Assembly: GCA_018064345.1 (NCBI GenBank)
Contig: JAGHVK010000069.1
Span: forward strand, 1-48,576
Length of the DNA stretch: 48,576 bases
Reading direction: 5' to 3'
Source of the DNA: Candidatus Cacconaster merdequi
GTDB lineage: Bacteria > Bacteroidota > Bacteroidia > Bacteroidales > UBA932
The notes under the pieces were generated by a model that was not told the origin of the DNA, did no database searches, and worked only from the letters and a program-made list of their open reading frames with translations. Positions 1 to 48,576 of the stretch are shown piece after piece. Position 1 is the stretch's first letter. The number at the start of each line of letters is the position of its first letter. The position numbers were made by a program, and so were the translations under genes.

Positions 1-49
1 GATTATGGACCCTCGCCCCCCGGATTTCTATTTTGTCGGGTTCAGACAT
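1..49 (-). CDS. uvrA: UvrA, excinuclease ABC subunit A (first 16 codons only)
   Basis: Only the N-terminus lies in the window; the gene continues past the left edge. Reading leftward from the ATG at 47-49 gives MSEPDKIEIRGARVHN, which fits the conserved start of UvrA (IEIRGAR.HNL), the ATP-dependent DNA damage sensor of nucleotide excision repair. The A of this ATG is also the last base of the TGA of the metallo-hydrolase gene to the right (TGATG junction). The two are therefore very probably co-transcribed and translationally coupled. The call rests on 16 residues only, but the motif is characteristic. Confidence 0.82.
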   Translation of the reverse strand, partial: MSEPDKIEIRGARVHN

Positions 50-690
50 CAGAGCGTCTCAAGAAATGGGTTAGTGGCCCGTTCGTAGCCGATAGTGGTC
101 GGATAGCCGTGGCCCGGAAGGACTTTGACATCAGAGTCGAGAGGCAGAAGCTTGGCGGTAATGCTCTTCATAAGCTGCTCATAATCACCGCCTATATGGT
201 CTGTCCTGCCTATGCTTCCTGCGAACAGGGTATCACCGCTGATCAGAACGCTGCTTTCCTTGCCGTAATAGCACACCCCACCCTGTGTATGGCCGGGAGT
301 GGCAATCACTTCAAAGGAGCTGTTCCCGAATTCGATTATGTCTCCGTCGTTGATGTCAGTCGTTTTGCCAGAGAAAGGAACCGACTTGAGGCCCAGCATC
401 CTGCAATATTCAGGAGCCGCCTCCAACTGGACAAGGTCCCCGCTGTTCATATACACGGGAACACTCCATTTGACGGCCGCATCTTCCAATCCCATCACGT
501 GGTCGAAATGGCCGTGGGTAAGCAGTATCTTTACGGGGTGGAGTCCGCTGTCGGAAATGAAGCCGCACAGGCGCGCGAACTCTCCTTCGGAACTTGCTCC
601 CGGATCTATTATCACACAATCAAGAGAATCATCCCAAACCACATAGCAGCATTCTCTCAATTCATTGAAATAAAAAGACTTTATCTCCAT
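49..690 (-). CDS. MBL-fold metallo-hydrolase, glyoxalase II-like
   Basis: A 213-residue cytoplasmic metallo-beta-lactamase-fold hydrolase. The metal-binding signature THGHFDH lies at residues 58-64 (H59, H61, D63, H64). It is followed by further ligand regions: ATPGHT, SGDTLF and a C-terminal LPGHG. Proteins of this size with these motifs are usually annotated hydroxyacylglutathione hydrolase or thioester hydrolase. Bacteroidales generally lack glutathione, so the substrate is uncertain and could be a persulfide or another thioester. I chose the ATG at 690 (MEIKSF...) because the upstream in-frame ATG at 729 lies inside the promoter palindrome. The gene is transcribed away from the deoxynucleoside kinase and is coupled to uvrA downstream. 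Confidence 0.85.
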   Translation of the reverse strand: MEIKSFYFNELRECCYVVWDDSLDCVIIDPGASSEGEFARLCGFISDSGLHPVKILLTHGHFDHVMGLEDAAVKWSVPVYMNSGDLVQLEAAPEYCRMLGLKSVPFSGKTTDINDGDIIEFGNSSFEVIATPGHTQGGVCYYGKESSVLISGDTLFAGSIGRTDHIGGDYEQLMKSITAKLLPLDSDVKVLPGHGYPTTIGYERATNPFLETL

Positions 691-718
691 AATCCTCGCT
701 ACTTCCAATTTTTCTTTA

Positions 719-747
719 CAAAAATACAAAAAGAGTTTGTATTTTTG
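719..747. promoter_or_regulatory. Perfect palindrome carrying back-to-back -7 boxes of a divergent promoter
   Basis: CAAAAATACAAA (719-730), a 5-bp spacer AAGAG, then TTTGTATTTTTG (736-747) form a perfect 12-bp inverted repeat. Each arm contains TATTTTTG, a match to the Bacteroidota -7 consensus TAnnTTTG. The right arm (740-747) points to the kinase start at 770. The left arm (719-726, minus strand) points to the hydrolase start at 690. No good -33 TTTG is seen at the usual spacing for either. The symmetry could simply be two promoters, or a dimeric regulator may bind here. Confidence 0.6.
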
Positions 748-769
748 CTCTGAGTTAATAATTCATTAT

Positions 770-1384
770 ATGCATATCGCTGTCGCAGGAAACATAGGAA
801 GCGGGAAGACTACTCTTACCAGAATGCTTGCCGAACATTACAAATGGACTCCGAAATACGAATCGGTGGATTACAATCCCTACCTTTCCGATTTCTACAA
901 TGACATGGAGCGCTGGTCCTTCAATATCCAGATCTATTTCCTCAACAAGAGATTCCTTGACGTTGTGGAGATAGGAAAGCACGAAGACATTGTCATACAG
1001 GACCGCAGCATATATGAAGATGCCAGGATATTCGCTCCTAACCTGCATGAAATGGGGCTTATGTCCACCCGTGATTTCGAAAACTACTCTTCACTCTTCT
1101 CGCTTATGGCCTCTCTTGTGAAGGCCCCGGACCTGCTGATTTACCTCAGAGGTTCCATTCCTCACCTCGTTGGGAACATACAGAAACGCGGAAGAGAATA
1201 CGAAAGCAGTATCCGCCTCGACTACCTGAAAGGGTTGAACGCACTGTATGAGAAATGGATAGATGAGTATCAGGACGGAAAGCTGCTCGTCATCGACGTG
1301 GACAAACTGAACTTTGAATCAAATCCGGAAGATTTCAGTTCAGTCTGCGACAGGATAGAGGCCCAGCTCAACGGAATCTTTTGA
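770..1384 (+). CDS. Deoxynucleoside kinase
   Basis: A 204-residue cytosolic kinase of the dNK/dCK/dGK family, which phosphorylates deoxynucleosides for nucleotide salvage. The P-loop GNIGSGKT is at residues 7-14. The family DRS motif (QDRSIYED) follows near residue 85, and a LID-like region R-G-R-E-Y near residue 140. Length and motifs match bacterial deoxyadenosine/deoxyguanosine kinases; which base is preferred cannot be read from sequence. I chose the ATG at 770 (MHIAVAGN) because it puts the P-loop right at the N-terminus as in the family, and it lies about 20 bp after the -7 box at 740-747. It converges on the PfkB kinase with a 3-bp gap. Confidence 0.88.
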   Translation: MHIAVAGNIGSGKTTLTRMLAEHYKWTPKYESVDYNPYLSDFYNDMERWSFNIQIYFLNKRFLDVVEIGKHEDIVIQDRSIYEDARIFAPNLHEMGLMSTRDFENYSSLFSLMASLVKAPDLLIYLRGSIPHLVGNIQKRGREYESSIRLDYLKGLNALYEKWIDEYQDGKLLVIDVDKLNFESNPEDFSSVCDRIEAQLNGIF

Positions 1385-1387
1385 CCG

Positions 1388-2380
1388 TCATTCACTGACA
1401 CCCATCAACTGACGGATTTCCTTCTTGGCTGCTTTCCAACGTGGGATGTCTATCTTCGTACCTATTACTTCCACAACTTTGGCGGCAATGGCGGAGCCTA
1501 CTTGCCCGCATACCTCCAACGGCATTCCCATTGAATGGGCATAGAGGAATCCTGCAGCGTAAGTGTCGCCTGCTCCGGTGGCATCCTTAGCAATTCCCGG
1601 CCACGGTTCAATGAAATGGTATTCATCTCCGCTCTTGACCATCGAGCCATCCTTGCCCACCTTTACAGCTGCTATCTTGCACATCCGCGACATATCTTCA
1701 AGAGCCTCGCGAGGTTCCAGCCCGGTGAAAGCTTTCGCTTCAGTCTCATTCGCAAAGACGATGTCCACATAGTTCCGTACTATATCGTGGAGAAAGGCAT
1801 TGTTGGATTCCACTACGTTGTAGCTTGCCATATCAAGGGAGACTATCATGCCATGGGCTCGTCCCATTTCGGCAGCCCTACGGAAAAGCCTTTGATTCTG
1901 AACGAGATACCCCTCAATATGAAGATAATCGTAGCCTTCGAAGAATTCCGGTTTCAAGTCGTCAGGCTCCAACTCGAGCGCAGCCCCAAGATACGTTGCG
2001 AAGGTGCGGTCGGCGTTGGGGGCGGTTATGAAAACCATTGCTCGGCCGGAAGCGGCCCTGCCTCTGAGAAGATGGGAAGTTATTCCTTTGCTGTTCTGGT
2101 CCGACTCGAAAAGAGAACCCAACTCGTCGTTCCCCACCTTCCCGATAAATCCGGACGGCATTCCGAACACTGCTGTCGCGGAAATCGTGTTGGCCGCTGA
2201 CCCTCCTGCCACATACTGGACGCCTATCTCTTTGAGTTCCGCCCAAATCTTGTTACCGGTAGGAGCATCCACGTGCTGCATGCTACCTTGGGGAAGATTA
2301 TATTTTCTAAGCAAAGAATCATCGGGCAGCACAGCGAGAATGTCCGTCAGTGCGTTGCCGATTCCGAGTATCGACTTCAT
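1388..2380 (-). CDS. PfkB-family kinase, adenosine kinase-like
   Basis: A 330-residue ribokinase/PfkB-fold sugar or nucleoside kinase. The N-terminal part has the GGSAANT substrate-binding motif. The C-terminal part has DATGAGDTYAAGF, the PfkB signature with the catalytic Asp and anion hole. Bacteroidota proteins of this type are usually annotated adenosine kinase. The preceding deoxynucleoside kinase would fit a nucleoside-salvage setting, but the substrate is inferred only. The gene lies 43 bp downstream of the nucleotidyltransferase on the same strand and is probably co-transcribed with it. The gap holds AGAACC...GGTTCT, a short inverted repeat without a T-run. Confidence 0.85.
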   Translation of the reverse strand: MKSILGIGNALTDILAVLPDDSLLRKYNLPQGSMQHVDAPTGNKIWAELKEIGVQYVAGGSAANTISATAVFGMPSGFIGKVGNDELGSLFESDQNSKGITSHLLRGRAASGRAMVFITAPNADRTFATYLGAALELEPDDLKPEFFEGYDYLHIEGYLVQNQRLFRRAAEMGRAHGMIVSLDMASYNVVESNNAFLHDIVRNYVDIVFANETEAKAFTGLEPREALEDMSRMCKIAAVKVGKDGSMVKSGDEYHFIEPWPGIAKDATGAGDTYAAGFLYAHSMGMPLEVCGQVGSAIAAKVVEVIGTKIDIPRWKAAKKEIRQLMGVSE

Positions 2381-2423
2381 CTGTTTTGATATATTTTATT
2401 TAGAACCTGTTTTCAATTGGTTC

Positions 2424-3344
2424 TTATTTCAGATTCCAGAGATTGCTCGGATAGATACCCTTTTCTATCAGTTCGCCTATCTTTGAAACCACAAAAGGCC
2501 TGTCTTCCTTGTAGGTCACTCCGAACCACTTTGCATCGCAGCTCAGAAGGTTGAAATCAGCATCACCACGCTTGATGAGGACATCAGCCACATACGGGAT
2601 GAAAAATTCAGCCTTGATGTTCGCTTTCGTCTTCGAATCATCAAGGAAAGTCTTGAAAATCTCTTCGGAATAATCGAAATAGTCAGGAGTAAATCCCCAG
2701 AAATTCATTGACACCGGAATATCTTCAGAGAGAGGGTAATCCTTGCCATCTTCCGAATAGCAGACCTGTCCGTCAGACTTGCGGGAGATTGCAGTGCGCT
2801 CGTGTATTTCGGTGAGGAATCCGTTCCCGTCAGCACGGCAGCAACCGCGTGAAACGGAGCCGAACTCAGAGAGTGTGTTCTTGAGATAGTAGCTGACAAG
2901 GGCGTACCTACCCTTCTTTCCTTCAACATTCTTGAGGAAGTCAGCAATGGCGACATAAGCTTCACGACCGTAGAAATCATCTGCGTTGATTACAGCGAAA
3001 GGCTCCTTTATCACATCCTTCGCCATAAGCACTGCGTGGTTTGTTCCCCACGGTTTCTCACGGCCCTCAGGCACCGGATATCCTTCAGGAAGATAGTCAA
3101 GTTCCTGGAATACATATTCCACATCTATCTTACCTCCAAAACGCTCCGGAGAATAGACAGACTGGAAAGCCTCTGCAAAAGAGTGCCTGATGACAAATAC
3201 CACCTTACCGAACCCGGCACAGATGGCATCGTAGATTGAATAATCGATTATTGCCTCTCCACAAGGTCCAAGACCATCCATCTGTTTGAGGGATCCATAC
3301 CTTGAGCCCATCCCGGCAGCCAATACAAGAAGTGTAGGTTTCAT
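2424..3344 (-). CDS. Sugar-phosphate nucleotidyltransferase-like protein
   Basis: A 306-residue protein with the NTP-transferase (GT-A like) fold. The N-terminus LLVLAAGMGSRYGSLKQ is the nucleotide-binding loop (LAAGxGSR...K). AVINADDFYG near residue 110 holds the metal-binding Asp pair, and the C-terminal part contains EFFIPYVADVL. It most resembles sugar-1-phosphate nucleotidylyltransferases; neither the sugar nor the nucleotide can be told. I chose the ATG at 3342-3344 (MKPTLL) over an upstream in-frame ATG because the -7 box at 3366-3373 would put the transcription start near 3360. It heads a two-gene leftward unit with the PfkB kinase. Confidence 0.8.
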   Translation of the reverse strand: MKPTLLVLAAGMGSRYGSLKQMDGLGPCGEAIIDYSIYDAICAGFGKVVFVIRHSFAEAFQSVYSPERFGGKIDVEYVFQELDYLPEGYPVPEGREKPWGTNHAVLMAKDVIKEPFAVINADDFYGREAYVAIADFLKNVEGKKGRYALVSYYLKNTLSEFGSVSRGCCRADGNGFLTEIHERTAISRKSDGQVCYSEDGKDYPLSEDIPVSMNFWGFTPDYFDYSEEIFKTFLDDSKTKANIKAEFFIPYVADVLIKRGDADFNLLSCDAKWFGVTYKEDRPFVVSKIGELIEKGIYPSNLWNLK

Positions 3345-3365
3345 TTTTGTTCTGAAATTGAACCA

Positions 3366-3373
3366 CAAATTTA
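3366..3373 (-). promoter_or_regulatory. -7 promoter element of the nucleotidyltransferase gene
   Basis: On the minus strand this reads TAAATTTG, a full match to TAnnTTTG, 22 bp upstream of the ATG at 3344. A weak -33-like ATTG lies at 3394-3397 (minus) at suitable spacing. Confidence 0.6.
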
Positions 3374-3431
3374 GCCAACTCGATTAAGAATTGCAATTTT
3401 TGGCCACTTCTTTCACAGACAATTTTCACAG

Positions 3432-3459
3432 ACCGTCCGTTTTTTTCATAACGGACGGT
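3432..3459. promoter_or_regulatory. Perfect 10-bp inverted repeat, candidate operator
   Basis: ACCGTCCGTT (3432-3441) and AACGGACGGT (3450-3459) are exact reverse complements separated by 8 bp. The right arm ends at the expected -33 position of the promoter for the serine hydrolase (-7 box at 3480-3487). No T-run follows on either strand, so a terminator is unlikely; a binding site for a dimeric regulator fits better. Confidence 0.5.
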
Positions 3460-3487
3460 TGAGATTGCTCAAAAATAGATAACTTTG
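3458..3487 (+). promoter_or_regulatory. Promoter of the serine hydrolase / C26 peptidase pair
   Basis: TAACTTTG at 3480-3487 matches the Bacteroidota -7 box. GTTG at 3458-3461 is a weaker -33 element with an 18-bp spacer. The start codon is at 3525, leaving a 5' leader of about 30 nt. The -33 element overlaps the end of the inverted repeat at 3432-3459. Confidence 0.65.
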
Positions 3488-3524
3488 TGTCTGTAAACAC
3501 AGATTCCGTAACATTATCAACAAT

Positions 3525-5114
3525 ATGAAACGCTTGGTCATATCCTTGGCTCTGCTTGCAGCCATTCTTCCGGCAGCTTTTGCACAAACCTCGAAAAACA
3601 TCCCGGAAAGAGTGCAGGTCCTCTCCGACGAGGAGATTGTGGCAAATCTTGATTCCTACATAGAGAAAGTACGCACGGACTGGAAGATTCCCGGAATGGG
3701 CGTCACCCTTATGAAGGATGGCAATATACTCCTTATGAAAGGTTACGGAGTGAAGGACTCAACCCGTATGGATGACCCTGTTGATGAGAACACAATCTTC
3801 CAGATCGGATCAGTGTCCAAGTCATTCACCGCTGCAGTCATTGCATCACTCGTGGACGAAGGCCTCCTCAAATGGGATGACACGGTCAAGAGCATACTCC
3901 CTGATTTCGAGATGTATGACCCTTGGGTGACTGAAAACCTTCAGGTAAAGGACCTCACAAGCCACAGGACAGGTCTGGGAGGACAGGTCGGAACTTATAT
4001 CCCGAATATGGGATACGACCGTGATGACGTGTACAAGATGTTGAAATTTATCAGGCCGGCATATACTTTCAGAGGTGATTACCAATACAATAACATCACA
4101 TTTATCCCTGCTGCTAAGATCATTGAGAAAGTTACCGGGAAGAGTTGGGAGGAGAACGTAAGGGAAAGGCTCTTCGAGCCTCTCGGAATGACACTCTCCA
4201 CCCTGAACGGGGAGGGGTTCTCCGAAGCCTTGAAAGAAGGACGGGCTGCTCTTCCATACGAGTTCATACGCAAGGACGGACAGATGCAGGTCAATCCTCT
4301 GTACGGTGACGAACAGGCCCTGTGGTGGCTTACCGTCATCGGTCCTGCCGGTGCAGTATGTTGTCCTCCTGTCGATCTGCTCAAGTGGGCGAAGTTCCAT
4401 CTTGACAACGGAAAAGTAGGTGACAAACAGATTATCAGCGAGAAACAGATGAACTACCTCCACCGTGGAGTCACTATTACATCCCAGGGTGCTGACTATA
4501 CCAACCTGTATGCTCACTGCTGGTTCGTGGAGCAGACCCGCAAGTGCCGCATCTACTATCATACTGGCACGACCTGGGGAATGACGACGCTCTGCTTCTT
4601 TGTCCCCGAGCTTGACATCTGCGGAACAATCCAAGTCAATTCTGAAGCACCGTCCGACCCTCGTCACGCAATAATGCGCCGTGCCCTGGATATGTTCCTG
4701 GGATATCCGACATACGACTACAATGCTGAATACCTGAAAGATTGGTACGACACGGCCGCCAAGCGCGCCGAAGCCGAAGCAAAGGCTGCATCGGAGAAAG
4801 TTGTCGAGCCTTCACCCGAATTGAAGAAGATTGCAGGCAAATACACGAAAGAGGCGCCGTTCGGTGACGCGACAGTGACGGTAAAGAAAGGCAAGGCATA
4901 TATCGAGATAGGCCACAAGGGATGGAAACGGGAACTCAAGCACGTCAGTGGCAACAAGTTCAATTTCCGTATGGACGGATGGGGATTCGACATAACCTTC
5001 CTGTTTGAAGAAGGTACCGCCGGAAGCTCAATGAAATCTGCATACGGATTCAGCATCGCCTGGGGCGAAGGAGAAGAAAAATATTTTGGGGATTGGAAAA
5101 GAACACAGCAATAA
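3525..5114 (+). CDS. Exported serine hydrolase, class C beta-lactamase-like fold
   Basis: A 529-residue protein with a clear signal peptide (hydrophobic residues 4-20, cleavage around AFAQ). Residues about 35-390 form a class C beta-lactamase/DD-peptidase-like domain. It has the catalytic SxxK (S96-V-S-K99 in IGSVSKSF), Y188-N-N190 as the YxN motif, and H346-T-G348 in place of KTG. The last 110 residues or so look like the beta-rich DUF3471-type domain often found behind this fold. Such proteins are peptidases, esterases or D-amino-acid hydrolases, and only rarely true beta-lactamases. An 11-bp gap separates it from an exported gamma-glutamyl hydrolase, which suggests joint periplasmic processing of peptides or cell-wall fragments. 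That role is inferred. Confidence 0.85.
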   Translation: MKRLVISLALLAAILPAAFAQTSKNIPERVQVLSDEEIVANLDSYIEKVRTDWKIPGMGVTLMKDGNILLMKGYGVKDSTRMDDPVDENTIFQIGSVSKSFTAAVIASLVDEGLLKWDDTVKSILPDFEMYDPWVTENLQVKDLTSHRTGLGGQVGTYIPNMGYDRDDVYKMLKFIRPAYTFRGDYQYNNITFIPAAKIIEKVTGKSWEENVRERLFEPLGMTLSTLNGEGFSEALKEGRAALPYEFIRKDGQMQVNPLYGDEQALWWLTVIGPAGAVCCPPVDLLKWAKFHLDNGKVGDKQIISEKQMNYLHRGVTITSQGADYTNLYAHCWFVEQTRKCRIYYHTGTTWGMTTLCFFVPELDICGTIQVNSEAPSDPRHAIMRRALDMFLGYPTYDYNAEYLKDWYDTAAKRAEAEAKAASEKVVEPSPELKKIAGKYTKEAPFGDATVTVKKGKAYIEIGHKGWKRELKHVSGNKFNFRMDGWGFDITFLFEEGTAGSSMKSAYGFSIAWGEGEEKYFGDWKRTQQ

Positions 5115-5125
5115 AGAACACAGCT

Positions 5126-5926
5126 ATGAAGAGAATGACAGCAGTCCTGGCCGTGCTGTTGCTCACTGCAGGACAAATTTCAGCAAAGATTCCTGTAATC
5201 GGTATCTCCGGATATACGGACGGTGCCGGTTGTGAGGCAGGAATGACCTACATCAAGGCCGTGCGTATGGCCGGTGGAGCACCACTCATAATACCTGTCA
5301 CATCGGATGACGCTCAGATTGAAACAGTACTTGAGACCATCGACGGACTTGTGATGACAGGTGGAGAGGATTTCGACCCGTTGAAATGGTACGGAGAGGA
5401 ACCAAGAAAAGAGTTGGGCGAGGTTGTTCCTTCCCGCGATGAGTTCGATGTGAAACTGATACGGGCAGCTGTTGCGAAAGGCATTCCGGTATTGGGGATA
5501 TGCCGCGGCGAACAGCTGATGGCAGTTGCATTCGGAGGTTCCCTGTGGCAGGACATACCATCTCAAGTAGCAGGTAACTTTGTCAAACACAGACAGTCAC
5601 CTACCAGTTCCGCTTACGGGACACATTCCATATCCCTGGAGAAAGGGTCATCTCTCTCTACAATCCTCGCAACTGAACATACCATCGTGAACTCGTTCCA
5701 CCACCAGGCCATCAAAGATGTTCCGGATGGATTCAGGGTTGCCGCACGCTCCGCTGACGGGGTCATTGAGGCTGTTGAAAGAAGTGGTGAGATTACGGGA
5801 ACGAAGGACGGGAAAGGATGGATTCTCGGGGTGCAGTTCCATCCGGAAGCATTGGTGGCAAATGGAGGGAACAAAGATTTCCTGCCTATCTTCCAGACGC
5901 TTGTATGGGAAGCATCCAAGAAATGA
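5126..5926 (+). CDS. Exported peptidase C26 / gamma-glutamyl-GABA hydrolase-like
   Basis: A 266-residue class I glutamine-amidotransferase-fold hydrolase with a signal peptide (MKRMTAVLAVLLLTAGQISA). The nucleophile elbow GICRGEQ places the catalytic Cys at residue 126. The His-Glu pair lies in VQFHPEA near residue 240, and the oxyanion region is MTGGEDFDP. PuuD and folylpolyglutamate hydrolases share these motifs and cleave gamma-glutamyl amides. Here the enzyme is probably periplasmic, because it has a leader that cytosolic PuuD lacks. I chose the ATG at 5126 because upstream in-frame ATG codons lie in the end of the serine hydrolase gene and would bury the signal peptide. It is co-transcribed with the hydrolase. 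Confidence 0.85.
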   Translation: MKRMTAVLAVLLLTAGQISAKIPVIGISGYTDGAGCEAGMTYIKAVRMAGGAPLIIPVTSDDAQIETVLETIDGLVMTGGEDFDPLKWYGEEPRKELGEVVPSRDEFDVKLIRAAVAKGIPVLGICRGEQLMAVAFGGSLWQDIPSQVAGNFVKHRQSPTSSAYGTHSISLEKGSSLSTILATEHTIVNSFHHQAIKDVPDGFRVAARSADGVIEAVERSGEITGTKDGKGWILGVQFHPEALVANGGNKDFLPIFQTLVWEASKK

Positions 5927-5944
5927 GGCTGGCTTCAAAAAAAC

Positions 5945-5975
5945 TTTGCAGAAAAATCAAATTATAGTAACTTTG
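5945..5975 (+). promoter_or_regulatory. Promoter of the arginine operon
   Basis: TTTG (5945-5948), a 19-bp spacer, then TAACTTTG (5968-5975) is a near-ideal Bacteroidota -33/-7 promoter. Transcription should start near 5982, about 12 nt before the leader-peptide ATG. The two elements lie in an 11-bp direct repeat AACTTTGCAGA (5942-5952 and 5969-5979). Confidence 0.8.
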
Positions 5976-5993
5976 CAGAGAGATAAAAAGAAT

Positions 5994-6038
5994 ATGTTTA
6001 CAGGAAACCATAACAACCGACGTTGCCTCTCGTTCTAA
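5994..6038 (+). CDS. Arginine attenuator leader peptide (14 aa)
   Basis: The ORF reads MFTGNHNNRRCLSF and stops at TAA 6036-6038. Codons 9 and 10 are CGA CGT (6018-6023), both Arg, and they lie at the end of the 5' arm of the first leader hairpin, exactly where a stalled ribosome would disrupt it. The stop codon overlaps the start of the antiterminator strand. The ATG lies about 12 nt after the predicted transcription start. The peptide itself probably has no function beyond controlling ribosome position. Confidence 0.75.
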   Translation: MFTGNHNNRRCLSF

Positions 6039-6070
6039 GAGGTAGGTTGTTGTGTGTTTCTTTTCAAGAT

Positions 6071-6105
6071 AACTTGCCTCTTGCGGGGCAAGTTTTTTTA
6101 TTTTT
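6071..6105 (+). terminator. Intrinsic terminator of the arginine attenuator
   Basis: An 8-bp stem AACTTGCC / GGCAAGTT (6071-6078 with 6087-6094) with an 8-nt loop is followed by a T-rich tract through 6105, just before the ATG at 6111. Its 5' arm is also the partner of the antiterminator strand at 6037-6048. Confidence 0.88.
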
Positions 6106-6110
6106 AAGAA

Positions 6111-6677
6111 ATGAATTTCATCGTATCGGTGGCAGATGAGAGCCACGAGAAATTTGCGAAGGAGATTACTGAAGAGATTTTCATCTCCGCGCAGGAAAGG
6201 CATACCGGAATAGCGAAGAGGACTCCGGAATACCTTATCGAGAAGATTCGTGCCGGAAAGGCTGTGATTGCGACTACCGAAGACGGCCAGTTTGCAGGAT
6301 TCTCGTACATAGAATCCTGGGGAGGAAAGTCTTACGTAGCCAATTCGGGTTTGATAGTAGCCCATCGTTTCAGGGGACAGGGCCTCTCAAGAAAAATAAA
6401 GGAACAGACTTTCATCCTGTCGCGCAAGCTGTTCCCTGACGCAAAGATATTCAGCATCTCCACGGGCGGTGCAGTGATGCGCCTCAACTATGAATTCGGC
6501 TTCCGTCCGGTACCGTTCAGCGAATTGACAACTGACCCCGAGTTCTGGAAAGGATGCGAAGGCTGCCGTAATTACGACATACTCCAGCGGAACAATCAGG
6601 AAAGATGCATCTGCACAGGTCTGCTTTATGACCCGTTTGACCGAATCACAATCAAAACACCTGATGAACAAAAATAA
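6111..6677 (+). CDS. GNAT acyltransferase, probable N-acylglutamate synthase
   Basis: A 188-residue GCN5-related N-acyltransferase. The acyl-CoA binding loop is RFRGQG (residues 86-91) in motif A. The C-terminus has a Cys cluster C149-x2-C152 ... C166-x-C168 that could bind metal. It is the first gene after the arginine attenuator and lies 11 bp before argG. No ArgA/ArgJ-type synthase is present, so the context assigns the first pathway step: acylation of glutamate, by succinyl- or acetyl-CoA. As I recall, Bacteroides genetics has linked a GNAT gene in the same position to arginine prototrophy. The acyl donor is probably succinyl-CoA, given the argF' type downstream, but this is inference. 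Confidence 0.75.
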   Translation: MNFIVSVADESHEKFAKEITEEIFISAQERHTGIAKRTPEYLIEKIRAGKAVIATTEDGQFAGFSYIESWGGKSYVANSGLIVAHRFRGQGLSRKIKEQTFILSRKLFPDAKIFSISTGGAVMRLNYEFGFRPVPFSELTTDPEFWKGCEGCRNYDILQRNNQERCICTGLLYDPFDRITIKTPDEQK

Positions 6678-6688
6678 AGACAATAGAT

Positions 6689-7900
6689 ATGGACAAGAAG
6701 AAAAAAGTTGTAGTTGCCTTCAGTGGTGGTCTTGACACCTCCTACACGGTGATGTATCTGGCAAAAGAGAAAGGCTATGAAGTTTATGCCGCTTGCGCGA
6801 ACACCGGCGGATTCTCACCCGAGCAATTGAAGACGAACGAAGAGAATGCCTACAAACTGGGTGCAAAGCAGTACGTTACCATCGACGTTACAAAAGAGTA
6901 CTACGAGAAGAGTCTGAAATATATGGTTTTCGGAAATGTTCTGAGAAACGGCACATATCCGATTTCCGTCTCTTCCGAACGTATATTCCAGGGAATGGCC
7001 ATTGCACGTTACGCCCGCCAGATAGGTGCTGATGCGATTGCACACGGTTCCACAGGCGCCAGAAACGACCAGGTACGCTTCGACATGACTTTCCTCGTGA
7101 TGTGTCCGGATATGGAAATCATCACACTTACCCGTGACGGGAACCTGTCAAGGAAGGAAGAGGTGGACTACCTGAATGCAAACGGATTCAACGCCGATTT
7201 TGCGAAGTTGAAATATTCATACAACGTAGGCATCTGGGGTACCTCAATCTGTGGAGGCGAAATCCTCGACTCTGCAAAAGGTCTTCCTGAGACCGCCTAT
7301 CTGAAACAGGTGAAGAAAGATGGTTCTGAACTGCTGAAGCTCGATTTCACCAAGGGAGAGCTCACCGGAGTGAACGGCAGGCACTTCGACGACAAGATTG
7401 CTGCCATCCAGGAGGTTGAGAAGATTGGTGCGGCATACGGAATCGGACGCGGCATGCACGTGGGTGACACCATAATCGGAATCAAGGGAAGGGTCGGATT
7501 CGAAGCTGCCGCTCCTATGCTGATCATAGGCGCACACAAGTTCCTCGAAAAGTTCACTCTTTCAAAGTGGCAGCAGTATTGGAAGGACCAGGTCGCCAAC
7601 TGGTACGGAATGTTCCTTCACGAAAGCCAGTATCTTGAACCTGTGATGCGTGACATCGAGGCGATGCTTTCCGAGAGCCAGAGGAACGTTACCGGAACCG
7701 TTACTCTTGAAGTGAGACCGCTCTCATTCTCCACTGTCGGAGTCGAGTCCGAGAACGACCTCGTGAAATCCAAGCTGGGAGAATACGGAGAGACTCAGAA
7801 AGGATGGACAGCAGAAGATGCAAAAGGCTTCATCAAGGTTCTCTCCACTCCGTTGAGAGTATATTACGGTAACCATTCAGAGGAATCCGAAAAGCTATGA
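6689..7900 (+). CDS. argG: Argininosuccinate synthase
   Basis: A 403-residue cytosolic ligase that joins citrulline and aspartate with ATP to form argininosuccinate. The PP-loop SGGLDTS (residues 12-18) binds ATP. The signature GSTGARNDQVRFD near residue 120 and the substrate loop NVGIWGTSICGGE near residue 175 are present. Length is normal for the family. Its stop overlaps the argC start by 4 bp (ATGA), so the genes are coupled. In this operon citrulline must come from a deacylated N-acylcitrulline, which fits argE and argF' downstream. Confidence 0.95.
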   Translation: MDKKKKVVVAFSGGLDTSYTVMYLAKEKGYEVYAACANTGGFSPEQLKTNEENAYKLGAKQYVTIDVTKEYYEKSLKYMVFGNVLRNGTYPISVSSERIFQGMAIARYARQIGADAIAHGSTGARNDQVRFDMTFLVMCPDMEIITLTRDGNLSRKEEVDYLNANGFNADFAKLKYSYNVGIWGTSICGGEILDSAKGLPETAYLKQVKKDGSELLKLDFTKGELTGVNGRHFDDKIAAIQEVEKIGAAYGIGRGMHVGDTIIGIKGRVGFEAAAPMLIIGAHKFLEKFTLSKWQQYWKDQVANWYGMFLHESQYLEPVMRDIEAMLSESQRNVTGTVTLEVRPLSFSTVGVESENDLVKSKLGEYGETQKGWTAEDAKGFIKVLSTPLRVYYGNHSEESEKL

Positions 7901-8859
7901 TACGCGTCGGTATCATAGGCGGAGCCGGATACACTGCCGGAGAGCTCATCAGGATTCTGGTCAATCATCCTGACGTGGATATTGCCTTCGTTCACAGTTC
8001 GTCCAACGCAGGAGCATATCTTTCTGATATCCACGAAGGTCTGATAGGCGACACTTCGATGGTGTTCTGCGAATCGTTCGACCTCAATGAAGTGGATGTG
8101 CTGTTCCTCTGTTCCGCGCACGGGAAAAGCAGAGAATTCTGGAGCCTGAATGCCATGCCGGACAGATTGAAAGTCATTGACCTGGCCCAGGATTTCCGCG
8201 ATCAGAGCGAAGGATATGTCTACGGCCTCCCGGAATTGCAGAGAGAGCGGATTTCGAATGCCCGCAAGATTGCCAATCCCGGATGCTTCGCAACGGCAAT
8301 CCAACTTGCCCTCCTTCCTATGGCATCTGCAGGACTTTTGCCGGAAGAAGTGCAGGTGACGGCTGTCACAGGTTCTACCGGTGCAGGTGTGAAACCATCC
8401 GCCACCACCCATTTCAGCTGGCGCAACAATAATCTGTCGGTGTACAAGGCCTTCGAACACCAGCATCTTCTCGAAATATGCCGTAACCTGAAGGCTGTCC
8501 AACCATCTTTCTCAGGTAAAGTCAATTTCGTTCCTATGCGCGGTGACTTCGCGAGAGGCATCTTCGCTGAGGCGAGTATGAAGTCCTCTCTTTCTGAGGA
8601 TGAGATACGGTCGCTGTACAAAGACTTTTACAAAGATGCTGCATTCACCTTCGTAAGCGAATCCCCTGTGGATTTGAAACAGGTGGTGAACACCAACAAA
8701 TGCGTCATCTCCATTGAAAAGCACTCTGACAACCTGCTTGTATGCTCTGCTATCGACAACCTGCTCAAGGGAGCAAGCGGGCAGGCGGTACAGAATATGA
8801 ACATCATCTGCGGCCTGAATGAAAAGACAGGCTTGAAACTCAAAGCATCAGCATTTTAG
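7897..8859 (+). CDS. argC: N-acyl-gamma-glutamyl-phosphate reductase
   Basis: A 320-residue NADPH-dependent reductase that makes N-acylglutamate semialdehyde. The Rossmann motif GIIGGAGYTAGEL begins at residue 6. The catalytic Cys is C130 in ANPGCFATA. The family PMRGDFARGIF segment near residue 215 is present. The start overlaps the end of argG by 4 bp, and argD follows after 2 bp. Given the argF' type, the natural substrate may be the N-succinyl rather than the N-acetyl compound; the sequence alone does not decide this. Confidence 0.93.
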   Translation: MIRVGIIGGAGYTAGELIRILVNHPDVDIAFVHSSSNAGAYLSDIHEGLIGDTSMVFCESFDLNEVDVLFLCSAHGKSREFWSLNAMPDRLKVIDLAQDFRDQSEGYVYGLPELQRERISNARKIANPGCFATAIQLALLPMASAGLLPEEVQVTAVTGSTGAGVKPSATTHFSWRNNNLSVYKAFEHQHLLEICRNLKAVQPSFSGKVNFVPMRGDFARGIFAEASMKSSLSEDEIRSLYKDFYKDAAFTFVSESPVDLKQVVNTNKCVISIEKHSDNLLVCSAIDNLLKGASGQAVQNMNIICGLNEKTGLKLKASAF

Positions 8860-8861
8860 TC

Positions 8862-9992
8862 ATGAATCTCCTTGAAGTTTATAAATTGTGGGACATTGAG
8901 CCTGTAAAAGGGCTTGACACTGCTCTGTGGGACAAGGACGGAGTGGAATATACCGACCTTTACGGCGGACACGCGGTAATCTCCATCGGGCACTGCCATC
9001 CGCATTACGTGGAGATGCTGTCCACCCAGCTTCACAAACTCGGCTTCTATTCAAATGCCGTACAGAATTCCCTTCAGAAACAACTTGCCGTAAAACTCGG
9101 AAAAGTATCGGGATATGACGACTACAAACTGTTCCTCTGCAACAGCGGTGCCGAGGCCAACGAAAATGCAATAAAAGCAGCCTCTTTCCAGACATCAAGA
9201 GAGAGGGTTCTTGCCTTTTCGAAAGCTTTTCACGGCAGGACTTCCGGAGCCGTGGCACTGACCGACAACCCGAAGATACAGTCAGCATTCAACAAGGGAC
9301 ACAAAGTGACGTTTGTCCCTTTGAACGACATAGAGGCCGTGAAGAAGGAACTTGCCGGACGCCAGTATGCTGCGGTCATCATTGAGGGCATTCAGGGCGT
9401 AGCCGGCATCTTCGAACCTGAGGACGGATTCCTGAAGTCTCTGCGCCAGGAGTGCGACAAGACCGGTACCTGCCTCATCCTTGACGAGGTACAATCCGGA
9501 TATGGCCGCACCGGCAACTTCTTCGCTCATCAGCATAGTGGCATCAGGGCTGACATCATAACCACAGCCAAGGGAATGGGTAACGGATTCCCTATAGGAG
9601 GCGTTCTGCTTTCACCTGCAATCAAGGCGGAATATGGTATGCTCGGCACTACTTTCGGAGGCAACCACCTCGCCTGCACTGCCGCCCTTGCGGTATTGGA
9701 CGTGATTGAGAATGAGCATCTTATAGAAAATGCAGCAAAAATAGGGGAATATTTCAAGGAGGCTTTCAGAGACGATGCCGCAATAAAGGAATACCGTGGC
9801 CGTGGGCTTATGATAGGCCTTGAGCTCAAAGAGGAATTCATAGGTCTGCGTGACAGGCTTCTCTTTGAAGAGCACTTCTTTACCGGAGCAGCAGGAGCTG
9901 CTGTCATACGGCTTCTGCCGTCACTTACGATTTCAAAGGAAACGGCGGGAAGATTCGTCAAGTCGTGGAAAAAACTTACTTCACAGAAATGA
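8862..9992 (+). CDS. argD: N-acylornithine aminotransferase
   Basis: A 376-residue class III PLP aminotransferase. It converts N-acylglutamate semialdehyde to N-acylornithine with glutamate as amino donor. The PLP Schiff-base lysine is K237 in TTAKGMGNGFPIGG. The cofactor-binding region CNSGAEANE near residue 95 and the LDEVQSGYGRTG segment near residue 210 are clear. The gene ends in an ATGA overlap with argF'. E. coli-type ArgD enzymes also accept succinylated substrates, so this step would work for either acyl form. Confidence 0.93.
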   Translation: MNLLEVYKLWDIEPVKGLDTALWDKDGVEYTDLYGGHAVISIGHCHPHYVEMLSTQLHKLGFYSNAVQNSLQKQLAVKLGKVSGYDDYKLFLCNSGAEANENAIKAASFQTSRERVLAFSKAFHGRTSGAVALTDNPKIQSAFNKGHKVTFVPLNDIEAVKKELAGRQYAAVIIEGIQGVAGIFEPEDGFLKSLRQECDKTGTCLILDEVQSGYGRTGNFFAHQHSGIRADIITTAKGMGNGFPIGGVLLSPAIKAEYGMLGTTFGGNHLACTAALAVLDVIENEHLIENAAKIGEYFKEAFRDDAAIKEYRGRGLMIGLELKEEFIGLRDRLLFEEHFFTGAAGAAVIRLLPSLTISKETAGRFVKSWKKLTSQK

Positions 9993-10942
9993 GACACTTT
10001 ACAAGCATAAAACAGATTGGCGACCTTCAGAAAGCTATGGACTTGGCCTTTGAGGTTAAGAAGAACCCTTTTGCCGACCAACACCTCGGACGCAACAGGA
10101 CCCTTCTTCTCATCTTCTTCAACAATTCTCTTCGCACCAGGCTCAGCACCCAGAAAGCAGCTCTCAATCTGGGAATGAACGTCATTGTACTTGATGTGAA
10201 CCAGGGTGCATGGAAACTTGAAACCGAAAGAGGCGTAGTGATGGACGGTGACAAATCCGAGCATCTTCTTGAAGCAATACCGGTGATGGGCTCTTACTGC
10301 GACATCATAGGTGTCCGTTCGTTCGCAAGATTCGAGAGCAAGAAGGATGACTACGAAGAGGTTATCCTGAACCAGTTCATAAAGTATTCAGGAAGGCCTG
10401 TTTTCAGTATGGAGGCTGCAACACGTCATCCTCTTCAGACATTCGCGGATATGATTACCATCGAAGAGAACAAGAAATGCGCGAAGCCGAAGATTGTAAT
10501 GAGCTGGGCCCCGCATCCGAAATCTCTTCCTCAGTCAGTTCCCAATTCGTTTGCTGAGGGAATCAACCTCACTGATTATGAATTTGTAATAACTCATCCG
10601 CACGGATATGAGCTTGCACCGGAATTTGTCGGAAACGCACGTATCGAATACAATCAGGACAAGGCCCTCGAAGGAGCTGATTTCGTATATGCCAAGAACT
10701 GGTCGGCCTATTCTGACCCTAATTACGGCAAAGTGATCAACACTGACCGCTCGTGGACAATCACGACGGAGAAGATGGCTTTGACAAACAATGCATTCTT
10801 CATGCACTGCCTTCCTGTCAGAAGGAATATGATAGTGAGCGACGAAGTTATTGAGAGTCCTCAGTCCCTTGTAATACCGGAAGCAGCCAACCGCGTGGTA
10901 TCTGCCCAGACTGTACTGCGTGAAATTCTCAGAAGTCTTTAG
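9989..10942 (+). CDS. argF': N-succinylornithine carbamoyltransferase (argF')
   Basis: A 317-residue transcarbamylase of the AOTCase/SOTCase branch, which acts on acylated rather than free ornithine. The carbamoyl-phosphate motif is S47-L-R-T-R51. The acyl-specific loop holds W75 and the segment MDGDKSEH (85-92). By simple counting, S90 aligns with Pro90 of Bacteroides fragilis SOTCase and Glu92 of Xanthomonas AOTCase. In published mutagenesis, replacing that Glu by Pro, Ser, Ala or Val turned AOTCase into SOTCase, so Ser points to N-succinylornithine. The C-terminal HCLPVRRNM motif is present. I chose the ATG at 9989 (MRHFTSIKQ), which overlaps the argD stop, over an upstream in-frame ATG. 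Confidence 0.9.
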   Translation: MRHFTSIKQIGDLQKAMDLAFEVKKNPFADQHLGRNRTLLLIFFNNSLRTRLSTQKAALNLGMNVIVLDVNQGAWKLETERGVVMDGDKSEHLLEAIPVMGSYCDIIGVRSFARFESKKDDYEEVILNQFIKYSGRPVFSMEAATRHPLQTFADMITIEENKKCAKPKIVMSWAPHPKSLPQSVPNSFAEGINLTDYEFVITHPHGYELAPEFVGNARIEYNQDKALEGADFVYAKNWSAYSDPNYGKVINTDRSWTITTEKMALTNNAFFMHCLPVRRNMIVSDEVIESPQSLVIPEAANRVVSAQTVLREILRSL

Positions 10943-10944
10943 CC

Positions 10945-11718
10945 ATGGATATCAAGGTCATCAAGATTGGAGGGAACGTAGTGGAGAACGAGGCTATGCT
11001 GTCGCGTTTCGTAAAGGATTTCGCAGCCATCAAAGGGGCAAAGATTCTTGTCCACGGAGGCGGAATAATGGCAAGCGAGCTTCAGAAGGCACTAGGACAG
11101 ACTCCGGTAATGATTGAAGGGAGGAGGGTCACTGACAGCGAGGCGCTCAAGGCAGTGACAATGACTTACGCCGGATGGTGCAACAAGCACATTGTGGCTC
11201 TTCTTCAGGCCGCAGGGTGCAACGCCCTTGGCCTGTGCGGAGCTGACGCAAACGTGATAACAGCATTAAAAAGGCCGGCAAAACCTATAGACTATGGTTA
11301 CGTCGGAGATATCGTTCCTGAAGGAATCAACTGCGCCATCCTTCTCAAATTCATTGAAGCCGGTATCACTCCCGTTCTATGTGCCATCAATCACGATGGC
11401 AAGGGCAATCTTCTGAACACCAACGCAGATACAATTGCATCGAGCGTAGCTTCAGCCCTCTCTTCCGAAGCAGATGTGGACCTGGTCTACTGCTTCGAGA
11501 AGAACGGTGTCCTTTCGGACAAGAACGATGATAATTCTGTAATTGAAACAATTACACCACAGTATTATGCCGAATTGAAAGCCTCCGGCACAGTCGCTGA
11601 CGGAATGATTCCCAAACTTGACAATGCCTTCAGGGCAATCGAGGCAGGCGTACGCAGCGTAATGATCAAACACGCCGGGAATCTTTCCAACAACATACAG
11701 ACAACACTGAAGAAGTAG
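10945..11718 (+). CDS. argB: N-acylglutamate kinase
   Basis: A 257-residue amino-acid-kinase-fold enzyme that phosphorylates N-acylglutamate with ATP, the second pathway step. The N-terminal KIGGNVVE and the glycine-rich VHGGGIMAS (around residues 36-44) form the phosphate-binding loops. LNTNADTIAS near residue 155 and KLDNAFRAIEAGVRSV near residue 220 are typical of the family. The short N-terminus lacks the extra helix of arginine-inhibited hexameric NAGKs, so feedback control by arginine is not obvious. It starts 2 bp after argF'. Confidence 0.92.
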   Translation: MDIKVIKIGGNVVENEAMLSRFVKDFAAIKGAKILVHGGGIMASELQKALGQTPVMIEGRRVTDSEALKAVTMTYAGWCNKHIVALLQAAGCNALGLCGADANVITALKRPAKPIDYGYVGDIVPEGINCAILLKFIEAGITPVLCAINHDGKGNLLNTNADTIASSVASALSSEADVDLVYCFEKNGVLSDKNDDNSVIETITPQYYAELKASGTVADGMIPKLDNAFRAIEAGVRSVMIKHAGNLSNNIQTTLKK

Positions 11719-11734
11719 CACGCAGAAGTTCCTT

Positions 11735-12826
11735 ATGGAGAAGAAACTGATTGACATACTGAAGATTGACGCGCTGGAGATGCTGCGTGACCTCGTCCGC
11801 ATCCCTTCCGGGACCGGCAACGAGGAGGCTGTCAGCAATATGGTAGCAGAAAGATTCTCCGAGTGGAACATCTGTTTTGAAAGATACGGCTGGAACATCG
11901 TGTGCCGCCAGGATAACTTCGACCCGACAAAGAGGACTCTGATGCTTTGCGCCCACCTCGATACCGTCGCACCGGGTGAGAATTACAGTTTCAACCCCTA
12001 TTCTCCTGTTCAGGAGTCCTTTGCTGATGCCGTATACGGGCTTGGAAGCAATGATGACGGAGGCAGCGTGGCTGCCCTGACTGCCACATTCAGATATCTG
12101 GCAGGAAAATCCTTGCCTTTCAACCTGATACTTGTGCTCTCGGTTGAAGAAGAGAAATCCGGACCGAACGGAATGAGAAAGCTCTGGAAAGAGAATCTTT
12201 CGAATTTCGTGGATATGGCCATCGTGGGGGAGCCTACCGGTATGAAGGCTGCAACAGCGGAAAGAGGTTTGATAGTGCTTGACTGCACAGCTGACGGAAT
12301 CAGCGGGCACGCAGCCCGCGAGGAGGGTGTCAATGCCCTTTACAAGGCAGTGGAGGACATCGAAAGGCTCCGCAACCACAGATTCGCCAGGCGTTCGGAT
12401 ACTATGGGAGACGTACATCTTGCCGTCACTCAAATAAATGGAGGGACAGCACACAATGTAGTGCCCGACAGGTGTACATTCGTAGTGGACGTGCGTCCGA
12501 CGGACGTATATGACAACAAAGCCCTTGTTGAAGAACTTCAAGCCGAGTGCAGCAGCACCCTGGTCGCACGCAACCTGACCCATCAGTCATCTTCAGCAAT
12601 GAAGGATTCCCCTCTTGTCAAATGTGCCCTGGACATTGGTCTGGAAACATTCATATCCCCCACTACTTCCGACTGGATGCTGATTGACTGCGACGCCATC
12701 AAGATGGGTCCGGGCGACTCGGCACGTTCCCACAAGAAAGACGAATACCTGCTCAACAGCGAACTGTCCGCCGGTATTGACATTTACATACAATTCATAC
12801 AAAAATATGCAGACACTCTGGAATAA
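11735..12826 (+). CDS. argE: M20-family N-acyl-ornithine/citrulline deacylase
   Basis: A 363-residue di-zinc M20 amidohydrolase. The metal ligands are visible: CAHLDT near residue 70 (His, catalytic Asp), GSNDDGG near 107 (bridging Asp), EEEKSG near 137 (catalytic and ligand Glu), and a C-terminal ARSHKKDE (His). In this pathway, acylornithine is carbamoylated before deacylation, so the substrate is expected to be N-succinylcitrulline or N-acetylcitrulline, releasing citrulline for argG. It lies 16 bp after argB, and its last 20 bp overlap the start of argH. Confidence 0.88.
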   Translation: MEKKLIDILKIDALEMLRDLVRIPSGTGNEEAVSNMVAERFSEWNICFERYGWNIVCRQDNFDPTKRTLMLCAHLDTVAPGENYSFNPYSPVQESFADAVYGLGSNDDGGSVAALTATFRYLAGKSLPFNLILVLSVEEEKSGPNGMRKLWKENLSNFVDMAIVGEPTGMKAATAERGLIVLDCTADGISGHAAREEGVNALYKAVEDIERLRNHRFARRSDTMGDVHLAVTQINGGTAHNVVPDRCTFVVDVRPTDVYDNKALVEELQAECSSTLVARNLTHQSSSAMKDSPLVKCALDIGLETFISPTTSDWMLIDCDAIKMGPGDSARSHKKDEYLLNSELSAGIDIYIQFIQKYADTLE

Positions 12827-14099
12827 AGGCACTCAGGCCACCAAATCCGTGGAAGATTTCACCGTTTGCGGTGACCGCCAACTCGATATGGCACTTGCAA
12901 AGTATGACGTCACAGGCTCGAAGGCCCATATCAGGATGCTTGAGAGCATAGGCCTGCTCACTGCCGAAGAACTCGCCCTGCTCACCCGGGAATTGGACAA
13001 CATACTGTGCGACATAGAAAAAGGAAAATTCATCCTCGAGGATGAAGTGGAGGATATACATTCGCAGGTGGAACTGCTTCTGACGCGCTCTTTAGGTGAC
13101 ATAGGCAAGAAGATCCATTCCGGACGCTCACGCAACGACCAGGTGCTCGTGGACATAAAGCTTTTCCTCAAAGATGAGCTGAAACTTTTCAGAAGCGAAA
13201 TCCTCGACCTTTTCGAAGAACTCCAGAGACTGAGTGAAAAGTACAAGGACATTCTGGTTCCCGGCTATACCCACGGGCAGACAGCGATGCCTTCCTCTTT
13301 CGGAATGTGGTTCGGAGCATACGCGGAAAGCCTTGCGGAGGATATGCACCTTGTTGCCGGAGCATACAGGGTCGTGGACTGCAATCCCCTCGGATCCGCA
13401 GCGGGTTACGGCAACTCATTCCCTCTTGACCGCGAAATGACGACTGCTGACCTCGGCTTCGCCACTCTCGATTTCAACAGCATCTGTGCCCAGCTCAGCA
13501 GAGGCAAATGCGAAAAGGCCGTTGCCTCCGCACTCGGAGGTGTAGCCCTTACTTTGGGGAAGTTTGCAGCGGATTGCTGTATGTATATGTGTCCGAATTT
13601 CGGATTTATCTCCTTCCCGGCGGAGCTGACCACAGGCTCAAGCATAATGCCGCACAAGAAGAATCCTGATGTATGGGAGATAATCCGCGGCCACTGCAAC
13701 CGCATTATGGCGTGCGAGAATGAAATATCGATGTTGTGCAGCAATCTCCAGCACGGTTATCACCGCGATTTTCAGTTACTGAAGGATATCCTGTTCCCAG
13801 TGCTGACAATCGCCCACGATTCCCTTCGGATGGCGGTATATATGATTTCCCAAGTCAAGGTAAACCGCAACATCATCGACAACTCCCTGTATGACCCTGT
13901 CTTCACTGTGGAAGAGGTAAACCGCAGGGTACTTGCCGGAGAAGCTTTCCGCGATGCCTACAAAGCCGTAGGAATTGAAGTGGCAGAAGGAAAGTTCAAA
14001 GCCGACAAGAGCTTGAAACATACCCACATAGGCAGCATAGGAAATCTTTGCAACGACCGTATAGCCGAAAAGATGAAATCTGCCGCCGACTTTATCTGA
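12807..14099 (+). CDS. argH: Argininosuccinate lyase
   Basis: A 430-residue lyase of the fumarase/aspartase superfamily that splits argininosuccinate into arginine and fumarate, the final step. The superfamily signature GSSIMPHKKNPD is present near residue 276. DIHSQVE and SGRSRNDQV (around residues 85-115) form other active-site regions, and TAMPSS holds the substrate-binding Thr region. I chose the ATG at 12807 (MQTLWNKG), which overlaps argE by 20 bp; earlier in-frame ATG codons lie inside argE and give no family similarity. It is the last gene of the operon. Confidence 0.95.
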   Translation: MQTLWNKGTQATKSVEDFTVCGDRQLDMALAKYDVTGSKAHIRMLESIGLLTAEELALLTRELDNILCDIEKGKFILEDEVEDIHSQVELLLTRSLGDIGKKIHSGRSRNDQVLVDIKLFLKDELKLFRSEILDLFEELQRLSEKYKDILVPGYTHGQTAMPSSFGMWFGAYAESLAEDMHLVAGAYRVVDCNPLGSAAGYGNSFPLDREMTTADLGFATLDFNSICAQLSRGKCEKAVASALGGVALTLGKFAADCCMYMCPNFGFISFPAELTTGSSIMPHKKNPDVWEIIRGHCNRIMACENEISMLCSNLQHGYHRDFQLLKDILFPVLTIAHDSLRMAVYMISQVKVNRNIIDNSLYDPVFTVEEVNRRVLAGEAFRDAYKAVGIEVAEGKFKADKSLKHTHIGSIGNLCNDRIAEKMKSAADFI

Positions 14100-14109
14100 T
14101 CATATTCAG

Positions 14110-14205
14110 CGAGAAACCGGAAACGGTTCTCGAAAGGTTCGTTGAGGCACATCGAACCTCTTCAGTATCCTGGTAGCTTGTCACGTTTATGTTCCTGGTG
14201 ACAGC
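14110..14205 (+). other. Three consecutive hairpins between argH and tetR
   Basis: The first is CGAGAAACCG / CGGTTCTCG (14110-14119 with 14124-14132), with a GAAA tetraloop and one bulged A. The second is AGGTTCG / CGAACCT (14135-14141 with 14153-14159). The third is TGTCAC / GTGACA (14179-14184 with 14198-14203). Only the third is followed by a short T-run (ATTTTT at 14209-14214), which makes a weak terminator. Together they probably form the 3' end of the arginine mRNA. Confidence 0.4.
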
Positions 14206-14221
14206 GGATTTTTCGGCATAA

Positions 14222-14252
14222 TTTTTGAACATTTTACCGAAACGTTCAAAAA
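14222..14252. promoter_or_regulatory. Candidate TetR operator (31-bp near-perfect palindrome)
   Basis: TTTTTGAACATTT (14222-14234), a 5-bp centre, then AAACGTTCAAAAA (14240-14252). The arms are inverted repeats matching at 12 of 13 positions. The site ends 7 bp before the tetR ATG and overlaps the likely promoter region, which has a near-match -7 (TAATTTTTG from 14219). Position and symmetry fit autorepression by TetR and control of the whole efflux operon. Confidence 0.65.
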
Positions 14253-14259
14253 ATACCGA

Positions 14260-14838
14260 ATGAAAAACATAAGCGAAGTTCGAGAGCGCATCATCGCGGC
14301 TGCTGAAAAACATTTCTCTATTCTAGGATTTGAAAAGACCACCCTCGACGACATAACAGGTGAGGACGGTAAGAGCAAGACATCCATATATTACCATTTC
14401 AAGAACAAGCACGAAATCTTCAAGTCCGTCATTGAGAAGGAATTTGAGGATATACGCAAAAGGCTTGAGAAGATTGTTTCGGACCGCAGACAGGAGAGAA
14501 TTGAGAACTTGAGAGCATACCTTCGAATCAGACTGTCAGCAATGCAGGAGCAGGGCGCATACCGCCATTTCGCATCCAGCCGGTTCGCTTTCGGGGACAA
14601 CCCTGTTTCCAGGACAGTTTCAGAGGCACGAAAATCATTTGACAAGTGGGAAGAGGCATACCTCGGTGATTCGGCGCGAAGAGGTCTGGAGAACGGAGAC
14701 CTGCCTGACAAGATATCTCCCGAAGTCTTTGCCTCAACAGTGGGAAATATTCTGAAATCGCTTGAAATCCAATATTTTTCAGCGAAGGATAAGACCGAAA
14801 TCATCAACACTTATGAAGGTTTGATTGAATTACTGTAA
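14260..14838 (+). CDS. TetR/AcrR-family transcriptional regulator
   Basis: A 192-residue one-component repressor. The N-terminal helix-turn-helix (residues about 6-52) has the family pattern: RIIAAAEKHFSILGFEKTTL, then a recognition helix ending in SIYYHFKNKHEIF. The C-terminal 130 residues are the variable ligand-binding and dimer domain. It is the first gene of the efflux operon and sits next to a 31-bp palindrome that it probably binds. The ligand is unknown and likely a substrate of the pump. A 14-bp gap leads to the lipoprotein gene, so repressor and pump are probably on one mRNA. Confidence 0.9.
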   Translation: MKNISEVRERIIAAAEKHFSILGFEKTTLDDITGEDGKSKTSIYYHFKNKHEIFKSVIEKEFEDIRKRLEKIVSDRRQERIENLRAYLRIRLSAMQEQGAYRHFASSRFAFGDNPVSRTVSEARKSFDKWEEAYLGDSARRGLENGDLPDKISPEVFASTVGNILKSLEIQYFSAKDKTEIINTYEGLIELL

Positions 14839-14852
14839 TAACACAATATATT

Positions 14853-15416
14853 ATGAAGATACGTATTGTCACAACTGCGCTCTGCATTCTGAGCGCCTTG
14901 CTTCTAAGCGGATGCAGCAAAGATGAGTCCAAATCGCTGACCGGGTCCTATACCTATACAGTAAGCGGCACACTTACCCTCAAGGCAACGAGCCTCACCG
15001 GCATCGATGAACAGGAGATTGCCTCAATCAAGGAAAAACTCGGGATTGACTTTACGGTGCAACCTGTTACAATGGGGCTCTGTCCGGAGCAGGGCCAGAT
15101 GCACATCGTGAATGACGGGAACGGAACCAACACTGTTACCGTGACTTTCAATGAATTGTTCGGTGATTCATCTGTCGCATCGGGCACAACGGATGGCAGT
15201 TCCATCAGCCTGACAGGCAAAGCACCAAAATCAGTCAAAGTGACAGACGGGATGATTCCTGTCGGGTCAGGTCTTGTCACATTTTCAGGAACGGGCAGGA
15301 AAGATGAGTCCACATTGATTCTTGACCTTGCCTATGAAGGGGACATTCGGATAGGCGCTGTCCACTTCGATGTGATTTCAAGTGAAGTACATTGCACATC
15401 ACAGGCAAACAAGTAG
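14853..15416 (+). CDS. Lipoprotein of unknown function in the efflux operon
   Basis: A 187-residue protein with a lipoprotein signal peptide and lipobox LLSGC, giving a lipidated Cys21. The mature part is rich in Thr, Ser and Gly and in alternating hydrophobic residues, which suggests an all-beta domain. A calycin-like or lipocalin-like fold is possible, but I recognise no specific motif. It lies between tetR and the membrane-fusion protein with only 4 bp before the latter, so it is translated with the pump. It could be a periplasmic accessory or sensor of the efflux system, or a binding protein for the exported compound. This role is inferred from position only. Confidence 0.75.
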   Translation: MKIRIVTTALCILSALLLSGCSKDESKSLTGSYTYTVSGTLTLKATSLTGIDEQEIASIKEKLGIDFTVQPVTMGLCPEQGQMHIVNDGNGTNTVTVTFNELFGDSSVASGTTDGSSISLTGKAPKSVKVTDGMIPVGSGLVTFSGTGRKDESTLILDLAYEGDIRIGAVHFDVISSEVHCTSQANK

Positions 15417-15420
15417 CACA

Positions 15421-16485
15421 ATGAACAGAATATCAATAATAGCGGTTGTCGTGGCAGCAGGCCTCCTTTCATCCGGCTGCAGCGACAATATGGAAAATAT
15501 CAAGAAGGTGGACAAGTTGAATCTTCTTGAACGGAAGTCACGCACCATTGAGCCTGTCCCCGTACGCGTGATGACGGTTGAAAAATCCCGGGCAGTATCC
15601 ACGACCAATTACGTCGGCACAGTGGAGCCGTCAAAAAACGTCGTGATAACCAATCCGTTCCCCGGTAAAGTGGAGAAACTGTATGTAAAGGAAGGCGCAC
15701 GAGTAAAAGAAGGGACCGTAATCGCAAGAATCAGCAGCGAAGCGCTTCAATCAGCATACGATATCGCAAAAGCCACTCTGGAACAGGCGGAGGACGGTTT
15801 GAGACGAGCTGAGAAAGTATATGGTACAGGCAGTGTCACGGAAGTGAAGATGGTGGAGATAAGGACACAGGTCGAAAAGGCAAGAGCCGCTGAGAAGTCA
15901 GCGGAGCAAGCCCTTGAAGACTGCAACATAAAGGCTCCGTTCTCCGGAGTGGTTGATGGGATTTATGTGCATGAAGGCCAGAATGTAACTGTACCGTCTC
16001 CTGTCGTGCAGATTCTTTCCCTTGAGGGTGTGGAGATTCATTTCAAAGTGCCTGAGAATGAATACGCGAAGGTACACATTGGATGCAAGGTTGAGATAGA
16101 TGTGCCTGCCCTTGACAGGAAAGTGACGGGAAATGTAGCGGTCAAGGGAATCAAGGCATCACCTCTTTCACACGCCTACGATTTCACAATCAAGGGTATA
16201 AGTGATTCCCGCGACATGGCACCCGGCATGGTCTGCAAGGTAAGGGCCCTCTCCACTGGAGAAGAATCAATTGTCATCCCCGCATCAGCAGTGATGACTG
16301 ATATGGAAGGGCGGTACATCTGGGGAGTTACCCAGGAGGACACTGTATGCAAGACATACGTCACCGTCGGAGGCTTTATGGAGAAAGGTGTGGAGATTTC
16401 CGAAGGTCTCGTTGAAGGAGACAGAGTGATCATTGAAGGCAGCCGCAAGGTATCCACAGGTATGAAAGTGAAAGCATTGGAATGA
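15421..16485 (+). CDS. RND efflux periplasmic adaptor (membrane-fusion protein)
   Basis: A 354-residue HlyD/AcrA-type adaptor with lipobox LSSGC (Cys20 lipidated). Layout: a first lipoyl half (NPFPGKVEKLYVKEGARVKEGTVIARI, about residues 78-105), an alpha-helical hairpin (about 105-165), a second lipoyl half (NIKAPFSGVVDGIYVHEGQNV, about 170-190), then beta-barrel and membrane-proximal domains. It bridges the inner-membrane pump and the outer-membrane channel. The ATG at 15421 is preferred because it opens the lipoprotein leader. The stop overlaps the RND start by 4 bp. Confidence 0.92.
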   Translation: MNRISIIAVVVAAGLLSSGCSDNMENIKKVDKLNLLERKSRTIEPVPVRVMTVEKSRAVSTTNYVGTVEPSKNVVITNPFPGKVEKLYVKEGARVKEGTVIARISSEALQSAYDIAKATLEQAEDGLRRAEKVYGTGSVTEVKMVEIRTQVEKARAAEKSAEQALEDCNIKAPFSGVVDGIYVHEGQNVTVPSPVVQILSLEGVEIHFKVPENEYAKVHIGCKVEIDVPALDRKVTGNVAVKGIKASPLSHAYDFTIKGISDSRDMAPGMVCKVRALSTGEESIVIPASAVMTDMEGRYIWGVTQEDTVCKTYVTVGGFMEKGVEISEGLVEGDRVIIEGSRKVSTGMKVKALE

Positions 16486-19400
16486 TGAAAAGGAAGAAAC
16501 CGCTGTCCGGATGGGTTGATTTTGCAATTGAGAACAAGAAACTCGTCTATATTGCTGTCCTTGCTTTTACCGTCATAGGCGGAATCGGCCTGATACGTAT
16601 GAACAAGGATGAGTTCCCGACCTTCGAGCTCAAGCAGGGTCTGGTAGCGGGAATATATCCCGGGGCTGACGCAGAAGAGGTTGAGCAGCAGCTTACTGGC
16701 AGACTTGAGGACATTCTGTTCTCTTTCAAGGAAGTTGACAGGAACTCCTTACGTTCTGTAACAAAGGACGGAATCTGCTACATCTACGTAGATTTGAACT
16801 GTTCTCAAAGCAAGAAAGACCAGGTCTGGGCTAAGATAAAATTGAAGTTGCAGGCAGAAAAGGCAATGCTCCCTGCAGGAGTGCTTGCCGTAGCGGTCCT
16901 TGACGATTTCAGTTCGATATCATCGCTGCTTGTCGCCCTGGAATCCGATGACAAGAGTTATGCTGAATTGAAATCGTACGCTGACGAACTGTGTACGAAA
17001 CTCAGAAGATTGCCGAATCTTGCAAAAGCATCAATCATAGGTGAGCAGAAAGAGGAGATTGCCGTCACTCTCGACAAGGAAAAGATTGCAGGATATGCGC
17101 TTGACCCCGCTGCAATGTTCCTCAAATATCAGAGTTCTTCTCTGGCCGTGCCTGCCGGCAGCTTTGAAACCGGCTATGTTTCAGCTCCGCTGCGTGTCAG
17201 CAATCCGGCTTCTACCGAAATGGGTCTGGCTGAGCATATAGTATATTCCGATCCGTCAGGAGAGGTGGTCAGGCTCAAGGATGTCTCTCAGATTGAAAGA
17301 CGCTACAAGGAACCAGATTCGTATGTCAGCTATAACGGCCATGCCTGCCTTATCGTTTCCATTGAGATGAGGCCGGACAACAATATCGTGGATTTCGGCA
17401 AGGAAGTGGATGGCGTCCTTACTGATTTTATGGCTGATATGCCTGACAGCGTAACCATAAGCCGGATTTCCGACCAGCCGAAAGTCGTAGGAGACTCTGT
17501 CTATTCTTTCCTCAGGGACCTGATGATTTCAATGCTCGTTGTAATCTTCGTGATGCTATTGCTCTTCCCTATGAAATCAGCTCTGATTGCAGGCTCCGGA
17601 GTGCCTATCTGTACCGCCATATCCATCGGAGTGATGTATTTGACCGGAATTGACCTCAACACCGTGACTTTAGGTGCGCTCATCGCCACCCTCGGGATGA
17701 TTGTGGACAACTCCATCATCACTATGGACGGATATATGGGCAAGTTGAAATACAAGGAACTCACGCGCAGGGAAGCTGCCGGAAAGAGCATAAAGGAACT
17801 GTTTCCACCGACACTTGCTGCCACACTTGCCATAAGCGCAATGTTCTTTCCGGCCAAATACATAATCACAGGTTACCTCGGGGATTTCATCTCATCTTTC
17901 CCGTGGGTGTTCGTGATTACTCTGCTTGTTTCTCTCATCTATGCTGTGACAGTGGTTCCTTCGCTTGAAGTCAAGTACATAACGACTGAGAAGCCTGTTG
18001 GGAACAATCTTCTCTCCCGTACACAGAATATCTTCTTCCAGGGGATGGAGAATGCTTACGCAAAGGCTGAATCCTTCTGTTTCAAACATCCGGGAGGAAC
18101 ACTGCTGTGCGCACTGCTGACCGTAGCGCTCGGAATATTCCTGTTCTTTCAGCTTAATATCCAGATGATGCCTATGGCAGCCCGGGATTTCTTCGTGGTC
18201 GAAACCGAAGTTGAGGGAGGCAACGGCCTGAAGCAGACAAAGGCCTGCACCGATTCGCTGCAGAGAATTTTCCTTGCTGATGAAAGAGTGGAATCAGTTA
18301 CGGCTTTCGTAGGCACCGGTGCCCCTCGCTTCTGTGTCACATATAATCCAATCCTCCCAGGCAAGACCGTCTCGCAGATGATTGTGAATACCAAATCCAA
18401 GAAAGCCACCGAAAATATTCTGCAAGAGTATGAGGAAAAATACGCCCACATCTTCCCGAACGCGCTTGTTCGTTTCAAGCAAATTGACTATCAGGCAGTT
18501 GATGCGCCTGTAGTCATTACGCTCAAAGGGGAAGACAGAAATGAACTGCTCAGCGCAGCCGAAAAGATAAAGAAGCAGATGTGCTCGATGACCGATGAAC
18601 TGAAATGGGTGCACAGCACATCTGACAACTTCGTCCCATCGGTCCGGATCGACCTTGACGACGATGAAGCCGCAAGGCTCGGTGTAAACAAATCCTTGCT
18701 TTCTCTTTCTCTTGCAGGCAACTTCAACGGAGAGAACATAGCAACCGTCTGGGAGGGTGACAACTCAGTGCCTGTCAATCTTTACAGCTATGGCCTTACC
18801 GATGAGATGAACTATGAAACAGTGGGCAACACTATGGTATCCACTATGATGCCCGGCGTAAGCGTACCTCTGCGGCAGGTTGCGGCAATCACCCCTGAAT
18901 GGTCAGCCGTGATGCTTGAAAAACGTTCAGGAGAGGAATCAGTCAGCATCTTTGCCGATATGAAATACGGGAAAAGCCAGCCTGTTGCTGTCAAGAAGAT
19001 CAAAAGGTTCATCAAAGACAACATCGAACTGCCTGAAGGATCGACAATCGAGTACAAAGGCCTGACGGAGACCAACGAGTTGGTTGCTCCACAGATTCTT
19101 TTGGCGTTCATCTCAGCGATATTGATTCTGTTCATCTTCCTGCTTTTCCACTTCAAGAAGGCAAGGCTCTCCGCCCTCACTCTGGTAATGAGTTCTCTAT
19201 GCCTCTTCGGAGCGTCACTCGGGCTTTTCATCTTCAAGCTGGACTTCGGACTCACCGCTGTCCTCGGACTCATCAGCCTAGTGGGCATCATAGTCCGCAA
19301 CGGCATAATCCTGTTCGAATACGCTGAAGAACTTCATTACGTAGAGGGCCTGAGTGTCAAGGAAGCAGCAATGAAGGCCGGGGCAATGCGTATGCGGCCA

Positions 19401-19607
19401 ATCTTCCTTACATCCTGCACTACCGCGCTCGGAGTCCTGCCTATGGTTATCGGAGGCGATATGCTGTGGCAGCCTATGGGAGTGGTGATATGCTTCGGGA
19501 CGCTTCTTTCTATCTTCCTGATAGTGTTGATAATGCCTGTTTCGTACTGGCAACTTTTCAAGAATAACGACAACAAAGAGCCTGATTTGAATTATGACAA
19601 AGCATAA
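16482..19607 (+). CDS. RND-family efflux pump, inner-membrane permease
   Basis: A 1041-residue resistance-nodulation-division transporter with the usual duplicated plan: TM1 near residues 20-40, a large periplasmic loop, TM2-6 (about 345-500), TM7 near 540, a second loop, then TM8-12 (about 865-1030). The proton-relay positions are D409-N410 in TM4 (IVDNSII, where AcrB has Asp-Asp) and R939 in TM10 (IVRNGII, where AcrB has Lys940). These differ from classic multidrug HAE1 pumps, so the substrate class is open. The start at 16482 (or ATG 16485) overlaps the adaptor stop, and the end overlaps the TolC gene by 14 bp. Confidence 0.93.
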   Translation: MMKRKKPLSGWVDFAIENKKLVYIAVLAFTVIGGIGLIRMNKDEFPTFELKQGLVAGIYPGADAEEVEQQLTGRLEDILFSFKEVDRNSLRSVTKDGICYIYVDLNCSQSKKDQVWAKIKLKLQAEKAMLPAGVLAVAVLDDFSSISSLLVALESDDKSYAELKSYADELCTKLRRLPNLAKASIIGEQKEEIAVTLDKEKIAGYALDPAAMFLKYQSSSLAVPAGSFETGYVSAPLRVSNPASTEMGLAEHIVYSDPSGEVVRLKDVSQIERRYKEPDSYVSYNGHACLIVSIEMRPDNNIVDFGKEVDGVLTDFMADMPDSVTISRISDQPKVVGDSVYSFLRDLMISMLVVIFVMLLLFPMKSALIAGSGVPICTAISIGVMYLTGIDLNTVTLGALIATLGMIVDNSIITMDGYMGKLKYKELTRREAAGKSIKELFPPTLAATLAISAMFFPAKYIITGYLGDFISSFPWVFVITLLVSLIYAVTVVPSLEVKYITTEKPVGNNLLSRTQNIFFQGMENAYAKAESFCFKHPGGTLLCALLTVALGIFLFFQLNIQMMPMAARDFFVVETEVEGGNGLKQTKACTDSLQRIFLADERVESVTAFVGTGAPRFCVTYNPILPGKTVSQMIVNTKSKKATENILQEYEEKYAHIFPNALVRFKQIDYQAVDAPVVITLKGEDRNELLSAAEKIKKQMCSMTDELKWVHSTSDNFVPSVRIDLDDDEAARLGVNKSLLSLSLAGNFNGENIATVWEGDNSVPVNLYSYGLTDEMNYETVGNTMVSTMMPGVSVPLRQVAAITPEWSAVMLEKRSGEESVSIFADMKYGKSQPVAVKKIKRFIKDNIELPEGSTIEYKGLTETNELVAPQILLAFISAILILFIFLLFHFKKARLSALTLVMSSLCLFGASLGLFIFKLDFGLTAVLGLISLVGIIVRNGIILFEYAEELHYVEGLSVKEAAMKAGAMRMRPIFLTSCTTALGVLPMVIGGDMLWQPMGVVICFGTLLSIFLIVLIMPVSYWQLFKNNDNKEPDLNYDKA

Positions 19608-20961
19608 ATACATAATCTCTACAGCTTTGCTTCTGAGCTTGCTTGCCTTGAATGCCGGAGCTCAGGAAAGGACTTTGTCCCTTGAGGAATGTCTGTCACT
19701 ATCCCATTCCGGAAACAATGAGGTGCTCAACTCAGCTCTTGATACACAAATAGCGCGGGCACAGCGTCAGGAGGCCCTCAGCCTTTGGTTTCCAACGGTA
19801 TCTGCTTCAGCTTACGGACTTCACGCGATGGATCCGCTTCTGAGAATCGGTGTGAACGACATCATACAGGGCAACAGTGATGCTGCAAACAACCTCAGAT
19901 ATTACATCAACAGCATAAGCAGTATGACAGGATTGTCCACGGAAGTGAATCTGTTACAGAAAGGATTCCTAGGGTCGGTCAATGTCAGCCAGCCTCTGTT
20001 TGCGGGTGGACGGATAGCCAACGGAAACGCTCTCGCCAAGCTTGGGGTCAAGGCGGCTGACGTCAAGAGCAATATGGCGGTACGTGACAACGATGTCACT
20101 GTGGCGCTCAAGTATTGGACCATCATTTCACTCACAGAGAAGAAGAAGGCACTGCAACAAGCCATTGACCTGCTCTGCTCTCTTGAGAAAGATGTCACTT
20201 CAGCTGTGGAGGCCGGCCTTGCAAGGGAAAGCGACCTGATGCAGGTGAAGTTGAAGAAGAAGGAACTCGAGACGGATATGCTCAAGCTGAAAAGTGGGGA
20301 GAAACTTGCAAAGATGGACCTTTTCAATTATATCGGGTTGGTATTCAACGTACTGAATCTTGACAGCATAGTTCTGAGCGATGGTTTTGACGGGATTCTC
20401 CCACCTGAAAACTATTATGCTGATGAAGCCGCCGTCGCTGAATCGCTGGAAGAAAGCAAACTGCTGGATATGGCGGTATCGGCGAAAAAGATTGAGAAGA
20501 AGATGGCCATTGGAGAAGCTCTTCCTGAAGTAGGTATAGGAGCATCTCTCGGATACGGAAAGGTTGTCGGAGAGCCAAGGACAAACGGAATCGCTTTCGC
20601 AATGATAAAGATTCCGCTGTCAGACTGGGGAAGGACCGCACGCAGAATCCAGCGTTTCAATTATGAGATATCCAAGGCAGAGAACGACAAATCATATCTT
20701 GGCAAGCAATTGCTTCTGAAAGTCAGCAAAGAGTGGATTGACCTGCAATGCGCCTGGCAGCAGACAGGAATCGCGGAGGATGCCGCTGCTGTGGCATCGA
20801 CATTGGAAATGCAGAAAAGGGAAGAATATGCAGCCGGGTTGTGCACTGTCTCAGAACTGCTCCAGTGCCAGACTGAATTGCAGACTGCACGCAGTTCTCT
20901 TGTGGACGCGCAGGCATCATACTGCTCCGCACTTGCACAGTGGAACAGCAACGCACGCTGA
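19594..20961 (+). CDS. TolC-family outer-membrane efflux channel
   Basis: A 455-residue outer-membrane factor with a signal peptide (hydrophobic 5-21, cleavage near AGAQ). The sequence shows the two-fold repeat typical of TolC: long amphipathic helices around residues 25-60 and 150-240, a strand region QPLFAGGRIANG near 130, and the second half with KIPLSDWGRTARR near 335. It completes the tripartite pump with the two genes before it, overlapping the RND gene by 14 bp. Its stop abuts the radA stop on the other strand with no intervening bases. Confidence 0.92.
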   Translation: MTKHKYIISTALLLSLLALNAGAQERTLSLEECLSLSHSGNNEVLNSALDTQIARAQRQEALSLWFPTVSASAYGLHAMDPLLRIGVNDIIQGNSDAANNLRYYINSISSMTGLSTEVNLLQKGFLGSVNVSQPLFAGGRIANGNALAKLGVKAADVKSNMAVRDNDVTVALKYWTIISLTEKKKALQQAIDLLCSLEKDVTSAVEAGLARESDLMQVKLKKKELETDMLKLKSGEKLAKMDLFNYIGLVFNVLNLDSIVLSDGFDGILPPENYYADEAAVAESLEESKLLDMAVSAKKIEKKMAIGEALPEVGIGASLGYGKVVGEPRTNGIAFAMIKIPLSDWGRTARRIQRFNYEISKAENDKSYLGKQLLLKVSKEWIDLQCAWQQTGIAEDAAAVASTLEMQKREEYAAGLCTVSELLQCQTELQTARSSLVDAQASYCSALAQWNSNAR

Positions 20962-22350
20962 TTACTGGAAAAGGCTGCGGCAAAGAGCCGCTATACTGTT
21001 TACGGGAGTCACCTTGATGTGGCTTCCGTTCTTTTTTGAGAAAGATGTTTCCTTGTTGAAAGAAGAGATGTAAATCTGTTCGAAACCAAGTTTCTCGGCC
21101 TCAGCAATACGCCTTTCCACCTGGCTGACAGGACGTATCTCTCCACTCAGGCCAACCTCTGCGGCAAAACATATCTTCGGGGATATGTACAGGTCGAAAT
21201 TGGATGACAATATGGAGGCGACTATTGCAAGGTCACAGGCAGGGTCGGACACTTTCAGCCCACCGGCTATGTTCAGGAATACATCCTTTGCCGCAAGTTT
21301 GAAGCCGGCCCTCTTTTCAAGGACTGCAAGCAGCATATTGAGCCGGCGGCCATCAAAACCCGTGGCCGAACGCTGTGGCGTGCCGTATGCAGCGGAACTC
21401 ACAAGAGCCTGTATTTCAATAAGGAACGGACGAGTGCCATCCATCATGGCGCCAATCGCCACCCCGCTCAAATCGTCCTGATGTGCAGGAATCAATATCT
21501 CAGAAGGGTTGTTAACCTCCCGCAGGCCGGAACCGGTCATCTCGAAGACAGCAAGTTCGTCGGTAGAGCCGAAACGGTTCTTGATGCTTCTCAGAATCCG
21601 GTACGAGCCTTTCGTGTCACCTTCGAACTGAAGGACCACATCAACTATGTGCTCAAGAATCTTGGGTCCTGCGATAGTTCCGTCCTTGGTTATATGTCCT
21701 ATCAGTATCACAGGAGTATTGCTCTCCTTGGCAAAACGGAGGAGTGCGGAGGCACATTCCCTTACCTGTGACACACTTCCGGCAGAAGACTCAATCGATT
21801 CGCTGTATATGGTCTGAATTGAATCTATTATAAGCAGTTGAGGTTTTGCCTCTTTGGCTGAAGCGAGTATGTTCTCCAGCAAAGTTTCGCTGAGGACCAT
21901 ACACTCCTCCCCTCTTCCTCCGAGACGCTCGGCACGCATCTTTATCTGTTTCGGACTCTCTTCCCCGGAAACATACAGAGTCTTGAGATTTCCGCAGCAC
22001 AGAGGAATCTGAAGTGAAAGAGTGGATTTCCCAATACCGGGCTCGCCGCCGATAAGTACGATGGAGCCTTCCACCATCCCGCCGCCGAGGACTCTGTCGA
22101 GCTCACCTATACCTATTGAAAACCTGCTCTCATCGGTTGAACTTATCTCCTGCAATTTCATAGGGCGTGCGTCAGAAGAAGATATGAATGCCCTTGAGCG
22201 GGCCGCCGCTCCACCTGAGGAAGACTCTTTTGCCGCCTTCGGCTCTTCCACCATCGTGTTCCACTCCCCGCAGGCTGGACAGCGTCCCATCCATTTCGGA
22301 CTTTCATTGCCGCACGATGTGCAATACCATACTGTATGAATCTTTGCCAT
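20962..22350 (-). CDS. radA: DNA repair protein RadA
   Basis: A 462-residue RecA-like ATPase that helps process recombination intermediates (branch migration). Layout: an N-terminal zinc finger (CTSCGN ... CPACGEW), Walker A GEPGIGKST near residue 85, the RadA-specific KNRFGSTDE motif near residue 250, and a C-terminal Lon-protease-like domain. I chose the ATG at 22350 (MAKIHTVWYC) over an in-frame TTG two codons upstream. It is transcribed leftward from its own promoter (-7 box at 22368-22375) and converges on the TolC gene. Confidence 0.94.
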   Translation of the reverse strand: MAKIHTVWYCTSCGNESPKWMGRCPACGEWNTMVEEPKAAKESSSGGAAARSRAFISSSDARPMKLQEISSTDESRFSIGIGELDRVLGGGMVEGSIVLIGGEPGIGKSTLSLQIPLCCGNLKTLYVSGEESPKQIKMRAERLGGRGEECMVLSETLLENILASAKEAKPQLLIIDSIQTIYSESIESSAGSVSQVRECASALLRFAKESNTPVILIGHITKDGTIAGPKILEHIVDVVLQFEGDTKGSYRILRSIKNRFGSTDELAVFEMTGSGLREVNNPSEILIPAHQDDLSGVAIGAMMDGTRPFLIEIQALVSSAAYGTPQRSATGFDGRRLNMLLAVLEKRAGFKLAAKDVFLNIAGGLKVSDPACDLAIVASILSSNFDLYISPKICFAAEVGLSGEIRPVSQVERRIAEAEKLGFEQIYISSFNKETSFSKKNGSHIKVTPVNSIAALCRSLFQ

Positions 22351-22367
22351 AGCCAAAACCTGTTATG

Positions 22368-22375
22368 CAAAATTA
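22368..22375 (-). promoter_or_regulatory. -7 promoter element of radA
   Basis: The minus strand reads TAATTTTG, a full match to TAnnTTTG, 18 bp upstream of the ATG at 22350. No clear -33 element is seen. Confidence 0.5.
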
Positions 22376-22416
22376 TGAAAAAATACTGACTTGAACAGGC
22401 TGTCGTTATCCAATCA

Positions 22417-22431
22417 TTTCAAAACAGATTC
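22417..22431 (+). repeat. Copy of the dispersed CATTTCAAAACAGGTTC motif (one mismatch)
   Basis: TTTCAAAACAGATTC differs from the exact 15-mer at 42600-42614 and 45454-45468 by one base. The shared stretch extends left to CATTTCAAAACAG. It sits directly before the -7 box of the symporter gene. Confidence 0.5.
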
Positions 22432-22432
22432 T

Positions 22433-22440
22433 TATCTTTG
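22433..22440 (+). promoter_or_regulatory. -7 promoter element of the symporter gene
   Basis: TATCTTTG matches TAnnTTTG and lies 45 bp upstream of the ATG at 22485. A clear -33 element is not visible; the spacer region is occupied by the dispersed motif at 22417-22431. Confidence 0.55.
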
Positions 22441-22484
22441 CAATATGTTTGACTTCAATAACCATATTAAAACGCTTGTTCAAA

Positions 22485-23744
22485 ATGACGGCAGACAATA
22501 AGAAAAAGGGCCTTGCCCTCCACTGGAAGATACTTATCGGTATCGGATCCGGCATCATAGCCGGACTTCTGCTCTGCAGGATCACCCCTTACGAAAACTG
22601 GAGCCCGTACATCAAATGGGCAGGAGATATTTTTCTTCGCGGCCTGAGGATGATAGTCATTCCTCTGGTATTCACTTCCATAGCCCTTGGAGTAGCCGGT
22701 ATGGGCAATTCAGCCGCCCTGGGGAGGATAGCAGGCAAGACAATCGGTTACTATATCGCCACAACTGCCATTGCCGCCACAATCGGACTGCTTCTTGTGA
22801 ACTTGATAAAGCCGGGCGTGGGAGCAACCCTCAACCTGGCCGAAACAGTCACAGATGTCGGGGGAGGCAAGGTCTCCTTCATAGACCAGATTGTAGCGAT
22901 TGTCCCTTCCAACATATTCGAATCGATGGCGAAAGGAGACCTTCTGCCGGTAATCTTCTTCGCTGTCATCTTCGGATTCTTCATGAACAAAGTGGACCAA
23001 AGGTACTCGGGATTCCTCAACGACCTGTTCACATCTGTGTATGAGGTTATTATGAAGATTACATTCTTCATAATAACTCTTGCCCCATACGGAGTTTTCG
23101 CCATCGTCACCAATGTGGTGGGCAAGCAGGCGGACAATCCTGCCGCTCTGCTTTCGATGGCGGGAAGCCTCGGAATCTTTGTGCTCGTAGTATGGTCGGG
23201 ACTCATAATCCAGGGAGGCATCGTCCTGCCGCTCATTGTACGCATCCTCGGAAAGCAGAATCCCTGGAGGCACATCTCAAAGATGGCGACCACACTGCTC
23301 ACAGCTTTCTCTACCTGTTCTTCCGGAGCGGCACTGCCGCTGAACATCCGCGATTCTCAGGAAAAATGCGGAGTATCAAACAAGATTGCATCTTTCGTGC
23401 TTCCGCTCGGCAGCACCATCAATATGAACGGAACAGCCCTGTATGAATGCGTTACGGCAATCTTCATAGCGCAGGCATACGGCATTGACCTGAGCCTTGT
23501 ACAACAGATGATGATAGTCTTCACAGCGCTTCTGGCCGCAATAGGAACTGCCGGAATCCCTATGGCCGGTATGGTTATGCTCACGATAGTGCTTTCGGCA
23601 GTCGGACTTCCTCTTGAAGGAATAGGTCTGGTACTTGCTGTCGAACAGTTGTGCGATATGCCGAGAACCTGCATCAACGTTTACGGAGATGCCTGCGGAG
23701 CAGTGGTTATTGCCCATTCGGAAGGAGAGCAGCTCACAATCTGA
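22485..23744 (+). CDS. Dicarboxylate/amino acid:cation symporter (DAACS)
   Basis: A 419-residue inner-membrane secondary transporter of the GltP/DctA family, which takes up glutamate/aspartate or C4-dicarboxylates with Na+ or H+. Hydrophobic segments fill the protein. The family hallmarks are present: a serine-rich hairpin (TAFSTCSSGAALP near residue 285), the GSTINMNGTALYE cation/substrate motif near residue 315, and a C-terminal CDMPRTCINVYGDA. The Asn in INMNGT (Asp in many homologues) and the C-terminal RTCINV suggest substrate details I cannot resolve. The ATG at 22485 is preferred over an in-frame TTG at 22449. It is a single-gene unit. Confidence 0.9.
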   Translation: MTADNKKKGLALHWKILIGIGSGIIAGLLLCRITPYENWSPYIKWAGDIFLRGLRMIVIPLVFTSIALGVAGMGNSAALGRIAGKTIGYYIATTAIAATIGLLLVNLIKPGVGATLNLAETVTDVGGGKVSFIDQIVAIVPSNIFESMAKGDLLPVIFFAVIFGFFMNKVDQRYSGFLNDLFTSVYEVIMKITFFIITLAPYGVFAIVTNVVGKQADNPAALLSMAGSLGIFVLVVWSGLIIQGGIVLPLIVRILGKQNPWRHISKMATTLLTAFSTCSSGAALPLNIRDSQEKCGVSNKIASFVLPLGSTINMNGTALYECVTAIFIAQAYGIDLSLVQQMMIVFTALLAAIGTAGIPMAGMVMLTIVLSAVGLPLEGIGLVLAVEQLCDMPRTCINVYGDACGAVVIAHSEGEQLTI

Positions 23745-23782
23745 CAAAATGGACTGAGGGCGGCGGAACCGGCCTGGTGGCC

Positions 23783-24640
23783 TCACTCTTTGTTCCAGAC
23801 TACGAATCTGTCCTTTCCGTTGATGTCCTTGAAAACTTGTGAACCCGGGAACAGGGACGCTGTCTCACAGCCGAACCGTTCATTGATTTCCAGAAAGAGA
23901 GTCCCGCCGGGACGAAGAAGGGTATCGGCCCACCGGGCAATGGCTTTGTAGAAGAGCAGGGGATTGTCATCCGGCACAAAGAGGGCCATTGACGGTTCAT
24001 AGTCCAGCACATTGGTACGCATCTGCGACTTTTCCTCTTCTGCAATGTAAGGGGGATTCGAAACGATCACATCGAACATAGGCAGTCCCGCAGGAGGAGC
24101 CTGCAACACGTCAGAGAAAAAGATCACAGGTGATGCACCTTTCAATTTGATTCTCTGACGACACGCTATCGACAATGCTTCGTTTGACACGTCACACCCG
24201 TACACCATCGCTTCCGGAAATTCATAGGCGAGGGAATAAGCTATGCAACCGCTTCCAGTGCAGATATCAAGTATATTGAATCCTTCATCCCCTATCTCGC
24301 GGCCTGCACAGGCATCCATCACCTTATTGACCAGTTCTTCAGTCTCGGGACGGGGAATCAGACACCCCTCCCTCACCTTGAAACGGTGACCGCAGAATTC
24401 GGCATAACCGAGCACATACTGCAACGGCCTGCCGGTGCATAGTTCGTCGAGTGCGGCACACATCTGCGATACCTTTTCGTCGTCTTCGCGAAGTTCGGTA
24501 TATGGCTCTGCAATGTACTTGTAAGATGGCCTTCCGTCAAATGCTTCAAGGAGACGGAGAGCCACAGCCTTCGCCTCCGCCGCATCATAAAGCGGAGAAA
24601 GTGAATCAACTGCAGAATCAATGAACGAGCGGACGGTCAT
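23783..24640 (-). CDS. prmC: Release-factor glutamine methyltransferase
   Basis: A 285-residue SAM-dependent methyltransferase that methylates the Gln of the GGQ motif in peptide-chain release factors. The N-terminal helical domain binds the release factor (residues about 1-85). IPRPETEELV precedes the SAM site DICTGSGCIAYSLA (near 122), and the catalytic NPPYI motif lies near 190. The start overlaps the end of ddl by 4 bp, and the gene is the last of a leftward PBP1A-ddl-prmC operon. It converges on the symporter gene with a 38-bp gap containing only weak dyad symmetry. Confidence 0.93.
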   Translation of the reverse strand: MTVRSFIDSAVDSLSPLYDAAEAKAVALRLLEAFDGRPSYKYIAEPYTELREDDEKVSQMCAALDELCTGRPLQYVLGYAEFCGHRFKVREGCLIPRPETEELVNKVMDACAGREIGDEGFNILDICTGSGCIAYSLAYEFPEAMVYGCDVSNEALSIACRQRIKLKGASPVIFFSDVLQAPPAGLPMFDVIVSNPPYIAEEEKSQMRTNVLDYEPSMALFVPDDNPLLFYKAIARWADTLLRPGGTLFLEINERFGCETASLFPGSQVFKDINGKDRFVVWNKE

Positions 24641-25593
24641 AGAGAGGATATGATCTTGTCGAACACCTCTCCGAGGTCAAGACCGGCCTTTGCAACCTGG
24701 ACAGGGACAAGGCTCATCTTGGTCATACCCGGAACAGTGTTCATTTCAAGGAAATACGCCTTTCCTTCAGGAGTCAGTATGTAGTCGCAACGAATCATAC
24801 CACGGCAACCGAAGTGATGATATATCCTGCGGGTCTGGCGGGAAATCATATCCACAGTTTCCTGTGAAATGGAAGCGGGACATATCTCGTCGCTCTTTCC
24901 GTTATATTTCGCGTCATAATCGAAGAACTCATTGTGGGAAACTATTTCCGTTATCGGAAGAGTGACAATGTCATCACCGTCCATAAAGACGCCCTGTGTA
25001 AGTTCACGTCCTCCTATGAAGGACTCAAGCAGCACGGTCTCTCCTTCTGAGAAGGCCGCCTCGACTGCTGCCGGAATATCTTCCTGACATTTGACTTTCG
25101 TCACACCGAAACTGCTGCCTCCGTCAGTGGGTTTCACAAACAAAGGCAGACCCAGGTATCCGGCAATGGTCTTCGGGTCGAAACTGTCGCCCCGACGGAG
25201 ATACACGTCCTTGGCCAGAGGTATGTTTATGTCACGCATATACGTCTTGCAGGCATACTTGTCGAAAGTCAAAGCGGATACGTATGCCGAACTTGTGGTG
25301 AAAGGCATCCCTATCATCTCGAAATAGCCCTGGAGCAGACCGTTCTCGCCGGGAGTCCCGTGAATCATAATCATAGCAAGGTCGAACTTGATTTTCACTC
25401 CGTCCTTTGTCAGGGAGAAGTCCGTCTTGTCTATCTGCGCTCCGTCACAATTCCAATCACTGCCCCGGAGCAGTATTTCGTATATTTCGTACTTGGCCGG
25501 ATCGAGCACCGATGCCACATTCTTGCCGCTGAGAACGGAAATCTGCCATTCAGAGGAGTTTCCGCCATACACAAGCGCAATTTTTTTCTTCAT
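24637..25593 (-). CDS. ddl: D-alanine--D-alanine ligase
   Basis: A 318-residue ATP-grasp ligase that makes the D-Ala-D-Ala dipeptide of peptidoglycan. The N-terminus VYGGNSSEW is the substrate-binding loop, KPTDGGSSFGVTKV (around residue 155) is the ATP-binding flap, and the C-terminal EMNTVPGMTKMSLVP holds the metal-binding Glu/Asn and the D-Ala site. As far as motifs show, it makes D-Ala-D-Ala rather than D-Ala-D-Lac. It lies 13 bp after the PBP1A gene and is coupled to prmC. Confidence 0.93.
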   Translation of the reverse strand: MKKKIALVYGGNSSEWQISVLSGKNVASVLDPAKYEIYEILLRGSDWNCDGAQIDKTDFSLTKDGVKIKFDLAMIMIHGTPGENGLLQGYFEMIGMPFTTSSAYVSALTFDKYACKTYMRDINIPLAKDVYLRRGDSFDPKTIAGYLGLPLFVKPTDGGSSFGVTKVKCQEDIPAAVEAAFSEGETVLLESFIGGRELTQGVFMDGDDIVTLPITEIVSHNEFFDYDAKYNGKSDEICPASISQETVDMISRQTRRIYHHFGCRGMIRCDYILTPEGKAYFLEMNTVPGMTKMSLVPVQVAKAGLDLGEVFDKIISSL

Positions 25594-25606
25594 CTATATT
25601 CTCAAA

Positions 25607-27955
25607 TTAATCAAAAAAGTCATCTTCCTTCCGACTGCCTGAAACCATATCCGAATCCGATCCGGTACAGTTCAAACTTACGTTCCATCCCAATGGAGGT
25701 ACAAAAGTATCGTCTTTCCCTATCGGAATCGTAGGGTCCTGATAGACCTTCTGCATGAAGAGGCCCCAGATTGGCAGCGCCATATTCGCACCGCCTCCGT
25801 AATAGAGGCTCTCGAAATGCACCTGACGGTCTTCTGCGCCGACCCATACACCTGCGGTGAGCTTCGGCGTATAGCCGATAAACCATCCGTCGGATTGGTC
25901 GTTGGTGGTCCCTGTCTTTCCGGCAAGTTCTCCCTCAAGGCCGTACTTCCATTTAAGCCTTCCGGCAGTACCCTCATTTACAACACCTTGCATCAGATTA
26001 ACCATAAGATATGCGGTCGGATCGCTTATCGCCTCCCTGCGGCGGGTCGTGAAATTAGCAAGTATGTTCCCCTCGCTGTCCTCAATCCTGGTCACAAGCA
26101 TCGGGTAGCAATAGATACCCCTGCTCGGGAATGTGTTGTATGCAGCCACCATTTCATATACGGAAAGGTCGCAGGAACCGACGCATAGAGAATACACCGG
26201 GTCCAGATAACTGCCTATTCCCATCTTTCTGGCCATCTCGACCATAGGAAGAGGGCCGAACTGCTTCATCAGATAGGCCGATATGTTGTTGGAACTGTGA
26301 GTGAGACCCCATTTGAGCGTAACAATCTTGCCTATGTATTCAGCCTTGTCCGTGCTTTTCGGTGTCCATACGGTATCCGCGAGTTCGAACGAATAAGGAC
26401 GGTTTGCCACTCTGTCACAAGGTGAGAAACCCTCCTGCATCGCAAGCGTGTAGAGGAACGGCTTCATTGTAGAGCCGACCTGGCGCTTTCCCTGACGGGC
26501 GTTGTCGTACTTGAAGAAACGGTAATCCGGCCCTCCGACGTACGCCTTGACGTGTCCAGTATTAGGCTCGATGGCGATAAAGGCACTTCTCAAAAACGAC
26601 TTGTAGTACTTGATGGAGTCCATCGGAGTCATCGTAGTATCCTTGTATCCCTTTTCATTCCAAGCGAATACACGCATCTTTGCAGGAGTTCTGAAAGCCT
26701 TGTCGATTTCCGATTCGGAACAACCTTCCTTCTTCATTCCACGATAGCGGTCACTCCAGCGTACAGCCTGCTTCATAAGCAGGTCGGTCACGTCCTTGGA
26801 CACATCATTTGAGAACGGAGCATTCCGTTTGCCTTTGAGTTCCTGTTCGAAAGTCTTCTGAAGGTCCTTCCCGAGATGCTCTTTAACTGCAAACTCAGCA
26901 TATTCCTGCATTCGGGAGTCCAAAGTGGTATATATCTTCAGGCCATCCCTGTCGAGGTCGTACTGCGAACCGTCAGGTTTGAGATTCTTGTTCAGCCATC
27001 CATAGAGAGGATCTTCTTTCCAGGACAGGGAATCGACACGGTAATCCTCAACCTGTGCGTATGAAGAGGCCTTCGGCTCATTGGCATTCATATAACGGCG
27101 GAGCATGTCGCGGAAATACGGGGCGAGACCGGCATTGTGGTCCTGCATCTGATAATTCAGCTCAATCGGCAATGTGCTCAAAGAATCGCGTTCCGCTTTC
27201 GACAGATAGCCGTACTTGCACATCTGGTGTATCACGTGGTTGCGGCGCTTGAGCGACTGTTCCGGGTTGATGACCGGGTTGTATCGCGTTGGCTTGTTCA
27301 CCATCCCTACGAGGCACGCCCCCTCCTCAACAGTCAGCTCCCTGGTATCCTTGGCAAAGAATGTCCGGGCCGCCGATTTGATGCCATAGGCGTTGCCGCC
27401 GAAGAAAATCTGGTTCAGGTACATCGTAACAATCTCATCCTTGGTGTAGTTCCGTTCCAACTTGACAGCTGTAATCCACTCTTTCATCTTGATTACCAGC
27501 ATTTTGAAATATTTGCCACCAGGTATGCGGCTTTCAATGGACTCTCTCGGGAAGAGTGTCTTCGCCAGCTGCTGGGTGATAGTGCTGCCACCTCCCTGTG
27601 AAGAGTCACCCATAAGGAGTGTCTTCACTCCTACGCGGGCCAAACCCCTGAAATCTATGCCTGAATGTTTCCTGAATCTTGCATCCTCAGTGGCAATGGC
27701 AGCATTCACAATATGCTCCGGAAGGTCTTCATACTGCACGAACGAGCGGTTCTCGATGTGATAGGTGCTGATGACCTTGCCGTCCTCCGAAACAAGCAGC
27801 GTGGCAAGGTTGCTTTCAGGGTTTTCAAGTTGTTCGAAAGATGGTATCTTCGCGAACAGTCCGACAAGCAGAAGAGAAAGCAGAAGAACTCCTGCGGGGG
27901 CAAGCACAACTATCCAGAAGGCCTTGACTATTTTCCTTTTCGTGTAATCTTTCAT
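25607..27955 (-). CDS. Bifunctional penicillin-binding protein 1A
   Basis: A 782-residue class A PBP that polymerises and crosslinks peptidoglycan in the periplasm. A short cytoplasmic tail and one membrane anchor (about residues 8-35) lead to the GT51 glycosyltransferase domain with the catalytic Glu in ATEDARF and the GGSTITQQLAKTLF motif. The transpeptidase domain has the active-site S495-T-M-K498, an SSNN (SxN) motif and KTGTTNDQSDGWF. Length and order are normal. It is the first gene of the leftward operon with ddl and prmC, giving a cell-wall synthesis group. Confidence 0.94.
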   Translation of the reverse strand: MKDYTKRKIVKAFWIVVLAPAGVLLLSLLLVGLFAKIPSFEQLENPESNLATLLVSEDGKVISTYHIENRSFVQYEDLPEHIVNAAIATEDARFRKHSGIDFRGLARVGVKTLLMGDSSQGGGSTITQQLAKTLFPRESIESRIPGGKYFKMLVIKMKEWITAVKLERNYTKDEIVTMYLNQIFFGGNAYGIKSAARTFFAKDTRELTVEEGACLVGMVNKPTRYNPVINPEQSLKRRNHVIHQMCKYGYLSKAERDSLSTLPIELNYQMQDHNAGLAPYFRDMLRRYMNANEPKASSYAQVEDYRVDSLSWKEDPLYGWLNKNLKPDGSQYDLDRDGLKIYTTLDSRMQEYAEFAVKEHLGKDLQKTFEQELKGKRNAPFSNDVSKDVTDLLMKQAVRWSDRYRGMKKEGCSESEIDKAFRTPAKMRVFAWNEKGYKDTTMTPMDSIKYYKSFLRSAFIAIEPNTGHVKAYVGGPDYRFFKYDNARQGKRQVGSTMKPFLYTLAMQEGFSPCDRVANRPYSFELADTVWTPKSTDKAEYIGKIVTLKWGLTHSSNNISAYLMKQFGPLPMVEMARKMGIGSYLDPVYSLCVGSCDLSVYEMVAAYNTFPSRGIYCYPMLVTRIEDSEGNILANFTTRRREAISDPTAYLMVNLMQGVVNEGTAGRLKWKYGLEGELAGKTGTTNDQSDGWFIGYTPKLTAGVWVGAEDRQVHFESLYYGGGANMALPIWGLFMQKVYQDPTIPIGKDDTFVPPLGWNVSLNCTGSDSDMVSGSRKEDDFFD

Positions 27956-27982
27956 AACGGATTGCAGTATCTTGGCGAGGTA

Positions 27983-27997
27983 GAACCTGTTTTGAAA
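27983..27997 (+). repeat. Exact intergenic copy of the dispersed GAACCTGTTTTGAAA motif
   Basis: GAACCTGTTTTGAAA here is identical, in reverse orientation, to the sequences at 42600-42614 and 45454-45468. Those two copies are the ends of paralogous coding genes; this one is non-coding, in the probable 5' leader of the PBP1A gene. Confidence 0.55.
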
Positions 27998-28014
27998 CGG
28001 TCCTATACAAATCG

Positions 28015-28022
28015 CAAAAATA
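28015..28022 (-). promoter_or_regulatory. -7 promoter element of the PBP1A-ddl-prmC operon
   Basis: The minus strand reads TATTTTTG (TAnnTTTG). It implies a leader of about 50 nt before the ATG at 27955, which would include the dispersed motif at 27983-27997. Confidence 0.55.
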
Positions 28023-28032
28023 ACAATAAAAA

Positions 28033-28065
28033 TTTGGATAATTGCTTCCTTTATCCCTTACTTTG
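28033..28065 (+). promoter_or_regulatory. Promoter of topA
   Basis: TTTG at 28033-28036, a 21-bp spacer, then TTACTTTG at 28058-28065 (one mismatch to TAnnTTTG). The ATG follows at 28087. It is divergent from the PBP1A promoter. Confidence 0.55.
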
Positions 28066-28086
28066 CATCGTGAAAAATGATTTGAT

Positions 28087-30369
28087 ATGGGAGAGAATCT
28101 GGTGATAGTGGAGTCCCCTACAAAGGAAAAGACTCTGAAAACGTTTCTTGGAAAGGATTTTACAGTCAAAGCCAGCATAGGCCACATACGTGACCTATCC
28201 GAGAAGAAGCTCAGCATTGACGTCAAGAACGGATTCACACCTGTCTATGAAATTCCGGCAAAGAAGAAGAAGGTAGTAGCCGAACTTGCAGCAGAAGCAA
28301 AGAAGGCTCAGATTGTCTGGCTCGCATCCGATGAGGACCGCGAAGGAGAAGCCATAGCCTGGCATCTTGCGGAAACTTTGAAGCTGGACCCGGCCAGGAC
28401 AAGGAGAATCGCCTTCCACGAAATCACCAAAACTGCCATCCTCAACGCAATAGACAATCCCCGCGAAATAGATATGAACCTCGTGATGGCCCAGCAGGCA
28501 CGCCGCGTGCTTGACCGTCTTGTAGGTTTCGAACTTTCTCCTGTCCTTTGGAAGAAAGTCCAGAGAGGCCTTTCAGCCGGACGTGTGCAATCCGTGGCAC
28601 TGAGGCTCATCGTGGACAGGGAACGGGAGATTGAGGCGTTCAAACCGGAGCCTTTCTTCAAAGTTGAGGCAATCTTCACCGCCAAAGGAGTGAAGCAGCC
28701 TGTCAAGGCTTTGCTTGACAAGAAATTCACCGATGTGAAGGAGGCGCTTGGTTTCCTTGAAAAATGCAGGAATGCAGAGTTCCGTATCCGTTCTATTGAG
28801 AAGAAAGAGGGTACCCGGACCCCTGCGGCTCCTTTCACTACCTCATCCCTCCAGCAGGAGGCGGCACGCAAGCTGGGCTTTTCAGTCAGCCAGACAATGA
28901 CCACTGCGCAGACTCTTTACGAAAGAGGTCTCATCACCTATATGCGTACCGATTCCACGAATCTGTCCACTCTTGCCCTCGGCACAACCAAGGACACCGT
29001 GATTAAGTTGTACGGTCAGCAGTATTCCAAGGTCCGCAACTACCAGACCAAAGTGAAGGGTGCACAGGAGGCTCACGAGGCAATAAGGCCGACTTTTGTA
29101 AACAACACTGACATAGAAGGTTCGCCTGCAGAAAGGAAACTCTACAACCTCATCTGGAAAAGATGCGTGGCCAGCCAGATGGCTGACGCGAAGATAGAGA
29201 AGACGGCAATCACCATCGAGGCGGACGGTCTTGAAGAAAGATTCATCGCACAGGGAGAGGTGATTGTCTTCGACGGATTCCTCAAGGTTTACCGCGAAAG
29301 TTTCGACGATGTCGAGGATGAGGAGGCAGTCAAGCTTCCTGCACTTGACCAGGGAGCATCGCTGACGGCATCTTCCATCACCGCCACGGAGCGTTTCACC
29401 CAAAAGCCGCCAAGATACAGCGAAGCAAGTCTCGTCAAGAAGATTGAGGAACTCGGCATAGGCCGGCCTTCAACATACGAGCCTACCGTCAAGACCATCC
29501 AGAAGCGCGGGTATGTGACAAAGGGGGACAAAGAGGGGACGCCGCGGGAATATACCGTCTTGTCACTCAAGGACGGGGTTGTTGCGCAACGGACTGAATC
29601 CGAAATCACAGGAGCCGAAAAGAAGAAACTGCTCCCTGAAAACATAGGAATGGTCGTCACCGATTTCCTCGCCGCCAATTTCGCTGACATTCTCGATTAT
29701 GGTTTCACGGCCAAGGTCGAAGAGGATCTGGACAAGATTGAATCAGGCAAAATTCCGTGGAACAGGAGCATTGCCGAATTTTACGACAAGTTCATTGCCG
29801 AAGTGGGAAAGTCATTGGAAGACAAGAGCTATACGAACGCCAAAAGGGAACTCGGCACGGACCCCGCATCAGGGAAACCGGTGATTGCCCGCATAGGCAA
29901 GTTCGGCCCTCTCGTACAGAAAGGTTCCAACGATGACCCTGAAAAGCAGTTCATCTCTCTTCCGAAAGGTGTGCTGATTGAGAATGTCACTCTTGAAGAG
30001 GCTCTCAAGTTGTTCGAACTTCCGCGTCTGCCACGCAACATCGGAAGTTACAAGGGACTTGACATTGTTGCATCCACAGGAAGATTCGGTCCGTACATCA
30101 AGTACGACGGCAAATTCATATCGATCGGCAAAGGCGGGGACCCGTTCACCATCACCGAAGAAGAAGCCGTCGCACTGATTGAGGCCGCTGCAAGGAAATC
30201 TCTTCCTATCGCGGATTTCAAGGATTCCGGCATTCAAGTCCTTCACGGAAGATACGGTGCCTACATCAAACAGGGAGGCAACAACTACAAAATTCCTAAA
30301 GGAGTTGAGGCCGAGTCACTTACAGAATCGCAATGTCTGGAGATAATCGCTGCACAAGACAAGAAATAG
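28087..30369 (+). CDS. topA: DNA topoisomerase I
   Basis: A 760-residue type IA topoisomerase that relaxes negative supercoils. The Toprim domain opens the protein (VIVESPTKEKT, then SDEDREGEAIAWHL with the metal-binding acidic residues). The catalytic tyrosine is Y285 in the ITYMRTDSTN motif. The C-terminus lacks the Cys-rich zinc fingers of E. coli TopA. Instead it carries three repeats of the GKFGPLVQKG / GRFGPYIKYDGKF / GRYGAYIKQGG type (from about residue 600), as in many non-proteobacterial enzymes. The lrp-like gene follows after 29 bp. Confidence 0.95.
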   Translation: MGENLVIVESPTKEKTLKTFLGKDFTVKASIGHIRDLSEKKLSIDVKNGFTPVYEIPAKKKKVVAELAAEAKKAQIVWLASDEDREGEAIAWHLAETLKLDPARTRRIAFHEITKTAILNAIDNPREIDMNLVMAQQARRVLDRLVGFELSPVLWKKVQRGLSAGRVQSVALRLIVDREREIEAFKPEPFFKVEAIFTAKGVKQPVKALLDKKFTDVKEALGFLEKCRNAEFRIRSIEKKEGTRTPAAPFTTSSLQQEAARKLGFSVSQTMTTAQTLYERGLITYMRTDSTNLSTLALGTTKDTVIKLYGQQYSKVRNYQTKVKGAQEAHEAIRPTFVNNTDIEGSPAERKLYNLIWKRCVASQMADAKIEKTAITIEADGLEERFIAQGEVIVFDGFLKVYRESFDDVEDEEAVKLPALDQGASLTASSITATERFTQKPPRYSEASLVKKIEELGIGRPSTYEPTVKTIQKRGYVTKGDKEGTPREYTVLSLKDGVVAQRTESEITGAEKKKLLPENIGMVVTDFLAANFADILDYGFTAKVEEDLDKIESGKIPWNRSIAEFYDKFIAEVGKSLEDKSYTNAKRELGTDPASGKPVIARIGKFGPLVQKGSNDDPEKQFISLPKGVLIENVTLEEALKLFELPRLPRNIGSYKGLDIVASTGRFGPYIKYDGKFISIGKGGDPFTITEEEAVALIEAAARKSLPIADFKDSGIQVLHGRYGAYIKQGGNNYKIPKGVEAESLTESQCLEIIAAQDKK

Positions 30370-30398
30370 AAACAAATATCTTCAAAACAGCCTGTCCT

Positions 30399-30920
30399 AT
30401 GGAAATCCCTCCACAAACCACCTTTCAAATCGATGCTACCGACCAGAAGATACTGGCCTTCCTCGTCAAAGATGCCAGAATGCCATTCCTTGAGATTGCC
30501 CGCGAATGCGGAGTGTCAGGCGCGGCCATACACCAGAGAGTGAAGAAGATGGAATCCTGCGGGGTCATAACCGGGTCAAGGCTTCTCGTAAAGCCTCAGG
30601 CTCTCGGGCTGGACGTATGTGCCTTCATAGGTGTCAATCTGTCAAGTGCCAACAAATATCCACAGGTAATAGAAGCATTGAAGAAAATTCCGGAAGTTGT
30701 TGAATGTCACTTCATTACGGGAGAACACTCCCTTCTTCTCAAGATATATTGCTTCACGCACGACCACTTGATGAAAGTCCTGATCGAAACGATACAGCAC
30801 ATCCCCGGAATAGAAAAAACAGAGACCTGGCTGTCTCTTGACCAGGCAATAGAACGGCAGATATGGGTGAAGGATTACGCTTACGACCTGAAGCCGAAAT
30901 CTAAATCATTGAAAAAATAG
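30399..30920 (+). CDS. Lrp/AsnC-family transcriptional regulator
   Basis: A 173-residue feast/famine regulator. The N-terminal HTH (about residues 12-58: TDQKILAFL ... VSGAAIHQRVKKMESCGVI) matches the family. The RAM ligand-binding domain (about 70-150) senses small molecules, usually amino acids. The start ATG at 30399 (MEIPPQTTFQ) is chosen because upstream in-frame ATGs lie inside topA. The last 20 bp overlap the 3' end of ispD on the opposite strand. Targets are not visible in this window. Confidence 0.88.
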   Translation: MEIPPQTTFQIDATDQKILAFLVKDARMPFLEIARECGVSGAAIHQRVKKMESCGVITGSRLLVKPQALGLDVCAFIGVNLSSANKYPQVIEALKKIPEVVECHFITGEHSLLLKIYCFTHDHLMKVLIETIQHIPGIEKTETWLSLDQAIERQIWVKDYAYDLKPKSKSLKK

Positions 30921-31587
30921 CAGAGGCCATCTGCAGATCCTCAGGAGTCGTTATCTTCAGGTTGAATCTTTCCCCGGGCGCAAGGCTTATCCTGCACCCG
31001 TCGGCTTCTGCGACAGAAGCATCATCGGTAAAGAGCGGTGAGAAAGGCTTTTCGTATGCCTTTTTGATGATTTCTGAATGGAACACCTGAGGTGTCTGGA
31101 CCGTCAGATACCGGCTCCTGTCCACAGGACGGCTTCTTTCTCCGTCATCCAGAAGCTCCCGCAGCGACTCCACCGCCGGCATTACGGGTATCACGGCAGC
31201 AGCATCCTGAGCAAGGGAGAACATCCTTTCAAGAAACTGGTGAGAGACCAAAGGCCTCACCCCGTCGTGGATTGCCACGATTGCGCCATCTTCCACATAT
31301 TTCAAAGCGTTGCGGACCGAATGAAACCTGCTGATGCCTCCTGTGGCAAGAACATATCTGGCCGAAAAACCGCTTTTGAGGCAATATTCTTTCCAATATT
31401 CCTGTTCCAGCGCAGGCAGGACAACTATCATCTCAAGTCCACCGATTTCCATAAAGCGCTCCATCGTCCAACGCAAGATGGGTTTTCCGGCCACTTCAAG
31501 GAATTGCTTGGGGATTTTCGAGCCCATTCTTTCACCTTTGCCGCCGGCAAGAATAATAACATACCTCCTGTTTCTGACCATACTCAT
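30901..31587 (-). CDS. ispD: 2-C-methyl-D-erythritol 4-phosphate cytidylyltransferase
   Basis: A 228-residue enzyme of the non-mevalonate (MEP) isoprenoid pathway that joins CTP and MEP. The N-terminal CTP-binding loop is LAGGKGERMGSKIPKQF. Later motifs are HDGVRPLVS near residue 105 and QTPQVF near residue 155. Start could be ATG 31587 or 31581 (MSM); the second gives the more usual length, but the difference is two residues. It is transcribed divergently from mreB and ends within the regulator gene on the other strand. Confidence 0.93.
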   Translation of the reverse strand: MSMVRNRRYVIILAGGKGERMGSKIPKQFLEVAGKPILRWTMERFMEIGGLEMIVVLPALEQEYWKEYCLKSGFSARYVLATGGISRFHSVRNALKYVEDGAIVAIHDGVRPLVSHQFLERMFSLAQDAAAVIPVMPAVESLRELLDDGERSRPVDRSRYLTVQTPQVFHSEIIKKAYEKPFSPLFTDDASVAEADGCRISLAPGERFNLKITTPEDLQMASAIFSMI

Positions 31588-31646
31588 TTCTTAAAAATCC
31601 ACCTGATAAATTTTTTCAAATATAATGATAATAGTCAGATTATTCG

Positions 31647-31654
31647 TATTTTTG
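31647..31654 (+). promoter_or_regulatory. -7 promoter element of the mre-mrd operon
   Basis: TATTTTTG matches TAnnTTTG, 35 bp upstream of the mreB ATG at 31690. No distinct -33 TTTG is seen in the AT-rich sequence before it. Confidence 0.5.
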
Positions 31655-31689
31655 TAAGAATTACATTCAAGCAGAAAACTCACAGGAAT

Positions 31690-32706
31690 ATGGCATTCTC
31701 ATTTTTGACCCAGGAACTTGCAATCGACCTTGGCACAGCAAACACAGTCGTTTTCGTGAACGACAAGAAAGTCATTGACGAGCCGTCAATTGTCGCAATC
31801 GACAAACTGACGGGAAAGACAGTGGCAGTAGGTAAGAAAGCGAAAGAGATGCACGAAAGGACCAGCCCGAGCATCAGGACAGTGCGCCCGCTGAAAGACG
31901 GCGTGATTGCGGATTTCGACGCAGCCGAGCAGATGATACGGGGATTCGTCAAGATGATAAACAGCAAACGGTCAATCTTCTCTCCAAGCCTGAAGATGAT
32001 TGTCTGCATCCCGTCAGGTTCCACCGAAGTTGAAAAGCGTGCAGTGCGCGATGCTTCCGAGCATTCAGGAGGCCGTGACGTGCAGATGATTTTCGAGCCT
32101 ATGGCAGCCGCACTTGGAATCGGCCTCGATGTCACCGCTCCAAGCGGCAATATGATTGTGGACATCGGAGGTGGTACGACCGAGATAGCCGTAATCTCCC
32201 TGGGAGGAATCGTTGCGGACGAAAGCATCAAGGTCGCAGGAGACGTCTTCACCGATGAAATCCGCCAGTATATGCGCCAGCAATACAACATCCGCATAGG
32301 TGAAATAACGGCTGAACAGATAAAGATGGAGGTGGGAGCCGCCGTTTCCGAACTTGAAGAGCAGGTGGATCCTTTCACTACCACAGGGCCTAACATAATG
32401 ACGACGCTCCCTGTTGAAGCTACCGTCACATATCAGGAAATTGCTCACTGTCTGGACAAGTCCCTTGCCAAGATTGAATCCAGTATGATTACCGTTCTGG
32501 AACACACCCCGCCTGAGCTTTACAGCGACATCGTAAAGAAAGGCATCTACCTGACAGGTGGAGGAGCATTGCTCCGCGGTCTTGACTCCAGGCTTTCTAA
32601 GAAACTGAACATTCCGGTACACGTTGCAGAAGACCCTCTGCGTGCTGTGGCACGAGGTACCTGCATAGCTCTCAAGAATCCTTCCTTCCCATTCTTGATG
32701 CGATAA
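31690..32706 (+). CDS. mreB: Rod shape-determining protein MreB
   Basis: A 338-residue bacterial actin that forms membrane-bound filaments guiding lateral cell-wall synthesis. The actin-fold motifs are clear: phosphate-1 IDLGTANT near residue 11, phosphate-2 DIGGGTTEIAV near residue 158, and the adenosine motif YLTGGGALLRG near residue 285. The N-terminus MAFSFLTQE fits an amphipathic membrane anchor. The ATG at 31690 gives the usual length; a longer in-frame extension upstream is non-conserved. It is first in the five-gene elongasome operon. Confidence 0.96.
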   Translation: MAFSFLTQELAIDLGTANTVVFVNDKKVIDEPSIVAIDKLTGKTVAVGKKAKEMHERTSPSIRTVRPLKDGVIADFDAAEQMIRGFVKMINSKRSIFSPSLKMIVCIPSGSTEVEKRAVRDASEHSGGRDVQMIFEPMAAALGIGLDVTAPSGNMIVDIGGGTTEIAVISLGGIVADESIKVAGDVFTDEIRQYMRQQYNIRIGEITAEQIKMEVGAAVSELEEQVDPFTTTGPNIMTTLPVEATVTYQEIAHCLDKSLAKIESSMITVLEHTPPELYSDIVKKGIYLTGGGALLRGLDSRLSKKLNIPVHVAEDPLRAVARGTCIALKNPSFPFLMR

Positions 32707-32720
32707 TTCAACAATGGGAT

Positions 32721-33539
32721 ATGCGCACTAAGTCTGAACTAATATCTTCCATCATTACAATAGTTTTGTTTGTCGCATTGGAATTTCTTTCCATCTTTCT
32801 GGCAAGCAAACGGGGAGTAGTTCAGAGATTCAGCGTGTTGGGCGCCTTCAATTCCATCCAGACATCAATCTGGGAAAGGAAGACGCAGATGTTACGTTAT
32901 ATGGATTTGAAGCAGGAGAATGAATCCCTCTTTTCGGAGAATCTTGAACTGCGGCAACGGAATGAGGAGCTGAAAAGCCTGTTGCTCAGCCAAGAAGAGA
33001 CAAATGACACAATATCCCCCGGGTTTACATACCGTAAGGCTACCGTCATCAAGAACTTCATTGACCGCCAGCACAACTATCTGGTCATCAACAAAGGAAG
33101 TGAAGATGGCATAGAGCGCGGAATGGGAGTTGTGACAAAGAACGGTGCGATAGGAATAGTGAACAGGACTTCAGCCCATTATGCTTATGTTGTATCCCTG
33201 TTGAATGTGGGTCAGAGCGTCAGCGCAAGAATTGTCTCGACCGGTGAATTCGGGCCTATGTCCTGGAGCGGGACATCTATGAGAAAAGCCAGCCTGCGTG
33301 AAATCCCTGTCTATTCCACAGCCGCCGCCGGGGACACAGTCGTGACAAGCGGCTTTTCTTCTGTTTATCCACCTGATATCCCTGTCGGAGTAGTGGAAGC
33401 GTCCACTCTCACGAACGGTACTTCCCTGACTCTGGATATCAGGCTGTTCACAAATTTCCATGCGTTGGACAATGTTTACGTGGTAAGCAACAACAGAGCG
33501 GATGAAATAAATGGCTTGATAGAAGGCAATGAACAGTAG
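32721..33539 (+). CDS. mreC: Rod shape-determining protein MreC
   Basis: A 272-residue bitopic membrane protein. One TM segment lies near residues 8-27, a coiled coil near 55-95 (LKQENESLFSENLELRQRNEELK), and then the two beta-barrel domains of MreC in the periplasm. It links MreB filaments to PBP2 and RodA. It starts 14 bp after mreB and overlaps mreD by 11 bp. Confidence 0.92.
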   Translation: MRTKSELISSIITIVLFVALEFLSIFLASKRGVVQRFSVLGAFNSIQTSIWERKTQMLRYMDLKQENESLFSENLELRQRNEELKSLLLSQEETNDTISPGFTYRKATVIKNFIDRQHNYLVINKGSEDGIERGMGVVTKNGAIGIVNRTSAHYAYVVSLLNVGQSVSARIVSTGEFGPMSWSGTSMRKASLREIPVYSTAAAGDTVVTSGFSSVYPPDIPVGVVEASTLTNGTSLTLDIRLFTNFHALDNVYVVSNNRADEINGLIEGNEQ

Positions 33540-34038
33540 GTTTGCACATATTCTATTCGTTATCATTCTGTTCTTGTTCCAGATAGTCATAAGCGACTAC
33601 CTGAATTTGGGACTGTTTGTATATCTGTGCCTGATTCCTCTCATAATCCTGAGCCTTCCGCTCCAGCAGAGGACATCTTTCCTGATGCTGGAAGCTTTCC
33701 TTGCCGGAATGCTTCTCGATATGGCATCTGACGGAGTTCCCGGAATCAATGCCTCAGCCGCTGTCCTGATTGCTTTCCTGCGCAAACCTCTATACAAGTT
33801 CATCGCAAGGAAAGACCGCCAGGACAGAACAGAATTCGCCACACAGGACTCAATCGGCATAAGCAAGTATCTGGCTCTTCTCACCGTGATGACGGCACTG
33901 TACCTGCTCGTTTACAATATGGTCGATTGCATTGGAGTGAGAACAATGTGGTTCATACTCCTGAAAACGCTCTGCAGCACCGTCACAAGTACTGCCGTTG
34001 CCTTCATCCTCAGCCGGGCCTTATCCAACAAGCACTGA
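33529..34038 (+). CDS. mreD: Rod shape-determining protein MreD
   Basis: A 169-residue integral membrane protein with about five hydrophobic segments. Sequence conservation in MreD is low, and the call rests on size, topology, the motif GMLLDMASDGVPGINA, and its place between mreC and the PBP2 gene. It overlaps mreC by 11 bp and ends 1 bp before mrdA. Confidence 0.88.
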   Translation: MNSRFAHILFVIILFLFQIVISDYLNLGLFVYLCLIPLIILSLPLQQRTSFLMLEAFLAGMLLDMASDGVPGINASAAVLIAFLRKPLYKFIARKDRQDRTEFATQDSIGISKYLALLTVMTALYLLVYNMVDCIGVRTMWFILLKTLCSTVTSTAVAFILSRALSNKH

Positions 34039-34039
34039 A

Positions 34040-35887
34040 ATGGCTGATCCGAACAACAAGCATACTATGTTGGTGATTCTGACGGTTGCAGCATTCCTGA
34101 TAATGGCCGTCCGCTTGTTCTTCGTTCAGATTGTGGACAAGCAATATCGTATCACAGCCGAAAACAACGCCCTCAAGTATGAGACCACCTATCCGGCAAG
34201 AGGGCGCATCCTCGACCGTAACGGAGTGATAATCGTCGGCAACAACACCTCCTACGACATAATGGTGACACCGGCCGACGTCAAGGAGTTTGACACGCTT
34301 GAACTTTGCAGGATATTCAATCTGGACACCTCTTTCGTCAAGGGCAAGTTCAGGGAATACAAACTGTACCGTACCCGCATCGGGTTCCAGACATTGACTT
34401 TCAAGAAGCAGATATCCAACGCGCAGTACAACGAATTCGTGGAAAAGTCCTTTATGTTTCCGGGATTCACAGGAGTTCCGAGGACATTGAGGACCTACCC
34501 GCTGAACGTAGGAGGCAACCTTCTGGGTTATATTTCCGAAGTGGATGCCGACTATCTGAAGGCTCACCCCGAATACAAAAGCGGTGACTATGCCGGGAAA
34601 ACCGGTATGGAGGCTGCCTACGAAGAGATACTCCGGGGAGAGAAAGGATACAGTATTTACCTGCGTGACTCCCGCAACAGGATTATGGCGCCTTATCAGA
34701 ATGGGGAATACGACAAGGGTGCAATCCCGGGCACAGATGTCGTAACCACGATAGACTCTGACCTGCAGGCATTCGGTGAATCGCTTATGAGAAATAAAGT
34801 CGGCTCCCTTGTCGCGATAGAACCGTCCACAGGAGAGATTCTGACAATGGTTTCCAGCCCTGGAATAAACGTAAGCCAGCTTTCGGAGATAAACAAATAC
34901 TACAAGGACATAGTTTCCGACCCTTACAAACCGATGTTCAACAGAGCTGTGATGTCGCCGCAGCCTCCCGGTTCAGTATTCAAGCTTGTGAACGGGCTCA
35001 TCGGCCTGCAGGAGGGTGTCCTCACCCCGTACACTATGCACCCTTGCCACAGTGGATACACTGTCGGCAATCTTAGAGTCGGATGTCACTCGCACCAGAG
35101 CCCGATCAATATGTATCAGTCGATAATGATGTCCTGCAACGCTTATTACTGCTATGTTTTCCGCGACATAATCGACAACAAGAAATACGGTAGTGTCACC
35201 GAAGCTTTCACCAAGTGGAAAGAGTACACCGAGAGTTTCGGCTTCGGCCGGAAATTGAGCTCCGACTTCCCGTCCGAGCAGGCAGGTACAATGCCTACCG
35301 TGGAAAGATACGACCGACTTCACGGGAAAGGGCGTTGGAAATCTCTCTCCATCATTTCCCTCTCCATAGGCCAGGGAGAGATTGGGTGCACACCTCTTCA
35401 CCTTGCCAACTTTGCAGCAACCCTGGCAAACAGAGGTTACTATTACATACCCCACATACAGAAAGATACTCCGGCTGCTCCGCTTGACTCATCCTACAGG
35501 AAACGCAACTACACGATGGTCGATACATCTTACTTCCACGAGGTTGTCAAAGGCATGTACCTGGCAATCAACGGAGAAGGCGGAGCAACTGCAAGCATAG
35601 CCAGAATACCGGGGATAGAAGCCTGCGGAAAGACAGGGACAGCCCAGAACCCGCACGGTGACGACCATTCCGTATTCATCTGTTTCGCCCCTATGGACAA
35701 CCCGAAGATTGCCGTGGCTGCATACATAGAAAACGGTGGATTCGGAGCCACCTGGGCCGCTCCTATCGCCTCCCTGCTGGTTGAAAAATACCTGTGCGGT
35801 GAGATATCTCAGGAACGTAAATATCTTGAAGAGAGAGTCCTCTCAGGCAATCTTATGGACAAGGTCAAAGTCAGGAGGAAGAGGTGA
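34040..35887 (+). CDS. mrdA: Penicillin-binding protein 2 (elongation transpeptidase)
   Basis: A 615-residue class B PBP. Near the N-terminus is a membrane anchor (about residues 8-28). The PBP dimerisation domain follows (about 50-220, with ARGRILDRNG). The transpeptidase domain has the active-site S312-V-F-K315, an SCN motif (SxN) and KTGTAQN (KTG). It crosslinks lateral peptidoglycan together with RodA. The ATG at 34040 is chosen because earlier in-frame codons lie in mreD. The end overlaps rodA by 1 bp (TGATG). Confidence 0.94.
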   Translation: MADPNNKHTMLVILTVAAFLIMAVRLFFVQIVDKQYRITAENNALKYETTYPARGRILDRNGVIIVGNNTSYDIMVTPADVKEFDTLELCRIFNLDTSFVKGKFREYKLYRTRIGFQTLTFKKQISNAQYNEFVEKSFMFPGFTGVPRTLRTYPLNVGGNLLGYISEVDADYLKAHPEYKSGDYAGKTGMEAAYEEILRGEKGYSIYLRDSRNRIMAPYQNGEYDKGAIPGTDVVTTIDSDLQAFGESLMRNKVGSLVAIEPSTGEILTMVSSPGINVSQLSEINKYYKDIVSDPYKPMFNRAVMSPQPPGSVFKLVNGLIGLQEGVLTPYTMHPCHSGYTVGNLRVGCHSHQSPINMYQSIMMSCNAYYCYVFRDIIDNKKYGSVTEAFTKWKEYTESFGFGRKLSSDFPSEQAGTMPTVERYDRLHGKGRWKSLSIISLSIGQGEIGCTPLHLANFAATLANRGYYYIPHIQKDTPAAPLDSSYRKRNYTMVDTSYFHEVVKGMYLAINGEGGATASIARIPGIEACGKTGTAQNPHGDDHSVFICFAPMDNPKIAVAAYIENGGFGATWAAPIASLLVEKYLCGEISQERKYLEERVLSGNLMDKVKVRRKR

Positions 35888-37317
35888 TGGCAAAAGTATC
35901 TTACAGAAAGCTGGACTGGCTGCTGGTCGGCCTCTATCTTTTCCTCGTCATCTTCGGATGGATGAATGTATACTCTTCATCTTCAAGCGAAGAGAAAGGT
36001 ATTTTGGACTTTTCGACCAAATATGGAATGCTGATTGTCTGGATAGTATCCGCATTTGTAATCGCAACTTTGATTGTCACCTCGATACCACACAGGCTCT
36101 ACTCTTCGGCAAGTTGGCTGATTTACCTTACAATCACTGCATTGCTGCTGTTGGTAGCCTTCGTTGGCGTTGAAGTGAACGGGTCGAAGTCCTGGTTCGC
36201 ACTTGGACCGGTGAGATTCCAGCCCGCCGAATTTTCCAAGATTTCGACTTCACTGCTGCTTGCACAGATAATGAGCAAGTATGACTTCCGCATCGGAAAC
36301 AGGATGGATGCCCTGAAGGTGGCAGCAATCATTCTGATACCGATTCTTTTCATCCTGCTCGAAAAGGAAACAGGTTCTGCGCTGGTATATCTCGGCTTCC
36401 TGTTAATGCTTTTCAGGGAGGGTATGTCAGGCTGGATTCTGGTGCTCGGAGGATTGGCTGTCCTTCTGTTCATTCTCACACTCGTACTTTCGCCATTAAG
36501 TACAATACTCATATTCACTGCCATAGTTGCCGTTATCTGGTTCTTTTACGCAAGGGACCGCAGGCATCTGATCCTCATTTTCGCGGCAGTGCTGATCGCT
36601 CTGCTCCATTTCAGTCCTAAGTTGTACGGCCTGCTCGCCGCCAGAAGCAGCTTCATCTCTTCTGTACCAATCGAGAACTGTCTTGTAGTGATACTGGGCG
36701 TGCCCGCCATAGTCAGTGCGGTACTGCTCACAGCCAAGAGGAAAAAGACAGCGCGCAACGCTATGTTGGGACTGATTGCCGGGCTTGCAATGATCACCTC
36801 CGTGCAGTTCATCTTCGACAATGTGCTCAAGGAACACCAGAGAGCACGAATCGAAACATTGCTCGGCCTCAAGGAGGACCCTATGGGTGTAGGCTACAAT
36901 GTACACCAGTCCCTAATCGCAATCGGGTCAGGTGGTTTTTCGGGGAAGGGATACCTGCAAGGTACACAGACACGGTTCAACTTCGTCCCGGAACAGAGTA
37001 CCGACTTCATTTTCTGCACGATAGGTGAAGAGTGGGGCTTCCTCGGAACAATAACCGTCCTTGCCATATATCTGGCGCTCATATTGAGACTGATGAATTC
37101 CGCAGAGAAACAGAACAGCCGCTTCACTCGAATATACGGGTATTGCGTGGCCTCCTGTCTGCTTATGCACGTACTCATAAATATATGCATGACCATCGGG
37201 CTTATGCCTGTAATCGGCATACCGCTGCCTCTGCTCAGTTACGGAGGCTCTTCACTGTGGGCTTTCACCATTTTGATTTTCATATATATAAGGCTCGATT
37301 TCGAGCGATGGAAATAG
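35887..37317 (+). CDS. rodA: Rod shape-determining protein RodA (SEDS glycosyltransferase)
   Basis: A 476-residue polytopic SEDS-family lipid-II polymerase working with PBP2. About ten or more hydrophobic segments are seen. Conserved SEDS motifs include GSKSWFALGPVRFQPAEFSK near residue 100, GKGYLQGTQTRFNFVPEQSTDFIF near residue 355 (with the catalytic-region Asp) and a C-terminal GIPLPLLSYGGSS. It is longer than E. coli RodA because of extra sequence in the middle (about residues 180-310), as far as I know common in Bacteroidota. The start is ATG 35887; a GTG three bases upstream is also in frame. Confidence 0.94.
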   Translation: MAKVSYRKLDWLLVGLYLFLVIFGWMNVYSSSSSEEKGILDFSTKYGMLIVWIVSAFVIATLIVTSIPHRLYSSASWLIYLTITALLLLVAFVGVEVNGSKSWFALGPVRFQPAEFSKISTSLLLAQIMSKYDFRIGNRMDALKVAAIILIPILFILLEKETGSALVYLGFLLMLFREGMSGWILVLGGLAVLLFILTLVLSPLSTILIFTAIVAVIWFFYARDRRHLILIFAAVLIALLHFSPKLYGLLAARSSFISSVPIENCLVVILGVPAIVSAVLLTAKRKKTARNAMLGLIAGLAMITSVQFIFDNVLKEHQRARIETLLGLKEDPMGVGYNVHQSLIAIGSGGFSGKGYLQGTQTRFNFVPEQSTDFIFCTIGEEWGFLGTITVLAIYLALILRLMNSAEKQNSRFTRIYGYCVASCLLMHVLINICMTIGLMPVIGIPLPLLSYGGSSLWAFTILIFIYIRLDFERWK

Positions 37318-37344
37318 CAACAATCATTAACATATCATATCACC

Positions 37345-40158
37345 ATGCCACTGAAATTCGTTGACAGACACAATGGACCGAGGAAGAGCGAGCAGCAGCA
37401 GATGCTTGCCGCCGTCGGCGCATCAAGTATGGAAGAACTCGTAAAGCAAACCGTTCCTCAAGACATTCTGCTTCAGGAACCGCTTGCTCTTGACCCCGCC
37501 ATAAGCGAGAGCGAGTACACTTCAAAGTTGAAGGAGACTGCCTCAAAGAACAAGAAATACCGTTCAATGATCGGTATGGGCTTCTACGGTACTTCTTCAC
37601 CGGCAGTGATAAGCCGGAATATCTTTGAAAATCCGTCGTGGTACACCTCCTACACTCCATACCAGGCTGAGATCTCCCAAGGCCGACTTGAAGCTCTGAT
37701 AAATTTCCAGACAATGATCAGTTCCCTTACCGGATTCAATCTGGCGAACTGTTCGATGCTGGATGACGCTACGGCCACTGCGGAAGCAATGCGTATGATG
37801 TTCGAACTGAGGAGCCGTGATGCTGTCAAAGCCGGGAAAAACGTCGTTTTCGTTGATGATGATATCTTTCCACAAGTACTTTCAGTCCTCAGGACACGTG
37901 CTTACGGATTAGGCATTGAAATCAGGACCGGCAAGTTCGAAAGTTACGGATTTGAGGAAAGATGCTACGGAGCCATCGTGCAGTACCCTGCTGCGAACGG
38001 TGACGTGCGCGACTACGCCGCTTTCTGCGAAAGAGCTCACAATGCCGGATGTATGGTGTGTGCATATTGCGACCTTCTTGCGCTTGCCCTCTTCAAGGAG
38101 CCTGCTGCCTGGGGTGCTGACATCGCCTGCGGAACAACCCAGCGATTCGGCCTTCCTATGGGATTCGGAGGTCCGGCTGCGGGATATATGGCCTGCTCGG
38201 ACAAGTTCAGGAGGAACCTTCCGGGAAGGATAATCGGCATTTCCGTTGACCGTCTCGGGAAAAAGGCCCTGCGTCTCGCACTTCAGACCCGCGAACAGCA
38301 CATAAAGAGAGAAAAAGCCACTTCAAATATCTGCACGGCGACCGCGCTTATGGCAACGATGTCCGGAATGTTCGCGATATGGCACGGGCCTGACGGCATC
38401 AGGGAGATTGCGGCCAACGCTTACGGATTTGCTCACGCAGTTGCCGGCAAGCTCAAGGAAGCGGGTTATACCCTCTCTTCCGACAACTTCTTCGATACTA
38501 TTGAGGTTTGCGGTGCTCCTGTAGAGGAAATAAGAAAGAAGGCTCTCGCTGCCGGTATCAATTTCTTCTATACTGAAGATGGAAAGATCCGCATAAGTTT
38601 CGATGAACTTTCAGACTGCGCCGAGGCAAAGGCCGTCGGTGACATCTTCGGATGCAAGGATGGTTGTCCGGATATACCACAGATGCCATCGATACTGAAG
38701 AGAGAGACCCCGTTCCTCACACAGAAGGTTTTCAACTCATACCACAGTGAAACCGAAATGATGCGCTACATCAAGAAGCTTGAGCGGAAGGACATATCCC
38801 TCACCCACTCTATGATACCTCTCGGCAGCTGCACTATGAAGCTCAACGCTGCCGTCGAGATGATGCCTCTGTCGTGGAGCGAATTCGGGAACGTGCATCC
38901 TTTTGCCCCGTCAGACCAGTGCGAAGGAACGCTTCAGATAATAAAGGAGGTGGAGCACGACCTCGCTGTAATCACCGGATTTGACGGTTGCTCGCTCCAG
39001 CCGAACAGCGGAGCCGCAGGTGAATATGCCGGACTTGTGACAATCCGCAACTACCATCTTGCAAACGGAGGCGGAAACCGCAACATAATGATAATACCTA
39101 CTTCGGCCCACGGCACCAACCCTGCATCTGCGGCTATGGCAGGTTACGACATAGTCCTTGTAGGTTGTGACGAAAGAGGGAACATAAACGTCAATGAACT
39201 CCGTGAAAAAGCCGCTGAAGCAGGCGTAAAGCTCGCTGGAATGATGATTACCTATCCTTCGACACACGGTGTGTTTGAGGTGAAAATAAGGGAGATTGCG
39301 GCCATAATCCACGCACAGGGAGGACTCCTCTATATGGACGGAGCCAATATGAATGCTCAGGTAGGACTCACCAATCCTGGATTTATCGGTGCTGACGTCT
39401 GCCACTTGAACCTCCACAAGACATTCGCCATGCCTCACGGAGGCGGCGGACCTGGAGTAGGGCCTATCTGCTGCACAAAGGCCCTCAAACCATACCTTCC
39501 TGGCCATTCAATCGTTCCTGAGTGCGGTGGAGAAGGGGTGACTTCGGTAAGCGCCGCTCCTTACGGCAGCCCTCTGCTGCTTCCTATCACCCACGCTTAC
39601 ATCAAGCTTCTCGGACCTGACGGGCTGAGGGAAGCAAGCGAAGTGGCGATTCTCAACGCCAACTATATGTCGGCAAAGCTGTTGCCTGAGCTCAAAACTC
39701 TCTATACCGGTGCAACTGGACGTGTAGCGCACGAATGTATCATCGACTTGCAGCATTTCCGCTCAGAATACGGAGTGGATGCAACCGACGTTGCAAAACG
39801 CCTTATGGATTTCGGATTCCACGCTCCTACCCTCTCCTTCCCTGTCCACGAGACACTGATGATTGAGCCTACGGAAAGCGAGCCTCTGAGCGAGCTTGAC
39901 CGCTTTGTCGAAGCCCTCAAGGCCATTGTGGCTGAATGTGAACAGATAAAGGCGGGTCAGTCTTACAAGGAAGACAATCCGCTCAAGATGTCCCCTCACA
40001 CTGCCGAAGAGGTTTGCGGCAATGAGTGGAACCATCCGTACAGCAGAGAGCAGGCAGCATATCCTCTCGAATGGATACGCGACAACAAGTTCTGGCCTGC
40101 ATCCAGCCGTGTGGACAACGGCTTCGGGGACCGCAACCTCGTGACCTCAGTGGACTGA
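37345..40158 (+). CDS. gcvP: Glycine dehydrogenase (decarboxylating), P-protein
   Basis: A 937-residue PLP enzyme of the glycine cleavage system, with the alpha and beta halves fused in one chain. It decarboxylates glycine and passes the aminomethyl group to lipoylated H-protein. The PLP lysine is K692 in HLNLHKTFAMPHGGGGPG. The N-terminal half holds DRHNGP and GMGFYGTSSP. Its partners gcvT and gcvH are not in the window. It follows rodA after 27 bp on the same strand, so read-through from the cell-shape operon is possible. Its 3' end overlaps the lactonase-like gene by 12 bp. Confidence 0.96.
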   Translation: MPLKFVDRHNGPRKSEQQQMLAAVGASSMEELVKQTVPQDILLQEPLALDPAISESEYTSKLKETASKNKKYRSMIGMGFYGTSSPAVISRNIFENPSWYTSYTPYQAEISQGRLEALINFQTMISSLTGFNLANCSMLDDATATAEAMRMMFELRSRDAVKAGKNVVFVDDDIFPQVLSVLRTRAYGLGIEIRTGKFESYGFEERCYGAIVQYPAANGDVRDYAAFCERAHNAGCMVCAYCDLLALALFKEPAAWGADIACGTTQRFGLPMGFGGPAAGYMACSDKFRRNLPGRIIGISVDRLGKKALRLALQTREQHIKREKATSNICTATALMATMSGMFAIWHGPDGIREIAANAYGFAHAVAGKLKEAGYTLSSDNFFDTIEVCGAPVEEIRKKALAAGINFFYTEDGKIRISFDELSDCAEAKAVGDIFGCKDGCPDIPQMPSILKRETPFLTQKVFNSYHSETEMMRYIKKLERKDISLTHSMIPLGSCTMKLNAAVEMMPLSWSEFGNVHPFAPSDQCEGTLQIIKEVEHDLAVITGFDGCSLQPNSGAAGEYAGLVTIRNYHLANGGGNRNIMIIPTSAHGTNPASAAMAGYDIVLVGCDERGNINVNELREKAAEAGVKLAGMMITYPSTHGVFEVKIREIAAIIHAQGGLLYMDGANMNAQVGLTNPGFIGADVCHLNLHKTFAMPHGGGGPGVGPICCTKALKPYLPGHSIVPECGGEGVTSVSAAPYGSPLLLPITHAYIKLLGPDGLREASEVAILNANYMSAKLLPELKTLYTGATGRVAHECIIDLQHFRSEYGVDATDVAKRLMDFGFHAPTLSFPVHETLMIEPTESEPLSELDRFVEALKAIVAECEQIKAGQSYKEDNPLKMSPHTAEEVCGNEWNHPYSREQAAYPLEWIRDNKFWPASSRVDNGFGDRNLVTSVD

Positions 40159-41247
40159 GACTGTCAGAACCGGACAGGTAATGTTGATTGATTTTCCGCT
40201 GTCGGCAGGAATGCCGGTGGCGGAATCAATTTTAAGGAACTGAATCAGGTCGCTGTTCTTGCAAGGAACCACTATCGTGCATCCGTCAGGCATTATTGCG
40301 AAATTGCGGGGATGCCTTGCTGTAGCACAAGCCCCTTTCGGAGTGATGCGCCCGTCACGGGCCACATCGAATACGGCAATCTTATCCGCTCCGTTGCGCA
40401 GGGAAGCATAGAGGAACTTCCCGTTTGGATGAAGATGTATGTCACCTGCCGCCTGGGTGTTCACGCCCTCTTCAAGAGGGTTGTGAGAAATAACCTCCTC
40501 ATCTGGATCACCTATCGGAAGCCTTTGCAGCTCAACTGCGTTCAGAGCATTGTTGCAGGAGAGAGAGTAAACGTAGATTTCGTTGCTCAATTCGGTAAGA
40601 ACATACAGAAACTTTCCGTCCTTGCTCAATTCCATATGTCTCGGCCCGGAACCTGGGGCAAGACGAATGTCTGAAAGGGTATCAAGGTGAAGGGACCCTT
40701 TTCTCTCGGACATTCCAAGTATATGAATCATATCCCCGCCAAGGTCGGATGCGAGAAGGTACTTTCCAAACACCTTGAGTTGATGAATATGTGAAGATGG
40801 CTGGCGCACAGGGTCCTGTCCCTTGCAATGGAACGATACTACCTGAGACACCGGTTTTACGACGTTTCCGGCGACAGGGAATACCGATATGCTTCCACCT
40901 GAATAATCGGCGGTAAGCAGGAATGCGTCTACTGCGGACCGCCTGTCAGGCCTTGCGGCAGGACGGTACATCAAAAAGCAAGGGTCGGCAGAAGGTGCAT
41001 CGACCTGCGATACGAGTCCGTATGGCGCACTGATGCTGAAACTGCTTATCTTTGAGTTGTCCCCTGATTCGGAAACAGTGAAAAAATGGCTGCCATCACC
41101 GGACAGGGCCACGTATGAAGCATTTTCCACAAAGATAGTGTCACACCCGAGAAGTTCGGATGTGACACTGTCAATGTTCAAACTGTACATCTGCCCGCCG
41201 TATGCACCGACAAGCATCTGAAGAATTACCGAGCATACAAGCGACAT
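40147..41247 (-). CDS. Lactonase-family seven-bladed beta-propeller protein
   Basis: A 366-residue protein resembling the YbhE/Pgl-type 6-phosphogluconolactonase propeller family: repeated blades and the typical segments APGSGPRHMELSKDGKFLYVLTEL, GDIHLHPNGKFLYASLRNGADKIAVF and ATARHPRNFAIMPDG. A sugar lactone or related substrate is plausible but unproven. The first ten residues before an internal ATG at 41217 (MLVGAYGG, the usual family start) may be a misassigned extension; I kept 41247 because it follows pgk by 12 bp. Probably co-transcribed with pgk. It overlaps the end of gcvP on the other strand. Confidence 0.82.
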   Translation of the reverse strand: MSLVCSVILQMLVGAYGGQMYSLNIDSVTSELLGCDTIFVENASYVALSGDGSHFFTVSESGDNSKISSFSISAPYGLVSQVDAPSADPCFLMYRPAARPDRRSAVDAFLLTADYSGGSISVFPVAGNVVKPVSQVVSFHCKGQDPVRQPSSHIHQLKVFGKYLLASDLGGDMIHILGMSERKGSLHLDTLSDIRLAPGSGPRHMELSKDGKFLYVLTELSNEIYVYSLSCNNALNAVELQRLPIGDPDEEVISHNPLEEGVNTQAAGDIHLHPNGKFLYASLRNGADKIAVFDVARDGRITPKGACATARHPRNFAIMPDGCTIVVPCKNSDLIQFLKIDSATGIPADSGKSINITCPVLTVSVH

Positions 41248-41259
41248 TGCGGGAATGTA

Positions 41260-42510
41260 TTAGTCGCGGATAGCTGCAATGCCAGGAAGATCCTTGCCTT
41301 CAATGGCTTCAAGCATCGCGCCACCACCTGTTGAAACGTAGCTTACCTTGTCTGCATATCCCATCTGAGTAACGGCTGCAACAGAGTCACCACCACCTAC
41401 GAGGGTGTATGCTCCGTTCGCTGTAGCTTCTGCGAGGTCTTCTGCAATCTGAAGAGTACCTTTCGCAAATGAAGGCATCTCGAACACACCTACAGGACCG
41501 TTCCAGAGGATTGTCTTTGAAGAGAGTATTATCTTCTTCCAAGCCTCGAGTGAAGCAGGACCGGCATCCATTCCTTCCCATCCATCAGGAATGTCATCAG
41601 AAGCCACGAATTTGGTTTCAGAGTCATTGCTGAACTCGTTGGCAATGCAGGTCTCTGTTGAAAGTGAAAGATTCACGCCTTTCTCCTTTGCAATCCTGAT
41701 AATCTCAAGAGCATCAGGGATAAGGTCATCTTCGTGAAGGGAATTACCGATTCTGCCGCCCTGGGCTTTGATGAAAGTGTAACCCATACCACCACCGATG
41801 ATGAGGTTGTCCACCTTTGTGACAAGGTTCTTGAGAACTTCAAGCTTTGAAGACACCTTGGAACCGCCGATGATAGCGGTGAACGGATGCTTCGCATTCT
41901 TGAGGACGTTGTCAATAGCCTTGATTTCACCTTCCATCAGATAGCCGTACATCTTGTCCTCCGGGAAATATTTGGCGATGAGGGCTGTTGAAGCGTGTGC
42001 ACGGTGAGCTGTTCCGAAAGCATCGTTGATGTAGCAGTCGGCGTATGATGCGAGAACCTTTGTGAATTCCTTCTGGCTCTCCTTTACAGCTGCCTTTGCA
42101 GCCTTCTTCTCTTCATCGGAAGCATCCTCTGCAAGTCCGCGTGGCTTACCCTCTTCCTCGGCATAGAAACGGAGGTTTTCAAGGATGAGAACCTCACCCG
42201 GCTTGAGTGCCGCAGCCTCAGCTTGAGCCTTCTGGCAGTCAGGAGCGAATTTCACTGTCGTTCCGAGGAGTTCCTCAACGCGTGAGATGATATGTTTGAG
42301 CGAGAATTTGTCAGCCGGTCCTTTCGGACGTCCGAGATGAGACATTATGATAAGAGAACCTCCACCGGCGAGCACTTTCTTCAAAGTAGGTATTGCTGCA
42401 CGGATACGGGTGTCATCTGTAATTTCAAAATTTTCGTTCAAAGGAACGTTGAAATCAACACGGACAATGGCCTTCTTGCCACTGAAATCATAAGATTCTA
42501 TCTGTTTCAT
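41260..42510 (-). CDS. pgk: Phosphoglycerate kinase
   Basis: A 416-residue glycolytic enzyme that makes ATP from 1,3-bisphosphoglycerate. The N-terminal RVDFNVPL is the classic PGK signature, and SHLGRPKG near residue 60 binds the substrate. The C-terminal ATP site includes GGGDSVAAV near residue 373. The length is typical. It has its own promoter (-7 box at 42531-42538) and is followed closely by the lactonase-like gene. Confidence 0.97.
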
Positions 42511-42530
42511 ACTATTGAAGTTTGTAGTCG

Positions 42531-42538
42531 CAAATATA
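42531..42538 (-). promoter_or_regulatory. -7 promoter element of pgk
   Basis: The minus strand reads TATATTTG (TAnnTTTG), 21 bp upstream of the ATG at 42510. Confidence 0.6.
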
Positions 42539-42556
42539 CAAAAAAATCAACAACTT

Positions 42557-42569
42557 GACCGATTCGGTC
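42557..42569. promoter_or_regulatory. Short palindrome near the pgk -33 position
   Basis: GACCGATTCGGTC is a perfect palindrome of two 6-bp arms around one base. It lies at the expected -33 distance from the pgk -7 box, and also 28 bp beyond the stop of the lipoprotein gene at 42597 on the same strand. It could be an operator for pgk or, with the seven T residues on the minus strand at 42540-42546, a poor terminator of the upstream operon. Confidence 0.35.
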
Positions 42570-42596
42570 CTTATTCGGCAGGAATTGGAATGAATT

Positions 42597-44009
42597 TCAT
42601 TTCAAAACAGGTTCCGATACTTTTATCGCCGCCCGCTGTGTCGATTTCACCTTGCTTTCGTCAATTGTAACCTCTCCCTTGCAGAACTCAGGGATATTGT
42701 ACGACTGGAGCATCATCACGTCATCTTCAGGAGTGCACTGAGGCATTCGGAAAGGTTTGCTGAAGTTCCCGTTCTCATCACAATGAGCAATGTAAATACG
42801 CGTATAACGGCCGTCTTCCCTGCGGGAAGAGAAGGCTACCCAACGCGAGTTGGAGCTCCAGGAATGGTAGCTCTCCGTGTCAGGAGAATTGAGAGGAGCA
42901 GCCTCCCGGACCTCTCCGCTCTCTATGTCAAGCATATACAAGTCAGCCTCCTTATGCCAGATGGAGAAATTGCCGTAGTCGGAAACAGTGAAAAGAAGGT
43001 GTTTCCCATCGTATGACGGACGAGGGAACGAGACACTTCGGGTGGAATCCTTCCACGCACAGACAATGTCATTCCCCATCACACCTGTCTCCGGGTCAAA
43101 ATCCACGTAACAGAGTGAATACCGTATATTCAGAAAATCCTTCGAAGCTTCGCTCCTGGTGAACCACAAACGCCTGCCGTCAGGCGAAAAAGCCGGGAAT
43201 GTCTCGAACTTCGTACTGTCCATAAGCACATCGTTGAGAATCAGAGACCCGCTTTCAGTGTCAAATACGGCAATGTCTGAAGCGAGGTCATACACTTCAA
43301 GCACCTTGGAAGGAATGTTATGGAAACTCTGTCTGATATCGTTCAGGGAATAGGCAATATAACGTCCGTCCGGATGCCAGTAAGGGTAAACTGTACCCAG
43401 AGTTTGCGGATTCGACATATTGAAGACAGTTGCATCCTTCCTGCCGGAGACAATGTACGTCCCGCCATTTTTTCCACGCAGGTGCAGCTGGAAATTCTCA
43501 GGGGCACACTGCGATACACTGTGGCAGTTCATACACCCCGGAGAGCTCTTCTTGTTTTCAAGAAGAGGTCTTTCCTTGAAACTCCCGAGTTCCCTCTGAT
43601 AGATTCCCATCCGTGAATAGAGTTCATACCCGGGATCCACACGACGGTAAAGCAGAGTAGCATCTATGGAATCCCTGCTCACATATATGTCAAATGGCAG
43701 GTATCGGAACCACTTGCCATCAATTTTTGCACTTACGGCAACTTTCAGAGTGTCGCTTTTGGAAGTGTATTTCTTCCATCGTGCCAGTCTGACGGCGGCA
43801 AACGGGCCTTTTGCGCATACTTCCCCGTTTATGCTTACCTTCACCCTTGAAGCCCCCTCCACTTTGAAATCAAGCGGAGCAATGTTCCTTGGAACCGTGA
43901 CATAGCTGTAGTCCGGGCAGATGGGTGGGATGCAGTCCTTCTGTTCACAGTCAGGAGAGCAGGAACAAAGAAGGGCAATTAGCGGAAATAATAAGGATAT
44001 CTTTCTCAT
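42597..44009 (-). CDS. Beta-propeller lipoprotein with a CxxCH motif (copy A)
   Basis: A 470-residue exported protein. The signal peptide ends in LLCSC, giving a probable lipidated Cys17. A beta-rich N-terminal domain (about 30-145) is followed by C159-M-N-C162-H163, a single c-type heme-binding motif. Then come TolB/PD40-like propeller blades (YPYWHPDGRYIAY near 210, FPAFSPDGRRLWF near 275, PRPSYDGKHLLF near 330, SWSSNSRWVAF near 385). Whether heme is attached is unknown; the motif could instead bind metal. It is paralogous to the lipoprotein at 45451-46920 (shared SDYG.F.IWH, QSYNIPE-type and EPVLK ends). It overlaps the membrane-protein gene before it by 4 bp. Function unknown. Confidence 0.78.
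   Translation of the reverse strand: MRKISLLFPLIALLCSCSPDCEQKDCIPPICPDYSYVTVPRNIAPLDFKVEGASRVKVSINGEVCAKGPFAAVRLARWKKYTSKSDTLKVAVSAKIDGKWFRYLPFDIYVSRDSIDATLLYRRVDPGYELYSRMGIYQRELGSFKERPLLENKKSSPGCMNCHSVSQCAPENFQLHLRGKNGGTYIVSGRKDATVFNMSNPQTLGTVYPYWHPDGRYIAYSLNDIRQSFHNIPSKVLEVYDLASDIAVFDTESGSLILNDVLMDSTKFETFPAFSPDGRRLWFTRSEASKDFLNIRYSLCYVDFDPETGVMGNDIVCAWKDSTRSVSFPRPSYDGKHLLFTVSDYGNFSIWHKEADLYMLDIESGEVREAAPLNSPDTESYHSWSSNSRWVAFSSRREDGRYTRIYIAHCDENGNFSKPFRMPQCTPEDDVMMLQSYNIPEFCKGEVTIDESKVKSTQRAAIKVSEPVLK
42600..42614 (-). repeat. Dispersed GAACCTGTTTTGAAA motif, copy at the end of lipoprotein A
   Basis: On the minus strand GAACCTGTTTTGAAA encodes the last five residues EPVLK of lipoprotein A and is followed directly by TGA. 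It is identical to 45454-45468 and to the non-coding copy at 27983-27997. Confidence 0.55.
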
Positions 44010-45454
44010 CTGAAATTTGCGTAATACCAGTAAGTTCCTGAAAATCTCCGAAGTCTGGACTCATTACCCCTGGCAGCGTCGTATGCTTGGATATATTGTG
44101 CCAGATTGGTGTCCGGAGCCTCTCCCTTATAAACTTTTACAAGTCCCATTGCCTCCTTGTAATGCCGCGGCATAGGATCGGTATCCGCGAACTGCTCCCC
44201 GAACGACAGGAGATCCTTCTGAAGCAGGAGGGACGCAGCGTAATAGTCTCTGACTCTCTGATTACCCGGCCTCTGACAGGCCAATGTCTTCAGCATCGAG
44301 CCGAAATCCTCCGGATTGAAAAAGAAATCATCACTTGGCTCCATATCCGGAGATACCAGAGATGTATCGGGCTTGAAATTTCTGTAGAACAAGGTCTTGT
44401 CAAGTATTTCAAGATATTTGGCATTCAACGCCTTGCTTCTGTTCCCCACAGCTCCGTACTCAGCGAGTCTTGTCAGATGGCAGACTCCCCTGCTGCGGTT
44501 CGGGTTGCCGGCCATATCTTCGAATGCAACGTGCAGTGCTTCATTTACAAAACCTGTCAGGAAAAGTACCTCTGAAGAGATTTTTCTTTCCTCGAAATTC
44601 ACCAGACTCCTGAGTCCGTTCTGATAATGAAGGAACATTTCGTCAGCGAGACGTCCCTTCATCTCAAGTGCCAGGTTTATGGCATTGGTGGAAACAGGGG
44701 AAGAAGGCTTGCGTCCTTCAGCGTATTCGAGTATTCCATCCCAATCCCTGACTCTGACCATATACTCATAACGGTGAATCTCTTCATCAAGTTTGTCGAA
44801 CCTTTCGTATGCGCCGAATGACATACCCGCAAATACGATGACATACAAGATAACCTCCACAGCCTTCTGCCTTTCAAGACGGATATAATGGCTTGCCACA
44901 CACACCAGTGCAGTACCTGCCACAATGCAGGCGTAGGCTGCGTCCGGTGCGACCATATACTCGAAGAACTTCGCCCTTAAAAGGAAATGCCACACAGGAC
45001 AGGCAATCAGCACCGCGACGACCAACCTTGGGATAAACGGCAATTTCGAAACAAGCACTGCAATCCATACAGCACAGCATATTCCGACCAGGCCGACGAG
45101 AACCCAGTTCCCGTCCAGCATCATAACGGCATAAAGGCCCGGTATCACCATACTCAAAGGCAGGACAGATTCGCTCCGGCTGAATCTGGAGATTCCGAGA
45201 GCAGTGAGGACACAGGTCAGGGCAATGACAAATCCTCCCAGGAAGGAATAATAGTAGAATTGTGTGAGAAACGCAGCAAGATAGTTGGCAAGACCGCCTC
45301 TGTCAAGAATGGTTTCTTTGGCAAAAGAGCCCGTGAAGAGAAAAATCTGGTTTCCTTCGGTAAAATGCAGATGTCCCTGATATGCCAATGCGAAGAAGAG
45401 CCAGACGGCAGTTCCGAAGAGACCAAGCAGGATATTGTATAACTTTCTGTTCAT
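44006..45454 (-). CDS. Polytopic membrane protein, DUF6057-like (copy A)
   Basis: A 482-residue protein whose first 225 residues or so hold about eight hydrophobic segments; the rest is a soluble helical domain, possibly TPR-like, whose side of the membrane I cannot tell. Shared with the copy at 46923-48554 are FLTQFY (residues 62-67) early on and TYWYY near the C-terminus. I recall this family as DUF6057, of unknown function and found in Bacteroidota; the name is from memory. It overlaps both lipoprotein neighbours by 4 bp (ATGA junctions), so all are translated together. A transporter, membrane glycosyltransferase-like enzyme or scaffold for the lipoprotein are all possible. Confidence 0.75.
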   Translation of the reverse strand: MNRKLYNILLGLFGTAVWLFFALAYQGHLHFTEGNQIFLFTGSFAKETILDRGGLANYLAAFLTQFYYYSFLGGFVIALTCVLTALGISRFSRSESVLPLSMVIPGLYAVMMLDGNWVLVGLVGICCAVWIAVLVSKLPFIPRLVVAVLIACPVWHFLLRAKFFEYMVAPDAAYACIVAGTALVCVASHYIRLERQKAVEVILYVIVFAGMSFGAYERFDKLDEEIHRYEYMVRVRDWDGILEYAEGRKPSSPVSTNAINLALEMKGRLADEMFLHYQNGLRSLVNFEERKISSEVLFLTGFVNEALHVAFEDMAGNPNRSRGVCHLTRLAEYGAVGNRSKALNAKYLEILDKTLFYRNFKPDTSLVSPDMEPSDDFFFNPEDFGSMLKTLACQRPGNQRVRDYYAASLLLQKDLLSFGEQFADTDPMPRHYKEAMGLVKVYKGEAPDTNLAQYIQAYDAARGNESRLRRFSGTYWYYANFR

Positions 45455-46920
45455 TTCAAAACAGGTTCTTGTTGCACGCTTACATATTGCATCTTCTCAC
45501 ATTCCGTTTTCCTGTATGCCTCTCTGACGTCCCAAGGTCCGTAACTCTCCTTGTTCTGATACAGTTCGGGTATGTTGTACGATTTCAAGGTACTGTTGTA
45601 ACTCTCCGGGTCCTTTTGAGGAAGCACGAATGCCTTTGTACAGCTGCCGTCTTCATTCACATAAGCGAAATACGGGCGTCCGTAAACCCTGTCATCACGT
45701 TTGCTGGCCCAGCAGACCCACCGTCCGCTGCTGCTGAAACAATGGTAACTGTCCGAGTAATCGCCGTTTGTCATCTCCATCCTGTCAATATCTCCGGTCT
45801 GCAGGTCAAGCATCCAGAGGTCGGTTTCCAGATGCCATATAGGGAATGTACCGTAGTCGCTGACACTCATAAGCAGATGGGTTCCATCCGGAGAACACTT
45901 TGGAAAGCTGATGCTCTTCCCCATCGAACAGGCATCCAATTCAAGTCTGAGGTCCTGTCCCAACCAGCCCTGTTCTGAATCAAAATCTATCGAATAAAGA
46001 TTGTATCTCATTTGGAATGTACTGTCCGGCTGTGGAAGGCTTTCCGCTCTGCAGAAATAGATCCTGTCCCCGGCAGCACTCCAGCAAGGAAAGGTCTCCT
46101 GGAATGCGGAACCTTTGACAAGAGGAGAATCAGATATTGTGTTCTTTTCAAAGTCTGTCAGAATGAGGTCGGAACTGTTGTCATAGACTTCAAGCCTGCC
46201 CAACGCTGAACTGTTCAGGATAGGGCGTATCCTTGCCGTTGTGAAGATTCCGAAACGGCCGTCGGCAGAAATCTCTCCATAGACGGCAGGCCCGTCCGTG
46301 CTGTCGGTTGAAGTGTCGATTTTCCGGATTACGTCACCTCTGCGATAAATCGTCCCGCCATCTTTGCCACGTGCGTGAAGGAACGTGGTCTGTTCCAATG
46401 CTCTGTTGGATATGTGGCAGTTCATGCAACTTGAACCGGTGATGCTGTTGTCTGCAATTCTGCGTGTCTTGAAGCTCTCAAGATCCCTTTCTTCGATGCT
46501 GAGCTTGTTCCATACCTCATAGCAAGGTTCTATGAGACGATAGCTAAGATATTTGTCTATCGGCTGCGGCATTACCGCCCACCAGAATTGTTCAAGTTCC
46601 ACGGCGTGGCCCTCACAAATTGCTGTAAGGCTGAGAGTCAAAGTGTCTCCCAAGCTGGACAGCATCATTTCCTTCCACTTCTTCTGATTGAATCTCATCC
46701 TGCCTTTCCTGCCGTTGAACCGCCACTGTCCTGAAGAATTGCTTGCACGCAGTTCGATTCTGTCAGCACAGGTGACATTGAAATTCAGAGGAGCCATATT
46801 GTACGGGATGGCTATATCCGTATAATCCGGAAACATACGTATCCGGGGAGAAGACACCTCCCTGTTGCAGCCGGAGAGCGCAATCAAAGCAAGAATCAAT
46901 AATGGTAAGTATTTTTTCAT
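45451..46920 (-). CDS. Beta-propeller lipoprotein with a CxxCH motif (copy B)
   Basis: A 489-residue exported protein with lipobox LSGC (Cys18 lipidated). The heme-type motif is C165-M-N-C168-H169. PD40/TolB-like blades follow (FPCWSAAGDRIYF, FPKCSPDGTHLLM, CFSSSGRWVCW). It shares long stretches with copy A, for example YRLIEPCYEVW versus YRRVDPGYELY, RGKDGGT versus RGKNGGT, and the terminal EPVLK. I chose the ATG at 46920 (MKKYLPLLIL), which opens the lipoprotein leader and lies 2 bp after the upstream stop; an earlier in-frame ATG would overlap the preceding gene. Function unknown. Confidence 0.78.
   Translation of the reverse strand: MKKYLPLLILALIALSGCNREVSSPRIRMFPDYTDIAIPYNMAPLNFNVTCADRIELRASNSSGQWRFNGRKGRMRFNQKKWKEMMLSSLGDTLTLSLTAICEGHAVELEQFWWAVMPQPIDKYLSYRLIEPCYEVWNKLSIEERDLESFKTRRIADNSITGSSCMNCHISNRALEQTTFLHARGKDGGTIYRRGDVIRKIDTSTDSTDGPAVYGEISADGRFGIFTTARIRPILNSSALGRLEVYDNSSDLILTDFEKNTISDSPLVKGSAFQETFPCWSAAGDRIYFCRAESLPQPDSTFQMRYNLYSIDFDSEQGWLGQDLRLELDACSMGKSISFPKCSPDGTHLLMSVSDYGTFPIWHLETDLWMLDLQTGDIDRMEMTNGDYSDSYHCFSSSGRWVCWASKRDDRVYGRPYFAYVNEDGSCTKAFVLPQKDPESYNSTLKSYNIPELYQNKESYGPWDVREAYRKTECEKMQYVSVQQEPVLK
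45454..45468 (-). repeat. Dispersed GAACCTGTTTTGAAA motif, copy at the lipoprotein B / membrane protein A junction
   Basis: On the minus strand the 15-mer encodes EPVLK at the end of lipoprotein B, and its last A begins the ATGA that starts the next gene. The junction is thus GAACCTGTTTTGAAATGA, identical over 18 bases to the end of lipoprotein A. Confidence 0.55.
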
Positions 46921-46922
46921 CG

Positions 46923-48554
46923 TCAGTTCCCGGGTTGCGCGTATAGCAGGTAATACCAATATGTGTCTTTATATTTTCCGTGGTTCCCGCTCAGGAAATC
47001 ACGACAGGCAGCGGTCATCTCTTCCGATACTCCATACTCTTCTCCCAACCCCAGCATTGCCAGTGCTTCCATATATAATTCCGGCAGAGGCTTGCCCGCA
47101 TTGAATGGCAGAAAATAACTGTGATAATCCGAGAGAAAGTCTTTGGAGTTCTTCTTCAGCAAGTCAAGGCAGAGGAGATATTCCACGGCCGTACTGCTGT
47201 GGGAATCACCGGATTCGATAATATTGCGCAACGCCGGCCCGAAATCGTTCGCCGATACCAATATTTCCCTGTTATTGTTTTCACGGTACGTCGTACCGTC
47301 CTTTATCAAATCCAGCGCATCCAGCGCCCATTTGCGATGCATTATGCTGTGCGACAGCATATTCAGATATTTCGTGGCAACAGCGTTGTCTCCGTCCGCT
47401 ATTGCTATCTCAGCCAGTTTCCGTGCAGCTCTCGAAGAGCGGCAATGAGGCGTGAATGTCATCCCTATATGGGCGGAATGCTGTGCCTGCGAATAATCTC
47501 CGCAAAGAAGAAGAGCATCTGCGCTCGCAATATATTTGGGATATCCTGACTTTGTATCGACAGGAAGGAAGAGCCCATAGCACATAGGCTGATAGGCTTC
47601 CAGCAACCCCTGGGCGAGTTCTCCTCTTTTTGCTAGTGCCATATTGTAGTAGTAAGCCCCCATTTGAGAGTTATAGGGATTCTCTTTCCCCATCTGCAGA
47701 ACAGTGTCCCAATGCCCGAAATAGGCCAGGGTGGAAATCTTGAGATCGTATTCGGTCTTGCCGTCCCTGCATAAGGAAAGTGCCGTGCCTGCCAGAACGA
47801 ATACGGCAGAGGCTGCTGCCCAGGCCGGACAACGCAATCCGGCCACGGAAATGCAAGCGAGTGCAATGACTTCCGTAGCAAATAAAGTATAGACATTGCC
47901 GATGGCAGATCCTGTAATCAGGGGATAGGCGAAGGCCTGGGCTGGGTCAATAAGATACAGCCTTCCACTTGCCCAGATATATGCTGCGGCACAGGCAAGT
48001 ATTCCAAGGCCCTGTAGCGCTTTTGCACCCTTTCCGGCCCACAGGGTAATGAAGAACAGCAGACAATGGATGCCTGCAGCAGGGTAGCAGGCCAGAGCGC
48101 ATATTATGCTCACTATTGTGCCTGCCATAGGTTTCTTGATATTCAGACATCCCACCGCCATCCAAACCGATATGGCTGCACCGATGGTCATGGAAATGGG
48201 ATATTCGTACTGACAGCAAAGGACCATCTCGGCGGCGGCCGGGGCCAGTGACAGTATTGCGCTGTGTTTTGCTCCTATGAAATTGAGGACGCGACGGAAT
48301 CCGTCCCACAGCAGTACCGCAATAAGGAGGGTGATGAGCACGGCAGCCCATCGGAAGATATAGAATTGAGTGAGGAAAGTTCCAACCAGTTCGGCTATTG
48401 CCGCAGGTTTTGAAAACACGCGGGTGGATTCAAAAAGAATGAGCTGTTCTTTGTAAACCAGTCCGTATGGACAGAAGAAGAACAGAAAACACCCTGACAG
48501 GATAAAGAATACCAGTACTGTGAGTCTATTTGCGAGGCTTGCGTGTGCTGACAT
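46923..48554 (-). CDS. Polytopic membrane protein, DUF6057-like (copy B)
   Basis: A 543-residue protein, the first gene of the leftward operon visible in the window. About nine or ten hydrophobic segments cover residues 10-275, followed by a soluble helical C-terminal half. FLTQFY (60-65) and the C-terminal TYWYY match copy A. The C-terminal half has helix pairs with a TPR-like look (for example ALLLCGDYSQAQHSAHIGM and AIADGDNAVATKYLNML), but no repeat is certain. The start ATG at 48554 is the only good one; 22 bp of upstream sequence are in the window, so the promoter or a further upstream gene lies outside. Confidence 0.75.
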   Translation of the reverse strand: MSAHASLANRLTVLVFFILSGCFLFFFCPYGLVYKEQLILFESTRVFSKPAAIAELVGTFLTQFYIFRWAAVLITLLIAVLLWDGFRRVLNFIGAKHSAILSLAPAAAEMVLCCQYEYPISMTIGAAISVWMAVGCLNIKKPMAGTIVSIICALACYPAAGIHCLLFFITLWAGKGAKALQGLGILACAAAYIWASGRLYLIDPAQAFAYPLITGSAIGNVYTLFATEVIALACISVAGLRCPAWAAASAVFVLAGTALSLCRDGKTEYDLKISTLAYFGHWDTVLQMGKENPYNSQMGAYYYNMALAKRGELAQGLLEAYQPMCYGLFLPVDTKSGYPKYIASADALLLCGDYSQAQHSAHIGMTFTPHCRSSRAARKLAEIAIADGDNAVATKYLNMLSHSIMHRKWALDALDLIKDGTTYRENNNREILVSANDFGPALRNIIESGDSHSSTAVEYLLCLDLLKKNSKDFLSDYHSYFLPFNAGKPLPELYMEALAMLGLGEEYGVSEEMTAACRDFLSGNHGKYKDTYWYYLLYAQPGN

Positions 48555-48576
48555 CGGGAATGAATCTGTTTAATCC

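Follow-up and report, generated by a model that had tools for sequence, protein, structure and literature searches.

A predicted arginine-codon transcription attenuator ahead of the arginine operon of a Bacteroidales bacterium

The arginine operon of Candidatus Cacconaster merdequi is preceded by a short leader which we read as a ribosome-mediated transcription attenuator of the classical type. Its signal would most likely be arginine, in the form of charged tRNA-Arg, and we place the probability of this reading at about 0.78. The window, i.e., the whole stretch of DNA that was analyzed, comprises 48,576 nucleotides, and all positions refer to its forward strand. The mechanism would be an ordinary one, found where it was not expected; structure supports it well and conservation gives it no support.

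The leader element and the operon behind it

Four features follow one another in the stretch between genes at 5927-6110: a promoter-like pair, a leader ORF, a two-part hairpin and a U-tract hairpin. The preliminary description of this DNA had listed a promoter, a leader with CGA CGT, a hairpin, a 12-pair antiterminator and a terminator, and each of these could be read where it had been placed. The promoter-like pair (5945-5975) consists of TTTG at 5945-5948, 19 intervening nucleotides and TAACTTTG at 5968-5975; it presumably corresponds to the TTG/TAnnTTTG promoter of Bacteroidota, which it resembles, and the RNA would start near 5981. An ORF scan places the leader ORF at 5994-6038, with ATG at 5994-5996, 14 sense codons and TAA at 6036-6038, and the peptide MFTGNHNNRRCLSF is its predicted product. 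In this frame lie the putative control codons CGA CGT (Arg-Arg, 6018-6023), i.e., codons for the likely product of the operon. CGA is the rarest Arg codon, accounting for 7 of the 186 Arg codons in 13 window genes.

The predicted protector hairpin (6002-6062) is made up of an outer stem, 6002-6018/6045-6062, and an inner stem, 6024-6030/6038-6044. The antiterminator 5' arm (6037-6048) can form 12 pairs, two of them G-U, with a 3' arm at 6071-6082 which overlaps the 5' arm of the terminator, and the two structures are thus mutually exclusive. The intrinsic terminator itself (6071-6105) has a stem at 6071-6080/6085-6094, a loop at 6081-6084, a U tract from 6093 and a hairpin energy of -13.8 kcal/mol, and it ends 5 nt upstream of the first operon gene.

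Eight genes follow the leader with gaps of 16 nt at most: GNAT, argG, argC, argD, argF', argB, argE and argH. The first (6111-6677) encodes a GNAT-type acetyltransferase whose match to Acetyltransf_7 (E 8.6e-4) stays under the Pfam cut-off and which had no NCBIfam match; judging by its place, it is probably the N-acetylglutamate synthase. Matches above cut-off were obtained for argC (7897-8859; TIGR01850), argB (10945-11718; TIGR00761) and argH (12807-14099; TIGR00838, in a searched stretch that started one codon before ATG 12807). The remaining names are based on strong best NCBIfam matches that fall below the cut-offs together with operon context, namely argG (6689-7900; argininosuccinate synthase, E 1.5e-79), argD (8862-9992; TIGR00707, E 8.1e-109), argF' (N-acetylornithine carbamoyltransferase, 9989-10942, with 9989 the start that we chose; 282.9 bits, the cut-off being 288) and the argE/dapE-type deacylase (11735-12826; TIGR01910, E 1.6e-37).

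Ribosome-mediated attenuators govern amino-acid operons such as his, trp, leu, thr and phe, among others; to our knowledge, arginine is not among the classical attenuated biosynthetic operons. The window leader is like these systems in its codons for the product amino acid, its protector and antiterminator and its terminator with a U tract immediately ahead of the first gene, but unlike them in the amino acid concerned, in its Bacteroidota host and in having two control codons only. With plentiful Arg the ribosome would reach UAA and cover the antiterminator 5' arm, the terminator would form and RNA polymerase would halt ahead of the GNAT gene. Untranslated RNA would also terminate because the 6002-6062 hairpin would lock the antiterminator 5' arm for as long as no ribosome stalls. 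If charged tRNA-Arg is scarce, the ribosome would instead stall on CGA/CGU and open this hairpin, the freed 6037-6048 would pair with 6071-6082, no terminator would form and the eight-gene operon would be transcribed. We infer from these parts that the terminator acts in vivo and that it responds to Arg.

Folding, chance and rival readings

The leader as a whole (5982-6110) folds with an MFE of -43.8 kcal/mol (z -6.15; 0 of 200 shuffles were equally stable), and in this fold the outer stem carries a bulge at 6055, the Arg codons sit at an internal loop (6019-6023) and the inner stem and then the terminator follow. In a masking scan we folded the RNA left free by a ribosome, with the first free base 12, 14 or 16 nt past the first A-site base, by equilibrium and not kinetic folding. 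Across the three footprint lengths, a ribosome with its A site on CGA or CGU gave a probability of 0.98-1.00 for the antiterminator core and 0.00-0.01 for the terminator. The terminator reached 0.96 with UAA in the A site, and 0.92-0.97 in ribosome-free RNA starting anywhere from 5982 to 6002. Folding with and without a ribosome footprint had been proposed as a check at the outset; in this equilibrium model it bears out the logic claimed there, with the antiterminator and read-through upon a stall at the Arg codons, and termination upon completion of the leader. Termination is also favored in the absence of translation.

This method does not yield switches everywhere, as illustrated by three his leaders, where the terminator hairpin stayed part of the MFE structure wherever the ribosome was stalled in the masking scan; conversely, failing the scan does not disprove a leader. 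The organism's own genome carries MKMSNNNRHHHHRI before hisG (L270, G000:C28), and two of three relatives (L271, L272) carry MRTINSNLHHHHRILR and MRTISAYHLHHRILPVR at the same place, each with HHHH or HLHH and a terminator-like hairpin. The third relative (G013, L273) showed no His leader before hisG, where the gene start is uncertain. The His leader in the same genome lends support to the attenuator reading of the window leader, as do Arg-rich leaders at the same place phylum-wide.

A common origin of the arg and his attenuators of this genome, suggested by a shared AACAACCG, found no support: the Smith-Waterman score was 16, and 808 of 1,000 shuffles reached as much. Even so, L270 and L272, both his leaders, score no more than 19 against each other, so divergence could mask such homology. 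No match to trpE (PF04715) was seen among the four genomes searched.

Where the ribosome stalls does not by itself single out Arg. Read-through was favored at all three footprints with any of the codons Gly4 through Cys11 in the A site, and at some footprints only with Thr3 and Leu12, so Asn and His stalls would flip the fold too. The same switch might then answer to a signal that is not, or not only, arginine, such as asparagine, whose three AAC codons outnumber the two Arg codons in the leader, or a general slowing of translation. We consider this unlikely. The product of the operon is arginine, not asparagine, and the Asn codons also lie within the stem, which may account for them. Additionally, in the phylum survey described below, at least four Arg among the last ten codons of an upstream ORF were counted at 48 of 121 loci (one on the reverse strand), whereas any other residue reached this number at four loci or fewer. 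Under a base-composition model, RR would occur in a random 13-codon leader with a probability of 0.054, and two or more Arg with one of 0.23, so the Arg-Arg pair on its own is weak evidence. The case for an attenuator rests on RNA geometry more than on this pair, and it is the pair and the operon together that point to arginine as the signal.

The background for that geometry was 232,837 bases, i.e., the window and 20 further stretches of the same genome, in which 22 terminator-like sites were found with filters that had been loosened after a stricter version (9 terminator-like sites, none kept) missed the window site. The best uninterrupted antiterminator spans 16 pairs (five G-U) at the window site and nine at most at the other 21. 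This, with the z-score of the fold and a promoter-like pair lying after the preceding gene but ahead of the terminator, makes it very unlikely that we are dealing with an ordinary terminator, an operon free of leader regulation and an accidental combination of small ORF and antiterminator pairing. In favor of such an accident, the five closest loci manage without this leader, and in one of them (L004) a U-tract hairpin lies 96 nt ahead of the operon and may just end the preceding gene. A ligand or an RNA-binding protein, in place of a ribosome, is a highly improbable reader of the structure: the hairpin is long and stable and translation of the ORF is a prediction, but Rfam at gathering thresholds gave 0 matches in the window, to T-boxes, riboswitches or any other family, and the geometry suits the footprint of a ribosome placed on the codons or at the stop.

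ArgR and Arg leaders in the genus

A motif search of the 1,500 nt upstream of the window operon detected no argR, in agreement with the initial observation that none adjoins it, and the genome-wide search recommended at that stage gave 0 matches to PF01316 or PF02863 in the organism's own genome (84% complete, 6% contamination). Control by ArgR would call for an ArgR encoded in the genome, and the protein is probably missing from the organism itself and not merely from an incomplete assembly. In other Bacteroidales argR lies beside the same GNAT gene, a predicted DNA-binding repressor at the same operon. Within the genus, the ArgR domain was found in 18 of 40 genomes, that of the window not among them, while the leader DNA was found, in a single copy, in the window genome and had no match in the other 39.

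In a tree of 110 GNAT sequences, with group labels assigned from our own lists and a motif, the window falls in a six-member clade (support 100/100). Its five clade mates (L002, L003, L004, L033 and L034) lack argR in the 1,500 nt upstream by motif search and, by ORF scan and reading, have neither the window leader, this terminator nor a gene-proximal Arg leader. Two of them, L004 (the same locus as L035) and L034, have unrelated U-tract hairpins at -96 and -115, the former just past the preceding gene. With these nearest loci lacking the leader, neither covariation of its stems nor conservation of its Arg codons can be demonstrated, and neither was seen across the 39 genus genomes and five nearest loci.

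Twenty-eight genus genomes have a readable GNAT upstream region, in which argR directly precedes GNAT in 17, an Arg leader in seven and neither in four. The seven (the window and six loci that we call type B) are without ArgR and the 17 were assigned no leader, an exclusion for which Fisher's test gives 2.8e-4, not corrected for kinship. However, type B is one clade, so the exclusion amounts to about two independent cases. Leader labels were assigned by reading and not by the ORF rule alone: matches to the rule inside argR (L013, L023, L024) or some 280-315 nt upstream (L033, L034, L117) were not counted, and G005, whose contig begins inside the gene, was left out. In 14 loci (L044, L058, L067, L073, L077, L080 and others) argR is divergent from the arg operon, and TGCAT/ATGCA-like boxes, which resemble ARG boxes, can be seen by eye between the two.

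The type B loci (L006, L007, L014 and L019-L021; same genus; clade support 99/90) have 19-codon leaders ending RVRR-stop, with a hairpin right after the stop. Their consensus fold shows double changes at 3 of 31 pairs and an unfavorable covariation term (+1.86) from six sequences. A further kind, type C, was drawn from a sample of 80 loci that includes records named Candidatus Cryptobacteroides. Many of its leaders end RRDRR-stop or near variants thereof, a hairpin begins in the last codons, and an element GCAATTGACAATCNNGGTTTGTCTTGC is present as well. The element is exact in 38 of the 80 loci, 26 of which carry an ORF whose last seven codons include two Arg or more. Among 20 type C sequences double changes occur at 2 of 33 predicted pairs, covariation support being thin because the sequence hardly varies. 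Extended by one leading T and with two mismatches at most, GCAATTGACAATCNNGGTTTGTCTTGC turned up in 2 of 393 genomes from the order; the two belong to the window's family, which six genomes represent in that sample. Rfam at gathering thresholds gave no match in the 18 related loci scanned.

The element GCAATTGACAATCNNGGTTTGTCTTGC sits 50-101 nt before GNAT (e.g., L038, L049, L060, L074) with or without an Arg leader, and occurs slightly changed in a few more loci (L040, L099, L101). That it might itself be an ORF was rejected by eye, as variant L041 has an in-frame stop.

Known systems and Arg-rich leaders across the phylum

The nearest Arg-codon precedent that we found is orf34 in the Salmonella speF leader, where, in the portions of the paper available, ribosome pausing at two consecutive Arg codons under low Arg selects an alternative RNA structure (PMC6386406). 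Two consecutive Arg codons are common to both leaders. The speF leader, however, controls ornithine decarboxylase by means of termination that depends on Rho, decay by RNase G and a ribosome site that is hidden, with no intrinsic terminator seen there, whereas the window leader would act on arginine synthesis through an intrinsic terminator (PMC6386406). Within Bacteroidota, clues to leader-peptide attenuation upstream of amino-acid operons, with conserved 5' elements named for hisG and pheA, have been reported for Flavobacterium psychrophilum, and the accessible text names no arginine operon (PMC9723704). Leader-like small ORFs appear in what is available on B. thetaiotaomicron (PMC7366714). 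In a paper from 2010 the authors state that, ermC apart, they knew of no leader-peptide system demonstrated beyond Proteobacteria and Actinobacteria, and add Firmicutes (PMC2965389). We found no Arg attenuator from Bacteroidota in the open literature; a comparative attenuation survey of the same year could hold a related case (Lopatovskaya et al., 2010, as cited in the available text of PMC4833913). The earlier suggestion that an Arg-codon attenuator is undescribed in this phylum is consistent with the open literature searched, but leader-peptide attenuation in general has been reported from Flavobacterium (PMC9723704).

For the phylum survey, GNAT was found in 124 of 296 Bacteroidota genomes, and the upstream region was read at one locus per genome in the 123 besides that of the window; second GNAT matches in seven phylum genomes were left out, and L257 has an upstream region of 172 nt only. 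An Arg-rich leader was defined as an ORF with at least three Arg in its last ten codons and a stop 30-320 nt before GNAT; the window leader itself has two Arg codons, against the three or four used for counting. The 123 loci comprise 2 with argR adjoining, 63 with an Arg-rich leader (some of which, L161, L231, L235 and L248, look doubtful) and 58 with neither, and as many of them are congeneric these counts are not independent. On the reverse strand, used as a control, the rule was satisfied at 10 of 121 loci. Residue by residue, three or more were counted forward versus reverse at 62 versus 7 loci for Arg, 11 versus 5 for Pro and 23 versus 23 for Leu. The leader ends are lineage-specific (RRP-stop, PRRR-stop, FRV-stop). 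Among the 63 leader loci, three (L163, L229, L231) showed a U-tract hairpin no more than 250 nt from GNAT, against 6 of the 123 overall, which makes the window's terminator version an exception. ArgR (PF02863) was detected in 1 of the 63 leader genomes, as a partial match just above the cut-off with an internal stop, and in 2 of the 60 others, namely both with argR adjoining GNAT. Its absence does not, therefore, separate leader genomes from those with neither in this sample.

We tentatively propose, with slightly less than even confidence, that Arg leader peptides are the prevailing control of GNAT-argG across Bacteroidota outside the ArgR-bearing Bacteroidales. They would be lineage-specific elements (RRP-stop, PRRR-stop, FRV-stop, RVRR-stop, RRDRR-stop), mostly without an intrinsic terminator and with an undescribed Rho- or translation-based output, and the terminator version of the window would be a recent replacement in a lineage that had lost ArgR. 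If the attenuator reading is true, arginine would join the amino acids whose synthesis is under ribosome-stalling control, in a phylum in which one would expect ArgR to be in charge, and within one genus a repressor and RNA switches of two kinds or more would have been exchanged at the same operon. The phylum-wide Arg leaders are open to testing, some of them being in families that have complete and probably cultured genomes, and merit a separate study, with the window attenuator as one case beside them.

Eight loci of the survey (L155, L156, L158, L163, L165, L166, L171 and L175) have leaders ending RP-stop or RRP-stop with an CCCGTAAGGG-like hairpin at the stop, followed by a GGAAATAGGTGAGTCCATTTCC- or GAACTTAGGTGAGTCCGGTTC-like hairpin whose stem seems, by eye, to covary. 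In L223, L254 and similar loci the leaders read MQ..LAHRI...PRRR-stop and are alike outside the Arg codons too, so the peptide itself may matter.
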